Source of the DNA: Myxococcales bacterium
Lineage (GTDB): Bacteria; Myxococcota_A; Polyangia; Polyangiales; Polyangiaceae
Direction of reading: 5' to 3'
Assembly: GCA_012514535.1 (NCBI GenBank)
Contig: JAAZAA010000191.1
Coordinates: forward strand, 1-57,071
DNA: 57,071 bases
The notes beneath the pieces are model-generated. The model was given only the letters and a program-made list of their open reading frames with translations. It searched no databases and was not told the DNA's origin. Both the position numbers and the translations under genes were made by a program. Positions 1 through 57,071 of this stretch are shown here, piece by piece. How positions within the stretch are numbered: position 1 is the stretch's first letter; every line of letters begins with the position of its first letter.

Positions 1-399
1 CTGGTCCTCCGCGGTCCCTTGGGCCACGTGGGCATCAGCCTCGCGGTGACCGGCGCAGGGCTCGCTCAGATGAGCCTCCTCTGGTGGCGGCTGGGCCGGC
101 ACCTCCCCGATCGCCGGGGCGCGGAGATCGCGGGCTCCGCGGCGCGGAGCGGCGCGGCGGCCCTCGGCGGGGCGGCCCTGGGCTGGCTCGTCAACCGGGG
201 GCTGAGTGAGCTCGAGCTCCTGGAGCGCGGCGCTCGCCTCGGCGGGCTCGGCGGCGAAGCCCTCAAGGCGCTCCCGGCGCTGGCCGGGAGCCTCGCGTTC
301 TGCGTTGGGTTCTTGAGCGTCGCGGCCCTGCTGAAGAGTCAGGAGCTTGCTACGCTCGCCGGCCCCGTGCTGCGCCGGCTGCGTAGAACTCCCGCGTGA
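1..399 (+). CDS. murJ: Lipid II flippase MurJ, C-terminal end (partial)
   Basis: The reading frame is open from the first base of the window and stops with TGA at 397-399, so this is the last ~132 residues of a longer gene. The end consists of hydrophobic helices joined by short basic loops (GHVGISLAV..., then WWRLGRHL, then a final span ALAGSLAFCVGFLSVAALL). The Gly-Leu-Ala helix followed by a Leu/Arg-rich stretch resembles the final helices of MurJ/MviN, the inner-membrane flippase that moves lipid II outward for peptidoglycan synthesis. A TTG at 19 is only an internal codon. The downstream GTPase gene begins about 50 bases later on the same strand. The family call rests on a short C-terminal segment; another MOP-superfamily exporter is possible. 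Confidence 0.6.
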   Translation: MVLRGPLGHVGISLAVTGAGLAQMSLLWWRLGRHLPDRRGAEIAGSAARSGAAALGGAALGWLVNRGLSELELLERGARLGGLGGEALKALPALAGSLAFCVGFLSVAALLKSQELATLAGPVLRRLRRTPA

Positions 400-451
400 G
401 CGCCCGCTCGTCGTGAGCGCGCGCGGCCCGTCCGTCGCTCGAAGGATCCCC

Positions 452-1372
452 GTGAAGACCAAGAAGAAGAAAAAGAAGAATCCGAGCGGCACGTCTGCCG
501 GCGGCCCCCGCGCTGCGAGCGCACCGGGGCGGCCCTCACTTGCGGGAGCGCGGCCCGGTGCCTCCGGCAAGGGGCCCGTCGCCCGTCCCGGCGATCGCGT
601 CATCGCGGCGGAGTTCACCGCCGGGGCCAAGGCGCCCGACCAGTTTCCACCACCTGCGCTGGTGGAGATCGCCTTCGCGGGCCGCTCGAACGTCGGGAAG
701 AGCAGCCTGCTCAACCGGCTGATGGAGCGCCGCTCCCTCGTCCGGACCAGCTCCACCCCGGGTTGCACGCGACAGGTCAGCTGGTTCGAGGTGGAGTGCG
801 ACGACAAGGCCCGCTTCGCCCTCGTCGATCTGCCCGGCTACGGGTACGCCCGCCGCTCGAAGACCGAGCGCACCCAGTGGGGTGAGCTCATCGACTCCTT
901 CCTCCTCGAGCGGCCCACCCTGCGCGGCGTCGCATTGCTCGTCGACGTCCGTCGTGGCTTGGAGCCGGACGATGAGGAGCTGCTCGAAATGCTCGCGACC
1001 CCGCCCCGCACCTCGCGGCCGCCCCTCGAGGTCATCCTGGTGGCGACCAAGTTGGACAAGCTCCCCAGCTCGCAACACAAGGTGCGCCTCGCGGAGCTCG
1101 AGCGGATCGCGAAGGTGAAGGTGTACGGCTTCTCCGCGGCGACGGGCCTCGGCCGCGTCGAGCTCTGGCGGCGGCTACGCCGCACCGCGGGGTTGGTCCC
1201 CGCGTCTATTGGTGTGCCCCGACCCGCGGCGGACGCCAGCCCCTCGGAAACCTCCAGCCCCTCGGAAACCTCGAGCGACGGCGACGCCGAGCGGCGGAAC
1301 GCCCCGCTCGACGCCACCCACGGGGGCAGGCCGCACGAGGACGCCCTCCACGGGAGCACCGAGCCCCACTGA
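452..1372 (+). CDS. engB: Ribosome biogenesis GTP-binding protein EngB (YihA/YsxC)
   Basis: TRAFAC GTPase of the EngB family, needed for late assembly of the large ribosomal subunit in the cytoplasm. All G motifs are visible: G1 GRSNVGKSS at about residues 77-85, G3 DLPGYGYA near 126, G4 TKLD at 199-202 and G5 FSA at 227. I place the start at GTG 452 because AAGGA lies 5 nt upstream (442-446); an in-frame start at 347 would overlap murJ by 53 bases and add a low-complexity tail. At 306 residues it is about 100 longer than typical EngB. There is a Lys-rich N-terminal extension (VKTKKKKKK) and an acidic Ser/Pro C-terminal tail that contains an exact 18-bp in-frame duplication (1236-1271). Both tails are probably disordered. 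Confidence 0.92.
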   Translation: MKTKKKKKKNPSGTSAGGPRAASAPGRPSLAGARPGASGKGPVARPGDRVIAAEFTAGAKAPDQFPPPALVEIAFAGRSNVGKSSLLNRLMERRSLVRTSSTPGCTRQVSWFEVECDDKARFALVDLPGYGYARRSKTERTQWGELIDSFLLERPTLRGVALLVDVRRGLEPDDEELLEMLATPPRTSRPPLEVILVATKLDKLPSSQHKVRLAELERIAKVKVYGFSAATGLGRVELWRRLRRTAGLVPASIGVPRPAADASPSETSSPSETSSDGDAERRNAPLDATHGGRPHEDALHGSTEPH

Positions 1373-1403
1373 GCCGTCGCTCGCCGCCCAGGGCATCGTC
1401 GCG

Positions 1404-1444
1404 CCGCCTTCGCGCGGCGGAGCCGCCGCCTTCGCGCGGCGGAG
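1404..1444. repeat. Two copies of a 19-bp GC palindrome between convergent genes
   Basis: The 19-mer CCGCCTTCGCGCGGCGGAG occurs at 1404-1422 and again at 1426-1444 (period 22). Each copy can fold as a short CCGCC/GGCGG hairpin. The pair lies between the stop of engB (1372) and the stop of the reverse-strand gene at 1451, so it may act as a two-sided transcription barrier. There is no T-run on either side, so a classical intrinsic terminator is not supported. Confidence 0.7.
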
Positions 1445-1450
1445 CCCCCC

Positions 1451-2269
1451 TCAGGGGACGTTGCCGAGCGCCGCCTTGCCCTTGATCTCCCGCTTGCAGT
1501 CCTCCCCGACCACGAAGCGGTGCTTCGTGCCCGGTATACTGAAGCGGTAGGCTGGCCCCTTGCGTGCCTCGAAGTACTCGATGCGCGCGCGACCTTTCGT
1601 GGGCACGCCCTTCTTCTTGGCGAGAGCCCACAGCTTCTCGGGGCGGCAGCGGGGTTCGGGCAGGGCCGTGGGCGGCTTCGAGCCGCACGGGAAGGACGCG
1701 ACGTCGGGCTCGGCGCCGATCCCGTCCTTCTTCACCAGGACGTTCTGCCGCCCGCAGTACGTGCGCGTCGGCAAGGTGCCCGGCGCCCGTGGAGGCTGAG
1801 CCCCCTGCCCCGGCGCGCTCTGGAACGAGAACCGCACCTTCGAGGCCTTGTCCCGCACGTCGATGAGCCCCTTGGGGGAGACCCCGTCCGCGACGAACCC
1901 ACGCAGGAGCGGCCGCTTCGTGAGCTCGCGCGCCAGGGGCAGCGCCGCCAACGGATCGATCTTCTCAGGATACCCGATGAGGCCGGTGGTCGTGGGGGGG
2001 GCCGGCTCCTCGCTGGTCGGGGGCGTGGACGCGTGCTTGGCCCACAAAGAAAAAAGCATGCTCACACCGAAGGTGGCCGCCACGATCCCGAGACCAACCG
2101 CCTTGTCCTTGCGGCGGCGCATTTGGGCTGCCGTGGTCGCGATCACCGGGGGCGCGGAGGTCCTCTCCGCGGGCTCCTGCGAGACTTCCTGCCCCACCGG
2201 ATCCGTGGCGCCCTCCGCTCCGGGCCGGTCGCGGTGATGGGCCGTGTCGAGATCGTCGATGTCACCCAT
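1451..2269 (-). CDS. Unknown single-span membrane protein
   Basis: 272 residues from ATG 2269; the open frame reaches 2500 but the extra part would run into the tRNA promoter and looks non-coding. The N-terminal ~70 residues are acidic then basic (MGDIDDLD..., RRRKDK), followed by one clear membrane span (AVGLGIVAATFGVSMLFSLW, about 57-76) and a soluble C-terminal region with four cysteines (YCGRQN, FPCGSK, PRCRPEK, EDCKRE). By the positive-inside rule the N terminus is cytoplasmic and the Cys domain periplasmic. No Shine-Dalgarno is seen; a TATAGG hexamer lies 10 nt before the start (2280-2285 on this strand). I do not recognise the family. It is convergent with engB. Confidence 0.72.
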   Translation of the reverse strand: MGDIDDLDTAHHRDRPGAEGATDPVGQEVSQEPAERTSAPPVIATTAAQMRRRKDKAVGLGIVAATFGVSMLFSLWAKHASTPPTSEEPAPPTTTGLIGYPEKIDPLAALPLARELTKRPLLRGFVADGVSPKGLIDVRDKASKVRFSFQSAPGQGAQPPRAPGTLPTRTYCGRQNVLVKKDGIGAEPDVASFPCGSKPPTALPEPRCRPEKLWALAKKKGVPTKGRARIEYFEARKGPAYRFSIPGTKHRFVVGEDCKREIKGKAALGNVP

Positions 2270-2452
2270 GAAGGCGGCCCCTATAGCACGCTCCCCCCGG
2301 CTTCGAAGCCTCACCCGGGAAATGCCTCTCCCGCGCCTCCCTGCCCCGGGGCGAGGGACGCGAGAGGCCGCGACGAGCCCCTTTCCTGGGCCCCTTTCCT
2401 GGGCCTCTTTCACGGCCCCTCGCGGTACGGTGACTCGATCGCGTCGAAAGCG

Positions 2453-2481
2453 TTGCATGAGGGCGGGGGTCGAGGTATGTA
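2453..2481 (+). promoter_or_regulatory. Candidate sigma70-type promoter of tRNA-Val
   Basis: TTGCAT at 2453-2458 and TATGTA at 2476-2481 are separated by exactly 17 bp, and the predicted start is about 4-5 nt before the tRNA. Both boxes match consensus only moderately (about 3 of 6 each); position and spacing are the main support. Confidence 0.35.
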
Positions 2482-2492
2482 CGCCGCGCCCT

Positions 2493-2565
2493 GGACGCAT
2501 AGCTCAGTTGGTAGAGCATCGCCTTCACACGGCGGGGGTCACAAGTTCGAGTCTTGTTGCGTCCA
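2493..2565 (+). tRNA. tRNA-Val (anticodon CAC)
   Basis: A full cloverleaf can be drawn. Acceptor GGACGCA pairs with TGCGTCC, D stem GCTC/GAGC, anticodon stem TCGCC/GGCGG (the first pair is T-G), loop TTCACAC with anticodon CAC, variable loop GGGTC, and T arm ACAAG-TTCGAGT-CTTGT. The discriminator is A2565. CAC reads GUG valine codons. The 3' CCA is not encoded (CCC follows). A strong terminator follows at 2573. Confidence 0.95.
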
Positions 2566-2572
2566 CCCCTGA

Positions 2573-2599
2573 AAGCCCGCTGGTTCAGCGGGCTTTTTT
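2573..2599 (+). terminator. Intrinsic terminator of tRNA-Val
   Basis: Perfect 9-bp stem AGCCCGCTG/CAGCGGGCT (2574-2582 with 2586-2594), loop GTT, followed by six T (2594-2599). The right arm contains the stop codon of the reverse-strand glycosyltransferase gene (TGA read from 2587 to 2585). Confidence 0.9.
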
Positions 2600-4798
2600 C
2601 GTTTCTGGGTCCGACCCCGGTGGGCCCTCGCCCCTCACCCCGTCGAGGGCGCCGCCCGGGACGACCGTCCTGGGTGCGCCCACCGATGACGCGGCCGACG
2701 ACGCCGCCGACGAGGTGGTCGACGACGCCGCCGACGAGGTGGTCGGCGACCGGGGCGCTGACGGCGTCACGGGCTCGAAGAGCACGACGTCGTCGACGGT
2801 CACGTGTCCCCAGGGCCCCTCCGCGGCATCGACCAGGGCGACGCGAGCCTCCCTGCCCATGAGATCGGAGACGTCCCAGTAGACCTCACGCAGGTCGGGA
2901 CGCGCCATCCCGGAGATCCGGCGGACGCTCTCCCCCGCGACGCGGAGCTCGACCCGTGTCGCCTCGCTCCCCCCGCCCGCCACCAACATCCCGAGGGCGG
3001 GTCGGTCCACCAGGAAGGGGGGCGACAGGGCCACGCCGCGCGTCCGATCCCCCCAGCGCGGGTGGTACGACGTGAGCACCCCTTCACCGCGACCGTTCAC
3101 GAAGGGGGCCTGCCCACAGCCCGGCTCCCGGGCAATGCCTCCCTGAAAGCTCACCCCCTCCAGGGACCACCCGTCCAGGTGCTCTTCCTCGAAGTCGAAC
3201 AGGACGCGCGCGTGACGGCGCTCGACGCGCGGGGCGAGGAGGAAGCGCGGCGCGACGGGCCACCCGGTGATCGTCCACGCGTGGCGGTCTGCGCCGAGGA
3301 CGTCGACCAACGTGTAGTCGCGGAGCACCGCCTCGATGCCCAACTCCCGCCCATCGAGGAGCACGTAATCCGGTCGGAAGGCGCGCAGGTGTGCGCCCAA
3401 TGGATCTCCCGCGGAGCGGCCCGCCCACTGGAAATCGTAGAGCGCCTCGAGGTGCAGCTGGTGCACGCCCTTGCCGAGCTCGTGAGCGACCTGCGGCGCC
3501 AGAGGGATCAGCACCGTGCCGGGTAGCGCGCTCACGTAGGCTCGCAGGCGCTGCCCCCGCTCCGCCCCCTCGCTCGTGACGTGATATCCCTCGAGGGGGA
3601 GCGGCTTCGTCGCCAGGAGCAGGGCCAGGCTGCACAGCGCGCCCCAGCGCAGCACGCCATCGCGCCGATCACCGACGAAGGCCAGCACGTCCGCGCCCAC
3701 GAGGAGGAACGCAGGGCCAGCGAGCCAGACCGCAGGGAGGAGATTGTTGTGATAGCCGCCCACCTTCGCGAAGCTGGCGAGGCCAAATCCCCACCCGATC
3801 GCGAACAGCCCCGCCCAGAGCAGGGAGCGGGGTGTCAGCCGCCCCTGCAACGCCAGGAGGCCACCGAAGATGACCACGAGGGGCCCGTACGGGGCGAAGT
3901 CGAACAGCACCCGGTGGGCCTCTCGAAGCCGCGCGCTCGACAGGGAGTGTTCGCTCAGGAGCGTCACCGTGTAGAACCAGTAGTGCCCCTCCGTCGCCCA
4001 TTGCAGCAACGCTAGGGCGCTTCCGCCGAAGACGCAGGTGAGCGCGGCGAGCCGGGCGCCCCCGCGCCGCGACCGCAGCAGCGCGCACAGGATCACCCAG
4101 AGGGCGCCCGGGAGCGTCGATTGTTTCGTCAGCAGCGCCGTGCACAGCAAGAGCGCCGTCACCAGCGTCGCGCCGTGCGGGCTTCCGAGCGCTCCTCCCC
4201 GTTGCCCTGCGCGCCCCTCTCCGATCCGCAGCGAGTGCGCCGCCCCGCAGACGAGCAGCCCCATCGCCATGGTGTCCACCCGCACGAGGTCGTACCAGCC
4301 GTCGACCACCGCGTAGCCGGCGCCGATGCAGCCCAGAGCGAGCGCCGCGGCGATCAGGGCGCCCCGCGGTCCTGCGGACGCCGCCAGGTAGTGCCGGTAC
4401 ACCTGGCGCGCCAGGACCACGCTGGCCACGACGGTCCAGGTGAAGGAGAGCGCGCGCCCCAGGGGGTGGCTCACGCCGAAGACGGCGCCGAGCCCCGCGA
4501 GGAGCGCCGGGTAGCCGATCGGATAGGGGAAGGGCAGGTAGGGCCCCTCCGGCGCAGCGTACACGGGGAGCCCCTCGAGCAGGCGCGTCGACTCGTACAA
4601 CATGCCGCTCTCCATCCACTCGAGATCGACCCTATGGCCGAGCCTCCCGAGGACGACGCGGCACACCACGACCACGTGAAGGATGCCCGGCACCACGCAG
4701 AGGAGGGCGAGCAGGGGCACCAGCCGCCGCGCCCCCTCGCGGGCCGCGCTCAGGGTGCTCGTGCGGCCTTCGAGCTTGGCGACGGTGCCCACGGACAT
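2585..4798 (-). CDS. Polytopic membrane glycosyltransferase (GT-C type) with C-terminal beta-sandwich-like module
   Basis: 737 residues from ATG 4798. Residues about 25-520 form roughly ten or more membrane helices. The first periplasmic loop is acidic (DLEWMESG, D58/E60/E63) and followed by LEGLPVYAAPEG, the layout of GT-C/GT39-like enzymes that use polyprenyl-phosphate sugars. The C-terminal ~150 residues are soluble: FDFEEEHLDGW..., GVLTSYHP, LVAGGG and WGHVTVDDVVLF. That pattern resembles the jelly-roll module at the C terminus of some GH32-type enzymes. The last ~40 residues are Ser/Ala/Thr-rich and include an exact 24-bp tandem duplication (2697-2744). The substrate is unknown. The gene is divergent from the lipoprotein gene at 4868, and its stop lies inside the tRNA terminator. 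Confidence 0.75.
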   Translation of the reverse strand: MSVGTVAKLEGRTSTLSAAREGARRLVPLLALLCVVPGILHVVVVCRVVLGRLGHRVDLEWMESGMLYESTRLLEGLPVYAAPEGPYLPFPYPIGYPALLAGLGAVFGVSHPLGRALSFTWTVVASVVLARQVYRHYLAASAGPRGALIAAALALGCIGAGYAVVDGWYDLVRVDTMAMGLLVCGAAHSLRIGEGRAGQRGGALGSPHGATLVTALLLCTALLTKQSTLPGALWVILCALLRSRRGGARLAALTCVFGGSALALLQWATEGHYWFYTVTLLSEHSLSSARLREAHRVLFDFAPYGPLVVIFGGLLALQGRLTPRSLLWAGLFAIGWGFGLASFAKVGGYHNNLLPAVWLAGPAFLLVGADVLAFVGDRRDGVLRWGALCSLALLLATKPLPLEGYHVTSEGAERGQRLRAYVSALPGTVLIPLAPQVAHELGKGVHQLHLEALYDFQWAGRSAGDPLGAHLRAFRPDYVLLDGRELGIEAVLRDYTLVDVLGADRHAWTITGWPVAPRFLLAPRVERRHARVLFDFEEEHLDGWSLEGVSFQGGIAREPGCGQAPFVNGRGEGVLTSYHPRWGDRTRGVALSPPFLVDRPALGMLVAGGGSEATRVELRVAGESVRRISGMARPDLREVYWDVSDLMGREARVALVDAAEGPWGHVTVDDVVLFEPVTPSAPRSPTTSSAASSTTSSAASSAASSVGAPRTVVPGGALDGVRGEGPPGSDPETKKAR

Positions 4799-4867
4799 GC
4801 TCGTCGCCCATGCGGACGGGGAGGCGGAGAGGTTTATAGGCGCGCCGGGGCGCGATAGGGTCAGGGC

Positions 4868-5575
4868 GTGTCGCGCCTCCGGGCTTCGTTGCTGACGTTG
4901 CTGCTCGCCACCTGCGGGTGCACGACGACCTACCGCTGGACGCCGGGGCATGTGGGGCCTCCGGGCACCCGGGCCCGGAGCATGCAGACGTCGGAGCAGA
5001 CCCGCTGGGCGCACCTGTTCGTGTTCGGGCTCGTCGGCACGAGCTCCGTCGATTTGCGAGACGTGTGCCCCGGGCCCGTCGGCGCCGGATTGCGCACGGG
5101 GATGACCTTCAAGACCACCCTCGTGTCGATCCTCACCCTCGGGATCTACACCCCCCTCGAGCACCGCTTCTCCTGCGTGATCCCACCTCCCGGGCCTCTC
5201 ACGATCCCCAAGGTGGTGCTCGAAGAGACGCCGTCGTTGCAGCCGGAGCTCGACGACTCGATCGTTCCGCGCGACGCGGAACGGAGCCCGTCGAAGCCCG
5301 ACGGAGCGCCGGAGCTCGACGATGCCGGGCTCGACGATGCCGGCCTCGACGACGCCGGCCTCGACGCGCCAGCGGGCGACGGGAGCAGCGCGCTGGCGGA
5401 CGACGAGGGCTCCCCCGACGCCGTGGCCCACGAGCCCTCCGGGGAACCGCAGGACACCGATCCCGTCGCTCCCCAGGGAGACCGCCCGGACCTCGACGCA
5501 GACGCTCCGGGGAGCGCTCCGAGATCCGCTCCCGACACCGGCTCGGCACCCCTCCGGGGAGAGGAGGCCCCATGA
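4868..5575 (+). CDS. Bor-like outer-membrane lipoprotein with acidic repeat tail
   Basis: 235 residues from GTG 4868. A signal peptide (SLLTLLLATCGC) is followed by a lipobox-like Cys (C18 best). Residues about 45-105 match the layout of the lambda Bor lipoprotein family: a hydrophobic FVFGLVG block, VDLRDVCPG, and the signature LTLGIYTPLE followed by a Cys. Bor is a small outer-membrane lipoprotein expressed by lambda lysogens and linked to serum resistance. Here the domain carries an extra ~130-residue acidic tail with 15-bp DNA repeats (GLDDA units, 5315-5359), probably disordered. The stop overlaps the next start (ATGA), so the two lipoproteins are translationally coupled. GATAGG lies 8 nt before the start and no good Shine-Dalgarno is seen. 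Confidence 0.8.
   Translation: MSRLRASLLTLLLATCGCTTTYRWTPGHVGPPGTRARSMQTSEQTRWAHLFVFGLVGTSSVDLRDVCPGPVGAGLRTGMTFKTTLVSILTLGIYTPLEHRFSCVIPPPGPLTIPKVVLEETPSLQPELDDSIVPRDAERSPSKPDGAPELDDAGLDDAGLDDAGLDAPAGDGSSALADDEGSPDAVAHEPSGEPQDTDPVAPQGDRPDLDADAPGSAPRSAPDTGSAPLRGEEAP
5315..5359. repeat. Three 15-bp in-frame repeats
   Basis: Unit CTCGACGATGCCGGG with small changes at 5315-5329, 5330-5344 and 5345-5359. It encodes LDDAG/GLDDA repeats in the acidic tail of the first Bor-like lipoprotein. Confidence 0.85.
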
Positions 5576-5994
5576 GGCTCTGGCTCCTCGCCTGCCTGGC
5601 CCTCCTGCTCGTGGGGTGCTTTCGGGTGCGCACCCAATCCGGCCTACCGCCGGGGGACACGGCGCCCGACCAGGACTTCCGCTGGTACCACGCGTTCCTC
5701 TTCGGGCTCGCCCAGCCCGAAGCCCCCGTGAACCTCACGGAGCACTGCCCCCAGGGCTGGGCGGAGATCGAGGAGCAGACGGACTTCCTCACGGGCGCCT
5801 TCGCCATCGGCACCCTCGGCTTCTACACCCCCCATCGGATCACCATCGTCTGTGCTCGGGCCGCGGGACACGACGTGCCCGCGATGTTCGGCTACGACCC
5901 GATCCGGGATCATCGCGCTACCTACCCCGCGACCCGCGCGGGAGATCCCCCTCCCCCGCCCCGCCCACAGCGCCCCCTGCCCGCGGCCCCCTGA
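5572..5994 (+). CDS. Second Bor-like lipoprotein
   Basis: 140 residues, starting inside the stop of the preceding gene (ATGA overlap at 5572-5575). It has a textbook lipoprotein signal (MRLWLLACLALLLVGC, Cys16). The mature part repeats the Bor-family order: WYHAFLFGLA, VNLTEHCPQGW, then IGTLGFYTPHRITIVC, where TLGFYTP corresponds to TLGIYTP in the upstream paralogue. The tail is a short Pro-rich segment. A GAGGAGG Shine-Dalgarno lies just upstream. The two genes are clearly ancient tandem paralogues, because similarity is restricted to the Bor core. The role is unknown, but the protein should be exported and lipid-anchored. Confidence 0.82.
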   Translation: MRLWLLACLALLLVGCFRVRTQSGLPPGDTAPDQDFRWYHAFLFGLAQPEAPVNLTEHCPQGWAEIEEQTDFLTGAFAIGTLGFYTPHRITIVCARAAGHDVPAMFGYDPIRDHRATYPATRAGDPPPPPRPQRPLPAAP

Positions 5995-6064
5995 ACCCAC
6001 CCACCGGCGTACGGGTCAACCTTGGGTCGACCCTCCGGCGCAGACTCCGCTATCGTGTCGAGCC

Positions 6065-6562
6065 GTGAGGTACTATCTCTCCACGGCGGAGCACACCGTC
6101 GCCATCGAGGTGCGTGAGACGGTGTTCGGACAACCCGGCCGCTACCGTGTCACCCTCGGAGACAGGGAGCACGACGTCGAGGTGCGGGGCTCCCACGTGC
6201 TCGTCGATGGCCAGGTGGTGCCCTGTGACCTCGACGAGCGCACGGGGCGCGCGCATCTCCGGGAGGGCTCCCTGCCCTGCGTCGTATCGACCCTCGATCC
6301 GGCGCTCACGGCGGCGCACGGGGGCGATCGACACCCGGAGCTCCGCGCCCCGATGCCCGGCAAGGTGGTCGAGGTACGGCTCGACGAGGGCGCGCTCGTG
6401 GAGGCCGGACAGTGCCTCGTCGTGATCGAGGCGATGAAGATGCAGAACGAGCTCGGCGCGCCGTGCGCGGGGCGGATCACGCGGGTGCACGTCCAGCCGG
6501 GGCGCGCGGTCGAAGCCGGCGCCCTGCTGCTCGAGATCGAGAGCGTCAGCGACGAGGCCTGA
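6065..6562 (+). CDS. Biotin/lipoyl carrier protein (biotin carboxyl carrier type)
   Basis: 165 residues from GTG 6065. The C-terminal ~70 residues form a biotinyl domain: APMPGKVVEV, EGALVEAGQCLVV, and the biotin-acceptor site EAMKMQNEL (Lys of MKM). The N-terminal ~90 residues (RYYLSTAEHTVAIEV...) form a small beta-rich domain often found before the carrier in acyl-CoA or pyruvate carboxylase subunits. No carboxylase or carboxyltransferase gene is nearby, so its partner enzyme must be encoded elsewhere. The C-terminal end overlaps the convergent sulfatase-fold gene by 17 bases. There is no clear Shine-Dalgarno; TATCGT lies 8 nt upstream of the start. It could serve acetyl-CoA, propionyl-CoA or another carboxylase. 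Confidence 0.82.
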   Translation: MRYYLSTAEHTVAIEVRETVFGQPGRYRVTLGDREHDVEVRGSHVLVDGQVVPCDLDERTGRAHLREGSLPCVVSTLDPALTAAHGGDRHPELRAPMPGKVVEVRLDEGALVEAGQCLVVIEAMKMQNELGAPCAGRITRVHVQPGRAVEAGALLLEIESVSDEA

Positions 6563-8795
6563 ACTTGCGCAACGTGCGCTGCAGCGCGTTGTGCTTCTCC
6601 AACAGGCGCTCAGTGAGCTCCTTGTCGTCCTTGAGGTTCTTTCGCTCGCCCGGATCCTCGTCGAGATCGTACACCCCGAGCACCCGCCCCTGGCTCACGA
6701 TGAGCTTGTAGGGACCGTCATAGAACGCGAGGCGCTCGCGGTTGTTGGGGGCCTCGGGCATGTCGACGAGCACGAGCCGCTCCTGGAGAGGCTCGTCCGG
6801 AGGAGCGAGCACGTCGCGCAGCAACGATTCTCCCCGGACGAAGTTCGGATCTCCTTCGGCGGCGTCGTCGGCGCGCGGGATGGGTTGCCCGAAGGCGTCG
6901 AGGATGGTGGGGACCACGTCCACGATGCTGCGCCGGGCCCGAACCCGACGCGGCTCTGCCCCGGGGACGTAGACGATCAGCGGGACCCGCACGAGCTCCT
7001 CCCACACCTCGAAGCCGTGCCGGATGAGTCCATGCTCGCCGAAGGCCTCGCCGTGATCGCTGGTGACGATGACGATCGTCCGGTCTGCCGCCGGCCCCGC
7101 GGCGATGGCGTCCAGCACGCGCCCCACGTGTTTGTCCACGAAGGCGACCTCACCATCGTACCGCGCGCGCTCGTCCCTGCCGAAATCGAACTCCTCGTGG
7201 GGAACGTACTCCGCGTGGGGGTCCACGTAATGCGCCCACAGGTAGAACTGCTCGTCCTTCTCGACGACCTCTTGGAGGCGCTCGATGGCCACGTCGCTGA
7301 CGCGGTCGCTGTTCACCCGGCGATCGCCTTCGATGAGGATGAGCTTGGGAGCGGCGGTGGTGTCGAGCACGTCGAAGCCGCGCTCGAAGCCGTACGTCTT
7401 GTGGAAGAAGTACCAGTAGCCCTGCACGCTGACGGTGCGGATGCCGGCTGCCTGGAGCCGCTCCTGGACGAACTTCTCCTCGGGCGGGAAGCGATCGAAG
7501 TGGGACCAGTCGCGCCGCGTCTCGCTCGGGTACTTGCCGATCAACGCGGGCCCGAGGCTCTTGCTGGTGTAGGACGCGAGCGCATAGGCCCGCTCGAACA
7601 CGGTGGAGCGGGCGGCGAGCTCGTCGAGCCGCTTCGAGAGGGGGCGCTCGTTGCCCATGTACCCGAGGTCCCAGCGGAGGGTGTCGATCGTGAGCAGCAC
7701 GACGTTCGGGCGCTCAGGCAGGGTTCGGGCCGCGGCTTCACGGACGGCCTCGGACGCCTCCGTCGGCTCGTCCAGCTCCACGGGTTGGGCGTCTCGGCCC
7801 GAGCAGTCCTCGTCGATGCCGTTTCCTGGCACGTCCAGCGCCCCGGGATGGATCGCCGGATCCGCGTCGTCACAGTCTCCCCCCGCGAAGGCCCGAGCGA
7901 AGCCATCGCCGTCCCCGTCGGTGAGTCCGCGCGCCAGAGGGAGCACCCGCGTCGCCAGACCCGTCGATCTCTCCCAGGCCAGGCCGACGTCCTCGGGCAT
8001 GCGGTATGCCGCCACGAACCCCAGCGCCGGCAGGAGCGCCAAGAGACCGAAGGCCGCGTGGCGCCGCAGGAACGTGGCCCCGAGGTAGGCGCCCACCGCG
8101 AGGAGCAGCACGGAGAGCACCGGGCTCAGGTTCAGCTCGTCCCGGCGCAACACCCCGAACACCTGCCAGGGAGCGGTCCCCCCGCTCGTCTCACCGATCG
8201 CCAACAGCAGGGCCACGCCGCCCGCGAAGACGGACGCGCCGATGGCGATCGCCGACGACGACAGCGGCGCCTGGACGCGCCGCGCCAACGCGGCCGCCAA
8301 CAGGCGCGTGAGGGCGACGAGCGCCACGAGCAAACCAACGGCCAAGAGCGCGAGGCCAGCGCCCGTCGCCGCCGGTCCGAGCCCGGCGACGAGCACCGCC
8401 AGGCCCCCGCGAGCGGCCAGGTACAGCCCGCACAAGGCCATCGGACCTGCGAGGACCATTGCCCAACGCGACAGCGACGAATGAGAGAGGCGGCGCCACT
8501 CGGCGCGGGGCCCATCGGGGTGCAGCGCCCACCAGCCAGCGCCGACCCCCAGGGCGACGAACAGCGTCAGAGGCCACAGGAGCCCCACCCCGCTGGGGAA
8601 GAGCTGCCCCGGGGAGACCTCGAGGGCCGCAGCTCCCGCCTCCATGCGGGCGACCACGCCGCTCGCCAGGGCGGCGCCGGCCGCCGTACCGAGGAAGAGG
8701 CGTCCCCAAAAGGGCCATCGCCCCGCCCGTGGGACGGTGGACGTCGTGGACGCTTCGGCGCTCGGAGCGGGCTCGACGGGAGGGCTGGACGACAT
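6546..8795 (-). CDS. Membrane-anchored sulfatase/alkaline-phosphatase-fold protein with MopE-like metal-binding motif
   Basis: 749 residues from ATG 8795 (an in-frame start at 8873 is less likely). Residues about 30-265 hold six to eight membrane helices. A short acidic segment follows (DGDGDG 293-298, GGDCDD 306-310, DEDCSG 328-333) that matches the putative metal-binding motif common in myxobacterial surface proteins. From residue 362 comes a sulfatase-family domain: RPNVVLLTIDTLR with the metal Asp371, SYTSKSLGPALIG at the nucleophile position, and VTSDHGEAFGEHG near the C terminus. The formylglycine motif (C/S-x-P/A-x-R) is absent, so a Thr/Ser nucleophile and phosphatase or phospho-group transferase activity are more likely than true sulfatase activity. 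TACAAG lies 8 nt before the start. Confidence 0.78.
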   Translation of the reverse strand: MSSSPPVEPAPSAEASTTSTVPRAGRWPFWGRLFLGTAAGAALASGVVARMEAGAAALEVSPGQLFPSGVGLLWPLTLFVALGVGAGWWALHPDGPRAEWRRLSHSSLSRWAMVLAGPMALCGLYLAARGGLAVLVAGLGPAATGAGLALLAVGLLVALVALTRLLAAALARRVQAPLSSSAIAIGASVFAGGVALLLAIGETSGGTAPWQVFGVLRRDELNLSPVLSVLLLAVGAYLGATFLRRHAAFGLLALLPALGFVAAYRMPEDVGLAWERSTGLATRVLPLARGLTDGDGDGFARAFAGGDCDDADPAIHPGALDVPGNGIDEDCSGRDAQPVELDEPTEASEAVREAAARTLPERPNVVLLTIDTLRWDLGYMGNERPLSKRLDELAARSTVFERAYALASYTSKSLGPALIGKYPSETRRDWSHFDRFPPEEKFVQERLQAAGIRTVSVQGYWYFFHKTYGFERGFDVLDTTAAPKLILIEGDRRVNSDRVSDVAIERLQEVVEKDEQFYLWAHYVDPHAEYVPHEEFDFGRDERARYDGEVAFVDKHVGRVLDAIAAGPAADRTIVIVTSDHGEAFGEHGLIRHGFEVWEELVRVPLIVYVPGAEPRRVRARRSIVDVVPTILDAFGQPIPRADDAAEGDPNFVRGESLLRDVLAPPDEPLQERLVLVDMPEAPNNRERLAFYDGPYKLIVSQGRVLGVYDLDEDPGERKNLKDDKELTERLLEKHNALQRTLRKFRPRR

Positions 8796-8922
8796 GCGGC
8801 GGTCTTGTAACACGCAGGCGCTCGGGGGGCACCGCTCGGGCGCGCCGGGGCGCGCGCCTCTCCAGAGACTCACGGCTGGGTGAGTCGTCCTCGAGGTCGT
8901 CCGCGCTGTCTGCGCGCAGTCG

Positions 8923-9918
8923 TCACTCCCCGTCGTCGGGGGGGACGCGCGGCCGCCGCGCCAGAGGGTGCGCTCGATCGTAGACTTGGGACAGCTGCTG
9001 CAAGGACAGGTGCGTGTAGCGCTGGGTGGTCACCACGCTCGAGTGCCCGAGGAGATCCTGAATGGCGCGCAGATCCGCCCCCGCCTCGAGCATGTGCGTG
9101 GCGCAGGAGTGGCGCAGGGCGTGCGGGTGGAGGTCTCCGCGCCCGCTCCCCAGCACGCCGTAGCGCTGCACCAGCTCCTGGACTCGGCGCACGCCGAGTC
9201 GGGCCCCCCGCCGGCTCACGAGGAGGGCCCGTGGATCGAGGAACCCGGTCTTCGGATGGGAGAGCTCGGAGCGACGCTCCAGATAGGCGTGCAGCGCCGC
9301 GCGCGCGGGGCCGCCGATGGGCACGATGCGCTCCTTCTTTCCTTTGCCGAGCACGCGCATGGTGCCCTCCCGGAGCCGCACGTGCTCCAGATCGAGGTGG
9401 ACCAGCTCGCTGACACGGAGCCCGGAACCATAGAGCAGCTCGAGGAGCGCGGCGTCCCGGAGCTGCTCTGGAGCGCTGGCGGACGTCTCGCCCTGCAGCG
9501 GTGCCTCGACGATCCGCGCAGCGGCGTCGGCGTTGACGAACAGCGGCATCTTGCGGCGGACCTTGGGCGTCTTCATCGCCGCCGCGACGTTCGCGCGCAC
9601 CACCTCCCGTCGCTCGAGGTACCGCAACAGCGCCCGCACGCTCGCGAGCTTCCGCGCGAGGGAGGTCGACGTGATTTCACGAGACAGCTCGGCGAGCCAG
9701 GCCCGGAGCGCCACCTTGTCCACGTCTCCTGGCTCCGCTCCCCTCCCCAGTCGCTCCCCCAGAAAGACCTCCAGCTGAAAGAGGTCCCGCTGGTACGCCG
9801 CGACCGTATGCGGGGAGCTGCGCTGCTCGTGCCGCAGGTGCTCGACGAAGCGCTGGATCCAAACGCCGAGCGGCGACATCGGCGCGTCGTCCGCTGCTGC
9901 CACCGTGCGCGCGTTCAC
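8923..9918 (-). CDS. xerC: Tyrosine recombinase XerC/XerD
   Basis: 331 residues from GTG 9918; ATG 9879 (LGVWIQRF) is an alternative that brings it nearer the usual ~300. The N-terminal SAM-like core-binding domain (FVEHLRHEQRSSPHTVAAYQ) and the catalytic domain are complete. Catalytic Arg is in SGLRVSEL, Lys in GKGKKERIVP, His/Arg in HALRHSCATHML, His in LLGHSSVVTTQ and Tyr in RYTHL. Xer recombinases resolve chromosome dimers at dif with FtsK. C versus D cannot be decided by eye. The gene follows the membrane protein at 9928 by 9 bases in the same direction. Nothing nearby suggests an integrated element. Confidence 0.88.
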   Translation of the reverse strand: MNARTVAAADDAPMSPLGVWIQRFVEHLRHEQRSSPHTVAAYQRDLFQLEVFLGERLGRGAEPGDVDKVALRAWLAELSREITSTSLARKLASVRALLRYLERREVVRANVAAAMKTPKVRRKMPLFVNADAAARIVEAPLQGETSASAPEQLRDAALLELLYGSGLRVSELVHLDLEHVRLREGTMRVLGKGKKERIVPIGGPARAALHAYLERRSELSHPKTGFLDPRALLVSRRGARLGVRRVQELVQRYGVLGSGRGDLHPHALRHSCATHMLEAGADLRAIQDLLGHSSVVTTQRYTHLSLQQLSQVYDRAHPLARRPRVPPDDGE

Positions 9919-9927
9919 CCGGCCATG

Positions 9928-10644
9928 CTACCCCGTGAGCACCACGAACAGCCAACAAGCGGTCCCCGCCAAACACAACGCGAGCGCGAACGAGAGACCG
10001 CGACGCTGCACCTCCCCCGCTTCGTCGATCACCCGCCAGCCCGCCCAGGCGAGCCCGAGCAGCAGCGCGCCGAAGCCGAGGGCGAGCAAGCCGATGCGCA
10101 GCAGCTTCGCCCCATGGCTGGCGGCGTGGGCCTCCCCCCACGCGGTGCCCCGAGCGCCCCCTTCGACCCCGTTTCCCAGGCTCGCGTCACCCGCGCTCGT
10201 GGACGGCTCGGGGCGCGCGAGCATGCCGGCCTCGGCCCTCAGGGCGGCGGCGCGGTTCAAGCGCGCCAGAGCCACCTGCGCCCGCTCCAGCTCCTCCGAG
10301 CGGGTCACCCACCAGTGGCTCGTCTGCAGGGCCGCGCTGCGCACGGCTCCCCAGGCGGTGCGCGCGAGGGCATGGCGTCCCTCTGCCTCCGCTCCGCGCG
10401 CGATCGCCTCCAGCCGCTGGTAGGCCGCGTCCACGTGCGGCGCGCCCGGTGCATAGGCCACGGCCCCCGTGCGGGCGTGGAGCACCGACGTCTCGAGATC
10501 TCCCCGATGAAACGCCTCGTCGCTCGCCCGCAGCGCCCGCTCCCCTCGCTGGATCTCCCGTGCGGTGATCAGCCCCACGAAGAACACCCCGAGCAGCAGG
10601 AGCTGCACCGCGCGACGGAGCCACACGGCCATCACCGAGACCAC
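9928..10644 (-). CDS. Unknown membrane protein with helical (TPR-like) middle
   Basis: 238 residues from GTG 10644, chosen because GGAGGG lies about 9-14 nt upstream; ATG 10632 is the alternative. One N-terminal span (AVQLLLLGVFFVGLITA) precedes a ~100-residue Ala-rich helical region with repeat-like pairs (ALRASDEAFHRGDLETSVLHA, HALARTAWGAVRSAAL). Two C-terminal spans follow (LLRIGLLALGFGALLLGLAW and ALALCLAGTACWLFVVL). The family is not recognised. It lies 40 bases after the ABC-2 permease gene and just before xerC, so it is probably the permease's operon partner. Confidence 0.65.
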   Translation of the reverse strand: MVSVMAVWLRRAVQLLLLGVFFVGLITAREIQRGERALRASDEAFHRGDLETSVLHARTGAVAYAPGAPHVDAAYQRLEAIARGAEAEGRHALARTAWGAVRSAALQTSHWWVTRSEELERAQVALARLNRAAALRAEAGMLARPEPSTSAGDASLGNGVEGGARGTAWGEAHAASHGAKLLRIGLLALGFGALLLGLAWAGWRVIDEAGEVQRRGLSFALALCLAGTACWLFVVLTG

Positions 10645-10684
10645 GACGCCCCGCCCTCCCCTCCGCCAAACAGAGCCAGCGTGC

Positions 10685-11617
10685 TCACAGGAAATCGCGG
10701 CGCCGGAAGATGATCGTCGAGAGCGCGAGCAACCCCGCCGACCACGCCACCGCCTGGAGCGCCGCGGCGCCCGTATACGGCCAATAGCTCACCCCCACCG
10801 CTTCGCCCGTGAGGAGCGGACGCGGCGGCACGTAGGCCATCAAATTGGGCAACACCTCGCTGAGGATTCCCGCGATCTCCTTGATGGTCGTCCCGAAGAC
10901 CCGCTCCGGTAACCGCGCCAGGGTGTCCGCGGAGCGGCCCAGCACCACGAACCCCAGCGTGAACAGAGCCGTGAGGAAGGGTGAAGAGAACGACGCGAAG
11001 ACCGTCGCGATGGCACAAATGACGCACACCTCGAGGAACGTGAGCAGCCCCGCGCCCAGCAGCACGCGCCGATCGTCCGGCGCGTCGACGGCGAAGCTCG
11101 CGCCCCAGACGAGCAAGGCCAGCGCGACCGGGATGGGGAGCCAGGTGCGCAGCCGAGGAGCGCGCCACCCGACGAGCGCCGCCGCGGCCACCAACCCGAC
11201 GGGGACCGTCAGGGCGGTGGTCAGGCCGTCTCCGGCGATGGCCCCGAGGGCGACGAGCAGGAGGCCCGTGTAGGCCGCGACGAAGACGGCCAGGGTGAGC
11301 AAGGTGCCGAAGTACTTGCCGACCAGATACTCGGCGCGGTGGAGCGGGCGCGCCAGGATGGGGAAGATGGTCTTCAGCTCGAGCTCGCGGTACAGGCTCG
11401 TAGCCCCCAAGATCACGGCCACGAGCACCGCGTAGAGGGACGTGGAGGCCGCGCCCAGGTCGGCCACCACCCGCAGCTGCTCTTGCAACGCGTACGCGCC
11501 GACGACGAGGGAGTAGGCGCCAGTCGCCAGCGCGAGGCCGAAGAGCCCGTGCAGGATGCGCGCTCGGACCGCCTCCCGATAGGTATTCAGGGCGATGACG
11601 GAAATCCGGTGCAGCAT
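10685..11617 (-). CDS. ABC-2 type transporter permease
   Basis: 310 residues from ATG 11617. The N terminus ISVIALNTYREAVRARILHGL and the next block ELELKTIFPILARPLHRAEYLVGKY are typical of ABC-2 permeases of the NosY/GldF kind, where an amphipathic helix and an E-R-x4-L-L-L-x-R-P-like loop dock on the ATPase. Six membrane segments can be drawn, ending with SWPYTGAAALQAVAWSAGLL and RRRDFL. No ATPase gene is adjacent in the window, so the partner is encoded elsewhere. It is the first gene of a three-gene reverse-strand set with the unknown membrane protein and xerC. Substrate unknown. Confidence 0.75.
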   Translation of the reverse strand: MLHRISVIALNTYREAVRARILHGLFGLALATGAYSLVVGAYALQEQLRVVADLGAASTSLYAVLVAVILGATSLYRELELKTIFPILARPLHRAEYLVGKYFGTLLTLAVFVAAYTGLLLVALGAIAGDGLTTALTVPVGLVAAAALVGWRAPRLRTWLPIPVALALLVWGASFAVDAPDDRRVLLGAGLLTFLEVCVICAIATVFASFSSPFLTALFTLGFVVLGRSADTLARLPERVFGTTIKEIAGILSEVLPNLMAYVPPRPLLTGEAVGVSYWPYTGAAALQAVAWSAGLLALSTIIFRRRDFL

Positions 11618-11738
11618 GGGATCCGTTGCGTCATAGCGGAGCGCTCTGCTCCCTGAAAGGGCTCCCCGAAAGGGCTCCCTGAGAGGCAACGGGGGCGGCT
11701 CGGAGCGAGCCCGCACGTCGGCTCCGGTGAAAACTCGC

Positions 11739-13112
11739 TCAATAGCCCGCGAGTTTGCCGAGCCCTTCGAGGAGCTCCGCCTCGTCCGTCTGCCGGGCCC
11801 CCCCATGCCTCGCCAGGAGCTCGGCGATGTCGCTCGGCGGGCGCCGCGACAGACGGGGGAAAGGCGGTGACGCGGGTGCGGGGGGGGCCTCGTCGACGCC
11901 GGGAGAAAGCACTGGTGCAGCAGGGGCCGGAGCAGGAAGGGCAGACGCGAACTCGGTGGACGCCACGGGAGCGAACTCGGCGAGCTCAGGTTCCGCGGCG
12001 GTAGGTGCGGCGAGTGCGACCTCGGAGGAGGCGGGCGCGGCGGGTGTGAGCGTCTGCTCCGGGGTGCCGATCCGGGGAGCGACGGGCGCCCAGACCTGCG
12101 TTGGTGTCTCGTCCCGCCCGTCGTCGCCTCCGTCCAGCTGCGTCGATGACCGCAGGGACTCTTCGGGGGGAACCTCGGGCGCGAACACGGCGCGGTCCGG
12201 CTCGTCCTGGACCGCCGGGGCGGGCGCGCTGAGCTCGAGGGGCTCCAGAATTTCCTGGGACGGGACTTCCTGCCTGACGGGGACGGCGTCGGCGCGGGGT
12301 GGAACCGCCGCGACCGTGGGCGGGACCACCTCGACGCTGGGCGGCGCGGCCTCGGCCGCAGCGAGGATGTGGGACGGCGTGTCCTCGAAGCTCAAAGCCG
12401 TCGCTTCGGGGGGCACCTTCGACAGCTCGAGGGGCGGGGACTCTTCGACGGTGATGTCGATGTCGAGCTCGTCCAGCGGGGGCGCGAGCACGGAGTGGAT
12501 GCGGGGCGGAAATCCGGAGAGCTCCTGCTCCCGGCGCGGCGCCGGGCTCCCTGGCGCTTCTTCGCGAGCCGCGCTCACTGCCGTGGGTGCCGCAACCTCT
12601 TCCTGCGACTTCGAATCGTGAGCTTCGGGGAAGCCCCGCGGCCCCGCGGACACGTGCAGCAGTGGCTCGACCGAGAGCCCCCCGCGCGCCAGGGCGCGCT
12701 GCGTCTCGCGGCACAAGCGTGCCAGAGACCGCCGCGCGGCCTTGCGGTTCACGGGGACGAGGGCGGCCTCGAGCTCCACCACCAGGTGCGCCAGCCCCGT
12801 CACCCCCTGACGTCCTGCGACGCGCGCGAGGTTGGGACTCGGCGAGCGCACCGCCTGCAGCAGGGTCGCCAACAAGCCCCGCAGGCTCCGCTCGACGGCC
12901 ACCTCCGAAACGTCCCGCGCCACGTCATCCGGGATCAAATCGCCGTGGGCGTCGAGCCGCGCCGTCCAACCGTCCACCACGGGAGCGGCACCCAGCAGCT
13001 TGCGCAGGGCGTCGTCCGCCAACCCGAGCACGATGTACCCCGCGCTCTCGGCGACGAAGGAGGTGTCCCCCCGTCGGGACGCCGCCACGATCTCCGCAAG
13101 TGATACGCTCAT
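11739..13112 (-). CDS. Unknown protein translationally coupled to hisF
   Basis: 457 residues from ATG 13112; its start overlaps the stop of hisF in an ATGA, so it is expressed with hisF. Residues about 1-170 look folded and helical ([36 protein letters not shown] split by Gly/Pro turns; [16 protein letters not shown]). Residues about 170-425 are low-complexity, acidic and Pro/Ala-rich. A short conserved-looking C terminus follows ([26 protein letters not shown]). No signal peptide or membrane span is seen. I do not recognise the family. The layout (folded head, long disordered linker, short helix at the end) suggests an adaptor or scaffold. Confidence 0.7.
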
Positions 13113-13876
13113 GAGTCCTCCACTCGAACGCGCACGCCCGCGTCCCGGAGGAACGCCTTGGCTTGAGCGACGGTGTAGATGCCGTCGTGGAAAATGCTCG
13201 CGGCCAAGGCGGCGTCCGCGCCCCCCTCGACCAGCCCCTCCCGCAGGTGCTCCAGGGTGCCGACGCCGCCGGACGCCACGACCGGGATCCCGACGGCGGA
13301 CGTGACCTCCCGCAGCAAGGGCAGATCGTAGCCGGCCTGGGTCCCGTCCCGATCCATGCTCGTCAGCAGGATCTCGCCAGCGCCGAGCGCGGCGCCCCGC
13401 TGCGCCCACTCGATGACGTCGAGGCCCGTGCCCCGGCGCCCGCCGTGGGTGAACACCTCCCAGCCGCCCTCGGGCTTGCGCCGGGCGTCGATGGCGAGGA
13501 CGAGGACCTGAGTGCCCCAAGCGCCGGCCACGCGCTCGATGAGGGACGGATCTCGCACGGCAGCGCTGTTGACGCTCACCTTGTCCGCGCCAGCGTCCAA
13601 CAGCGAGCGCACGTCGTCCGGGCTGCTGACCCCACCACCGACGGTGAGGGGCGTGAAGACGACCTCCGCCGTGCGCGCCACCACGTCCAGGAGGATGCCC
13701 CGCGCCTCGTGGGTGGCGGTGATGTCCAGGAAGGTGATCTCGTCGGCGCCGGCCGCGTCGTAGCGAAGGGCGCACTCCACAGGATCCCCTGCGTCGCGGA
13801 TGTTGACGAAGTTGACGCCCTTGACCACACGGCCCTCACGAACGTCGAGACAGGGGATGATGCGCTTCGCTAACAC
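13109..13876 (-). CDS. hisF: Imidazole glycerol phosphate synthase, cyclase subunit HisF
   Basis: 255 residues, the normal HisF length. It starts at GTG 13876 with a good Shine-Dalgarno (GGGAGAAG) 5 nt upstream; longer in-frame starts lack this. It opens with [19 protein letters not shown], where the Asp of CLDV is the first catalytic acid. The second is in [13 protein letters not shown]. Phosphate-binding loops [11 protein letters not shown] and [12 protein letters not shown] are intact. HisF forms a (beta/alpha)8 barrel and uses ammonia from HisH to make IGP and AICAR, linking histidine and purine synthesis. No other his gene is in the window. It is divergent from the gene at 13943 with 66 bases between starts. 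Confidence 0.96.
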
Positions 13877-13907
13877 TCGACTTCTCCCATACGGCAGACC
13901 CGCCGCT

Positions 13908-13935
13908 TTGGACAAAACCTTGCGGATCGGATAAG
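13908..13935 (+). promoter_or_regulatory. Candidate promoter of the zinc-ribbon gene, possibly leaderless
   Basis: TTGGAC at 13908-13913 and GATAAG at 13930-13935, spacing 16 bp. The -10-like box ends 7 nt before the ATG at 13943, and no Shine-Dalgarno lies between, so transcription may begin at or next to the start codon. Confidence 0.35.
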
Positions 13936-13942
13936 CACCGCC

Positions 13943-15820
13943 ATGCACACCTGCCGGCGCTGCGGTACGCCGAACCGGCCCGGTCGCAACCACTGCATCG
14001 CCTGCGGCGAGCCCCTGGAGGGGCCGGCCCAGCCGCCGGGCCAGACCCTACCCGGGCCGGGCGGCCCCGCAAGCGGAGGCACCGATCAGGCGCCGCCGGA
14101 GCCCTCGCCCCCGAAGCCTTCGCCACCGAAGTCCTCGCCGCCCTCCCCACCGACCCCGGCCCAACCAGCCCCGGCCCAGCCAACGCGGTCGCATCGGGGC
14201 CGGACGCTGTTGGGGATCCCCCAGCGCACCCCAGGCCGTCCCGCGCCGGGGACCTCTCCGCCGGCTCCACCCCCGGACCTCTCCTCCCGGCCGCCCGAGG
14301 CGCCGGAGCCCCCACCCTCGCCTGAGGCGGGCTCGCCCGCGCCTCCCCCCTCCGACGGCGGACAACCCGACCTCGGCGCCCCCGAGACGGGAGCCGCGCT
14401 GCCCCGGAGGAGCACACCGTCTCCGACCGCGTCGAGCGGCCCGGCTCCGAGCGCCTCCGCACCGGGCGAGGCCCCGGCATCGGCCCCCCCCAACGGAGCG
14501 CCCCCTGAAGCGGCCCCTCCCGCGCCCCCGCCGGTCTCCCAGCCGGCCCAGGGCGCCGCCGCGCCGGAGGAGAGCTCCCCCGACCCGGGCGCCCCGGCCC
14601 TCGAGCCCCTGACGCCGCCCGTCCAGCCCCTCCCCCCCGAACCCGCCGGAGGGCCGAGCGCGCCTGCGCCCACGGAGGCGTTCTTCCCTCCCCCACGTCC
14701 CGGGCAGCAGCGCACGTCCCTCATCCCCGCGAGAGCCCCCGGCGCGGTCGAGCCCACCATCCCGCCCGACTCCTCCCCCGGGGCCCCGACGGACCGACGC
14801 CGCTCCCGCCGCTGGGTGCTGCTCGCCGCGGTCCTGGTGCTCCTCGTCGGCGGAGCCGGCGCCGGGCTCGCCCTCTGGCGCGCGCAGCCGCCCTCCTCGA
14901 GCCCCGCGCCGGCGCTGCCGTTCCGCACGGAGGTCCTCGTCGACGTCACCCCCGACGCCACGCAGGTCCCCGCCGTGGACGTCCTCACCCCACCCGGCGC
15001 CCAGGTGCGGATCGATGGGGTGCGGATCGATGGGGTGCAGCTCGACCTCCCGGAGAGCCCCGGCGCCGCCCAGGCGACGCGGACTCGCCACCACCTCGAG
15101 CTCCCCGAGGAAGCGGTGGGAGAAGCCGCCGACGTCGAGGTCACGGGACGCAGCGTGTCCATCGAGGTCGAGCTGCCCTCGGGGGAGACGGCGAGCACGG
15201 AGCTGACCGTGAGCCTCCCCGTCAGCCCCCTCCAGCTGACCACACCCGGCCCCCGCTGGGTCCTCGATCCTGGGTTGCTGCTCGTGCGCGGCACCACGTC
15301 TCCCGGGGCGCGCGTGCAGGCCGGCGACAGCCGTGTGCGCGCCGACGACCAGGGGAACTTCCTCTTGCCGGTGCCGACGAAGGCTACGGGCGTGCTCACC
15401 GTGCGCAGCACCGCTCCCGGCGAGGTCACGCGCCGTGTCCAGGTGCAGGTCGTCGATCGCGCCACCTTGCCTCCCCCTACGGCGTTCACCGAGCTCACCT
15501 CGGGAACCGATACCTCGGGAGCCCATACCTCGGGCGGGGAGCCGCGCCGGGTTCGAATCACCGGCAAGGTGACGGAGGCACGTCAGGAAGCCGAGGGCGT
15601 CCTCCTCGTCCTCGAGGTGACCCAGGGCTGCACCAGCAAAGCCCCCTGCCGCGTGGAGGTCCTGCATCCCGTGCGGCTGGATCCGGCGCGCCTCCGCAGC
15701 ACGAGCTCCCGGGATCAAGGCCCGAGCTACGGGCCCGGTCGGCAGCTGGACGTGGTGGGAGAGCTCCTCTCCAGCGGAGCCCGCCCCCGACTCCTCGCCG
15801 AGGCCCTGGTGCCACGCTGA
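13943..15820 (+). CDS. Zinc-ribbon membrane protein with Pro-rich linker and periplasmic domain
   Basis: 625 residues from ATG 13943. An N-terminal zinc ribbon is visible (C4-x2-C7 and C18-x2-C21). A ~260-residue Pro/Ala/Ser-rich linker follows, then one membrane span ([21 protein letters not shown], about 291-311). The C-terminal ~310 residues are beta-rich and contain two Ig/PEGA-like stretches ([19 protein letters not shown]..., [18 protein letters not shown]). Near the end, [11 protein letters not shown] suggests an OB-like or small beta domain. The topology (cytoplasmic ribbon, linker, span, periplasmic domain) is the same as in the GltJ-like protein at 17918, but there is no GYF or TonB-like end. 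Function unknown; it may sense or recruit at the membrane. It is followed by the Fe-S carrier gene. Confidence 0.72.
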
Positions 15821-15845
15821 GGGGGACATTCCGGACCTCCGCCGG

Positions 15846-15881
15846 GCCAGGGGGACGGGGCGCGGGGCACGTCCCCCTGGC
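15846..15881. promoter_or_regulatory. Perfect 12-bp inverted repeat before the Fe-S carrier gene
   Basis: GCCAGGGGGACG at 15846-15857 and its exact complement CGTCCCCCTGGC at 15870-15881, with a 12-nt spacer. The right arm covers the putative -35 box of the downstream gene. No T-run follows, so it is either a weak stem-loop ending the upstream transcript or an operator for the Fe-S gene. Confidence 0.6.
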
Positions 15882-15906
15882 AGGCGGTCGCGCCACGACC
15901 TATATT
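15877..15906 (+). promoter_or_regulatory. Candidate promoter of the Fe-S carrier gene, possibly leaderless
   Basis: CTGGCA (15877-15882) and TATATT (15901-15906), spacing 18 bp; the -10 matches consensus in 5 of 6. It ends 7 nt before the ATG at 15914 and no Shine-Dalgarno is present. Confidence 0.42.
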
Positions 15907-15913
15907 GTGGCCC

Positions 15914-16237
15914 ATGATTTCGATTACCCCGCTGGCTGCCGAGAAGGTCAAGGAAATCGCTGGCTCAGAGGGCCTCGAGGGCCAGGGGCTCCGTCTGCGC
16001 GTCATCGGCGGTGGCTGCGCTGGCTTCCAGTACGACTTGTACTTCGAGGACAAGCCCACCGACATGGACGAGCAGTTCGAGTCGAACGGCGTGCAGCTCT
16101 TCGTCGATCCGCTGAGCTTTCAGTACCTGGACGGCACCGAGATCGATTACGTCGAGGGCGTGCAGGGCTCGGGCTTCAAGTTCGGGAACCCGAACGTGAG
16201 CGGGACCTGCGGCTGCGGTTCGTCCTTCAGCGCGTGA
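15914..16237 (+). CDS. erpA: A-type iron-sulfur cluster carrier (ErpA/IscA family)
   Basis: 107 residues from ATG 15914; a TTG three codons upstream is less likely. A-type carriers receive Fe-S clusters from the ISC/SUF scaffold and pass them to apo-enzymes. The three cluster ligands are present: Cys in GGGCAGFQY and the pair in SGTCGCGSSF at the C terminus. ITPLAAEKVKEI at the N terminus and VDPLSFQYLDGTEIDYVE in the middle are typical. ErpA fits better than IscA because of the SGTCGCGSSF ending, but the two are hard to separate by eye. It lies alone between the zinc-ribbon gene and rpoH. Confidence 0.9.
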   Translation: MISITPLAAEKVKEIAGSEGLEGQGLRLRVIGGGCAGFQYDLYFEDKPTDMDEQFESNGVQLFVDPLSFQYLDGTEIDYVEGVQGSGFKFGNPNVSGTCGCGSSFSA

Positions 16238-16377
16238 AGAGCCCGCGGCCGAAGGCTGCGTGAGCCGACGAGGGGACGGCTCGCGCAGCGACCTCGTGCC
16301 CACTCGGTGCCGGTCGACCAGATTCGGCACGTCGCGCGCAACCAAAGACGGGGGCGCTGCGTACCTGGTGCGTGCCC

Positions 16378-17277
16378 ATGGAAACCGTCGCTCGCGCCCC
16401 TCGCTCTTCCGATCCGACCGATCCCACCGTTCGACGTTTCATCAGCCAGGCCAACGCTGCCCCCCGTCTGACGCGAGACGAGGAAGAGTTCCTCGTCGCT
16501 CGTTGGCAACGACACGGCGATGAGGCGGCCAAGGACGAGCTCGTGCGCTGCCACCTGCGCTACGTCGTCTCGATCGCGCTCAAGCACCGCCGCTACGGCC
16601 TGCCCGTCGCCGACCTGCTCTCGGAGGGGAGCTTCGGCCTCGTGCGCGCCCTCGAGCGCTTCGATCCCACCCTCGGCCACCGGTTCGTCACCTACGCCGC
16701 CTACTGGATCCGGGCCTACGTGCTCGGTTACGTGCTGAGCCACTGGAGTATGGTCGGGGTCGGCGTCCGCTCGAAGCACTTCTTCAAGCTGCGCCGCGAG
16801 CGGAGCCGCATCGAGAGCCTCGTCGGCGAGGGCGAGCACGCGCGCGCCTTGCTGGCGGAGCGCACCGGCATCCCCGAGGATCGCCTGGAGAGCATGCTGC
16901 GGCGCCTGGACAGCCGCGACGTGTCTCTGGACGCCAAGCCCTTCGCGGACGCCTCCCTCACCATCGGCGATCAGCTCCCCGCCAACGAGCTCCTGCCCGA
17001 CGACCGGCTCGAGCGGGAGAGCGACGGCGCCTGCGCGCGGCTCCTCGTCCGAGAGGCCATGAGCAGCCTGGATCCCCGTGAGCGTTTGGTGATTGAGCAC
17101 CGCCTGCTCGCGGACGACGACGAAGAGCGCACCCTCGCGGATCTCGGGCGCGAGCTGGGCATCAGCCGTGAGCGCGCCCGGCAGCTCGAAGCTCGCGGCA
17201 AGGAGAAACTCCGCGTTCGGATCCAGGAGCTCTCCCGCGCCGGACGCTGCGCCAAGGCGGCCATGTTCGCCGCGTGA
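16378..17277 (+). CDS. rpoH: RNA polymerase heat-shock sigma factor RpoH (sigma-32 type)
   Basis: About 299 residues from ATG 16378; GTG 16372 would add two. Regions 2 to 4 are complete: LRYVVSIALKHRRYGLPVADLLSEGSFGLVRALERFDP (2.1-2.2), FVTYAAYWIRAYVLGYVLSHW (2.3-2.4), and a C-terminal region 4 HTH (TLADLGRELGISRERARQLE). Between regions 2 and 3 the segment RSKHFFKLRRERSRI corresponds to the RpoH box (Q(R/K)KLFFNLR), which favours RpoH over other group 3 sigma factors. It would direct transcription of heat-shock genes such as the clpS-clpA operon at 29.8 kb, though no matching promoter was checked. It is followed 85 bases later by RNase P RNA. Confidence 0.88.
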   Translation: METVARAPRSSDPTDPTVRRFISQANAAPRLTRDEEEFLVARWQRHGDEAAKDELVRCHLRYVVSIALKHRRYGLPVADLLSEGSFGLVRALERFDPTLGHRFVTYAAYWIRAYVLGYVLSHWSMVGVGVRSKHFFKLRRERSRIESLVGEGEHARALLAERTGIPEDRLESMLRRLDSRDVSLDAKPFADASLTIGDQLPANELLPDDRLERESDGACARLLVREAMSSLDPRERLVIEHRLLADDDEERTLADLGRELGISRERARQLEARGKEKLRVRIQELSRAGRCAKAAMFAA

Positions 17278-17362
17278 CGAGGCGCCGCGCGGCTGCTCCG
17301 TCTCGCGGCCCAAGTCCGAGCTCACCTTCGTTCGCGCCAGGCGCCATGCTACGGTGAGGCTC

Positions 17363-17764
17363 GACCGAGCGGCTCAGGCGATCGCCGGGCAGCGCGTCCC
17401 TCGGGAGGCGTTGCCGGGAGGAAAGTCCGGGCTCCGCAGGGCAGGATGCCGGGTAACGCCCGGTGAGGGTGACCTCGAGGAAAGTGCAACAGAAAACAAA
17501 CCGCCGAGCTCCCTCCCTCGGGAGGTGCGCTCGGTAAGGGTGAAACGGTGGGGTAAGAGCCCACCGCGCCGGCGGTAACGCAGGCGGCTAGGCAAACCCC
17601 ATCCGGAGCAAGGCCAAGAAGGAAGCGCCCGAGAGCTGCCCGCTCGATGCTTCCGGGTAGGCTGCTCGAGCCAGCCGGCGACGGCTGGCCTAGAGGAATG
17701 ATCGCCAGGGTGCTCGGGGTGACCGGAGCACCTCCACAGAACCCGGCTTACGAGCCACTCGGTC
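17363..17764 (+). ncRNA. rnpB: RNase P RNA, bacterial class A
   Basis: The catalytic RNA that matures tRNA 5' ends. The conserved 5' block GAGGAAAGTCCGGGCTCC is at 17418-17435, followed by the AGGGTGA and AAAGTGCAACAGAAA blocks and the AGGGTGAAACGGTGGGGTAAGAGCC region. AGAGGAATGATCGCC and the 3' block ACAGAACCCGGCTTA lie near the end. Helix P1 fixes the ends: 17363-17375 pairs with 17752-17764 with a single mismatch. A terminator hairpin follows directly. Confidence 0.95.
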
Positions 17765-17796
17765 CACGCCAGCTCTCGAGCTGGCGTGATTTCTTT
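17765..17796 (+). terminator. Intrinsic terminator of rnpB
   Basis: 11-bp stem CACGCCAGCTC/GAGCTGGCGTG (17765-17775 with 17778-17788) with a minimal loop, followed by the T-rich tract ATTTCTTTT. Confidence 0.85.
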
Positions 17797-17842
17797 TGTG
17801 CTCGTGGGCGCTCCGGTCCTCGCACGCGGGGGGGCCGGACGC

Positions 17843-17908
17843 ACGGAGTCTCACGCACGGAGTCTCACGCACGGAGTCTCACGCACGGAGTCTCACGCAC
17901 GGAGTCTC
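17843..17908. repeat. 14-bp tandem repeat, 4.7 copies
   Basis: The unit ACGGAGTCTCACGC repeats without change at 17843, 17857, 17871 and 17885, with a partial copy at 17899-17908. It lies between the rnpB terminator and the stop of the convergent GltJ-like gene. There are no spacers, so it is not a CRISPR. Confidence 0.95.
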
Positions 17909-17917
17909 CCCGACCGC

Positions 17918-19816
17918 TCACTGCGCGGCGAAGACGAAGGGCACCTGCACCGTCGTCGTGCCGCTCGACGGGGGAAACGTCCACCCTCGCACACGACGGC
18001 TGATGCAGCTCCCCAAGCCGGGATAGCCCCGAGGATCGCCATCGGCGCTCGCCCCCTGGACCTTGCCGTCGGCGCCGACCGTGATGCTCACCGTGACGCG
18101 CGCGGTGGTGGGTGCGCTGGGATCGCGTGCGTCGAGGGCTGGCTGCCAACAGCTGCGGCGGACGCTCGGAGTGAAGCGGCTCACGGTGCTCTGGATCTGG
18201 CTCGTCGAGAGCGGCTGCGAGGCGGTCCCCGCGCCCTCCGTCGCTGGCCCCGCCTGGGGCCCGGAGTTCAGCCCCTTGAGGCCCGAGAGCCCGCTCAAGC
18301 CCACCTGGGTGGTGTCCGCGGGCTTCGCCTTCGTGTTGGTCCCCTGCTGGTTCGTCGCCGCCTTCCCGGCCACTCGCTGCGGCACGTCGTTCGACGCGAC
18401 CGGCTCCGGCTCCACCTCGGGCTCCGCCTCCGGCGGCGGCACGTTCTCGGCGGGCGCGGGCTCCGTCGGGACGGGGACCTCCACGACCTCCCGGATCACC
18501 TTCGTCTTTTCCCCACCGAACACCACGAACCCCATGGCGAGCCCGAACGCCACGGCGACCGCGATGGCGACCAGGGCAACCGGCGAGAAGCCCGAGCGGC
18601 TTCGACCGATCGGAACCAGCGGCTCTTCCTCCGAGCTCGCCTCCGGGCTGGGTGACGTCGGTCGCACCACGGCCGCCGTCGTCGACGGCTCCTCCGGGAG
18701 CGGAGAGGTCTCGGCGGCACCCACTGAAGACGGCGGAGAGGCGCCGGGCGCAGACGGGGATGGCGCAGCGGAGGGCTCCGAGGGCCGCGCGGCAGCGGTC
18801 TGCCCCTCCGACGGCGACATCCCCTGCGCCTCCTGGACCAGCGCCGCGAGCTCGGGGAACTTGCTCACCGGCAGCCAGTCCTCGAACCCCTCCCGCCACA
18901 CCAGGCTCTCCAGGCTCACGGAGCCCGCCGCGGCGTGGTTTCGGATCTGCTCCGGCGTGAGGGGCCCTGTCGGCGTCCCGTCGATCCCCACGAACCACTG
19001 CTCGATGAGCGCGGGCGGTTCGCTGAAGGTGGGCGCCAAGGACGCCCGCCCCGAGGCGGGAACGGCGCCTGGGCGGGGCTGGGCCCCTCCACCCTCGGGG
19101 CGCCCGCCGACGACGGATTGGAAGGCTCCAGCGAGGGCGCCGGGGCTTCCCGAAGGCCGCGGCCCCGATTCGAGCTCGCTCTGAGGAGGGAGGGAGGCCC
19201 AGCGGTCCTCCAAGGCCGGCGACGGCACGGACAGCCGGCTGGTCGACAGAGCCGGGCTGGACACGGAGCTCGTCGAGGTCGGGCCCGACGCGGGGGTCGC
19301 GCTGGGAGGCGCGGAGGCCGCGGGGGCGACAGGCTCCTCGAGCAGCGCCGCCGCGGCGGCCTGTCCCCGCCCGGTCGGGGTGGTGCGACGAGGAGAGGGC
19401 GTCGCCCGGGGAGCGGTGGCGGAATGCGGCGTGGTGGCCGAGGCTGCGGTCACGCTCGGGCGCGGCGTGGCGCTGAGCCGCGGCGCTCCGCTGGGACGCG
19501 GTGAGGCCACGCTGGGGCGCGGCGTGGCGCTGAGCCGCGGTGCACCGCTGGGACGGGGCGCGGCCACGCTCGATCGCGGAGGCGCCGGCCGCGGCGCAGG
19601 CAGGCTCGCGCGTCCGCCCGCAGGTTGCGGTGCGGACAGGCTCGCGCGGGCGCTCGGGGGTCGCGGCGCAGGCGCGGTCGCTCCCCCTCCGAGCCCCATG
19701 CCCGAGATGGGGATGACGTGACCGCACTTGCGGCACTTCATCTTCAGCTGGCGGCCCGCGACCTTCTCGTCGTCGATCTGGTACTTGGCCTTGCAGTTCT
19801 GACAGACGAACTTCAT
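17918..19816 (-). CDS. GltJ/AgmX-like protein: zinc ribbon, GYF domain, one span, TonB-like C terminus
   Basis: 632 residues from ATG 19816. The order is: an MJ0042-type zinc ribbon (FVCQNCKAKYQID...MKCRKCGHVI, 3-36); a long Arg/Pro/Ser linker with PRLSATPRPS repeats; a GYF_2 domain (about 272-325, QWFVGIDGTPTGPLTPEQI and WREGFEDWLPV); a membrane span (VALVAIAVAVAFGLAMGFVVF, about 412-432); a Pro/Glu periplasmic linker; and a TonB/AgmX-type C-terminal domain (about 538-632, VRRSCWQPAL, ARVTVSITVGADGKV, GCGSC-like Cys pair, GWTFPP). This is the architecture of M. xanthus GltJ, the gliding-machinery protein whose cytoplasmic ribbon and GYF domains control engagement by the MglA GTPase. Orthology is not proven; many myxobacterial paralogues share the layout. 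Confidence 0.85.
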   Translation of the reverse strand: MKFVCQNCKAKYQIDDEKVAGRQLKMKCRKCGHVIPISGMGLGGGATAPAPRPPSARASLSAPQPAGGRASLPAPRPAPPRSSVAAPRPSGAPRLSATPRPSVASPRPSGAPRLSATPRPSVTAASATTPHSATAPRATPSPRRTTPTGRGQAAAAALLEEPVAPAASAPPSATPASGPTSTSSVSSPALSTSRLSVPSPALEDRWASLPPQSELESGPRPSGSPGALAGAFQSVVGGRPEGGGAQPRPGAVPASGRASLAPTFSEPPALIEQWFVGIDGTPTGPLTPEQIRNHAAAGSVSLESLVWREGFEDWLPVSKFPELAALVQEAQGMSPSEGQTAAARPSEPSAAPSPSAPGASPPSSVGAAETSPLPEEPSTTAAVVRPTSPSPEASSEEEPLVPIGRSRSGFSPVALVAIAVAVAFGLAMGFVVFGGEKTKVIREVVEVPVPTEPAPAENVPPPEAEPEVEPEPVASNDVPQRVAGKAATNQQGTNTKAKPADTTQVGLSGLSGLKGLNSGPQAGPATEGAGTASQPLSTSQIQSTVSRFTPSVRRSCWQPALDARDPSAPTTARVTVSITVGADGKVQGASADGDPRGYPGLGSCISRRVRGWTFPPSSGTTTVQVPFVFAAQ

Positions 19817-19899
19817 GCGAGGAGCGACGGGGGCAATCCGACCCTGGATGACATGGGCGCCGACGTGCGTGCTCCCCGACCAGCAGCGCCCGGGGAGCG

Positions 19900-21384
19900 C
19901 TAAAGCAGACTCAATAGCTGCTTCTTGATTGTCTGGCGAGTGTCTTCGTCGGGCGCCACGGCCAGGGCACGTTGCCACATCTCCGCGGCTTTGTTTCGAA
20001 AGCCGGCCTTCTGGTAGAGGATCGCCAGGTTCTTGACGGCCGGGAAGTGCCGCCCGTTGATCTCCACGGCCTGCTCGAGGGCCGTGATCGCGTCGAACAC
20101 CTGCCCTTTGCGACCGTGGAGCAGGCCCAGGTGGAAGTGCAGCCGATAGGCGAGCGGATCGATGCCTACACCGCGTTTCAGATGCTCGATGGCGGTGTCC
20201 ACGTCACCAGCGCGGTACGCGGCCACTCCCGCCATGAGCGCGTCCTGCGCCTCCTTGTGCATCTGCTCCACGTCGGGCGCCGGGCGCGACGCCGACCCCT
20301 CGAGGGCGGCCTCCACCGCGTCGACGACCTGGTGGATCTTGAAGGGCTTCTCGATGAACGCCTCGACGCCGCAGCTCTCCTTGAGATCCTCCGCGTAGTG
20401 CCAGCCCCGGTAGACGGCGCTCACCATGACGATCGGGGTCGACCCGTAGCGCTTGCTCCCCTTGATGCGGCGCGCGATGTCGAAGCCGTGCACCTCGGGC
20501 AACATCGCGTCGAGGACGATCAGATCCGGCGCGTGTTCCTTGACCATGCGCAGCGCGAGATGCCCCGCGTCCGCCTGCAGGACCCGATAACCGCGGTTGC
20601 TCAGCAGCCGCTCCAGCATGCGCCGGATCTCCGCTTCGTCGTCGACGACCAGGATCGTCCGTGAGCCCGGGGGCACCGCGCTGCGGCGCTTCTCCGGGAC
20701 GTCCGTCACGACGCTGAGCTCCTCGGACAGCGCGCCGAAATCCTCGTCACCGACCTCCGCCAGACCGATGTCGCCGGAGAACGACTCGGGGCTCACGCTC
20801 GGGGCCCGCGTGGACTGCGAGGGGACCTCGCTCGGGCGCAGCGCCTCCTCGGCGGTCTCCCACTCGCCGCCCCCGCGCGGCCGCCCTTCGAGGTCGATGC
20901 CGAGGCGATCGAGCGTCTCCGCCGGACAGCGCGGCCCCACGTAGTACCTGTCTCCACGCGCTTGCCGCGCGTAGGCCTCCTCGATCACGCGCGCCAAGGG
21001 CGTCTCGAGGGCGACGTAGGGGTAGACCTTCTTCCCGGTGACGAACTCGAGCTCGTCGATGACCTTGCGCTCCTTGGGGTTCGCCATGGCGACGAACAGG
21101 CGATCACCCCTGGAGAGCACCGGCAGGATCAGGTGCTTCTCGGCGATCTCCTTGGGGAGCAGCACCAGGTCGGCGAGGTTCACGCAGACCTGCTCCAGGT
21201 CGATGCCTGGGATGCCGTGCTGCTCACTGAGCGCCTTCAGCGCCGCCAGACCGCTGATGGTCCCGTGCTCCGTCAGCCGAGACGCCAGGCGCCCCCCGGA
21301 CTCGCTGAGCGCCTGCTCGAGCTGGTCGGGGGTGATGGCCTTCTGCTTCAGGAGGATGCGCCCGAGTTGCTTTTTGTCTGCCAT
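19900..21384 (-). CDS. MshEN-receiver-TPR signalling protein
   Basis: 494 residues from ATG 21384. The N-terminal ~150 residues resemble the GspE/PilB N-terminal (MshEN) domain: QLGRILLKQKAITPDQLEQAL, then LLPKEIAEKHLILPV and FVAMANP. A response-regulator receiver domain follows (about 243-365) with ILVVDDEAE, phospho-acceptor Asp in LIVLDAMLPE and Lys in IEKPFKI. The C terminus is a set of TPR-like helices (AVAAYRAGDVDTAIEHLKRGVGIDP, AITALEQAVEINGRHFPAVKNLA). MshEN domains can bind cyclic di-GMP, so this protein may join c-di-GMP and phosphorelay signals through protein-protein contacts. There is no DNA-binding domain and no kinase gene nearby. Confidence 0.82.
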   Translation of the reverse strand: MADKKQLGRILLKQKAITPDQLEQALSESGGRLASRLTEHGTISGLAALKALSEQHGIPGIDLEQVCVNLADLVLLPKEIAEKHLILPVLSRGDRLFVAMANPKERKVIDELEFVTGKKVYPYVALETPLARVIEEAYARQARGDRYYVGPRCPAETLDRLGIDLEGRPRGGGEWETAEEALRPSEVPSQSTRAPSVSPESFSGDIGLAEVGDEDFGALSEELSVVTDVPEKRRSAVPPGSRTILVVDDEAEIRRMLERLLSNRGYRVLQADAGHLALRMVKEHAPDLIVLDAMLPEVHGFDIARRIKGSKRYGSTPIVMVSAVYRGWHYAEDLKESCGVEAFIEKPFKIHQVVDAVEAALEGSASRPAPDVEQMHKEAQDALMAGVAAYRAGDVDTAIEHLKRGVGIDPLAYRLHFHLGLLHGRKGQVFDAITALEQAVEINGRHFPAVKNLAILYQKAGFRNKAAEMWQRALAVAPDEDTRQTIKKQLLSLL

Positions 21385-21436
21385 GCACCGGTCCGGTAGT
21401 CAGACGATACAGCAACTGGTGGCCCTGACGCTATGC

Positions 21437-22543
21437 TCAGGCCGACTCTCCGAGCTCCCGCAGCGTCGCCGCCGCCCAACGCTCGTAGGCGCCGTCGAGG
21501 ATCGCCCGGCGCGCCGCGGCCACGAGCCTCGCGTAGTAATGTAGGTTGTGCAGGGACAGCAGGCGATGCACGAGGATCTCCCCCGCCAGGTAGAGATGGC
21601 GGAGGTACCCCCGCGAGTAGCCCCCGACGCAGGCCGGGCAGGGACAGTCGGGATCGAGCACGGACCGATCCGTGCGGTGGCGCGCGTTCTTGATGACGAG
21701 CTTCCCCCCCGGGACGAACACTTGACCATTGCGGGCGTTCCGGGTGGGCATCACGCAGTCGAACAGGTCGATGCCCGCTCCGATGGCCCGGACGAGGTCG
21801 GCGGGGGTGCCCACGCCCATCAGGTAGTGGATGCGCTCGGGATCCATGCGGGGCGCCACCTGGGCGAGGGCGCGGTGCATCTGCGCGGGGGGCTCCCCCA
21901 CGCTGAACCCGCCCAGGGCGATGCCGTCGAAGGGCAACGCCTCGAGCTGGCGTAGGTGCTCGAGGCGGAGCTCCACGTCGGTGCCGCCCTGGACGATCCC
22001 GAACACCGCCTGCCCCGGCGTCCGCGCCCGTAAGCAACGCTCGCCCCAGCGGGTCGTGCGCGCCATGGCCTCGAGCACCACCGAGCGGGCGGCCCCTCCC
22101 GGAGGGCAGATGTCTAGCTGCATCGCGACGTCCGATCCGAGCAGCCCCTGCACGCGCATCGACTCCTCCGGGGACAGCAAGCGCCGCGAGCCGTCGAGGT
22201 GCGAGGCGAACTCCACGCCCTCTTCGTCGACCTTCGTCCGTTCCGCCAGGGAGAACGCCTGAAAGCCGCCCGAGTCCGTGGCGATCACGTGGGGCCAGCG
22301 GCTCATCTCGTGCAGCCCGCCGAGCTCCGCCACCACCTCGGGGCCGGGGCGCAGCCACAGGTGGTAGGTGTTCATGATGACCATGCGCGCTCCGGTCCGC
22401 GCGACCTCCGTCGGGTCGAGCGCCTTCACGCCGCCCTGCGTCCCGACGGGCATGAAGGCGGGCGTCGGAACGACACCGCGGCGGGTGTGGAGCACGCCCG
22501 CTCGCGCCGCGCCGCTGCGGGCCACGGTCTCATAGCGCGTCAC
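21437..22543 (-). CDS. tgt: tRNA-guanine transglycosylase Tgt
   Basis: 368 residues from GTG 22543; the start overlaps the stop of queA (GTGA), so translation is coupled. Tgt exchanges G34 of Asn, Asp, His and Tyr tRNAs for preQ1 in queuosine synthesis. Visible are ATDSGGFQAFSL with the first catalytic Asp, the nucleophile region IDLFDCVMPTRNARNG, GIVQGGTDVELR, ALGGFSVGE, and the zinc site CPCPACVGGYSRGYLRHL (Cys-x-Cys-x2-Cys...His). It is the last gene of a three-gene set with queA and the ntrC-type regulator. Confidence 0.96.
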   Translation of the reverse strand: MTRYETVARSGAARAGVLHTRRGVVPTPAFMPVGTQGGVKALDPTEVARTGARMVIMNTYHLWLRPGPEVVAELGGLHEMSRWPHVIATDSGGFQAFSLAERTKVDEEGVEFASHLDGSRRLLSPEESMRVQGLLGSDVAMQLDICPPGGAARSVVLEAMARTTRWGERCLRARTPGQAVFGIVQGGTDVELRLEHLRQLEALPFDGIALGGFSVGEPPAQMHRALAQVAPRMDPERIHYLMGVGTPADLVRAIGAGIDLFDCVMPTRNARNGQVFVPGGKLVIKNARHRTDRSVLDPDCPCPACVGGYSRGYLRHLYLAGEILVHRLLSLHNLHYYARLVAAARRAILDGAYERWAAATLRELGESA

Positions 22544-23628
22544 GACAGACGCTCCGGCAACCACATCGCGTCTCCGTAGGACAGGAACCGGTACCGCTCC
22601 GCGATCGCAGCCTGGTACGCCTCGAGCACCCGTGACCTGCCGGCGAACGCGGAGACGAGGGCCAGCAGCGTGCTGCGGGGCATGTGGAAATTCGTGAGCA
22701 AGGCGTCGACCACGCGGAACTGGTATCCTGGTTGAATCAGCAGCCGAGTCGCCCCAGCGGAGGGGCGGACGTACCCGATCCGATCGGGATCCGCCGCGGC
22801 CTCGAGGGCCCGCACCGCGGTCGTCCCGATCGCCACGACGCGCCCGTTGCGCGCCCGCACCTGCGCGATGCGCTCGGCGAGCTCTTCGGAGACCTCGAGC
22901 TCCTCCGAGTGCATGTCGTGCTCGTCGAAATCCTCTGCGCTCACCGGACGGAACGTGCCGACCCCCACGTGGAGCACCAGCCGCCCCACCTCGACGCCCC
23001 GCGCTGCCAGCCGCTCGAAGGCGCGCTCCGTCAAATGGAGGCCCGCCGTCGGCGCCGCCACCGAACCCAGCTGGCGCGCGAACACGGTCTGGTAGCGCTC
23101 CGCGTCCGCGGCGTCCGCGGCACGCCGGACGTAAGGAGGCAGCGGCATGGAGCCGAGCTCCTCCAGGCGGCGTTCGAAGGCGTCGACGGCGGCTTCTCGA
23201 CCGTCTCCGCGCCAGGCGCGCACCACCAGGGTGCCGTCCCCTTCCCGCTCGACCACCTCGAGCCAGCTCAGCTCCGGGCCCGGCTGCTCCGGCTCGAGGC
23301 GATCCCCGGGGCGCAGGGGACGGTTGGCCCGTCCGAGGGCTCGCCAGGTCCCGCGCGGCGTCGGCCCGAGCAAGAGGAGCTCGACCTTGCCGCCGCCCCA
23401 GCCCGGTCCCAGCGCGGGTCGACGACAGAACAGGCGCGCGCGACGTACCCGCGTCTCGTTCAGGACGACCAGAGAGCCCTCGGGGATCAGCTCCGCGAGC
23501 TCGCGCACCCGGCGGTGCTCGATGCCCTCGCGTCCGAGGACCAGCATACGGGCCCCGTCTCGCTCCGACGGCGGGCGCTGGGCCACGAGCTCGTCGGGGA
23601 GCGCATAGTCGAACAGGTCGGCTCTCAC
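22540..23628 (-). CDS. queA: S-adenosylmethionine:tRNA ribosyltransferase-isomerase QueA
   Basis: 362 residues from GTG 23628. QueA moves the ribosyl part of SAM to preQ1 at position 34 of tRNA to give epoxyqueuosine, the step after Tgt. Family features include FDYALPDELVAQRPPSERDGARMLVL at the N terminus, SLVVLNETRVRRARLF, AAPTAGLHLTERAFERL and LHVGVGTFRPVSAEDFDEHDMHSE. The start is 6 bases after the stop of the upstream regulator, and the stop overlaps the start of tgt, giving a tight operon. Confidence 0.96.
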   Translation of the reverse strand: MRADLFDYALPDELVAQRPPSERDGARMLVLGREGIEHRRVRELAELIPEGSLVVLNETRVRRARLFCRRPALGPGWGGGKVELLLLGPTPRGTWRALGRANRPLRPGDRLEPEQPGPELSWLEVVEREGDGTLVVRAWRGDGREAAVDAFERRLEELGSMPLPPYVRRAADAADAERYQTVFARQLGSVAAPTAGLHLTERAFERLAARGVEVGRLVLHVGVGTFRPVSAEDFDEHDMHSEELEVSEELAERIAQVRARNGRVVAIGTTAVRALEAAADPDRIGYVRPSAGATRLLIQPGYQFRVVDALLTNFHMPRSTLLALVSAFAGRSRVLEAYQAAIAERYRFLSYGDAMWLPERLS

Positions 23629-23634
23629 GGGGCG

Positions 23635-25050
23635 TCAGCGACCGTCGTAGGTGATGCCCAGCCGGGTCATCTTCCGCCACAGGGTGGTGGGACTGATGTT
23701 CAGGGCCTCGGCGGCCCGCTCGCGGCTCCCGTCCGCGGCGCGTAGCGCTCGCTCGACCGCCTGCCGCTCCGCCTCGTCCACGATGTCCGCCAGGGTCTTC
23801 GTGCCGGTGCTCTGGGTCGGCTGCCGCGCGGCCTCCGGCAAGATGTCGTCCACCGTGATGACCCCACCGGTCGCCAGGGCCACGGCCTGCTCCACCATGT
23901 TCTCGAGCTCGCGGATGTTCCCCGGGTAGGAGTACTCGAGCAGCCGGTCCATCACGCCCTCCGCGAGCTTCGTGCGGACCCCCATCTTCTGATTGTACTT
24001 GTTGATGAAGAACTCCACGAGCAGCGGCACGTCCTCGCGGCGCTGACGCAGGGGCGGCAGCGCGAAGCGCGCCACGTTGAGCCGATAATAGAGGTCCTCG
24101 CGGAAGCGCCGCTCCTCCACGGCCTCCGTCAGCTCCACGTTGGTCGCCGCGATCACGCGGATGTCGACCTTGATGGCCTTGTTGTCGCCCACCCGCCGCA
24201 CCTCGCCCTCCTGGATGGTGCGCAGCAGCTTCGCCTGGAAGCTCAGGGTGGTCTCCGCGATCTCGTCGAAGAAGAAGGTGCCGCCGTCCGCCTCCTCGAA
24301 GAGCCCCTTGCGGGCCGAGACAGCGCCGGTGAAGGAGCCGCGGGCGTGGCCGAACAGCTCGCTCTCGAGGAGCGTCTCCGTGATCGCGGCGCAGTTGATC
24401 GGCACGAAGGGCCGGTGGGCGCGCCGACTGTTCGCGTGCACCGCCCGCGCGATGAGCTCCTTGCCCGTCCCGCTCTCGCCGGTGATGAGCACGGTGGTGT
24501 CCGTCGGGGCGATCCGGATGACCCGAGACAGCACGTTCCGGATCGCCTCGGAGCGGCCGATGATGTTCTCGAACCCGTAACGCTCCTTGAACTCCTGGGC
24601 GAACGCCTCCACCTGCCCGCGGAGCTTCCGGCTCTCCAGCGCCTTGAACACCTTCATGAGCAGCTCCTGCTCGTTGAAGGGCTTCTGCAGATAGTCGAAG
24701 GCGCCGAGCCGCATCGCCTCGACCGCGGACTCGATGGTGCCGTAGGCGGTCATCACGATGACCTCACTCTTGGGCTGCGCCTCGCGCACCGCCTTGAGCA
24801 CGGCCATGCCGTCGGGCTCACCCATGCGCAGATCCGTGATCACGAGGTCGTAGGCCTCCGCGGCTCCCGCCTCGACTCCGCGCACGCCGTCCTCGGCCTC
24901 GTCCACCTCGTAGCCCGCGCCTCGCAACATCATGGCGAGCGTGGTGCGCATGTTGCGCTGATCGTCGACGACCAGGATGCGCACGGGGCGCGAGCTGGCC
25001 TCACGCGGAGACAACGGTTGTTTCGACTTGGTCGGCACTGCGGGGCCCAT
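23635..25050 (-). CDS. NtrC-family sigma54-dependent response regulator
   Basis: 471 residues from ATG 25050; the longer open frame upstream is low-complexity. The receiver domain (about 22-140) has the acidic pair VVDD, phospho-acceptor D73 (VITDLRM) and K123. The AAA+ domain has Walker A GESGTGKE (191-198), Walker B GTFFFDEI (257-264) and the sigma54-contact loop written GSFTGA (238-243) in place of GAFTGA. A Fis-type HTH closes the protein (RERAAEALNISPTTLWRKM). It would activate sigma54 promoters when phosphorylated. No cognate kinase is in the window. It is the first gene of the queA-tgt operon, an unusual neighbour for tRNA modification genes. Confidence 0.93.
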   Translation of the reverse strand: MGPAVPTKSKQPLSPREASSRPVRILVVDDQRNMRTTLAMMLRGAGYEVDEAEDGVRGVEAGAAEAYDLVITDLRMGEPDGMAVLKAVREAQPKSEVIVMTAYGTIESAVEAMRLGAFDYLQKPFNEQELLMKVFKALESRKLRGQVEAFAQEFKERYGFENIIGRSEAIRNVLSRVIRIAPTDTTVLITGESGTGKELIARAVHANSRRAHRPFVPINCAAITETLLESELFGHARGSFTGAVSARKGLFEEADGGTFFFDEIAETTLSFQAKLLRTIQEGEVRRVGDNKAIKVDIRVIAATNVELTEAVEERRFREDLYYRLNVARFALPPLRQRREDVPLLVEFFINKYNQKMGVRTKLAEGVMDRLLEYSYPGNIRELENMVEQAVALATGGVITVDDILPEAARQPTQSTGTKTLADIVDEAERQAVERALRAADGSRERAAEALNISPTTLWRKMTRLGITYDGR

Positions 25051-25600
25051 CCTGCAGAAAGCGAAGGATTTCTCAACAGAACCCACGATTTCCGCGCGCC
25101 CAGCGCGAAAACCTCGGGGATGCGTCAAGGGTGGCGCAGAACGGCCCCCTTGTCGCGGCACCCGGGACACGTGGCTCGAATTTCTGGCCTCCTTCACCTC
25201 GCCCTGGGCCTCCCACCAGCGCCCCTGCCCTGCTCCGCCCCGACACCGCCCGCCGACACCGCCCGCCGGCACCGCCTGCCGGCACCGCCCGCCGACACCA
25301 GCCCGACAGGCCCTGCCCACGCAGGCTGCCCCGCGCCGCCTCCGCCCCTCCCCCCAGCGCCGACGCGCCGGGGCGCGACACGCCGCGTTACCGATGCTAC
25401 AGCGTCCGCGGCTCGCCGGAGGGCGGGCCCGGGTGGGCCGTGCGGCGCCGCAAAGGAATCGAGCGCCCAGGAGGGATCGGACGTGGCTCGCAGCGGCGGT
25501 CGGTTCCCCGGGAAGGTCGCTCCTGGCGGTTCGGCATGAGGCCGAGGTGAACCGCTTCGACGAGCACCGCAGCGGCACCCGAGCGGAGCATGGAGAACAA
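25051..25600. other. Intergenic region between divergent genes
   Basis: 550 bases between the start of the NtrC-type gene and the next forward gene. It contains a 13-bp tandem repeat (25242-25298) and C-rich sequence. Open frames that cross it are repeat-driven and show no protein-like composition. No RNA gene is seen. Confidence 0.6.
25242..25298. repeat. 13-bp tandem repeat, about 4.4 copies
   Basis: Unit G(A/G)CACCGCC(C/T)GCC at 25242, 25255, 25268 and 25281, with a partial copy at 25294. It is intergenic. Confidence 0.9.
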
Positions 25601-26056
25601 ATGACGGTACCGAGTCTCATCGAGCAGATTGGCGGAGACGGCAAACGAACCCAGGTCATCGAGGATGCGGTGCGCGTCCTCGACGCGGAGGTCGCCGGGA
25701 AATCGGGCCTCGGGGGTATGGCGGTCCAGGGGGCGTATCGCGTCGTCAAGGGCGTAAGCCCCGGCTTCGTGACCCAGGTGGTGGATCACCTGCTCGACGA
25801 TTTCCTGCGGGCGGTGGATCCCGTCTATCAGGAGGCGGTCGAGAAGGGCGTGCCCCCCGCGACCTACCTCGTCCAGAACGGGCCGCGGGTCGCGGACGGC
25901 CTCCTCGCGGTCACGGATGGCCGAGCTCAGCGCAGCGGACGCGCCATGTTGCGCAAGACCTACGACAAGCTACGCCCCAGCGCGAAGAAGCACGTGGAGG
26001 CGGCCATGCCGAGGATCGGCGAGCTGCTCGAGCGCCACGCCCAAACCCGCCCCTGA
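25601..26056 (+). CDS. Conserved small helical protein, unknown function
   Basis: 151 residues from ATG 25601, supported by GGAGA 4-5 nt upstream (25592-25596). The sequence is a helical, evenly charged soluble protein with no signal or span: MTVPSLIEQIG, VDAEVAGKSGLGGMAV-like block, VVKGVSPGFVTQVVDHLLDDFL, and AKKHVEAAMPRIGELLERHA at the end. I recall similar small proteins of unknown function in actinobacteria and other groups but cannot name the family with confidence. It stands alone between the divergent regulator and korA. Confidence 0.75.
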   Translation: MTVPSLIEQIGGDGKRTQVIEDAVRVLDAEVAGKSGLGGMAVQGAYRVVKGVSPGFVTQVVDHLLDDFLRAVDPVYQEAVEKGVPPATYLVQNGPRVADGLLAVTDGRAQRSGRAMLRKTYDKLRPSAKKHVEAAMPRIGELLERHAQTRP

Positions 26057-26186
26057 ACGGACGGGAGGTAATTTCCCCGCCGACGTCCGGACCTCGAAGC
26101 CCGCGCCGCGGGAGGCCCTCGAGGGTCGGTCCTCTTGCCGAACCGGCCCTCGGGGACCAGATCTCATATTCCCCATCGGATAAGTC

Positions 26187-26195
26187 TGGTATAGC
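26187..26195 (+). promoter_or_regulatory. Candidate extended -10 promoter of korAB
   Basis: TGGTATAGC at 26187-26195 reads as an extended -10 (TGn followed by TATAGC). It lies in the 199-base gap before korA, with a leader of about 55 nt. No good -35 is seen. Confidence 0.33.
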
Positions 26196-26255
26196 TCCCC
26201 ACCACTTGGACTGGAGCCCCCCTTGGCCCAGCCCGGAATGGAGTAGGTCGAGAAA

Positions 26256-28154
26256 ATGACAACCGAGGCGGCAGTCCCGTCGTCCCCCCTGGAGAGCTCC
26301 CCCGCGGAGGGGCTCGTCGATTCCGCGCCCCGCCGCAAGCTGCGGGGCGCTGTCGTGCGCTTCGCCGGTGACTCCGGCGACGGCATGCAGGTGACCGGTA
26401 GCCAGTTCACGTCGTCCACCGCCCTGGCGGGCAACGATCTGGCGACATTTCCTGATTTTCCTGCGGAGATCCGGGCCCCCGCCGGCACCACCTATGGCGT
26501 CTCCGGGTTCCAGATCAACTTCGCCTCCGAGGACGTGTTCACCCCGGGCGACGCGGCGGACGTGCTCGTCACCATGAACCCGGCGGCCCTGAAGACGAAC
26601 CTCAAGGATCTGAAGCGCGGCGGGTTGTTGATCGCCAACAGCGGGGCGTTCTCGACAGCGAACCTGAAGAAGGCGGGCTACGCGACGAACCCCCTCGAGG
26701 ACGGGAGCCTCGACGGCTACGAGCTGCTGACCATCGACATCACCAAGAACACACAGGCGGCGGTCAAGGAGTCCGGGCTCTCGAACAAGGAGTCGAACCG
26801 CTGCAAGAACTTCTGGACCCTCGGTCTGATGTTCTGGATCTACGGGCGCGACATGGCGCCCACGATCGACTGGATCGAGAAGAAGTTCGCCAAGCAACCC
26901 GAGGTGGCCCGCGCCAACGTCCTCGCCCTGAAGGCGGGGCACGCCTACGGCGAGACGGCAGAAATCTCGCATTACCGCTACGAGGTGCCCAAGGCGCCCG
27001 TCGAGCCGGGCCTGTACCGGAACATCGGCGGGAACATCGCGACCGCCTGGGGCCTCGTCGCTGCTTCCCAGCTCGCCAAGCTCCCCCTGGTGCTCGGCGC
27101 CTACCCGATCACGCCGGCGAGCGACGTGCTCCACGAGCTGAGTCGCCACAAGCAGTTCGGGATCTCCACCATCCAGGCGGAAGACGAGATCGCGGCGGTC
27201 TGCGCGGCCATCGGCGCCTCGTACGCGGGCAACATCGGCGTCACCGCGACCAGCGGGCCCGGTATGGCCCTCAAGGGCGAGGCCCTCGGCCTCGCGGTGT
27301 CGACGGAGCTCCCGCTCGTCATCATCAACATCCAGCGCGGCGGCCCCAGCACGGGGCTCCCGACGAAGACCGAGCAGGCGGACCTGCTCCAGGCCATGTA
27401 CGGGCGCAACGGCGAAGCCCCCGTCGCGGTGCTCGCGGCCCAGAGCCCCGGCGACTGCTTCTACATGGCCATCGAGGCGGTCCGACTGGCGACCAAGTAC
27501 ATGGCCCCCGTGATCCTGCTCACGGACGGCTACCTCGCCAACGGGACCGAGCCCTGGAAGATCCCGGACGTCGCGGATCTGCCGCGGCTCGACGTGCAGT
27601 TCCGCACGGATCCGGAGGGCTTCCACCCGTTCCTGCGGGACCCGGAGACCCTCGCGCGGGCGTGGGCCATCCCCGGGACTCCGGGCCTCCGGCACCGCAT
27701 CGGCGGCCTCGAGAAGGACTACGACTCCGGGCACATCTCCTACGACCCCGCCAACCACGAGCGCATGTGCAAGGTGCGGGCGGAGAAGATCGAGCGCATG
27801 GCCCGGGACATCCCCGAGCAGACCATCGAGGAGGGCGTCGACAGCGGCAAGCTCTTGGTGGTCGGCTGGGGCTCGACCTACGGCGCCATCCGTGAGGCGG
27901 TGCGACGCTGCCGAGCCCGTGGCCTCGACGTGTCCCACGCCCACGTGCGTTACCTCAACCCGCTGCCGCGCAACCTCGGAGACGTCCTCGGGCGCTTCGA
28001 GCGCGTCCTCGTGCCCGAGCTGAACCTGGGTCAGCTCTCGCTGCTGCTGCGCAGCCGTTACCTGGTGCCCGCGGAGAGCTACCCGAAGATCCAAGGGCAG
28101 CCGTTCCGCATCGCCGAAATCGAAGACAAGATCCGCCAGCTGCTGGAGAGCTAA
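26256..28154 (+). CDS. korA: 2-oxoacid:acceptor (ferredoxin) oxidoreductase, alpha subunit (KorA type)
   Basis: 632 residues. The N-terminal gamma domain (about 28-200; VVRFAGDSGDGMQVTGSQF) is fused to the alpha/pyrimidine-binding domain (LGAYPITPASDVLHELS, QAEDEIAAVCAAIGASYAG, TSGPGMALKGEALGLAV). This gamma-alpha fusion with a separate beta subunit is the two-subunit KorAB type of 2-oxoglutarate:ferredoxin oxidoreductase seen in aerobes such as mycobacteria. It decarboxylates 2-oxoglutarate to succinyl-CoA with reduction of ferredoxin, in place of or beside 2-oxoglutarate dehydrogenase. KorB follows after 4 bases. 2-Oxoglutarate is the likely substrate, though other 2-oxoacids cannot be excluded. 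Confidence 0.9.
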   Translation: MTTEAAVPSSPLESSPAEGLVDSAPRRKLRGAVVRFAGDSGDGMQVTGSQFTSSTALAGNDLATFPDFPAEIRAPAGTTYGVSGFQINFASEDVFTPGDAADVLVTMNPAALKTNLKDLKRGGLLIANSGAFSTANLKKAGYATNPLEDGSLDGYELLTIDITKNTQAAVKESGLSNKESNRCKNFWTLGLMFWIYGRDMAPTIDWIEKKFAKQPEVARANVLALKAGHAYGETAEISHYRYEVPKAPVEPGLYRNIGGNIATAWGLVAASQLAKLPLVLGAYPITPASDVLHELSRHKQFGISTIQAEDEIAAVCAAIGASYAGNIGVTATSGPGMALKGEALGLAVSTELPLVIINIQRGGPSTGLPTKTEQADLLQAMYGRNGEAPVAVLAAQSPGDCFYMAIEAVRLATKYMAPVILLTDGYLANGTEPWKIPDVADLPRLDVQFRTDPEGFHPFLRDPETLARAWAIPGTPGLRHRIGGLEKDYDSGHISYDPANHERMCKVRAEKIERMARDIPEQTIEEGVDSGKLLVVGWGSTYGAIREAVRRCRARGLDVSHAHVRYLNPLPRNLGDVLGRFERVLVPELNLGQLSLLLRSRYLVPAESYPKIQGQPFRIAEIEDKIRQLLES

Positions 28155-28158
28155 TCAC

Positions 28159-29193
28159 ATGTCGAACGTCATTCAGCCGGCACAGCTCACTCGTAAGGAC
28201 TTCGCCACGGACCAGGACGTCCGCTGGTGCCCCGGGTGCGGCGACTACTCCATCCTGGCGAACGTGCAGCGGGTCATGCCCGAGCTCGGGATCCCCCTCG
28301 ACGACATCGTCTGGATCAGCGGGATCGGCTGCAGCAGCCGATTTCCCTACTACATGAACACCTATGGGTTCCACACGATCCATGGCCGGGCTCCCGCCAT
28401 CGCCCTGGGCGTGAAGGCTGCCAACCCCAAGCTCAGCGTCTGGCTGGCCACGGGGGACGGAGACGCCCTGAGCATCGGTGGCAACCACCTGCTGCACTGC
28501 CTGCGGCGGAACCTCGACGTGAAGGTCCTCTTGTTCAACAACAGGATCTACGGGCTCACCAAGGGGCAGTACTCCCCCACCAGCGAGGTCGGGAAGATCA
28601 CCAAGAGCACTCCCCTGGGCAGCACGGATCAACCCGTCGATCCGGCGAGCTTTGCCCTCGGGGCCCACGGCAGCTTCGTCGCTCGCTCCATCGACACGGA
28701 GGCCCAGCACCTCACCATGGTGCTGCGCCGCGCCGCGGCGCACCGCGGAACGGCCTTCACGGAGATCTACCAGAACTGCAACGTCTTCAACGACGGCGCC
28801 TTCGAGTCGTTCCGCTCCAAGGAGCACCAGAAGGAGCGGCAGCTGTTGGTCGAGCACGGGAAGCCGCTCCTGTTCGGCGAGCAGAACGACAAGGGCCTCC
28901 GCTTGAATCCAAGGACGCTGGGCCTCGAGGTCGTCACCCTCGGCGCGCCCGACGCGAGCGGAAACGTCGTCACGGAGCAGGACGTCCTGGTCCACGACGA
29001 AACGAACCCCGCGCTGGCCTACCTGCTCGCCCGCATGCCATTCCCGGAGTTCCCGGTGGCCCTCGGGGTGCTGTTCGCGGAGCAGCGACCGACCTACGAC
29101 GCCAGCCTCTGGGAGCAGAACGAGCGGGCCAAGGCCGCGCAGCCGGCGGATCTCGGGGCCCTGCTCCGCTCTGGAAACACCTGGCAGGTGTGA
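28159..29193 (+). CDS. korB: 2-oxoacid:acceptor oxidoreductase, beta subunit (KorB type)
   Basis: 344 residues. Thiamine diphosphate-binding subunit partnered with the gamma-alpha chain just upstream. The N-terminal VRWCPGCGDYSIL supplies Cys ligands for the Fe-S cluster region, GIGCSSRFPYY another. The TPP/Mg motif is ATGDGDALSIGGNH followed by NNRIYGLTKGQYSPTS. The C terminus YDASLWEQNERAK is typical of this family. Together the two subunits form the heterotetramer of KorAB. Confidence 0.93.
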   Translation: MSNVIQPAQLTRKDFATDQDVRWCPGCGDYSILANVQRVMPELGIPLDDIVWISGIGCSSRFPYYMNTYGFHTIHGRAPAIALGVKAANPKLSVWLATGDGDALSIGGNHLLHCLRRNLDVKVLLFNNRIYGLTKGQYSPTSEVGKITKSTPLGSTDQPVDPASFALGAHGSFVARSIDTEAQHLTMVLRRAAAHRGTAFTEIYQNCNVFNDGAFESFRSKEHQKERQLLVEHGKPLLFGEQNDKGLRLNPRTLGLEVVTLGAPDASGNVVTEQDVLVHDETNPALAYLLARMPFPEFPVALGVLFAEQRPTYDASLWEQNERAKAAQPADLGALLRSGNTWQV

Positions 29194-29294
29194 CACGATG
29201 TCGGGTCCGCCTGGCGTCCAACGGCGAGTTGGGCTAGGAGGCGGACCCGATTTCGTGGGTCGGGTGCACTCGGCCGGACCCTCGTCGCAAGCCC

Positions 29295-29300
29295 AGGAGG
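29295..29300 (+). promoter_or_regulatory. Strong Shine-Dalgarno (AGGAGG)
   Basis: A perfect AGGAGG, 8 nt before ATG 29309. It fixes the start of the 46-residue gene against the longer open frame from 29198. Confidence 0.8.
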
Positions 29301-29308
29301 AGCTAGTC

Positions 29309-29449
29309 ATGTCCACCCCCCAAGATGCCCGCGCCCGGCGCCGCCAGAAGGCCCGCCGCACCAAGAAGAACGTCGAGTGGGCCCTGAAGCGCGCCGCAGA
29401 GAACGACGCCGCAGGCAAGCCCAAGACGCCCCCGAAGACGGCCACTTGA
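29309..29449 (+). CDS. Small basic protein (46 residues), unknown
   Basis: 46 residues from ATG 29309, with one of the best ribosome binding sites in the window. The protein is very basic in its first half (ARARRRQKARRTKKNVEWALKRA as one charged helix, with a Trp) and ends in a Lys/Pro/Thr tail. It could bind nucleic acid or ribosomes. It lies 115 bases after korB, in the same direction, and is followed by a stem-loop at 29472. I do not recognise it. Confidence 0.65.
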   Translation: MSTPQDARARRRQKARRTKKNVEWALKRAAENDAAGKPKTPPKTAT

Positions 29450-29754
29450 CCGTCCGTCGGGACCCAGCGTGACCGCCCGTCTCCTCCATCGGGGACGGGC
29501 GGTGCCGCTTTGTAGGGGCGCCATCGCCGGTCTCTCGACTGGACCAGGACCCACGCGGCTCCCCGACATCGCGTCCCTCGGGAAGCCCCCCACTCGCTGA
29601 CCACGGCGAGACTCGAGCGAGTCGACGCCTCGAGACGGCATCTCGGACCAGCGCCTCGGACCAGCGCCTCGAAGGGAGACACGGCCACCTCGCGGGCCCA
29701 GGGTCGACAGGGGGCGCGACCGGACCCAAGATTTCCCAGAGCGAAACACTCCCC
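29450..29754. other. Intergenic region before clpS
   Basis: 305 bases. It begins with the stem-loop at 29472-29503. A 14-bp direct duplication (CTCGGACCAGCGCC) occurs near 29642-29669. No further gene is seen; this stretch should hold the clpSA promoter. Confidence 0.5.
29472..29503 (+). terminator. Stem-loop, probable terminator
   Basis: ACCGCCCGTC (29472-29481) pairs perfectly with GACGGGCGGT (29494-29503). A short CTTT tract follows several bases later, so termination would be weak or factor-aided. Confidence 0.5.
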
Positions 29755-30096
29755 ATGGCGACCAAGAAGACCGAAAGCCCCGAGTACGAGGGCGATCTCG
29801 CGACGAAGGAACGTCCCAAGACGGACAAGCCGCGCAGGTACGTCGTGGTCTTCCACAACGACGACTACACGACCCAAGAGTTCGTCGTCGAAGTCCTCAT
29901 GCGTTTTTTCCACAAGGACATCACGGAGGCCACGCACATCATGCTCCAAGTGCACCGTCGGGGTTGGGGCGCCGTCGGCGTCTACACTCGGGACGTGGCC
30001 GAGACGAAAGTGGAACAGGTGATGGCCTGCGCCAGGCAGAACGGTCATCCTTTGAGATGCACGGCGGAACCTGAAGGCTTCGAGGGGTACCAATGA
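29755..30096 (+). CDS. clpS: ATP-dependent Clp protease adaptor ClpS
   Basis: 113 residues. ClpS delivers N-degron substrates to ClpAP. The ~25-residue flexible N terminus is followed by [20 protein letters not shown], where Asn-Asp-Asp are the residues that grip the substrate's alpha-amino group. [15 protein letters not shown] carries the conserved His. The C terminus ([21 protein letters not shown]) is typical. The stop overlaps the clpA start (ATGA at 30093-30096). ClpP is not in the window. Confidence 0.95.
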
Positions 30097-32357
30097 AGGT
30101 CAGCATGCACCTGGAGATCGCCCTATCGCTGGCAGCCCAAGAGGCCCAGCGGCGGAGGCACGAGCTGATGACGGTCGAACACTTGTTGTTCGCCCTCGCC
30201 CACGATCAGGAGACGGCGCGGGTCATCGCCAAGTCGGGGGGCAACGTCGAACGCCTGAAGCGGACCCTCGCCGAGGTGCTCGACCGGGAAATGACCGCAG
30301 TGCCCCTCGACGAGGACGTGGTGCCGACGCCGTCGCGCGGCTTTCAGCGGGTCCTGCAGCGGGCCGCCTGGCACGTGGAGTCGAGCGGGAAGGACGAGCT
30401 CAAGGGCTACAACGTCCTGGTCGCGATCTTCTCCGAGGTGGACTCGTACGCCGTGGCCGCCCTCAACGACTGCGGGACCTCCCGTTATGACGTGGTGAGC
30501 TTCATCTCCCACGGCGTGACCAAGGACGGCTCGGAGCCCGCAAGGGAGCAGGAAGAGTCCCGCGACGACGCTGCCCCCGCTCCCGAGGGGGGCGCGGAAG
30601 AGGGGGAGCAAGACGCCCTCACCAAGTACGCGCTCAACCTGAACGAGCGCGCGCGCGCCGGGGACATCGAGACCCTCGTGGGGCGAGAGAAGGAGCTGCG
30701 GCGCGCGATCCAGGTGCTGGCGCGGCGACGCAAGAACAACCCGCTCTTCGTCGGCGACGCGGGCGTCGGCAAGACCGCGCTCGTCGAGGGGCTGGCGGCG
30801 CGGATCGTGGCCGGAGACGTCCCGCCGGCGCTCCAGTCGGCCGTCATCTACGCCCTGGACATGGGCACCCTGGTCGCCGGGACCAAGTTTCGCGGCGATT
30901 TCGAGAACCGCATCAAGAGCGTGCTCAAGGAGCTCGAGAAGCGCGAGGGGTCGATCCTCTTCGTGGACGAGATGCACACGGTGATCGGCGCGGGCGCCGC
31001 CAGCGGGGGGACTCTCGACGCGGCGAACCTGCTGAAGCCGGCGCTGGCCAACGGCAAGCTGCGGTGCATCGGCGCGACGACCTTCGAGGAGTACCGGACG
31101 CACCTGGACAAGGACCGCGCGCTCGCCAGGCGCTTCCAGAAGATCGAGGTGCTCGAGCCGACCTCCGCCGAGACGGTGCTCATCCTCAAGGGGCTCCTCC
31201 CTCGTTACGAGGAGTTCCACGGAGTCACCTACGACGAGGAGGCCGTCGAGGCGGCCGTCAGCCTCTCGGAGCGCCACCTGTACGATCGCAAGCTCCCCGA
31301 CAAGGCCATCGATCTGATCGACGAGGCCGGCGCCGACGCCAAGCTCGAGGAGGGCCCTGGCGCCCGCGTCACCTTGGAGCGGGTCGAGGCGGTCGTGGCG
31401 CGCATGGCCCAGATCCCGCCGCGGCAGGTGTCCAGCAGCGACAAGACGGCCCTGAAGAACCTCGAGCAGGACCTCAAGAGGGTGGTGTTCGGTCAGGATC
31501 GGGCCATCGAGGAGCTGGCCACCGCGATCCGCTTGGCCCGCGCGGGGCTCCGCGCGCCGGAGAAGCCCATCGGCTCGTACCTGTTCACTGGGCCCACCGG
31601 CGTCGGCAAGACCGAGGTCGCCAAGCAACTGGCGAAGACCTTGGGCATCGAGCTGATCCGGTTCGACATGAGCGAGTACATGGAGCGCCACACGGTGTCG
31701 CGCCTCATCGGCGCGCCGCCGGGGTACGTCGGCTACGACCGCGGCGGGCTCCTCACGGAAGCCATCGCGAAGACGCCCCACGCGGTCCTGCTGCTCGACG
31801 AGATCGAGAAGGCCCACCCCGACGTGTTCAACGTGCTCTTGCAGGTCATGGACCACGGGACGCTCACGGACAACAACGGCAAGAAGACCGACTTCCGGCA
31901 CGTGGTTTTGATCATGACGAGCAACGTGGGTGCCGCGGAGCTCGCGCGGCGGCCGCTGGGCTTCGGCCATCGCTCGAGCAAGGGGCAGGAGGACCTGGCG
32001 CTCCGGGCCACGTTCAGCCCCGAGTTCCGAAACCGCCTCGACGCGCGCATTCCCTTCGCGCCCCTGTCGCCCGACGTCATGGGGCAGGTCGTCGACAAGA
32101 ACATGTTCGAGCTCGAGGAGCAGCTGTCCGAGCGGAACGTCACGATCCAGCTTACGGAGGCAGCGCGGAACTACCTTGCCGAGAAGGGCTACGACGAGGA
32201 GAACGGCGCGCGTCCGCTGGCCCGCCTGATCCAGGACGAGGTGAAGAAGCCGCTGAGCAGCGAGATCCTGTTCGGCGCCCTCGAAGCTGGAGGGACGGCC
32301 ATCGTCGACTACGACGGCACCGCCCTCACCTTCCGCTATCGCCCCCTCGAGGACTGA
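30093..32357 (+). CDS. clpA: ATP-dependent Clp protease ATP-binding subunit ClpA
   Basis: 754 residues, normal for ClpA. An N-terminal Clp_N domain ([25 protein letters not shown]) binds ClpS. Two AAA+ modules follow: Walker A GDAGVGKT near 221 with Walker [10 protein letters not shown], and Walker A GPTGVGKT near 500 with [15 protein letters not shown]. There is no long ClpB-type middle coiled coil. The segment RRPLGFGH in the second module is in the place of the ClpP-docking IGL loop (here LGF). Unfolds substrates for ClpP. Translationally coupled to clpS. Confidence 0.95.
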
Positions 32358-32649
32358 TCGGGGCGACGGTGGCTTTCCGCGCCGACCGGCGGGCTCTGCT
32401 GGCCGGCGGGCTCCGCTGGCCGGCGCGCGCCGCGCTGGCGGCGCCATCGTGAGGTGAGCCCGCGGTGCGGGGCCCTCGTGGTGCGGAGCATCGCGCTGCG
32501 ACCGGCGACGGTGCTGCGGGCCACCGCGGCGCGGGCGGCGCGGGGGGCGCGGGGCGAAGGCGTCGCCCCGTGGCGGGGGCCCTCTCGAGACGATCGGGGA
32601 TCCCCGTCGCCGTCTCCCTGGCGTCTCGAAGGGGGTGTATGAGACGGCC

Positions 32650-35600
32650 ATGCGCTGGGAATTCTGGATCGACCGAGGCGGCACGTTCACGGACTGCATC
32701 GGGCGTGAGCCGCAGACGGGCCGGCTCCACGTCGCCAAGGTCCTGTCGAGCGATCGCGCGCCGCTGATCGCCATCCGCGAAATCCTCGAACTCACGGACG
32801 ACGCCCCGATCCCGCCGTGCGACGTGCGCATGGGCACGACGGTCGCCACGAACGCTCTCCTCGAGCGCAAAGGGGCGCCCCTGGCGCTCGTGATCACCCG
32901 CGGCTTCCGCGATCTGCTCGAGATCGGCACCCAGGCTCGGCCCGATCTGTTCGCCCTGGACATCCGCAAGCCGGAGCTCCTCTATCGGGAGGTGCTGGAG
33001 GTGGACGCTCGCTGTGACGCGAGCGGGCGTGTCCTCGCGCGGCCTGCCCTCGTGCAGGTCCGCCGCGAGCTTGCGGAGCTCCGCTCCCGGGGCCTCGCCA
33101 GCGTCGCGATCGTCTGCCTGCACGCCTATGCGAACCCCGAGCTGGAGCTCGAGCTCGGCGCCGTCGCGACGGAGGTGGGCTTCACTCACGTCGCCCTCTC
33201 CCACGAGGTGGTCCAGGAGCTCGGCCTGCTGGGGCGGGGCGACACGGCGACCATCGACGCCTACCTGACGCCCTTGCTGCGGGACTACCTCGACACCCTG
33301 AAGGCGGAGCTGCCCGGGAGCACCCTGCGCATCATGCAGTCGAGCGGCGGGCTCACGGACGCAGCGCGCTTCCGCGGCCCCCACGCCATCCTCAGCGGTC
33401 CCGCGGGCGGCGTCGTGGGCTTCGCGCGCGTGGCGGAGGGGGCCGGCTTTCCTCGCGCCATCGGCTTCGACATGGGGGGCACCTCGACGGACGTGTCCCG
33501 CTACGACGGGCAGCTCGATCGGGTCTACGAGAAGGAGGTCGCCGGGGTCCGCGTCCGCGCCCCCATGATGAACATCCACACGGTCGCCGCCGGCGGCGGC
33601 TCCGTGTGCTGCTTCGACGGCTACCGCATGACCGTCGGACCCGACAGCACGGGCGCACGCCCCGGCCCGCTCTGCTATGGGCACCCCGACGGCCGCGAGC
33701 TCGCCCTCACGGACATCAACCTGGTCCTCGGGCGCCTGCAGGCGGATCGCTTCCCGTTCCCCTTGGACAGGGATCGCCCGCTGCGCGCCCTCGAAGAGAT
33801 CGCACAGCGGCTCGGGGACGGGCGGAGCGCCGAAGAGGTCGCGCAGGGGTTCTTCGAGATCGCCAACATCGGCATGGCGGAGGCGATCCGCCAGGTGTCG
33901 GTCGCCCAGGGCTATGACGTGCGCGACTACGCGCTGGTCGTCTTCGGAGGCGCCGGGGGCCAGCACGCCTGCGCCCTGGCGCGCACCCTCGGCGTCACGA
34001 CGCTCCTCGTTCATTCCCTCGGCGGCGTCCTGTCCGCCTATGGCATGGGGCTCGCGGACGTGTCCTGGCACGGCGAGTTCGACGCGGGGCGCGTTCCTCT
34101 CACCGACCCGGCGCTCGCCTCCCTGGAGGAGCGCTTCACCGCCCTCGAGAAGGTCGGCCGGGACGCCCTCGAGGCGGAGGGCATCCCTCGCACGAGCTCC
34201 CTCTGCATCCGACGGCTCGAGCTGCGCTACCGGGGCACGGAGGCGCTCGTTCCCCTCGAGCTGACCGACGCGGCGTCTCTCCGCGCCCAGTTCGAGGCGA
34301 CCTACGAGGCCCGCTTCGGGTACTCCCGCCCCGAGGCCGTCGTCGAGGTGGTCCAGGCCCGCGTCGAGGTGCTCGGTCGAGCGCGCCCTCCGGTCCTCCC
34401 GAGCCGTCCTCCCGCGGAGACGCACGAAGCTCCGGAGCCCAATCGCACCGCGCGCCTCTGGCACGACGGTCGTTGGTTGCCCGCGGTCCCGGTCTACCAC
34501 CGCGAGGCCCTGGCGCCTGGTCAGAGCCTGCAGGGACCCGCCCTCGTGCTCGACGCCACGGGCACCTTCGTGCTCGAGCCCGATTTTCGTCTCCAGGTGG
34601 ACGGCGAGCTCCTCGTGGTGCGCCGGGAGGCTCACGCCAGCTCTCTCCGCGCCCGCGTCGCGCGCCGCTCCGAGGGCCCGGATCCCGTGCGTCTCGAGGT
34701 CATGGGCAACCTGTTCATGTCCGTCGCGGAACAAATGGGGCGCGTCCTCCAGCGCACCAGCCTCAGCACGAACATCCGCGAGCGCCTGGATTTCTCCTGC
34801 GCCGTGTTCGATCCCGAAGGGCACCTCGTCGCCAACGCACCCCACATCCCCGTACACCTCGGCGCAATGGGCGACACCGTGCGGGCGGTGGTGAACGCTC
34901 ACCCGCAGATGGCCCCCGGCGACGTCTTCGTCAGCAACGATCCGGCCCTGGGTGGCTCGCACCTCCCCGACGTCACGGTGGTCACGCCGGTCTTCGATCG
35001 ACGGGGTCGTCGGGTCTTCTTCACCGCGAGCCGCGGCCACCACGCGGACATCGGCGGCGTGACGCCCGGCTCGATGCCGCCCTTCTCACGAACCCTCGAG
35101 GAGGAGGGGATCGTCTTTCGCGCCGAGCGCATCGTGAGCGCCGGCCGCTTCGAGCGCGACTGGGTACTCGCGAAGCTCTCGAGCGGGCCCTATCCGGCGC
35201 GGAACCCCCACGACAACCTCGCCGATCTGGAAGCGCAGATTGCAGCCAACCGCGCCGGCGAAGCGCTCCTGCTCGAGCTCGGCGAGCGCTACGGGCTCGA
35301 AGAAGTGCACCGCTACATGGCCTTCCTCCAGGAGCAAGCCGCCGCGCAGGTGGCCGACGAGATCGCCCGCATTCCCCCCGGCGACCACGTGTTCGCCGAC
35401 GCTCTCGATGACGGCACCCGCATCCAGGTGACCCTGCGCGCCACGGACCGGCGCCTGCTCATCGACTTCGCAGGCACGGCGCCCGAGCAACCCAACAACC
35501 TCAACGCCCCTCGCGCCGTCACGACCGCGGCCGTGCTGTACTTCCTCCGCTCCCTGCTTTCGTCGTCGATCCCCCTGAACCACGGCTGCCTGGCGCCTGT

Positions 35601-36192
35601 CACCATCCACCTCCCCGAAGGCACGCTGCTCTCCCCTTCCCCGGGTCGCGCCGTCGCCGGGGGCAACGTGGAGACCTCCCAGCGCATCGTCGACGTCCTC
35701 CTCGGCGCCTCGGGGCGCGCCGCGGCGAGCCAGGGCACGATGAACAACCTGACCTTCGGGAACGCGCGCTTCGGCTACTACGAGACCATCGCGGGGGGGG
35801 CCGGCGCAGGTCCGGGTTTCGCCGGCGCGAGCGGAGTCCACACCCACATGACGAACACCCGCATCACGGATCCGGAGGTGCTCGAGAGTCGCTATCCGAT
35901 TCGCCTCGTGGAGTTCTCCTTGCGGCGCGGCTCGGGCGGTGGGGGGACCTTCGGGGGCGGCGACGGCGTGTGCCGCGAGCTGGAGGCCCTGGAGCCCCTC
36001 GAGGTTTCCATCCTGAGCCAGCGGCGTCATACGGCGCCCTTTGGGCTGGCGGGTGGTGCGCCGGGCGCCCCCGGCCGAAACCTCGTGGGCGGACGCGACC
36101 TCGGCCCCTGCGCCACGGCGTCCCTCGCCGTCGGCGAGCGCATTCGGATCGAGACTCCCGGTGGCGGCGGCTTCGGTCCGCCTCCGGGCTGA
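32650..36192 (+). CDS. Fused hydantoinase/oxoprolinase (HyuA-HyuB), 5-oxoprolinase type
   Basis: 1180 residues from ATG 32650; GTG 32635 would add five. The first ~670 residues are HyuA-like with the actin-fold ATPase signatures [31 protein letters not shown] and [16 protein letters not shown]. From about residue 681 comes the HyuB half ([34 protein letters not shown]), with [10 protein letters not shown] and PGGGGFGPP at the end. A single-chain fusion is the form of eukaryotic and many bacterial ATP-dependent 5-oxoprolinases, which open 5-oxoproline to glutamate. Substrate is inferred; other hydantoinases share the halves. It stands alone, about 290 bases after clpA. Confidence 0.88.
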
Positions 36193-36231
36193 GGCGCCGA
36201 CGACTCGAAAGGCCAACGGCTCCGGAACGCC

Positions 36232-37350
36232 TCAGGGCTGCGCGGTCGGCTGCGCCTCCGGGGCCGCAGCCTGGTCGACCTCTCCTCCCGCCGATGCCTC
36301 TGCCGGGGGCGGCGCTCCCTGGAGCGTTTGGGCCCGACGCTTGACGTCGAGGGCCAAGGCGCAGCTGTTCGCCTGACGTTGCCGGGCGGCCTGGACGGCC
36401 ACGCCTCCACGACGAGCGCCCACGTCGCGGAGCTCGCCTGCTGCCTGGCTCCGAACCCGGAGCAAGAGCTCCCCCGTCTTCAAGTCCCAGATCCCGACCC
36501 GCGCGAAATGCTGGCTGCGCTGCAGACGCTCTTGCTCCGTCTCGTCCGCATCCGGGATCGCCTCAGGCAGCCCATCCGCTGGCTCCTCGTCGAGAACCAA
36601 CGTGAACACCTTCGCCCGCTGGAAGACCTCGATCGCGACCGGAATGTCTACCCGCGTCACGCTGTCCAGACCGCCGTCATAGGCGCTGATCGCCAGCTCG
36701 TTGCGCGCCTGGTGCACCTCGTCCGTCCACTTGGAGGACAGGACGTGCAAGGCCCGATAAACCAGGCGCACGTTGAAGGGGTGCGCTGGCCGCTGGCAGA
36801 CGTTGAACTCCGTGCACACCTCACCCGGCTCACACTGGGCGCTCTCCCGGCACGCGGCGCCCTCCTGCGGGCTCGTCGCCTTCATGTCGCGGAACAGACA
36901 CGACGTGAAGCCATCCCTGAGGGACGCGGTGGCGGCCTTGCGCAGCTGCTCGACGTCCGCCGTATCCTCGAGCCGGAGCCGCAGGTAGATCCCCGGAGTC
37001 TCCCCGAGCTTCTCCAGATCCAAGTTCGGCGAGACGAAGTCACCCGGGTACGTGGCGCTCCTCAACTCCTGCGCCGCCGCTTCTACCTTGTCGCGAATGG
37101 GCAGCAGCTTGGGCCCCAGGCTCTGGGCCACCGCCCGCTGCTTGGCCATCAGCTCGTTGCGGGCCTTCTCCAGATCGGACTGGGCGACCCGGTAGTAGGC
37201 CACGAAGAACGTGACGAGGAGCAGGCCTCCCCAAAGAAAGAACTGCGGCGGCAGGCCACCGACGCGCGCTCGACCGGTGGCGAGCTGCCGTCGTCGCTCT
37301 GCGCGGGCCTCATTCAGGGAGGGCAATCCCGGCCGATGATTCTCTGCCAT
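36232..37350 (-). CDS. Unknown one-span membrane protein with Cys-rich periplasmic segment, TolQ-TolR-TolR operon partner
   Basis: 372 residues from ATG 37350, with AGGTGGAAG upstream. A short basic N terminus (EARAERRRQLATGRARV) precedes one span (PPQFFLWGGLLLVTFFVAYY, about 34-53). A helical stalk (DLEKARNELMAKQRAVAQSL) and a periplasmic region follow. Near the middle is a compact Cys motif (ACRESAQCEPGEVC...VC) like EGF or dickkopf-type Cys-rich segments in myxobacterial surface proteins. It is the last gene of the reverse-strand operon after two TolR-like genes, separated from them by two stem-loops. The layout (cytoplasmic tail, span, stalk, periplasmic domain) could couple the motor to a periplasmic partner. 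The family is not recognised. Confidence 0.72.
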   Translation of the reverse strand: MAENHRPGLPSLNEARAERRRQLATGRARVGGLPPQFFLWGGLLLVTFFVAYYRVAQSDLEKARNELMAKQRAVAQSLGPKLLPIRDKVEAAAQELRSATYPGDFVSPNLDLEKLGETPGIYLRLRLEDTADVEQLRKAATASLRDGFTSCLFRDMKATSPQEGAACRESAQCEPGEVCTEFNVCQRPAHPFNVRLVYRALHVLSSKWTDEVHQARNELAISAYDGGLDSVTRVDIPVAIEVFQRAKVFTLVLDEEPADGLPEAIPDADETEQERLQRSQHFARVGIWDLKTGELLLRVRSQAAGELRDVGARRGGVAVQAARQRQANSCALALDVKRRAQTLQGAPPPAEASAGGEVDQAAAPEAQPTAQP

Positions 37351-37417
37351 GTGCTTCCACCTGTCCCGGCAGCGGACTTCTCCCGCTCCGGATCTCGAGG
37401 GCCTCCGATACGACAAC

Positions 37418-37488
37418 GCCGAAGAAGCACAAGCTGCTTCCTCGGCGCTGGCAGTAGGACCGGCCGGTCGGAGCTAACTCGACCGGCC
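37418..37488 (-). other. Two intercistronic stem-loops
   Basis: First, 37418-37429 pairs with 37435-37446 (12 positions, one mismatch, 5-nt loop). Second, GGCCGGTCG (37462-37470) pairs with CGACCGGCC (37480-37488), 9 bp with a 9-nt loop. Both lie between the second TolR-like gene and the Cys-rich partner gene, on the transcript of the reverse operon. Neither is followed by a T-run. Confidence 0.6.
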
Positions 37489-37505
37489 CCTCGAGATGAG
37501 CAACC

Positions 37506-38078
37506 TCACTCGTCCGCAGCCATCCGGCCCACCATGAAGCTCACGGCGGGATACCCGGCGAACGCTGCCGTCTGGAACACGCTCTTCACCACCAGGGCCG
37601 GCACCTTCCGGTCCACCTGGAGAATCACGTTGCCCGGGAAGGGCTTACCAGGATTGATCTGGGTCCAGAGATCGCGCTTGGCCTTGAGGACGTTGTGGAG
37701 CTCGTCCACCCGCGTCAGGCGGTTGGCGTCGACGATGGCTCGCGTGCTGCCCGCGGGGATGCCGTCCACCAGGATGTGCGTTCCGGACACCGCGACGATG
37801 GGCGCCTCCAGCATGTCCACCGCGTTCTGAGCGTTGGGGAGTTTCACGTTCTTGTCGACCGGCAACTCACCGGTCGCGGAGAAGCTCGCGAGGAGGAAGA
37901 GCACGATGCAGAGCAAGAAGTCGATGAACGGGATCAGCGGGATCTCCGTATTCATCGCGCGCCCGCCGCCGCCCACGACCTTCTTGCGCACGAAGCCCAG
38001 GCCGATGTGGTGCAGCAGCCGCCGCCCTGGAACGTTGATCGGTTGATGAAATCTGCTGAGTGGTTTTTCGCCCGACAT
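37506..38078 (-). CDS. ExbD/TolR-family protein (second copy of the reverse operon)
   Basis: 190 residues from ATG 38078, with GAGGAG about 8 nt upstream. A ~40-residue basic N terminus is followed by the TolR signature IPLIPFIDFLLCIVLFLL, in which the single Asp in the membrane helix is the proton-carrying residue. A periplasmic domain follows (IVAVSGTHILVDGIPAG, PGNVILQVDRKVPALVVKSVF). With TolQ-type subunits it would form a proton-driven motor. It lies 12 bases after the sister TolR-like gene, and the two share the block IPLIPFIDFLLC. Confidence 0.9.
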   Translation of the reverse strand: MSGEKPLSRFHQPINVPGRRLLHHIGLGFVRKKVVGGGGRAMNTEIPLIPFIDFLLCIVLFLLASFSATGELPVDKNVKLPNAQNAVDMLEAPIVAVSGTHILVDGIPAGSTRAIVDANRLTRVDELHNVLKAKRDLWTQINPGKPFPGNVILQVDRKVPALVVKSVFQTAAFAGYPAVSFMVGRMAADE

Positions 38079-38090
38079 GACTGCAGCTCC

Positions 38091-38645
38091 TCAGTTGGTG
38101 GCGAAGGTCACGTGGAAGGCCGGAACCGTCTCGGTCTGCCCGCCCACGGTGAACTCGCGGGTCGGCACGTAGATGGCATCCAGCACGGCGATGACGTCGG
38201 CAAAGGGGGTGGAGTTGTCGGTGTGCAGCACGGCGCGGTCGAACTTCTTGTCCGTCGCTGCGCGGTGTGCGCCGTTCGCCTTCCACTCCGATTCGATCTT
38301 CTTGCCGAGCTCGGGGTAGGTTATGTCGCCCGATACCTCGACCGGCTTCCGGGGGACGTCGATGGTGTTGATGACGGTGGAACCTTCCTTCCAAACGAGC
38401 TGGAAGTGATTCTCACCACGCATCTCGACGTGGAGCTCCTTGTCCTTCGGCGGCTCGTCCTGCTCGTCCTCCCGCGGAGGACCGGGGACCTTGGCGTCCG
38501 CCTCGATGCGCGCCATGTGTGACCAAACAGCGGTCACGAGGAGAAACATCACGAGACAAAGGAGGAAGTCGATGAAGGGGATGAGCGGAATCTCGTGATT
38601 GCTGGCGCGCTTTCCGCCGTGCCCACCAACGTCAATACCGGCCAT
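38091..38645 (-). CDS. ExbD/TolR-family protein (first copy of the reverse operon)
   Basis: 184 residues from ATG 38645, with GAGGAT just upstream. The membrane helix EIPLIPFIDFLLCLVMFLL carries the conserved Asp. The periplasmic part is longer between helix and core (PPREDEQDEPPKD) and ends with ITYPELGKKIESEWKANG, DRAVLHTDNSTPFADVIAVLDAIY and VPAFHVTFATN. It is separated from the TolQ-like gene by 210 bases that contain a perfect 12-bp hairpin. Motor composition is one TolQ to two TolR genes, as in AglRQS. Confidence 0.9.
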   Translation of the reverse strand: MAGIDVGGHGGKRASNHEIPLIPFIDFLLCLVMFLLVTAVWSHMARIEADAKVPGPPREDEQDEPPKDKELHVEMRGENHFQLVWKEGSTVINTIDVPRKPVEVSGDITYPELGKKIESEWKANGAHRAATDKKFDRAVLHTDNSTPFADVIAVLDAIYVPTREFTVGGQTETVPAFHVTFATN

Positions 38646-38788
38646 ATTCGGATCCTCGCTACTTACGACGACTACGTGTTGTCTGAAAGGGCAGCGAGCG
38701 CTGCCCCGGGTGTCAGGCGATTGTCCTGTTTCCGACAACGGGCCCCGCCCATCGTTCCCGTCACCGACCCACTTTCTCGTTCAGTGGA

Positions 38789-38819
38789 CCCCACAATCGT
38801 TGAAAAGACGATTGTGGGG
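38789..38819 (-). other. Perfect 12-bp stem-loop between TolQ-like and TolR-like genes
   Basis: CCCCACAATCGT (38789-38800) is the exact complement of ACGATTGTGGGG (38808-38819), with a 7-nt loop. It is in the 210-base gap of the reverse operon. The A/T-rich core stands out from the surrounding GC-rich sequence. No T-run follows in the direction of transcription, so partial attenuation or RNA stability control is more likely than full termination. Confidence 0.75.
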
Positions 38820-38855
38820 GGGACGGCGACGACGGTGGGGCCCCGTGTCGTTCAA

Positions 38856-39515
38856 TCAGACAGCCTGCTCCACACCCTGGAGGTTGACCTTCTGGCGGTT
38901 GGCCACCACCAGGTTGAGAACCCGAACGCTCGCCTCGTTGATGTCGTCCTCGAGACCCTGGGTCTTGCCGTTGAGGAACGCGAAGCCCATCAGGCACACG
39001 ATGGCGGACAGGAGACCCCAGGCCGTGCAGTTCATGGCCTCGGAGATACCTTCCGCGAGGATGCGCGCCTTCTGGCTGGGGTCGACGGACTCACCACCGA
39101 CCGCGCCGAACGCCTTGATCAGGCCGACGATCGTGCCGAACAGACCACAGAGCATCGCGAGGTTGGCGAAGAGCGCGAGGAAGCCCGTGCGCTTGTTGAT
39201 CTTCGGCATCTCGATGAGAGCCGCTTCGTCCATCGCAGCCTGAACTTCTTCATCGGGGCGGTTGACCTTGACGAGGCCAGCCTGAACGATGCGCGCGAGG
39301 GGCGCGTTGGCGGCCGAGCACATCTTGACGGCCTTCGCGACGTCACCGGCGAGAATGCACTTCTGCATGGTCGCCAAGAACACGTCCTTGTTCACCGAAG
39401 CACCGAACAAGTACACGGTGCGTTCTGCGATCACGGCAACGCCGCAGATCAGCCAGAACGTGATGAGGTGCATCGCCCATCCGCCCTCTTGGTAATGGTG
39501 CCAAGCGTCTGACAT
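38856..39515 (-). CDS. MotA/TolQ/ExbB proton channel family protein (reverse operon)
   Basis: 219 residues from ATG 39515, with AGAGGAA 7 nt upstream. Three spans are visible: AMHLITFWLICGVAVIAERTVYLF (about 15-38), FLALFANLAMLCGLFGTIVGLIKAF (about 113-137) and NCTAWGLLSAIVCLMGFAFL (about 165-185). The middle-helix pattern A-x-L-x-G-L-F-G-T-I-V-G-L and the acidic/Gly turn before TM3 (ISEAMNCTAWGL) are typical of TolQ/ExbB. It forms the pentameric channel around a TolR dimer. First gene of TolQ-TolR-TolR-partner. Confidence 0.93.
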   Translation of the reverse strand: MSDAWHHYQEGGWAMHLITFWLICGVAVIAERTVYLFGASVNKDVFLATMQKCILAGDVAKAVKMCSAANAPLARIVQAGLVKVNRPDEEVQAAMDEAALIEMPKINKRTGFLALFANLAMLCGLFGTIVGLIKAFGAVGGESVDPSQKARILAEGISEAMNCTAWGLLSAIVCLMGFAFLNGKTQGLEDDINEASVRVLNLVVANRQKVNLQGVEQAV

Positions 39516-39662
39516 TTGTGGTTCCTCTTGCGTGGTGTGTGCTGCGGACCGTTCCGCTGGCTCGTTCGAGCATCGTTGGAGCCCCTGAGAGGAGGGGAAG
39601 CCGGGAAGGTCCGATGAGGCCCTGACCCGCGATGCTCCGGCAAGCTGCCGCAATGATTGATG

Positions 39663-39724
39663 AATTTGGCTGAAATTCCGCCTTTCGGCGGATTCGGACT
39701 GTGCAATCTTGCTGAAATCCCCCC
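39663..39724. repeat. Two 20-bp near-repeats exactly 42 bp apart
   Basis: AATTTGGCTGAAATTCCGCC (39663-39682) and AATCTTGCTGAAATCCCCCC (39705-39724) match at 16 of 20 positions. The period of 42 bp equals four helical turns. The pair lies about 150-210 nt upstream of the reverse TolQ-like gene and may be paired protein-binding sites. Confidence 0.55.
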
Positions 39725-40209
39725 CGAGCCGTCAAGGCCGAAGGCCACAAAGTTCGATGTTCGAGTCGAGGGGGAAATTTTCACACGAAGAGCGCCCTTC
39801 CCGAATGGGAAGCGGTGCCAGGGGCGGGCGCGCGCGACCAAGCCCCCCAAGCACCTCCGAGCCCACGCGCTACGGCGAGCGCCTCGATCGGAGGGTCGCG
39901 GTGGGTCGGGCTCTCGCGCGCGAGACTCTATTATCTGCACGGCCCGAGAGTCGAGCCTTTCTCAGAGTCGCGGCTGTCGTGGATCCCGCGTCGTGGATCC
40001 CGGGGAAGCCCACAGCTCGGGCGATTTCGCCGGCAGGACGCATCGGCCTTCGCCGACGAGGGTAGGCTCTTCTTCTCCTGCGTGTTGCGGGCTCCGGGCT
40101 CCGGGGGGAAGCGCGCGTAGGGAAGCGCCGACGAATGTAAGAGGGTCGTCGGGTCGCCAGAGGCTCACCCGGAGAAGTGCCACGCCGGATCTCCGTGCCT
40201 TCCTCGAGC

Positions 40210-40269
40210 CGCCCTTCCGCGCCCCGCCCTTCCGCGCCCCGCCCTTCCGCGCCCCGCCCTTCCGCGCCC
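40210..40269. repeat. 15-bp tandem repeat, 4 copies
   Basis: Unit CCGCCCTTCCGCGCC at 40210, 40225, 40240 and 40255, identical copies, followed by CCGCC. Intergenic. Confidence 0.95.
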
Positions 40270-40672
40270 CGCCGAGCCACCCCAGATCGGCGGACCTGCG
40301 GGAAATCCCGGATTCCCCGTCCGCCCGGAAGCACGACGGGAAGCACCCGAGCGAACCAATGGAGGAGCTAGGTGTGGGAACTCGATGCAGGACCGGTGTA
40401 GGACCACGTGTGCCGCGTCCGAGAGGCCGTCGATCCGGTTGCGTTCGATCCAGCCACGTCGCTATAGTCTGCTGCCATTCGCCGGGTCTACGTAGGCCCG
40501 CGGCTCGAACGACACACCTCGTGCTTCGGATCTCGACGTCGGAACGTGACTACCGGACCCATCCATAGGATCATGGACGTCGAAGCACCGCGAACGGCCC
40601 GTGCGCGCTCTTCAATCCCCGTGAGCAGCGCGCGAACGGAGCGCCGCAGGACATCGAGAAAGGGATAGGGGT

Positions 40673-41338
40673 ATGGAGCTCTTGCTCAGTACGGTCAGTT
40701 CTTGGGACCAGCTCGTGAAGGCGTTCAAGCACAACCCGACCTTCATGGTCATGAACCTGTGCTGCCTGGCCGTCGTGTGCACGATCGTCCTCGAGCGCTT
40801 TCACTTTCAGCTCACGCGTTACCGGGTGAACTCCCAGGAGTTCTTCTCGCAGATCAAGAAGCTCGTCCTCGCGGGGAACATCGATCGGGCGATCAAGCTG
40901 TGCGACGCCGGGGATTATCCGATCCTCCAGCTCGTGAAGTCCGGCCTGACCCACGCGAACAAGGGCGCCGACGAGATCGACGCGGCCCTCAGCGAGCGCC
41001 TGGCGGAGCTGAAGCCCGAGGCGGAGAAGCGGGTGGGTGCGTTGTGGTCCCTGGCGAACATCGCCACCCTGATCGGCTTGCTCGGCACCGTCTCCGGTCT
41101 GATCGCGACGTTCGCCGCCATCGCCCGCCCCGACCTCTCCCAGGCGGACAAGCAGGCCTTGCTCTCGAACGGTATCGCCGAGGCCATGTACAACACGGCC
41201 CTGGGACTCGGCATCGCCGTGTTCTGCATGATCACTCACATCATCCTCCACACCCGCGCCAAGGCGATCCAGCACGACCTGGAAGGAACGATGGAGCGCA
41301 CCTTCAACCTGTTGACCATTCAGCGTGCCAGCGCGTGA
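40673..41338 (+). CDS. MotA/TolQ/ExbB proton channel family protein (forward operon)
   Basis: 221 residues. Three spans: PTFMVMNLCCLAVVCTIVLERF (about 22-43), ANIATLIGLLGTVSGLIATFAAI (about 127-150) and NTALGLGIAVFCMITHIILH (about 175-195). L-I-G-L-L-G-T-V-S-G-L is the classic TolQ/ExbB TM2 pattern. Cytoplasmic part includes KKLVLAGNIDRAIKLCDAGDYPILQLVKSGL. It is the first gene of a second TolQ-TolR-TolR operon and is divergent from the first. It is clearly different in sequence from the reverse-strand paralogue, so this is not a recent duplication. Confidence 0.93.
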   Translation: MELLLSTVSSWDQLVKAFKHNPTFMVMNLCCLAVVCTIVLERFHFQLTRYRVNSQEFFSQIKKLVLAGNIDRAIKLCDAGDYPILQLVKSGLTHANKGADEIDAALSERLAELKPEAEKRVGALWSLANIATLIGLLGTVSGLIATFAAIARPDLSQADKQALLSNGIAEAMYNTALGLGIAVFCMITHIILHTRAKAIQHDLEGTMERTFNLLTIQRASA

Positions 41339-41400
41339 CTGGTGCACGGGCAATGGGGGCGGAACCTCGGTGGGGCGAGTCGACGGGGTGAGTTCGGATC

Positions 41401-41955
41401 ATGGCTGAGCTGAGCGCCGCGCAGCGGGCGAAAATCCGGCGGCTGAGCCAACCCAAGGAGCTGGCTCCCGACGAGGAGGGCGGCGAGCTCAACATCGTCC
41501 CCTTCCTCGACATCATCGTGAACATCCTGATCTTCGTCCTGGCGACGGTGGCGGTGACGTTCACCTCGACCATCGAGACGACGCCACCCGCCGCGAAGGG
41601 GACGGGGGTGCGCGCCTCGACGCCAACCGAGTCCCTGAATCTCACGGTGATGGTCGTCAACGAGGGCTTCTCGCTGAAGGCGTCCGGGGGCAACGTGGCC
41701 CCCGGCTGTGAGGGCATCGGCGCGGGCCTGGCCATCCCCAAGGCCGGCGGGCGCTACGACTACCCCGCCCTCACCCGCTGCGCCGCGAAGCTCAAGCGAT
41801 CGAATCCGGCGTTCGAAGAGGAGACGCAGGTATACATCAGCGCCAATCCCGCCACCGATTACCAGACGATCATCCAGGTGATCGACGCGCTACGGAAGAT
41901 GCCGGACGGCTCGGGCGTGCTCTTCGATTCCGTCAACTTCCAGGTGAAGGAATGA
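41401..41955 (+). CDS. ExbD/TolR-family protein (forward operon, first)
   Basis: 184 residues from ATG 41401. A charged N terminus (RAKIRRLSQPKELAPDEEGG) precedes the helix LNIVPFLDIIVNILIFVLATVAV with the conserved proton-carrying Asp. The periplasmic part has LNLTVMVVNEGFSLKASG and ends with QVYISANPATDYQTIIQVIDALRKM and VLFDSVNFQV, the TolR/ExbD C-terminal fold. Two cysteines (PGCEG and TRCAAK) in the periplasmic domain may form a disulfide. 62 bases separate it from the TolQ-like gene. Confidence 0.9.
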   Translation: MAELSAAQRAKIRRLSQPKELAPDEEGGELNIVPFLDIIVNILIFVLATVAVTFTSTIETTPPAAKGTGVRASTPTESLNLTVMVVNEGFSLKASGGNVAPGCEGIGAGLAIPKAGGRYDYPALTRCAAKLKRSNPAFEEETQVYISANPATDYQTIIQVIDALRKMPDGSGVLFDSVNFQVKE

Positions 41956-41977
41956 CCCTCGGGACAGGAGGAAGGCG

Positions 41978-42595
41978 ATGAGCTCGGCCCAGCCACCCAC
42001 CCCCGCAGGCCGGACGACCCCGGCCCAGGCTTCGCCGGCAGAGTACAAGGCCGCCCTCAGGAAGGCGATCCGCCGAAACGCCGTCGAACCCGAGATCAAC
42101 TTCCTGAACATCACCGCGATGCTCGACATCATGACGATCATCCTGGTGTTCCTCCTGAAGAGCCTGGGAGAGTCCACCGCGTCAGTACCGCAGAGCGACG
42201 ATTTGCAGCTCCCCAAGTCCGTGCTCCAGTCGGAGCCGTCGCAGACGGGTGTCGTCGTCACCATCACGAAGAGCCAGATCCTCGTGGGGGACAACAAGGT
42301 GCTGACGCTCCCGAGCCGGGAGTCGATGACGCAGACCGGCGTGGGCGCGAGCAACAAGCGGAACGGCCCCAACGACTTCTACATCGTGCCGCTCGGCTCG
42401 GCGCTCCAGGCCGCGCGCAAGACCGACAAGATCATCCAGCAACGCAAGGGGCTGGATGGGGCCGTCTCGGAGGCGCTGATCGTCGCGGACCAAACCACGC
42501 CCTACCGGCTGCTCATCGAGGTGCTCTTCACCCTGGGACAGACCGAGTTCGGGAAGTACCATCTAATGGTCATTCAATCGAAGGACGGCGCCTGA
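41978..42595 (+). CDS. ExbD/TolR-family protein (forward operon, second)
   Basis: 205 residues from ATG 41978, with AGGAGGAAGG upstream. The N terminus is Pro/Ala-rich (PPTPAGRTTPAQASP), followed by INFLNITAMLDIMTIILVFLLKSL with the conserved membrane Asp. The periplasmic domain contains VVVTITKSQILVGDNKVLTLP and LIVADQTTPYRLLIEVLFTLGQTEF. With the two genes before it, it gives one TolQ and two different TolR subunits, matching the AglR-AglQ-AglS composition of the M. xanthus gliding motor. Orthology is not shown. Confidence 0.9.
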   Translation: MSSAQPPTPAGRTTPAQASPAEYKAALRKAIRRNAVEPEINFLNITAMLDIMTIILVFLLKSLGESTASVPQSDDLQLPKSVLQSEPSQTGVVVTITKSQILVGDNKVLTLPSRESMTQTGVGASNKRNGPNDFYIVPLGSALQAARKTDKIIQQRKGLDGAVSEALIVADQTTPYRLLIEVLFTLGQTEFGKYHLMVIQSKDGA

Positions 42596-43022
42596 GGGGC
42601 GACTGGGGGGCGACCGATCGGCGCCCCCGGCCTCCTGCCGGACGCCGTTCCTGGCGCGCTCCGGCCCAAAGGCGTCGACGTCCGTCCCCGGCAGCGGCCT
42701 CGACCGTCGCCCTTCCCTTCCCCCAGCGCGCCGAAGCGTCGATAAGCGCACAAGGACCGCTTGCTCCCGGCTAGACGGGTGTGATACGCCTTCGACATAG
42801 GCACTCGCCCCTGCGGGAGAGCGGCCCTGTCCGGCTGGCTGCGCGCCTCCCTCGCCGGGAGCGCTTGGCTGCCACTGTCGAAGAGGTTGTCTCCGCGAGA
42901 CCCTGCGGTCTCGTTTCAACCCCGACCGACTTGCTCACGGACGCGGACCCGCAGAGTTTCTCAATCATTCGTTTCCGGAACGGGGACCCGAGGTTTCCAG
43001 CGTCTGGAAAGCACCAGTCGAC
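42596..43022. other. Intergenic region between the forward motor operon and the PPase-like gene
   Basis: 427 bases. A 7-bp stem-loop (GGGGGCG 42606-42612 with CGCCCCC 42622-42628) lies 10 nt after the TolR-like stop and may end the operon transcript. The rest shows no gene or RNA; a promoter for the next gene may be here, but none is clear. Confidence 0.5.
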
Positions 43023-45140
43023 GTGACCGCGACAGTCTTGATTCTCGGCATCCACCTAGCGGGGCTGCTCTTCGCCCTGGGCCTCGGAGCCTGGGTGTTC
43101 AGCCGTTCGCACGGTTCCCCGGAGGTGCGCCGCCTGTCTGCCGCGGTGGAGCGAGCGGGCCTCGCGTTCTCCTGGGGTCAGTACCGCTTGGTGGGGCTCG
43201 CTGCCGCGGTGGTGCTGGTCGCGACGATCTCGGCCGCGGTGATCTGGGGCCTGCCCGGGACGCAGTTCTCGAAGGCGGAGGCTGCGTTCTGGCTGTCCTT
43301 GGCGATCGCCGCGGGCAGCGGCTCGACTTGCCTCGCCGTGCACTTCGCGGGGCGGCTCACCCTCCGCGCGGCGGCGGGCGTCGCGGGCGCGAGCGGTCGC
43401 GGTCAGGACGAGGCGCTGGCGCTCGCGGTACGAACGGGAGGCGCCGGTGCCGCCGCGGCAGAGGCCCTGGGCGCCCTGGGATTCCTCGGCTTGCTGCTCG
43501 CCGCGCTCGCCCTGCAGGACGGTGAGCTCGCCTCGGTGGCGGGTCAGGTGGTGCGCCTGCTCGGCGGCTACGCGCTGGGCGCCGCGATCGCCGCGGCCGT
43601 GCTGCATCGCGGGGCCGTCATCCTCAACGCCTCGACCCGCGTCGGGGGGGGGCACCCGGAGCTCCGCCTCACCGACAGCCGCAACCCGGCGTCCGTCTCC
43701 CACCTGCTCGGGTGCAGCGTCGGGCGTTCTCTGCGCGTCACGACGGACTTTTTCTTGGCGACGAGCTTGGGCAACCTCGCCCTCGCCGGGCTCGCCGCCC
43801 ATACCATCGAGCAGAACCCGGAGCTCTCCTTCGCGAGCCTGCTGCGGTGGGCCCTGCTGCCGTTCCTCGTCCGCGCCTTCGGCGCCATGGCCGCCTGCTT
43901 CGGCACGATGGCGACCCGTACGACGAGCCAGGAAGCGCCCGCCCTGGGCCTCTGGCGCGGGAACGCGACGACGCTCCTCGTCCTCCTCGGCGGCGCGATC
44001 GCCAGCGCTCGTTGGCTGGCAGGGCCCGAGTGGGCGACGCGGGCGACGCTGGTGGCCGTCGCGGTCGTGGTCGTCGTGCTCGGCGCCACCGCTCTCTTCG
44101 ACGTCCTGCGGACCCGCGCGCGGCCCGGAGTCGCCCACGCGCGCAACATCGTCATCGTGGCTCGCGGGTGCGCCGCCGCGCTTCAGTCCGTCCCCATCCC
44201 GTTGGGGTTGCTCGTAGCCGCCTTCGCCCTCGGGGGCGCCCTCCTCCCTCAGACGGAGGCGCCCGAGGGCGCGCCGACCCTGTGGGCCGCCGCGTTGGCC
44301 GTGGGCTCCGCCCTCGCCCTGGCTCCCCACCTCCTCGCCCTCCAGCTCGGCGCCGTGGTGACGCGCACGGCGCACGAGATGCTCGCCTTGGGCAACGGAC
44401 CGGCGACGAGCCAGCAGCGGGCTCAGCGCCTCGCCGGGACCCAGGACGGCTTCGCGACGGGCGCCCAGCTCGCCATCTCCGTGTCCGGAGCCGGCGCCGC
44501 TCTGCTCGGTGCAGCGGTGCTGGCGGGCGCGGTCGTCCCGGCGGCCCTCGAGACGACGACCGAATCGGTCGGCGCCTACGTGGGGCTATGGGGAGCCTGC
44601 GCGCCCCTCGGCGCGGCGCTCGTGCTCGCCTTCCTCGGCAACGGCGTGTGGAGCTCCTCTCGAGGGGCCGATCGCACCGCCGCCGAGGTGGAGCGTCAGC
44701 TGACGCCCTACACGAACGAAGACGGGCGCCTGCTGTTGCCTCCGGATTTCGCGCCGAGCTATCGGGCGTGCATCGACGTGCTCGGCATCGAGCCGCGCAA
44801 GAACCTCCTCGTCCCGTTGACCTTCGTCGTGGGCGCGCCGCTGCTCGTGGCCGTCGCCCTGCGGGCGGTCTTCGACGCTGCTTCGGCGCTCGCGGGGCTC
44901 GCCGCCCTCGCCGTGGTCGCCGCGTGCGCTGGCTTGGTGGCGGCGTGGGCAGCGGAGGCAGCGGCGAGCACCCTGACGCCAGCCGAACGCCTCGGGACGA
45001 CGCCCCTCGGCGGAGAGGGCCGCTCCCACCTGACGGTCGCTGGTGTCTCCATCCTCCTGCGGACCTGCGGCCCCATGGCCCAGGTTCTGGCGAAGGCAGC
45101 CGTCATGACCAGTCTGGCCATCGCCATCTTCTTGATCTGA
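43023..45140 (+). CDS. Membrane-bound pyrophosphatase homologue lacking the catalytic residues
   Basis: 705 residues from GTG 43023, about the length of bacterial H+/Na+-pumping pyrophosphatases, with ~16 membrane helices. Family landmarks can be followed in order: the AxRxGGA block (ALAVRTGG, 133-140), RNPAS (220-224, as in DDPRNPA), the YRACIDV block (580-586, as in Y-A-R-C-V-D) and a CGPMAQVLAKAAVM end (682-695, as in SGPSLNILIKLM). But the Mg-pyrophosphate sites are gone. DVGADLVGK is replaced by LNASTRVGG (201-209), DNVGDNVGD by SHLLGCSVG (226-234), SDNAGG by VTRTAH (446-451) and GDTVGDPFKDT by LTVAGVSILLRTC (670-682). The reading frame is intact, so it is a maintained non-enzymatic paralogue rather than a pseudogene. 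Confidence 0.82.
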   Translation: MTATVLILGIHLAGLLFALGLGAWVFSRSHGSPEVRRLSAAVERAGLAFSWGQYRLVGLAAAVVLVATISAAVIWGLPGTQFSKAEAAFWLSLAIAAGSGSTCLAVHFAGRLTLRAAAGVAGASGRGQDEALALAVRTGGAGAAAAEALGALGFLGLLLAALALQDGELASVAGQVVRLLGGYALGAAIAAAVLHRGAVILNASTRVGGGHPELRLTDSRNPASVSHLLGCSVGRSLRVTTDFFLATSLGNLALAGLAAHTIEQNPELSFASLLRWALLPFLVRAFGAMAACFGTMATRTTSQEAPALGLWRGNATTLLVLLGGAIASARWLAGPEWATRATLVAVAVVVVVLGATALFDVLRTRARPGVAHARNIVIVARGCAAALQSVPIPLGLLVAAFALGGALLPQTEAPEGAPTLWAAALAVGSALALAPHLLALQLGAVVTRTAHEMLALGNGPATSQQRAQRLAGTQDGFATGAQLAISVSGAGAALLGAAVLAGAVVPAALETTTESVGAYVGLWGACAPLGAALVLAFLGNGVWSSSRGADRTAAEVERQLTPYTNEDGRLLLPPDFAPSYRACIDVLGIEPRKNLLVPLTFVVGAPLLVAVALRAVFDAASALAGLAALAVVAACAGLVAAWAAEAAASTLTPAERLGTTPLGGEGRSHLTVAGVSILLRTCGPMAQVLAKAAVMTSLAIAIFLI

Positions 45141-45185
45141 GCCCGCACGCCGGGCCGCACGAGCTCCAATCAGAGGACCGATACT

Positions 45186-48100
45186 TTGTCTTCACTCGCT
45201 GACGCGCTGTCCACTCTCTCCGACCGCGGCCTGCGCCGCCTCCTCGGTGCCCGCACGTTCCTGCGCGGACTCGACTACGAAAAGCGCAAGGTCGTCGAGA
45301 ACGTCGCCATCGACGAGGCCCAGGCCACCTGCACCGTCAAAGGGTCGGACGCCGAGCCCTACGACGTCTCCATTCGCCTCGGCGGTGAGGGCATCACCTC
45401 GAGCTGCAACTGTCCCGCGTTCAAGAAGACCGGGCAGCACTGCAAACACGTCGCCGCGTTGCTCATCACCGTGCGCAACAAGGCCCGCGCGAAGCTGCCG
45501 CGGTCCGCAGCGGCGCCTGCGGTCCAGTCGGCGCCACACCACGCGGTGCCGCAACAACAGGGGCAGCAGGAGACGTCCAAAGCGAGCCGCCGCCGCGATC
45601 GCCGGCGGCGCGCGCAGACCCAGCAGCTCGTCGTGCCGCCGGGTCACCGTCCCCCGCCGAGCGTGGACGCGACGGCGCGCCCCACCGGGATCGGGGCGTG
45701 GATGGCGCCGGAGGGCTCCACTCGTCAGCTCCACCTCGAGTTCCGGGTCCACGTACGCCAGGGCGGTCTTACGGTCACGGTGCTCGACATGGACGCTCGC
45801 GTCCCCCTGCTGCCGAGCGTGGCGTTGAGCTGGCAGGCGATGTCTCCCACGCCGGATCGGAGCGCGCTGCGCGTCCTCGCCCGCTTCGAATCGGGGAATC
45901 CCCGGCACCCGGCCGTCGACATCCGCGGCGAGGACGTGGCGGAGTTCCTGCCGCTCCTCAAGGATCGCCGCGTGCTCCTCGAGCCCGCGCTGATGCAGCT
46001 CCGCTTCGCCGAGGAGCCCCTGCGCCCGCGCTTCGACATGGAGATGGTCGGGTCGGAGACCATCGTCGCCAAGGTGGCGTTCGAGCGCGCGAGCGACGGC
46101 CGCACCTTCCCCCTCAGCAGCGGCGGCTGGTTCGAAGGGTGGCCCGGTTGGTACATCGACACCACGGAGGGCGTCGCCCGACCCATCGACTCGCGCGTCT
46201 CCCCTGCCGCCCTGCGCCGGCTCCTCAAGAACCCGACGATCGCCGAGCCCGCATCGGAGCTGATCAACGTGATCACCTGGGCGCTGCCCAAGGTGGCCAC
46301 GGAGGTCGGCGCGCCGCTCCCGGATCTGTCTCAGGTCGCCGACGTCATCGACCTCCCCCCGACCTTCAGCCTCACGGCGAGCGGCAGCCTGACGGAGGCG
46401 GAGGCGTCTCTGCGGGCTCGCTACGGAGACATGGACGTCGAGGTCCGCGCCGATGGGATCTCCCCGCCGGTCCTCATCGTTCCGCCCGAGGAGGGCCAGA
46501 AGCGAGCGAAGTGCATCCGGACGGACATCCCCGCGCAGCAGGAGGCCGTCCAGCGGCTGCTCGACCTGGGCCTGAGCGCGGAGGAGAGCGGCGAGCGCTT
46601 CGTCGCCCACGGCGAACAGGCGATCCAGTTCTGGTCGGAAGGGGTCACCGCCCTGCCGCGCAGCTGGGATCTCTACGTGCCTCAGGAGCTCGTGGGGACC
46701 AAGGTCCGCAGCGCTCCCCTCGCCGCCAAGGCGCGCGTGTCGAGCGGGGTCGATTGGCTCAACGTCAAGGTGAGTTGGGAGGCGGAGGGTGTCGGTGTGA
46801 GCCGGACGGAGATCGAGCGCTGCCTGCGGGAGGGGCGCAAGTACGTCCGCCTCGACGACAACACCTTCGCCCGGATCGACGCCGATCGCGTGCAGAGCCT
46901 CATCGATCGTGAAGTGGAGCTGATGACGGCCGCCGGAAAGACCGGCAAGCTACCCTTGAGCCAGGCGGGCCGCGTTCAGGAGCTGCTCCAGCAGACCGAC
47001 TCCAGCACCGTCGCTGCGAGCGCCAAGGCCCTCTTCCAGAAGCTCTCCACCATCGACGAAATCAAGAAGGTGAAGAAGCCGCGGGGCCTCAAGGCGACCC
47101 TCCGCCCCTACCAGGAGCAGGGCCTGTCGTGGCTGCGCTTCATCCACGACATCGGGTCGGGCGGGGTCCTCGCCGACGACATGGGCTTGGGCAAGACGAT
47201 CCAGACGATCGCTTTGCTGCTCTCCCTGAAGAACGAGAAGAAGGAGGAGCCGCTGCGGGCGCTCATCGTCGCGCCGACCTCCGTCGTGACGAACTGGCAT
47301 CGGGAGATCTGCCGCTTCGCCCCTACCCTCACCGTAGCCCTGTGGCATGGCGCGCAACGCAAGGACCAGAAGGACGAGCTCAGCGAGGTCAACGTCGTCA
47401 TCACCAGCTACGCGCTCCTGCGACGTGACATCGAGCTCCTCAAGAGCCTGCGCCTCGACTACGCGATCTTGGATGAGGCGCAGGCCATCAAGAACCCGAC
47501 CAGCGCCACGGCGAACGCCGCCAAGGAACTCGGCGCCGCCCACCGGCTGGCGTTGACGGGCACACCCGTGGAGAACCGCCTCAGCGAGATCTGGTCGATC
47601 TTCGACTTCGTCAGCCCGGGTTTGCTCGGGCCGCTGCAGAAGTTCGAGGAGCGCTACGCGCGCCCCATCGACCAGGGAGACTCGAAGACCGCCGCGCGCC
47701 TGCGCTCGGTGATCCACCCGTTCATCCTGCGGCGGACCAAGATGGAGGTCGCCAAGGACCTGCCGTCCAAGCTCGAGTTCGACAAGATCATCGATCTCCC
47801 CCCGGAGCAGAAGGCCATCTACCTCCAGGTCCTGCGGGAGGTCCGCGCGCAGGTCATGGGCGAGGTCGAGCGGGTCGGTGTCGCCAAGAGCCAGCTGCAC
47901 ATCCTCGCCGGGCTCACGAAGCTCCGTCAGGCCGCCTGCGACGCTCGTCTCCTGGGTCTGCCGAAGGAGCTGGGGCACGAGGACAGCGGCAAGCTCACCG
48001 CGCTGCGCGAACTCGTCGACGAGGTCGAGAGCGGCGGGCACAAAGTGCTCATCTTCAGCCAGTTCGTATCGATGCTGAAGCTGATGGCGAACGCGCTCGA

Positions 48101-48497
48101 CGAGGACAAGATCCGCTATGAGTACCTCGACGGCAGCACCATCGATCGCGCGGAGCGGATCGATCGGTTCCAGCAAGATCCGACGATCCCCGTGTTCCTC
48201 ATCAGCCTGAAGGCGGGCGGCAGCGGGCTCAATCTCACCGCCGCCGACACGGTGATCCATTTCGATCCCTGGTGGAACCCGGCGGTGGAGGACCAGGCCA
48301 CGGATCGAGCCCACCGCATCGGACAGAAGAAGGTCGTCAGCGTCTATCGGCTGATCGCCGCCGGCACCATCGAGGAGAAGATCCTCCAGCTCAAGCAGAA
48401 GAAGAAGGACCTGGTCGCCTCCGTCCTGGAAGAGGACACCGGGGGCGCGAAGAACCTCACCCGCGCCGATCTGGACGACCTGTTCACCGCCGACTGA
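45186..48497 (+). CDS. SNF2-family helicase with N-terminal SWIM zinc finger
   Basis: 1103 residues from TTG 45186, with AGAGGA 8 nt upstream. The SWIM motif C-x-C-xn-C-x-H is at C74, C76, C86 and H88. A basic linker and a ~350-residue middle region follow. The SNF2 ATPase core has YQEQGLSWLRF, Walker A DDMGLGKT (about 663), DEAQ (about 763) and TGTPVENRLSEIWS. The helicase C part ends with SLKAGGSGLNLTAADTVIHFDPWWNPAVEDQ and TDRAHRIGQ. The RapA/HepA-like group remodels nucleoprotein; here DNA repair or transcription recycling is possible. It lies 45 bases after the pyrophosphatase-like gene in the same direction. Confidence 0.92.
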   Translation: MSSLADALSTLSDRGLRRLLGARTFLRGLDYEKRKVVENVAIDEAQATCTVKGSDAEPYDVSIRLGGEGITSSCNCPAFKKTGQHCKHVAALLITVRNKARAKLPRSAAAPAVQSAPHHAVPQQQGQQETSKASRRRDRRRRAQTQQLVVPPGHRPPPSVDATARPTGIGAWMAPEGSTRQLHLEFRVHVRQGGLTVTVLDMDARVPLLPSVALSWQAMSPTPDRSALRVLARFESGNPRHPAVDIRGEDVAEFLPLLKDRRVLLEPALMQLRFAEEPLRPRFDMEMVGSETIVAKVAFERASDGRTFPLSSGGWFEGWPGWYIDTTEGVARPIDSRVSPAALRRLLKNPTIAEPASELINVITWALPKVATEVGAPLPDLSQVADVIDLPPTFSLTASGSLTEAEASLRARYGDMDVEVRADGISPPVLIVPPEEGQKRAKCIRTDIPAQQEAVQRLLDLGLSAEESGERFVAHGEQAIQFWSEGVTALPRSWDLYVPQELVGTKVRSAPLAAKARVSSGVDWLNVKVSWEAEGVGVSRTEIERCLREGRKYVRLDDNTFARIDADRVQSLIDREVELMTAAGKTGKLPLSQAGRVQELLQQTDSSTVAASAKALFQKLSTIDEIKKVKKPRGLKATLRPYQEQGLSWLRFIHDIGSGGVLADDMGLGKTIQTIALLLSLKNEKKEEPLRALIVAPTSVVTNWHREICRFAPTLTVALWHGAQRKDQKDELSEVNVVITSYALLRRDIELLKSLRLDYAILDEAQAIKNPTSATANAAKELGAAHRLALTGTPVENRLSEIWSIFDFVSPGLLGPLQKFEERYARPIDQGDSKTAARLRSVIHPFILRRTKMEVAKDLPSKLEFDKIIDLPPEQKAIYLQVLREVRAQVMGEVERVGVAKSQLHILAGLTKLRQAACDARLLGLPKELGHEDSGKLTALRELVDEVESGGHKVLIFSQFVSMLKLMANALDEDKIRYEYLDGSTIDRAERIDRFQQDPTIPVFLISLKAGGSGLNLTAADTVIHFDPWWNPAVEDQATDRAHRIGQKKVVSVYRLIAAGTIEEKILQLKQKKKDLVASVLEEDTGGAKNLTRADLDDLFTAD

Positions 48498-48591
48498 GCC
48501 GCGCCGACTGAGCCGCGCCGCCTGGGCCGCGTACCGGGTGACGTCGACGCAGCCGCGCGGACTGAGCCGCGCCGCGACCTCGCGCCGCGCG

Positions 48592-48669
48592 GTCCGGCTC
48601 CGCCCGCGCCTCAACGCCACATCGACACGGTCCGGCTCCGTCGCGCGGAACTCAACGCCGCATCGACAC
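48592..48669. repeat. 40-bp duplication at the 3' end of rodA
   Basis: GGTCCGGCTCCG is followed by TCAACGCCACATCGACAC (48612-48629). The pair then recurs as GGTCCGGCTCCG...TCAACGCCGCATCGACAC (48652-48669), the second copy holding the rodA stop and last codons. Just before it, CCGACTGAGCCGCG repeats after the helicase stop (48491-48520). Confidence 0.75.
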
Positions 48670-49776
48670 GCTCATGAGCATGCCGAGGGAGACGAGCATG
48701 GTCACGACGCTGGAGCCACCGTACGAGAAGAGCGGCAGGGTGATCCCCACGACGGGCAGGAGCCCCATCGACATGCCCAGGTTGAACACGGTGTGCCAGA
48801 AGATGATCGCTCCCACGCCCAGGGCCAGCGCCGCCCCGAACCGGTCCTTCGCCTGAGAGGCGATGTAGACCGCGTGGATGGATAGGAGACAGTAGAGCGC
48901 GAGCAGCACCATGCAGCCGAGGAACCCAAACTCCTCGGCGAACACGCTGAAGGGGAAGTCCGAGTGCTGATCCGGGAGGAAACCGAACTGGTTCTGCGTC
49001 CCCCGCATGAAGCCCTCCCCGCTCCAGCCGCCGTTCCCGATCGCGGTCTGCGACTGGAGCGCGTGCCAACCGGTGCCCGTCTTGTCTCCTTCGGGGTCGA
49101 GGAAGCTCGTGATGCGACCGCGCTGGTAGTCGTGGAGACCGAACTTCCACATGAAGCTGCCGAAGAGAGTCCCCCCGATCAGGACCGCCGCGACCGTGCC
49201 GCGACGGATGCGCGTCACCGCCAGGATGCTGAGGGTCGTCAGCACGTAGATGAGGGAGGTACCCAAGTCCGGCTGCAACATCACCAACGTGACGGGCAAC
49301 ATCGTCACGATGGCGGGTTGGATGAGATCGAAGAGGCCACGCTCGTCGGTCTTCGCGTCGTTCTGCAGGTAGCGCGCCACCATCAGCGCCACGAGAGGCT
49401 TCATGAACTCGCTCGGCTGCATCGCGAAGCTGCCGATCCGAATCCAGCGCTGTGAGCCGCGCACGTCCGTGGCGAACACGAACACCATCAACAGCAAGAG
49501 CAGCCCCGCGCCGTACAGCACGGGCGCGAGGCGCTCCAGGTGCCGATAGTCGATGGCCGCCAGCAGCATGCCCAGGAGCAGCCCCACCACGATCCAGTAG
49601 ATCTGCGTGACGTAGATGTCGGCGAGGCCCGCGCGCTGGGTCGCGCCGACGTAGGCGCTCGTGGCGCTGTAGAGGTTGACGACCCCGATACAGGAGATCG
49701 CCACCACCAAGAACAGCAGCACCATGTCGATCTGTGGGCCGCCGCGGAACGTGATGGTGTGGCGATAAGGCCGCAT
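48652..49776 (-). CDS. rodA: Rod-shape SEDS glycosyltransferase RodA
   Basis: 374 residues. RodA polymerises lipid II in the elongasome with PBP2. Ten membrane segments are present. SEDS landmarks include GSQRWIRIGSFAMQPSEFMKPLVALMVARYL, LQPDLGTSLIYVLT, the conserved Asp region QNQFGFLPDQHSDFPFSVFAEEFGFLG and the final GITLPLFSYGGSSVVTML. Start ATG 49776 overlaps the PBP2 stop by one base (TGATG). Last gene of the mre operon. Confidence 0.96.
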   Translation of the reverse strand: MRPYRHTITFRGGPQIDMVLLFLVVAISCIGVVNLYSATSAYVGATQRAGLADIYVTQIYWIVVGLLLGMLLAAIDYRHLERLAPVLYGAGLLLLLMVFVFATDVRGSQRWIRIGSFAMQPSEFMKPLVALMVARYLQNDAKTDERGLFDLIQPAIVTMLPVTLVMLQPDLGTSLIYVLTTLSILAVTRIRRGTVAAVLIGGTLFGSFMWKFGLHDYQRGRITSFLDPEGDKTGTGWHALQSQTAIGNGGWSGEGFMRGTQNQFGFLPDQHSDFPFSVFAEEFGFLGCMVLLALYCLLSIHAVYIASQAKDRFGAALALGVGAIIFWHTVFNLGMSMGLLPVVGITLPLFSYGGSSVVTMLVSLGMLMSVSMRR

Positions 49777-51680
49777 CAGTCCCTCTCCTCCAGCCGCGCC
49801 GAGAGGCGCTCGGCCTTCATGCGTTGCCAGTCGCGCACCACCTGCATGGCCACCGGCACGGCGTTCTTACCGCCGCCGCCGCCGTGCTCGACGAGCACCA
49901 CCACGGCGATCTCCGGCGACTCCGCGGGCGCATAGCCCGCGAACCAGGCGTGGTCACGGTTGAAGTACCAGACGCGATCCGGGTCCACGCCCCGCGGCGT
50001 GACCTGGGTCACCTGGGCGGTCCCCGTCTTGCCCGCCATGTCGACGCCCTCGATCCGCGCGCCGTAGGCGGTCCCCTCCCGCTCCGTCACGACGCCCTTG
50101 AGGCCACGACGCAGCAGGTTCAGGCGCTCGGCGTCCAGATCGACGACGCGCCGCACGCGCGGCGGGAAGTCCTGCACGACCGTACCGTCGCTCGTCTCGA
50201 TGCTGCGCACCACCTGCGGACGGTAGAGCGTGCCGCCGTTGGCGAGGGCGCCGTAGCCGAGGGCGAGCTGGAGGACGTTCACCGTCGTGGCGCCCTGACC
50301 GATGGCCGCCAGCAGGGTGAAGCCGCCGCGGAACGCGCCCTTGTAGCGCCGCGTGTACCATCCGCGCGTCGGCATCCGGCCCCGCGCCTCCGGGTTGATC
50401 CCGACGCCCGTGGTCGCGCCGAAGCCGAACTTCATGCCGACCTCCGCGAGGCGGTCGATGTGGATCTGCGACCCGAGCTCGTAAAAGTAGGTGTTGCAGG
50501 AGCGCACCATGGCCCGGTGCAGATCCACCCGCCGATGCACGCCCGTGCAGCGGAAGAAGCGCTTGCCGAACTTGTAGCCGCCGCGGCAGTCGACGATCGT
50601 GTCGGGGCGAATCAGCCCCTCCTCCAGCCCCGCCAAGGCCGTGAACGGTTTGTAGGTCGACCCCGGCGGATAAGCGGCGGACATCGTTTTGTCCAAGGTC
50701 GGCTTCAGGGGGTCGGCGTAGTAGCGCTTGAAGGCGTCCTGGACCGCCGCCTTGCCGCTGCCCCCGGAGACGATGTTCGGATCGAAGCTCGGCTTGGACA
50801 GGGCGGCCAGGAGGCGGCCCGTGCGCACGTCGACCACCACGACGGCGCCAGCGAGCTGCCCGCGCATCGCCCGCTCCGCCGACCGCATCAGCTCGATGTC
50901 CACCGTCAGGGAGATGTCGCGCCCGGGCAGCGGCTCCTGGATCCTGTTCTCGCCCAGGTAACGCTCCTCGAGCTCGTCGACGTGGTCGCTGTTCGCGCTC
51001 TTGCGGATGAAGCGACGCCACCCCCTCTGCCCCCGCAGGTAGCTCTCCCAGCGTCGCTCCACCCCGACGGCGCCCAGCCGGTCCCCCGCGCGGTACCCGG
51101 CCTCGGGCTTCTGGGCGAGCAGCTCCCCGTCCACCTCACGCATGTAGCCGAGCAGGTGGGCGCCGAGCTCCCCGTGAGGGTAGTAGCGGACCGGCGCAGG
51201 GGTCACGTCGACCCCACGCAGGGAGCCCGCGTGCGTCTCCAGAGCGGCCACCGCGTCGCGGCTCACGTCCACCTTGATGAGGGTCTGCTGCTTGGCGCGA
51301 TTGCCGCCCTCCTCCTTGAGCGCGACGATCTTCTCGCGGAGCCCCTCCGCCTCACCGGGCGACAACCCCATCATCGCCACGACGCGCGGCCAGGTCTCCT
51401 CCAGATCGATCCGGTCGGGGACGACGTGCACGTTGTAGGCGGGGCGGTTCGCCGCCAGGACCTTTCCCTGAGCATCGCGAATGACCCCCCGCGTCGTCGC
51501 CAGCCTGCGCTCTCCCACGATGTTGCGGCGCGCCTGCGCCTCGTGGACGTCCCCGCGCACGATCTGCAGGACCGCGAGGCGCACGGCGAACACCGAGAAG
51601 CTCATGACGATGAACAGCACGAGCCAGCGGAATCTCTTTCGAAATTCACCGACGTCGGAGCGCTGCGCGAGGGAGGTCAT
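49776..51680 (-). CDS. mrdA: Penicillin-binding protein 2 (elongation transpeptidase)
   Basis: 634 residues from ATG 51680. N-terminal span (FRWLVLFIVMSFSVFAVRLAVLQ), pedestal domain, then the transpeptidase domain: SxxK as PPGSTYKPF (near residue 340), SxN as VRSCNTYFYELG, and KTG as MAGKTGTAQV (near 550). It cross-links the glycan strands made by RodA. It starts 29 bases after the mreD stop and overlaps rodA by one base. Confidence 0.96.
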   Translation of the reverse strand: MTSLAQRSDVGEFRKRFRWLVLFIVMSFSVFAVRLAVLQIVRGDVHEAQARRNIVGERRLATTRGVIRDAQGKVLAANRPAYNVHVVPDRIDLEETWPRVVAMMGLSPGEAEGLREKIVALKEEGGNRAKQQTLIKVDVSRDAVAALETHAGSLRGVDVTPAPVRYYPHGELGAHLLGYMREVDGELLAQKPEAGYRAGDRLGAVGVERRWESYLRGQRGWRRFIRKSANSDHVDELEERYLGENRIQEPLPGRDISLTVDIELMRSAERAMRGQLAGAVVVVDVRTGRLLAALSKPSFDPNIVSGGSGKAAVQDAFKRYYADPLKPTLDKTMSAAYPPGSTYKPFTALAGLEEGLIRPDTIVDCRGGYKFGKRFFRCTGVHRRVDLHRAMVRSCNTYFYELGSQIHIDRLAEVGMKFGFGATTGVGINPEARGRMPTRGWYTRRYKGAFRGGFTLLAAIGQGATTVNVLQLALGYGALANGGTLYRPQVVRSIETSDGTVVQDFPPRVRRVVDLDAERLNLLRRGLKGVVTEREGTAYGARIEGVDMAGKTGTAQVTQVTPRGVDPDRVWYFNRDHAWFAGYAPAESPEIAVVVLVEHGGGGGKNAVPVAMQVVRDWQRMKAERLSARLEERD

Positions 51681-51709
51681 GGGGGTTCAGCGAAGCCGTG
51701 GGAGGAAGC

Positions 51710-52291
51710 TCAAGGGGGGGTGATCGTGCTCCCCGGGGAGGACGAGGAGCTCCCCGGCCCCGTGCGGCCTTCGATGTGCAGCCGATGGGCGAGGGCAAAG
51801 AGGAACGGCGCGCAGAGAGCGGTGCCGACGGCGCGGGGCAAGACCACCATGCCGATCTCCACAGGCCGACGGTTGTCGGCACCGAAGATGGCCAACAACG
51901 TGAGCAGGATCGCGCTCTCGATCAAGGAGAACGCAAAGGCGAGCGGCACGCGGGTCATGAACGCCTGAGCACTCAGACGAACGCTGGCGATGCGAGCCAG
52001 CCACCACAGCGCGACCGCCGTGAAGCGGAACAGGAACATGGGCGCTGGCCCCAAGAGATCGAGGGCCCAGCCCATGCCATAAGCGAGCAGGGCGCCCCGA
52101 GCCATCGAGTGCTCGTGGATCCCGAGGTAGACGATCAGCGGCAACACCAGGTTCGGGGTGGCGCTCTGGAGCCAGCTGCCCACGGGGAGCCCGCCCACCT
52201 CGAGCCCGCTCAGGGGAGCCAGGAGGTGCCACAGGTTGCTCTGGACGAGGACCAGCAGGACCCCCACGGCGAGGTACGCCGCATTCCTCAT
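51710..52291 (-). CDS. mreD: Rod-shape determining protein MreD
   Basis: 193 residues, slightly longer than usual. Five to six membrane helices: AAYLAVGVLLVLVQSNL, ATPNLVLPLIVYLGIH, RGALLAYGMGWALDLLG, and others. The acidic/Gly motif GMGWALDLLGP after the third helix is typical of MreD. It has a Ser/Pro tail. It sits between mreC and mrdA, 32 bases after mreC, as in other rod operons. Identification rests mainly on context and topology. Confidence 0.85.
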   Translation of the reverse strand: MRNAAYLAVGVLLVLVQSNLWHLLAPLSGLEVGGLPVGSWLQSATPNLVLPLIVYLGIHEHSMARGALLAYGMGWALDLLGPAPMFLFRFTAVALWWLARIASVRLSAQAFMTRVPLAFAFSLIESAILLTLLAIFGADNRRPVEIGMVVLPRAVGTALCAPFLFALAHRLHIEGRTGPGSSSSSPGSTITPP

Positions 52292-52323
52292 GCCGTGCCT
52301 CCTCTACCCGCGCCGATCATGGT

Positions 52324-53220
52324 TCACCGCTCCACGCGCCGACGATCTTCGGCAGGGCCGCAGTCCTCCTTCTCTTCCGTGAGCACGATGAGCACCTCGT
52401 CCAAACGCGAGAAGTCGACCGTTGGCTCTGCCTCGACGGACTGGTAGATCCCGAAATCCCGCTTCACCACCTCGGTGACGCGCGCCACGGGGATCCCCGC
52501 CGGGAAGCGGCACCCCTTGCCGCTGGTCACCAGGAGATCACCGACCTCGACCCCGTCGTCCGTGCCCACGTACTCGACCCGGACCACGTAGCGGGAGTCG
52601 TCGCCGATCCCCCGCACGAAGCCTCGGGCCCCGGTCCGCTCCACGACCACGTCCGCGCCGAAGCCGCTGTCGACGACGAGCTGGACGGTGGCGGAGTCCC
52701 CCACCACCCGCTTGATCACCCCCACCGCGCCGTCCAGCGCGACCACGGGCATGTTCTGCCGCACCGCGACGCCCGGATGATCCAGGACGATGTGCGCGAC
52801 CCGGAAATAGGCGTTGGTGTCCTTGCCGATGACGAGCGCGCTCGCCGTCTCGGCCGGAACCGTGTCCCGGAGCCCCAGGAGGCTACGCAGGCGCTTGTTC
52901 TCTGCGCGGACGCGGGCGAGCTCCCGCGTCTCCGCCCGGAGACGCGACACCTCGTGGTAGAGTTCGTTGTTGTCCCGCTTGACGTCGACCAGATAGACGT
53001 AGTCGCCGACCAGGTGAGAGACCCCGCGCCCCAGGGCCGCCGCGGCGTACTGCACCGGCGCGGCGACACGCATGAGGCTCTGATCGAGCCAGTTCATGTC
53101 TTCGGGGCGCCGAATGGTGGCCCGCAAGAAGAAGAACGGCAGCGCCAGCAGCAGAACGACGACGAACGTGTCTCGGTAGCGCTTGTAAAAGCCCAAGGCG
53201 ACTATCCTCGAAAGCCCCAC
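52324..53220 (-). CDS. mreC: Rod-shape determining protein MreC
   Basis: 298 residues from GTG 53220. One N-terminal span (TFVVVLLLALPFFFL), then a coiled coil (NNELYHEVSRLRAETRELARVRAENKRLRSLLGL) and two beta-barrel domains: IGKDTNAYFRVAHIVLDHPGVAVRQNMPVVALDGAVGVI and GDLLVTSGKGCRFPAGIPVARV. It is a periplasmic scaffold linking MreB/MreD to PBP2. It starts 67 bases after the mreB stop. Confidence 0.95.
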   Translation of the reverse strand: MGLSRIVALGFYKRYRDTFVVVLLLALPFFFLRATIRRPEDMNWLDQSLMRVAAPVQYAAAALGRGVSHLVGDYVYLVDVKRDNNELYHEVSRLRAETRELARVRAENKRLRSLLGLRDTVPAETASALVIGKDTNAYFRVAHIVLDHPGVAVRQNMPVVALDGAVGVIKRVVGDSATVQLVVDSGFGADVVVERTGARGFVRGIGDDSRYVVRVEYVGTDDGVEVGDLLVTSGKGCRFPAGIPVARVTEVVKRDFGIYQSVEAEPTVDFSRLDEVLIVLTEEKEDCGPAEDRRRVER

Positions 53221-53287
53221 GGTGAGCGCCGGGCCACCGCGAGAACGTGAATTGCAGTCCGGGGCTTAGCACGTACCCGGCGAAGGC

Positions 53288-54702
<1,415 letters not shown>

Positions 54703-55587
54703 TCAGTCGTCGTCGCGCTCCCAGCGGTGCCAGGTCCCGGCGCCGCCCCGTTCGCGCTTCGGCGCTCGCTCGGGAGCGCGCTTCTTCTTTTCCTTCTTGC
54801 GCTTCTTTTCGTCGCGGCGCCCCGAGCCCTCATCCATGCCGGGGGGTGGGCCCGAGGCCAAGCGCCCAGGAAAGCCGTCGTGGACCTCCGAGGCTTCGCC
54901 CGGATCGAAGTCGTAGCGCGGCGGTCGAGCGCTCGGTGGCCCCCCGAACCGAGCGCTCCCCCGGCCCGGTTCCGTCCGCCCAGGGCCTTCGAAGCGCCCG
55001 GCGGAGTCGCTCGGTCCCGGCGGAGGTCCGCCCTTTCCACGGGGCTGCGCTGGCGTGACCACGATCGTGCGTCCCCGCACCTGAGCACCCGCCAAGCGTT
55101 CGACGGCGGCGGCCGCCGCCTCGGACGAGTCGAGGGTCACGAAACCGAAGCCGCGCGGACGGCCATCGGGCCCCACGGGAAGGGACACGCGAGCGACCGG
55201 ACCCAGCTCGTGCTCCACGAACAGGGCCTCGACCTCCTCGGTCGTGGCTTCGTACGGAAGCTTGCCGACGAACACCGTCCGATCATCAGCCCGGGGAGCG
55301 CGCTCACCCGGTCCCCGCCGGGGTCCCTCTTGGGAGAAGCGCCGTACGCTGATCGTGCGTCCTCCATGGACGAGACCATCGACGGCTTGCCGCGCCGCTT
55401 CTGCGGCGTCTGCGCTCGCGAAGCTCACGAAGGCGAACCCGCGAGGACGCCCGGACTCCCGATCCCGGGGAACGTGTACGTCCGCCACCGCCTGCCCGCT
55501 GCCTTCGAAGATGTCGCGGAGAGCCGCCTCGTCGATGGAGTCGGCCAGACCCCCCACGAAGAGCTTCCGCGCGTCGTCCGCACCCAT
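54703..55587 (-). CDS. RNA-binding protein with two RRM domains
   Basis: 294 residues from ATG 55587, with CAGGA about 8 nt upstream; the open frame upstream to 55860 is not protein-like. RRM1 (about 7-82) has RNP2 KLFVGGL and RNP1 RGFAFVSF. RRM2 (about 103-178) has RNP2 TVFVGKL and RNP1 RGFGFVTL. The ~115-residue tail is Gly/Pro/Arg-rich then strongly basic (KKRKKEKKKR). Most bacterial RRM proteins have a single domain and are about 80-120 residues. It probably binds single-stranded RNA and may act in cold or post-transcriptional control. Confidence 0.9.
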   Translation of the reverse strand: MGADDARKLFVGGLADSIDEAALRDIFEGSGQAVADVHVPRDRESGRPRGFAFVSFASADAAEAARQAVDGLVHGGRTISVRRFSQEGPRRGPGERAPRADDRTVFVGKLPYEATTEEVEALFVEHELGPVARVSLPVGPDGRPRGFGFVTLDSSEAAAAAVERLAGAQVRGRTIVVTPAQPRGKGGPPPGPSDSAGRFEGPGRTEPGRGSARFGGPPSARPPRYDFDPGEASEVHDGFPGRLASGPPPGMDEGSGRRDEKKRKKEKKKRAPERAPKRERGGAGTWHRWERDDD

Positions 55588-55898
55588 GTTCGTCCTGCGT
55601 CGATCCAGAGCTTGATGCGCGATTGCCCGATGAAGATACCGACGTCCCCAGGGCCCATCAACCCGTGTCGGTCGATGCCCCTCCCCGCGAAGCGTCGTGC
55701 CGGACCTGCAAATCGCGCCTTGGGGTCCGGGGCGGCCCTCATAACCGAGATGGGCGCGGCTCAGCAAGGACTCCCGGCAGACGTCAACTCCCGGCAGGTC
55801 GCCCCGCGCCGGACCTCCCCAGGGCTCGCCCGTCGCACAGGGGCGTCGCGCCGGCACCAACGAGTTGGCACTAGCCCCGCGGGCCTGGCGATGGAACC
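55588..55898. other. Intergenic region between divergent RRM and kinase genes
   Basis: 311 bases that must serve both genes. The RRM frame stays open through it, but the composition is not protein-like. No repeat, RNA or clear promoter is recognised. Confidence 0.45.
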
Positions 55899-56834
55899 AT
55901 GCGCGCCGTGCGAACCACCGTGATCGTCAACCCGAGCGCGGCCAGCGGGCGCGCGGGGCGCCTCGAGGGGCAGATCCGTGAGGACCTGGAAAGCGCAGGG
56001 ATTTCTTACGTCTGGGCGCCCACCGAGGGGCCACGCCACGCCACCGAGCTCGCTCGACGCGCCGTCGAAGACCAGGTGGACACCATCCTCACGGTGGGCG
56101 GAGACGGGACCCTCAACGAGGTGATCCATGGTTACTTGGACGAAACGGGGCGCCCGCGCCGTGGTCCCGCGCTCTGCGTGCTCCCCGTGGGAACGGGGGG
56201 TGACTTCCGCAAGACCTTCGACTGGGAGGACGGCGTCGCCGCCGGTCTCGAGCGCCTGCGGCGGGGGCGCAAGCGTCCCCTCGACCTGGGGCTCGTGGAG
56301 CTCACGCGCCTCGACGGCTCCCTCGAGCGCCGCGCCTTCGTCAACATCTTGAGCTTCGGGGTCGGTGGCGTGACTGATCAACTGGTCAACGCCGGCCCCA
56401 AGTGGATCGGCGGCAAGGCCGCGTTCTTCTTGGGCGCGCTGCGCGCCACGTTCGCCTATCGACCCGTGCCAGTGGAGGTCCTGGTGGACGGAGACGCCTG
56501 GCTGACCAGCCCCATCCTGAACGTCGCCCTCGCCAATGGCCGTTTCTTCGGGGGGGGCATGCACATCGCGCCCGAGGCGGACCCGAGCGACGGATGGCTG
56601 GATCTCGTCGCGATCACCGACCGCAACGCCGTGCAGAGCCTCGGCCTGGCTCCGTACCTCTACCGAGGCACTCACATGAACCAGGCAGGGGTGCATGGCC
56701 GTCGAGGTCGCCGGGTCGAGGCGCGGCCCACCCGGCCCGACGCGGAGGTCCTGATCGACCTCGACGGCGAAATGCCCGGCAAGCTCCCGCTCACCGCCGA
56801 GCTCGCGCCGGGCGCCATCGACCTCCTCGTCTGA
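55899..56834 (+). CDS. Diacylglycerol kinase family (YegS/DgkB-like) lipid kinase
   Basis: 311 residues from ATG 55899. The DAGK catalytic domain is complete: VIVNPSAASGRAG at the N terminus, VDTILTVGGDGTLNEVIHGYL with the ATP-binding GGDGT motif, and VLPVGTGGDFRKTF. The C-terminal beta-sandwich part (ANGRFFGGGMHIAPEADPSDGWLDLVAI) is typical of the YegS/sphingosine-kinase group. It would phosphorylate diacylglycerol or another lipid alcohol. It ends at TGA 56832-56834. The following ~237 bases hold no gene. Confidence 0.92.
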   Translation: MRAVRTTVIVNPSAASGRAGRLEGQIREDLESAGISYVWAPTEGPRHATELARRAVEDQVDTILTVGGDGTLNEVIHGYLDETGRPRRGPALCVLPVGTGGDFRKTFDWEDGVAAGLERLRRGRKRPLDLGLVELTRLDGSLERRAFVNILSFGVGGVTDQLVNAGPKWIGGKAAFFLGALRATFAYRPVPVEVLVDGDAWLTSPILNVALANGRFFGGGMHIAPEADPSDGWLDLVAITDRNAVQSLGLAPYLYRGTHMNQAGVHGRRGRRVEARPTRPDAEVLIDLDGEMPGKLPLTAELAPGAIDLLV

Positions 56835-57071
56835 CCAGCGCGCTCGTCCGGGCGGCGCAGCTCGTGGGGGCGCTCGCCGCGCGCGCTCAGGGGCGGCGGC
56901 GCGTCCGGTCGCCGCCGCTCTCCGCAGCTCGTCGAGGCCGCAGCTCATCCCCGATACCTTAGGCGCGGGCGCCGCCCGTCAAGCTCGGGTTTTGGCGAGG
57001 CTTTCGCGAGCACCGGAGCGGAACGTACGTGGGTACTTGAGCACCGGAGCGCAGCGGAAACGAAGCCAAAA

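Follow-up and report, generated by a model that had tools for sequence, protein, structure and literature searches.

AglRQS, the gliding and spore-coat motor of Myxococcus, is encoded in M. xanthus by MXAN_6862-60, with published lengths of 245, 162 and 194 residues for AglR, AglQ and AglS (PMC3169522). The D28N exchange in AglQ abolishes proton conductance in M. xanthus (PMC3858216), and according to a 2022 review, whether AglQ and AglS assemble as homo- or as heterodimers has yet to be established (PMC9389320). MXAN_3003-5 has been described as the sole other complete Agl set of this species (PMC3858216); we refer to it as M2 and to AglRQS as M1. Deleting M2 in M. xanthus affected neither motility nor sporulation (PMC3169522, PMC3858216). 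Here, we describe a locus in which putative counterparts of both motors lie back to back.

The window, a stretch of 57,071 nucleotides from a Myxococcales bacterium, belongs to a genome of 5.77 Mb in 442 contigs. At 36232-42595 it contains two operons that diverge, each with a single TolQ/ExbB-type gene and a pair of genes of TolR/ExbD type (Table 1). We call the minus-strand operon A (QA-RA1-RA2-X) and the plus-strand operon B (QB-RB1-RB2). Pfam recognised one MotA_ExbB protein (E values of 1e-23 to 1e-24) and two ExbD proteins (6e-12 to 9e-11) per operon, which, together with the gene order, agrees with the composition given in a preliminary description of this DNA. Its gene list and coordinates were likewise correct, except that the fourth gene of the minus-strand operon, X, had been left undescribed. 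The starts of RA1 and QA were set at the ATG codons at 38645 and 39515; the open reading frames reach 38738 and 39653. The operons are flanked by genes for ClpA, a hydantoinase/oxoprolinase and an SNF2 helicase, and by mreBCD-rodA. Beside the two operons we saw no gene for TolA, TolB, Pal, ybgC, TonB or a receptor, as the preliminary description had already noted for the four classic Tol parts. Elsewhere in the window lie a class A RNase P RNA (17366-17765) and a tRNA gene (2493-2565). The pyrophosphatase homolog next to operon B lacks the signature motifs; the one at locus L046 (1826-4042) keeps them near-intact, and in Anaeromyxobacter an intact H+-pyrophosphatase (PF03030, 608 bits) directly follows the A operon (L232, 4226-6655).

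Table 1. Features of the divergent motor locus, in window coordinates.
Feature	Position	Strand	Basis
X, fourth gene of A operon	36232..37350	-	372 aa; no Pfam or NCBIfam hit
RA2, TolR/ExbD type, assigned to AglS family	37506..38078	-	PF02472, 6.4e-12; groups with AglS-type R2 in tree
RA1, TolR/ExbD type, assigned to AglQ family, membrane Asp kept	38091..38645	-	PF02472, 1.7e-11; groups with AglQ-type R1
QA, TolQ/ExbB type, assigned to AglR family	38856..39515	-	PF01618, 3.4e-24; Q tree
Spacer between operons	39516..40672		1,157 bp, ATG to ATG
Conserved promoter-like block of A operon	39706..39736	-	TTGAC, about 18 nt, CAAGAT; kept in 7/7 aligned spacers
QB, TolQ/ExbB type, assigned to M2 (MXAN_3003-5) family	40673..41338	+	PF01618, 1.3e-23; Q tree
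RB1, TolR/ExbD type, assigned to M2 R1 family, membrane Asp kept	41401..41955	+	PF02472, 9.2e-11; tree; Asp
RB2, TolR/ExbD type, assigned to M2 R2 family, membrane Asp kept	41978..42595	+	PF02472, 7.8e-11; tree; Asp
Degenerate membrane pyrophosphatase homolog, neighbour outside core	43023..45140	+	between B operon and SNF2; NF001953, 102 bits (cut-off 783)

As a stand-in for M. xanthus we used a Myxococcus-like, single-contig genome of 8,973,512 bp, which was recognised partly by gene position and gene lengths. Its A operon (minus strand, 8.16 Mb) encodes proteins of 245, 162 and 194 residues with the R1 membrane aspartate at residue 28, and its B operon lies on the plus strand at 3.54 Mb, as expected for MXAN_3003-5. 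The GltG protein of this genome scores 1094 bits against the NCBI GltG model (cut-off 650), which supports a gliding Myxococcus-type genome. Because the R1 of its B operon also carries an aspartate at residue 28, B rather than A was considered as AglRQS; this was ruled out by the protein lengths, which fit A and not B (245/173/193), by the start of the Pfam match in AglS (28) and by gene position.

We placed the subunits in a maximum-likelihood tree of 67 Q proteins and a tree of 79 R proteins. In the Q tree, A and B together form an Agl superclade (support 100/100, branch 1.65) apart from TolQ, ExbB and the myxobacterial TonB-linked Q proteins. AglR lies on the A side, which as a single clade reaches only 89/60. 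The B clade (99/93) includes the M2-type Q proteins of Corallococcus and of the Myxococcus-like genome, and the plus-operon Q joins the Myxococcaceae M2 Q at 100/98. Among the Q proteins from paired loci, A and B each form one clade (100/99 and 100/95). In the R tree, RA1 and RB1 group together (99/87), as do RA2 and RB2 (100/98), with supports of 98/92 for both RA1 and RA2, 100/99 for RB1 and 100/98 for RB2. Since the R1 subunits of A and B group, and the R2 subunits likewise, a Q-R1-R2 set existed before A and B split, and the trees show that both operons derive from one older Q-R1-R2 operon by an ancient operon duplication.

The Q, R1 and R2 of the minus operon group with AglR, AglQ and AglS, away from TolQR and ExbBD, and those of the plus operon with the Myxococcaceae M2 set. 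Both R subunits of the minus operon carry an acidic residue in the transmembrane helix. On the basis of the trees, of the subunit lengths in the literature and of where the key aspartate lies, we assign the minus operon to the AglRQS (M1) family and the plus operon to the M2 (MXAN_3003-5) family. The preliminary description had likened the composition of both sets to AglR-AglQ-AglS; this can now be refined, in that the minus set alone falls to AglRQS proper. Its view that the sets are strongly divergent and not a fresh duplication accords with the 32% identity between QA and QB and with the ancient split, which rule out a recent tandem duplication, and in the subunit phylogeny that it had proposed neither set falls among ExbB, TolQ or TonB proteins.

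How does the locus compare with the known systems? Operon A shares with M. xanthus AglRQS (MXAN_6862-6860) the order of one Q followed by two R genes, the Q, R1 and R2 clades, the membrane aspartate in both R subunits and a GltG-like partner whose gene lies at another place in the genome. It differs by X after R2 and by the M2-type operon back to back, neither of which was found in the 15-17 kb surrounding either operon of the Myxococcus-like genome. Operon B falls in the same clades as M2 of M. xanthus (MXAN_3003-3005), and in both the R1 keeps the membrane aspartate, unlike in M2-type sets of other groups; however, B is linked to the A operon in the window, whereas the two sets are unlinked in Myxococcaceae. 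TolQR of Tol-Pal and ExbBD of TonB have PF01618 and PF02472 in common with both motors, but they have a single R gene, are linked to TolA/B/Pal or TonB and fall in separate clades. The TonB-ExbB-ExbD-ExbD sets of myxobacteria likewise combine one Q with two R genes, but they are accompanied by a TonB-like gene and by large neighbours resembling receptors, and fall in a separate clade; such a set, in which a TonB-like gene, ExbB and a pair of ExbD genes adjoin a large protein of receptor-like type, was seen at loci L228, L230, L231, L235 and L236. A tandem pair of Q genes occurs in the A-type operons of L100 (7857-9179) and L097 (245-1776). No relatives of QA were found in viral contigs and none of RA1 in plasmids.

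Is the back-to-back arrangement a common feature of related genomes? We searched 59 genomes, counting that of the window; 55 have a close QA, and in 50 of these 55 a QB-type gene adjoins it on the opposite strand. The five genomes without a scored pair comprise three with QA at a contig edge (G019, G023, G034), one with only 1.1 kb of upstream sequence (G046) and one, G005, in which A and X are present and QB is not adjacent. Counting loci with enough upstream sequence, QB lies within 3 kb in 61 of 62 high-scoring QA loci, compared with 0 of 50 lower-scoring A-type loci from beyond the order, a set that includes Corallococcus, Archangium and Anaeromyxobacter; locus L154 has A without a neighbouring B. 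The pairing, whose absence from relatives the preliminary description had named as a point against it, is therefore kept in 61 of 62 loci of the order. Going by the names of its carriers (Sorangium cellulosum, Minicystis rosea, Polyangium and Sandaracinaceae), this order is apparently Polyangiales. All 20 regions that we fetched, of up to 20 kb, show the identical order of the six motor genes. The outer flanks vary, with ClpA/hydantoinase, SNF2 and mreBCD-rodA in several Polyangiaceae and a TRAP transporter and Lon in other families. Since the flanks differ between families while the block of seven genes stays, it is the block and not the neighbourhood that is conserved. The mreBCD-PBP2-rodA genes lie near the module in the window (48652-54322) and at L041, L042, L044, L049 and L050, with rodA and PBP2 in each; at L052, L053, L054, L056 and L058, loci of other families in the order, the nearby genes are those of a TRAP transporter, namely DctP, mostly with DctM and a TatT-like lipoprotein, and Lon in most.

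The spacer between the operons ranges from 243 to 1154 bp across 61 loci (median 710). In the window it holds a tandem repeat of five 15-bp units (40198-40273), and the conserved TTGAC-18-CAAGAT block is found some 190-220 bp ahead of QA. Three relatives have a separate block in front of QB, similar to TTGCGC-18-TATAGT; a sigma-70 scan of the window spacer found nothing. The conserved blocks point to two putative promoters, not one shared element. Of the 1.16-kb control region that the preliminary description had the two operons share, the gap itself stands, but the sharing is unsupported: it amounts to adjacency, the spacer length varies, and separate conserved blocks lie near the A gene and, in some relatives, near the B gene.

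X was called downstream of A in 58 of 64 high-scoring loci with enough sequence. Among the 20 fetched regions it was weak or undetected in some distant families, and a candidate was alignable in those examined. In a sample of 188 genomes of the phylum, X had matches in 34, of which 32 belong to the order (the window's own included; E of 2e-35 or better) and two, outside it, are partial and negligible (E about 8e-4); nine Myxococcaceae/Anaeromyxobacter genomes gave no match. On this distribution, X is to be regarded as a previously unnamed, order-specific fourth protein. Four positions, Tyr122, Asp146, Cys151 and Cys330, are invariant across the 49 aligned sequences. In the AlphaFold2 model (pLDDT 90.7), a helix at 35-97 begins as a membrane span and runs on, followed by a mixed alpha/beta domain; X is thus predicted to cross the membrane once, by a helix that continues far into the periplasm and leads to an alpha/beta domain; two of its cysteines are invariant. 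Fold searches gave no confident match (best Foldseek E 0.09; VIA Z 6.4, where models that lack a clear match typically still reach 7-8), a profile search against PDB sequences returned nothing significant, and a likeness to small periplasmic alpha/beta domains (PelC, CsgG, TolB-N) was weak and set aside. X most likely serves the A motor, because it accompanies A even in G005, a genome with no adjacent B. A second, unlinked X paralog occurs in six Polyangiaceae (e.g. L289 9778-10779, L293 9913-10911, L294 9770-10765); in the two that were checked, L289 and L293, it sits after a protein with a MutS_V ATPase domain.

We consider it probable that the locus is a conserved module of seven genes for two PMF-driven motors, A being the local AglRQS (M1) with X and B the local M2. 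A pair of motors for Tol-Pal-like envelope maintenance or TonB-type nutrient uptake would draw on the same Pfam families, and myxobacteria do have TonB-linked sets of one Q and two R genes; yet against the TolQ equivalog of NCBIfam the window's Q proteins reach 61 (QA) and 52 bits (cut-off 221) and against the ExbB equivalog 40 (QA) and 43 bits (cut-off 206), the trees set both operons apart from TolQ, ExbB and TonB-linked sets, and no tolA, tolB, pal, TonB or receptor gene was seen beside the motors. These scores and trees rule out membership in Tol-Pal and TonB systems, and we regard such a function as very unlikely.

It is conceivable, if rather doubtful, that the operons are a passive relic, adjacent by descent and without shared function. 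Their origin by duplication from one Q-R1-R2 operon would fit such a relic, as would the unconserved spacer length and the blocks that suggest separate promoters, but the copies are divergent and not tandem, and the pair was kept while the flanks rearranged over the same period. That A and B instead form one two-motor machine, co-expressed, sharing X or a Glt complex and working in opposite directions or as two gears, appears improbable to us: the divergent linkage, which persists while the outer flanks switch from SNF2/mreB to TRAP/Lon, argues for it, whereas G005 retains A and X with no B beside them, the sets are unlinked in Myxococcaceae, and a two-hybrid signal with NfsG and GltG was reported for AglR and not for MXAN_3003 (PMC3858216). 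A related reading, in which all seven genes would make one composite envelope machine of two different heterodimer-axle motors with X as a new periplasmic transducer, a form of the myxobacterial surface-transport machine with two motors, we rate as a long shot.

For the module of two motors that we favour, the known families suggest a mechanism. In each motor, by analogy with these families, Q would form a ring that conducts protons and encloses an axle made of R subunits. The A motor may pull or rotate a Glt-type envelope machine encoded elsewhere, as AglR does via GltG in Myxococcus, with X as its dedicated adaptor, which would sit in the inner membrane and extend its long helix into the periplasm. 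A Glt-type load for A is plausible, since the window's genome holds a GltD-GltE-GltG-like cluster on another contig (C152) and all 59 relatives searched have GltG-like matches, most of them full length. The GltG-like protein of the window's genome is full length at 348 bits, below the NCBI equivalog cut-off of 650, as is every GltG-like protein of the order, so the load of the A motor may be other than gliding. The B motor would drive a second load; its function is a guess, as M. xanthus without M2 showed no defect in motility or sporulation. The divergent placement would keep both sets together, perhaps co-regulated, although the motors are not strictly interdependent, since A occurs without a neighbouring B in G005 and L154.

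The M2 family also bears on the composition of the axle. Among M2-type operons of groups other than the window's order and Myxococcaceae (L297-L326 and L091, L106, L118-L121), R1 lacks the membrane acid in 30 of 30 loci and carries Asn (23), Ser (3), Ala (2) or Gly (2) instead, while R2 keeps the aspartate in nearly all cases where the position was readable. The D28N exchange that stops proton conductance in M. xanthus AglQ is a change of this kind. By contrast, the aspartate is present in all 63 RB1 proteins that were read from paired loci. For M2-type sets with the acid in R2 only, the simplest reading would be an axle of mixed composition or one in which a single side works. The R1/R2 split conserved in both families, together with the acid kept only in R2 of some M2 sets, favours the mixed axle.

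The M2-type sets lacking the R1 acid thus offer named proteins for testing axle composition. The order-wide pairing of M2 with a gliding-type motor and with the order-specific X, in turn, would provide a genetic handle on the role of M2.
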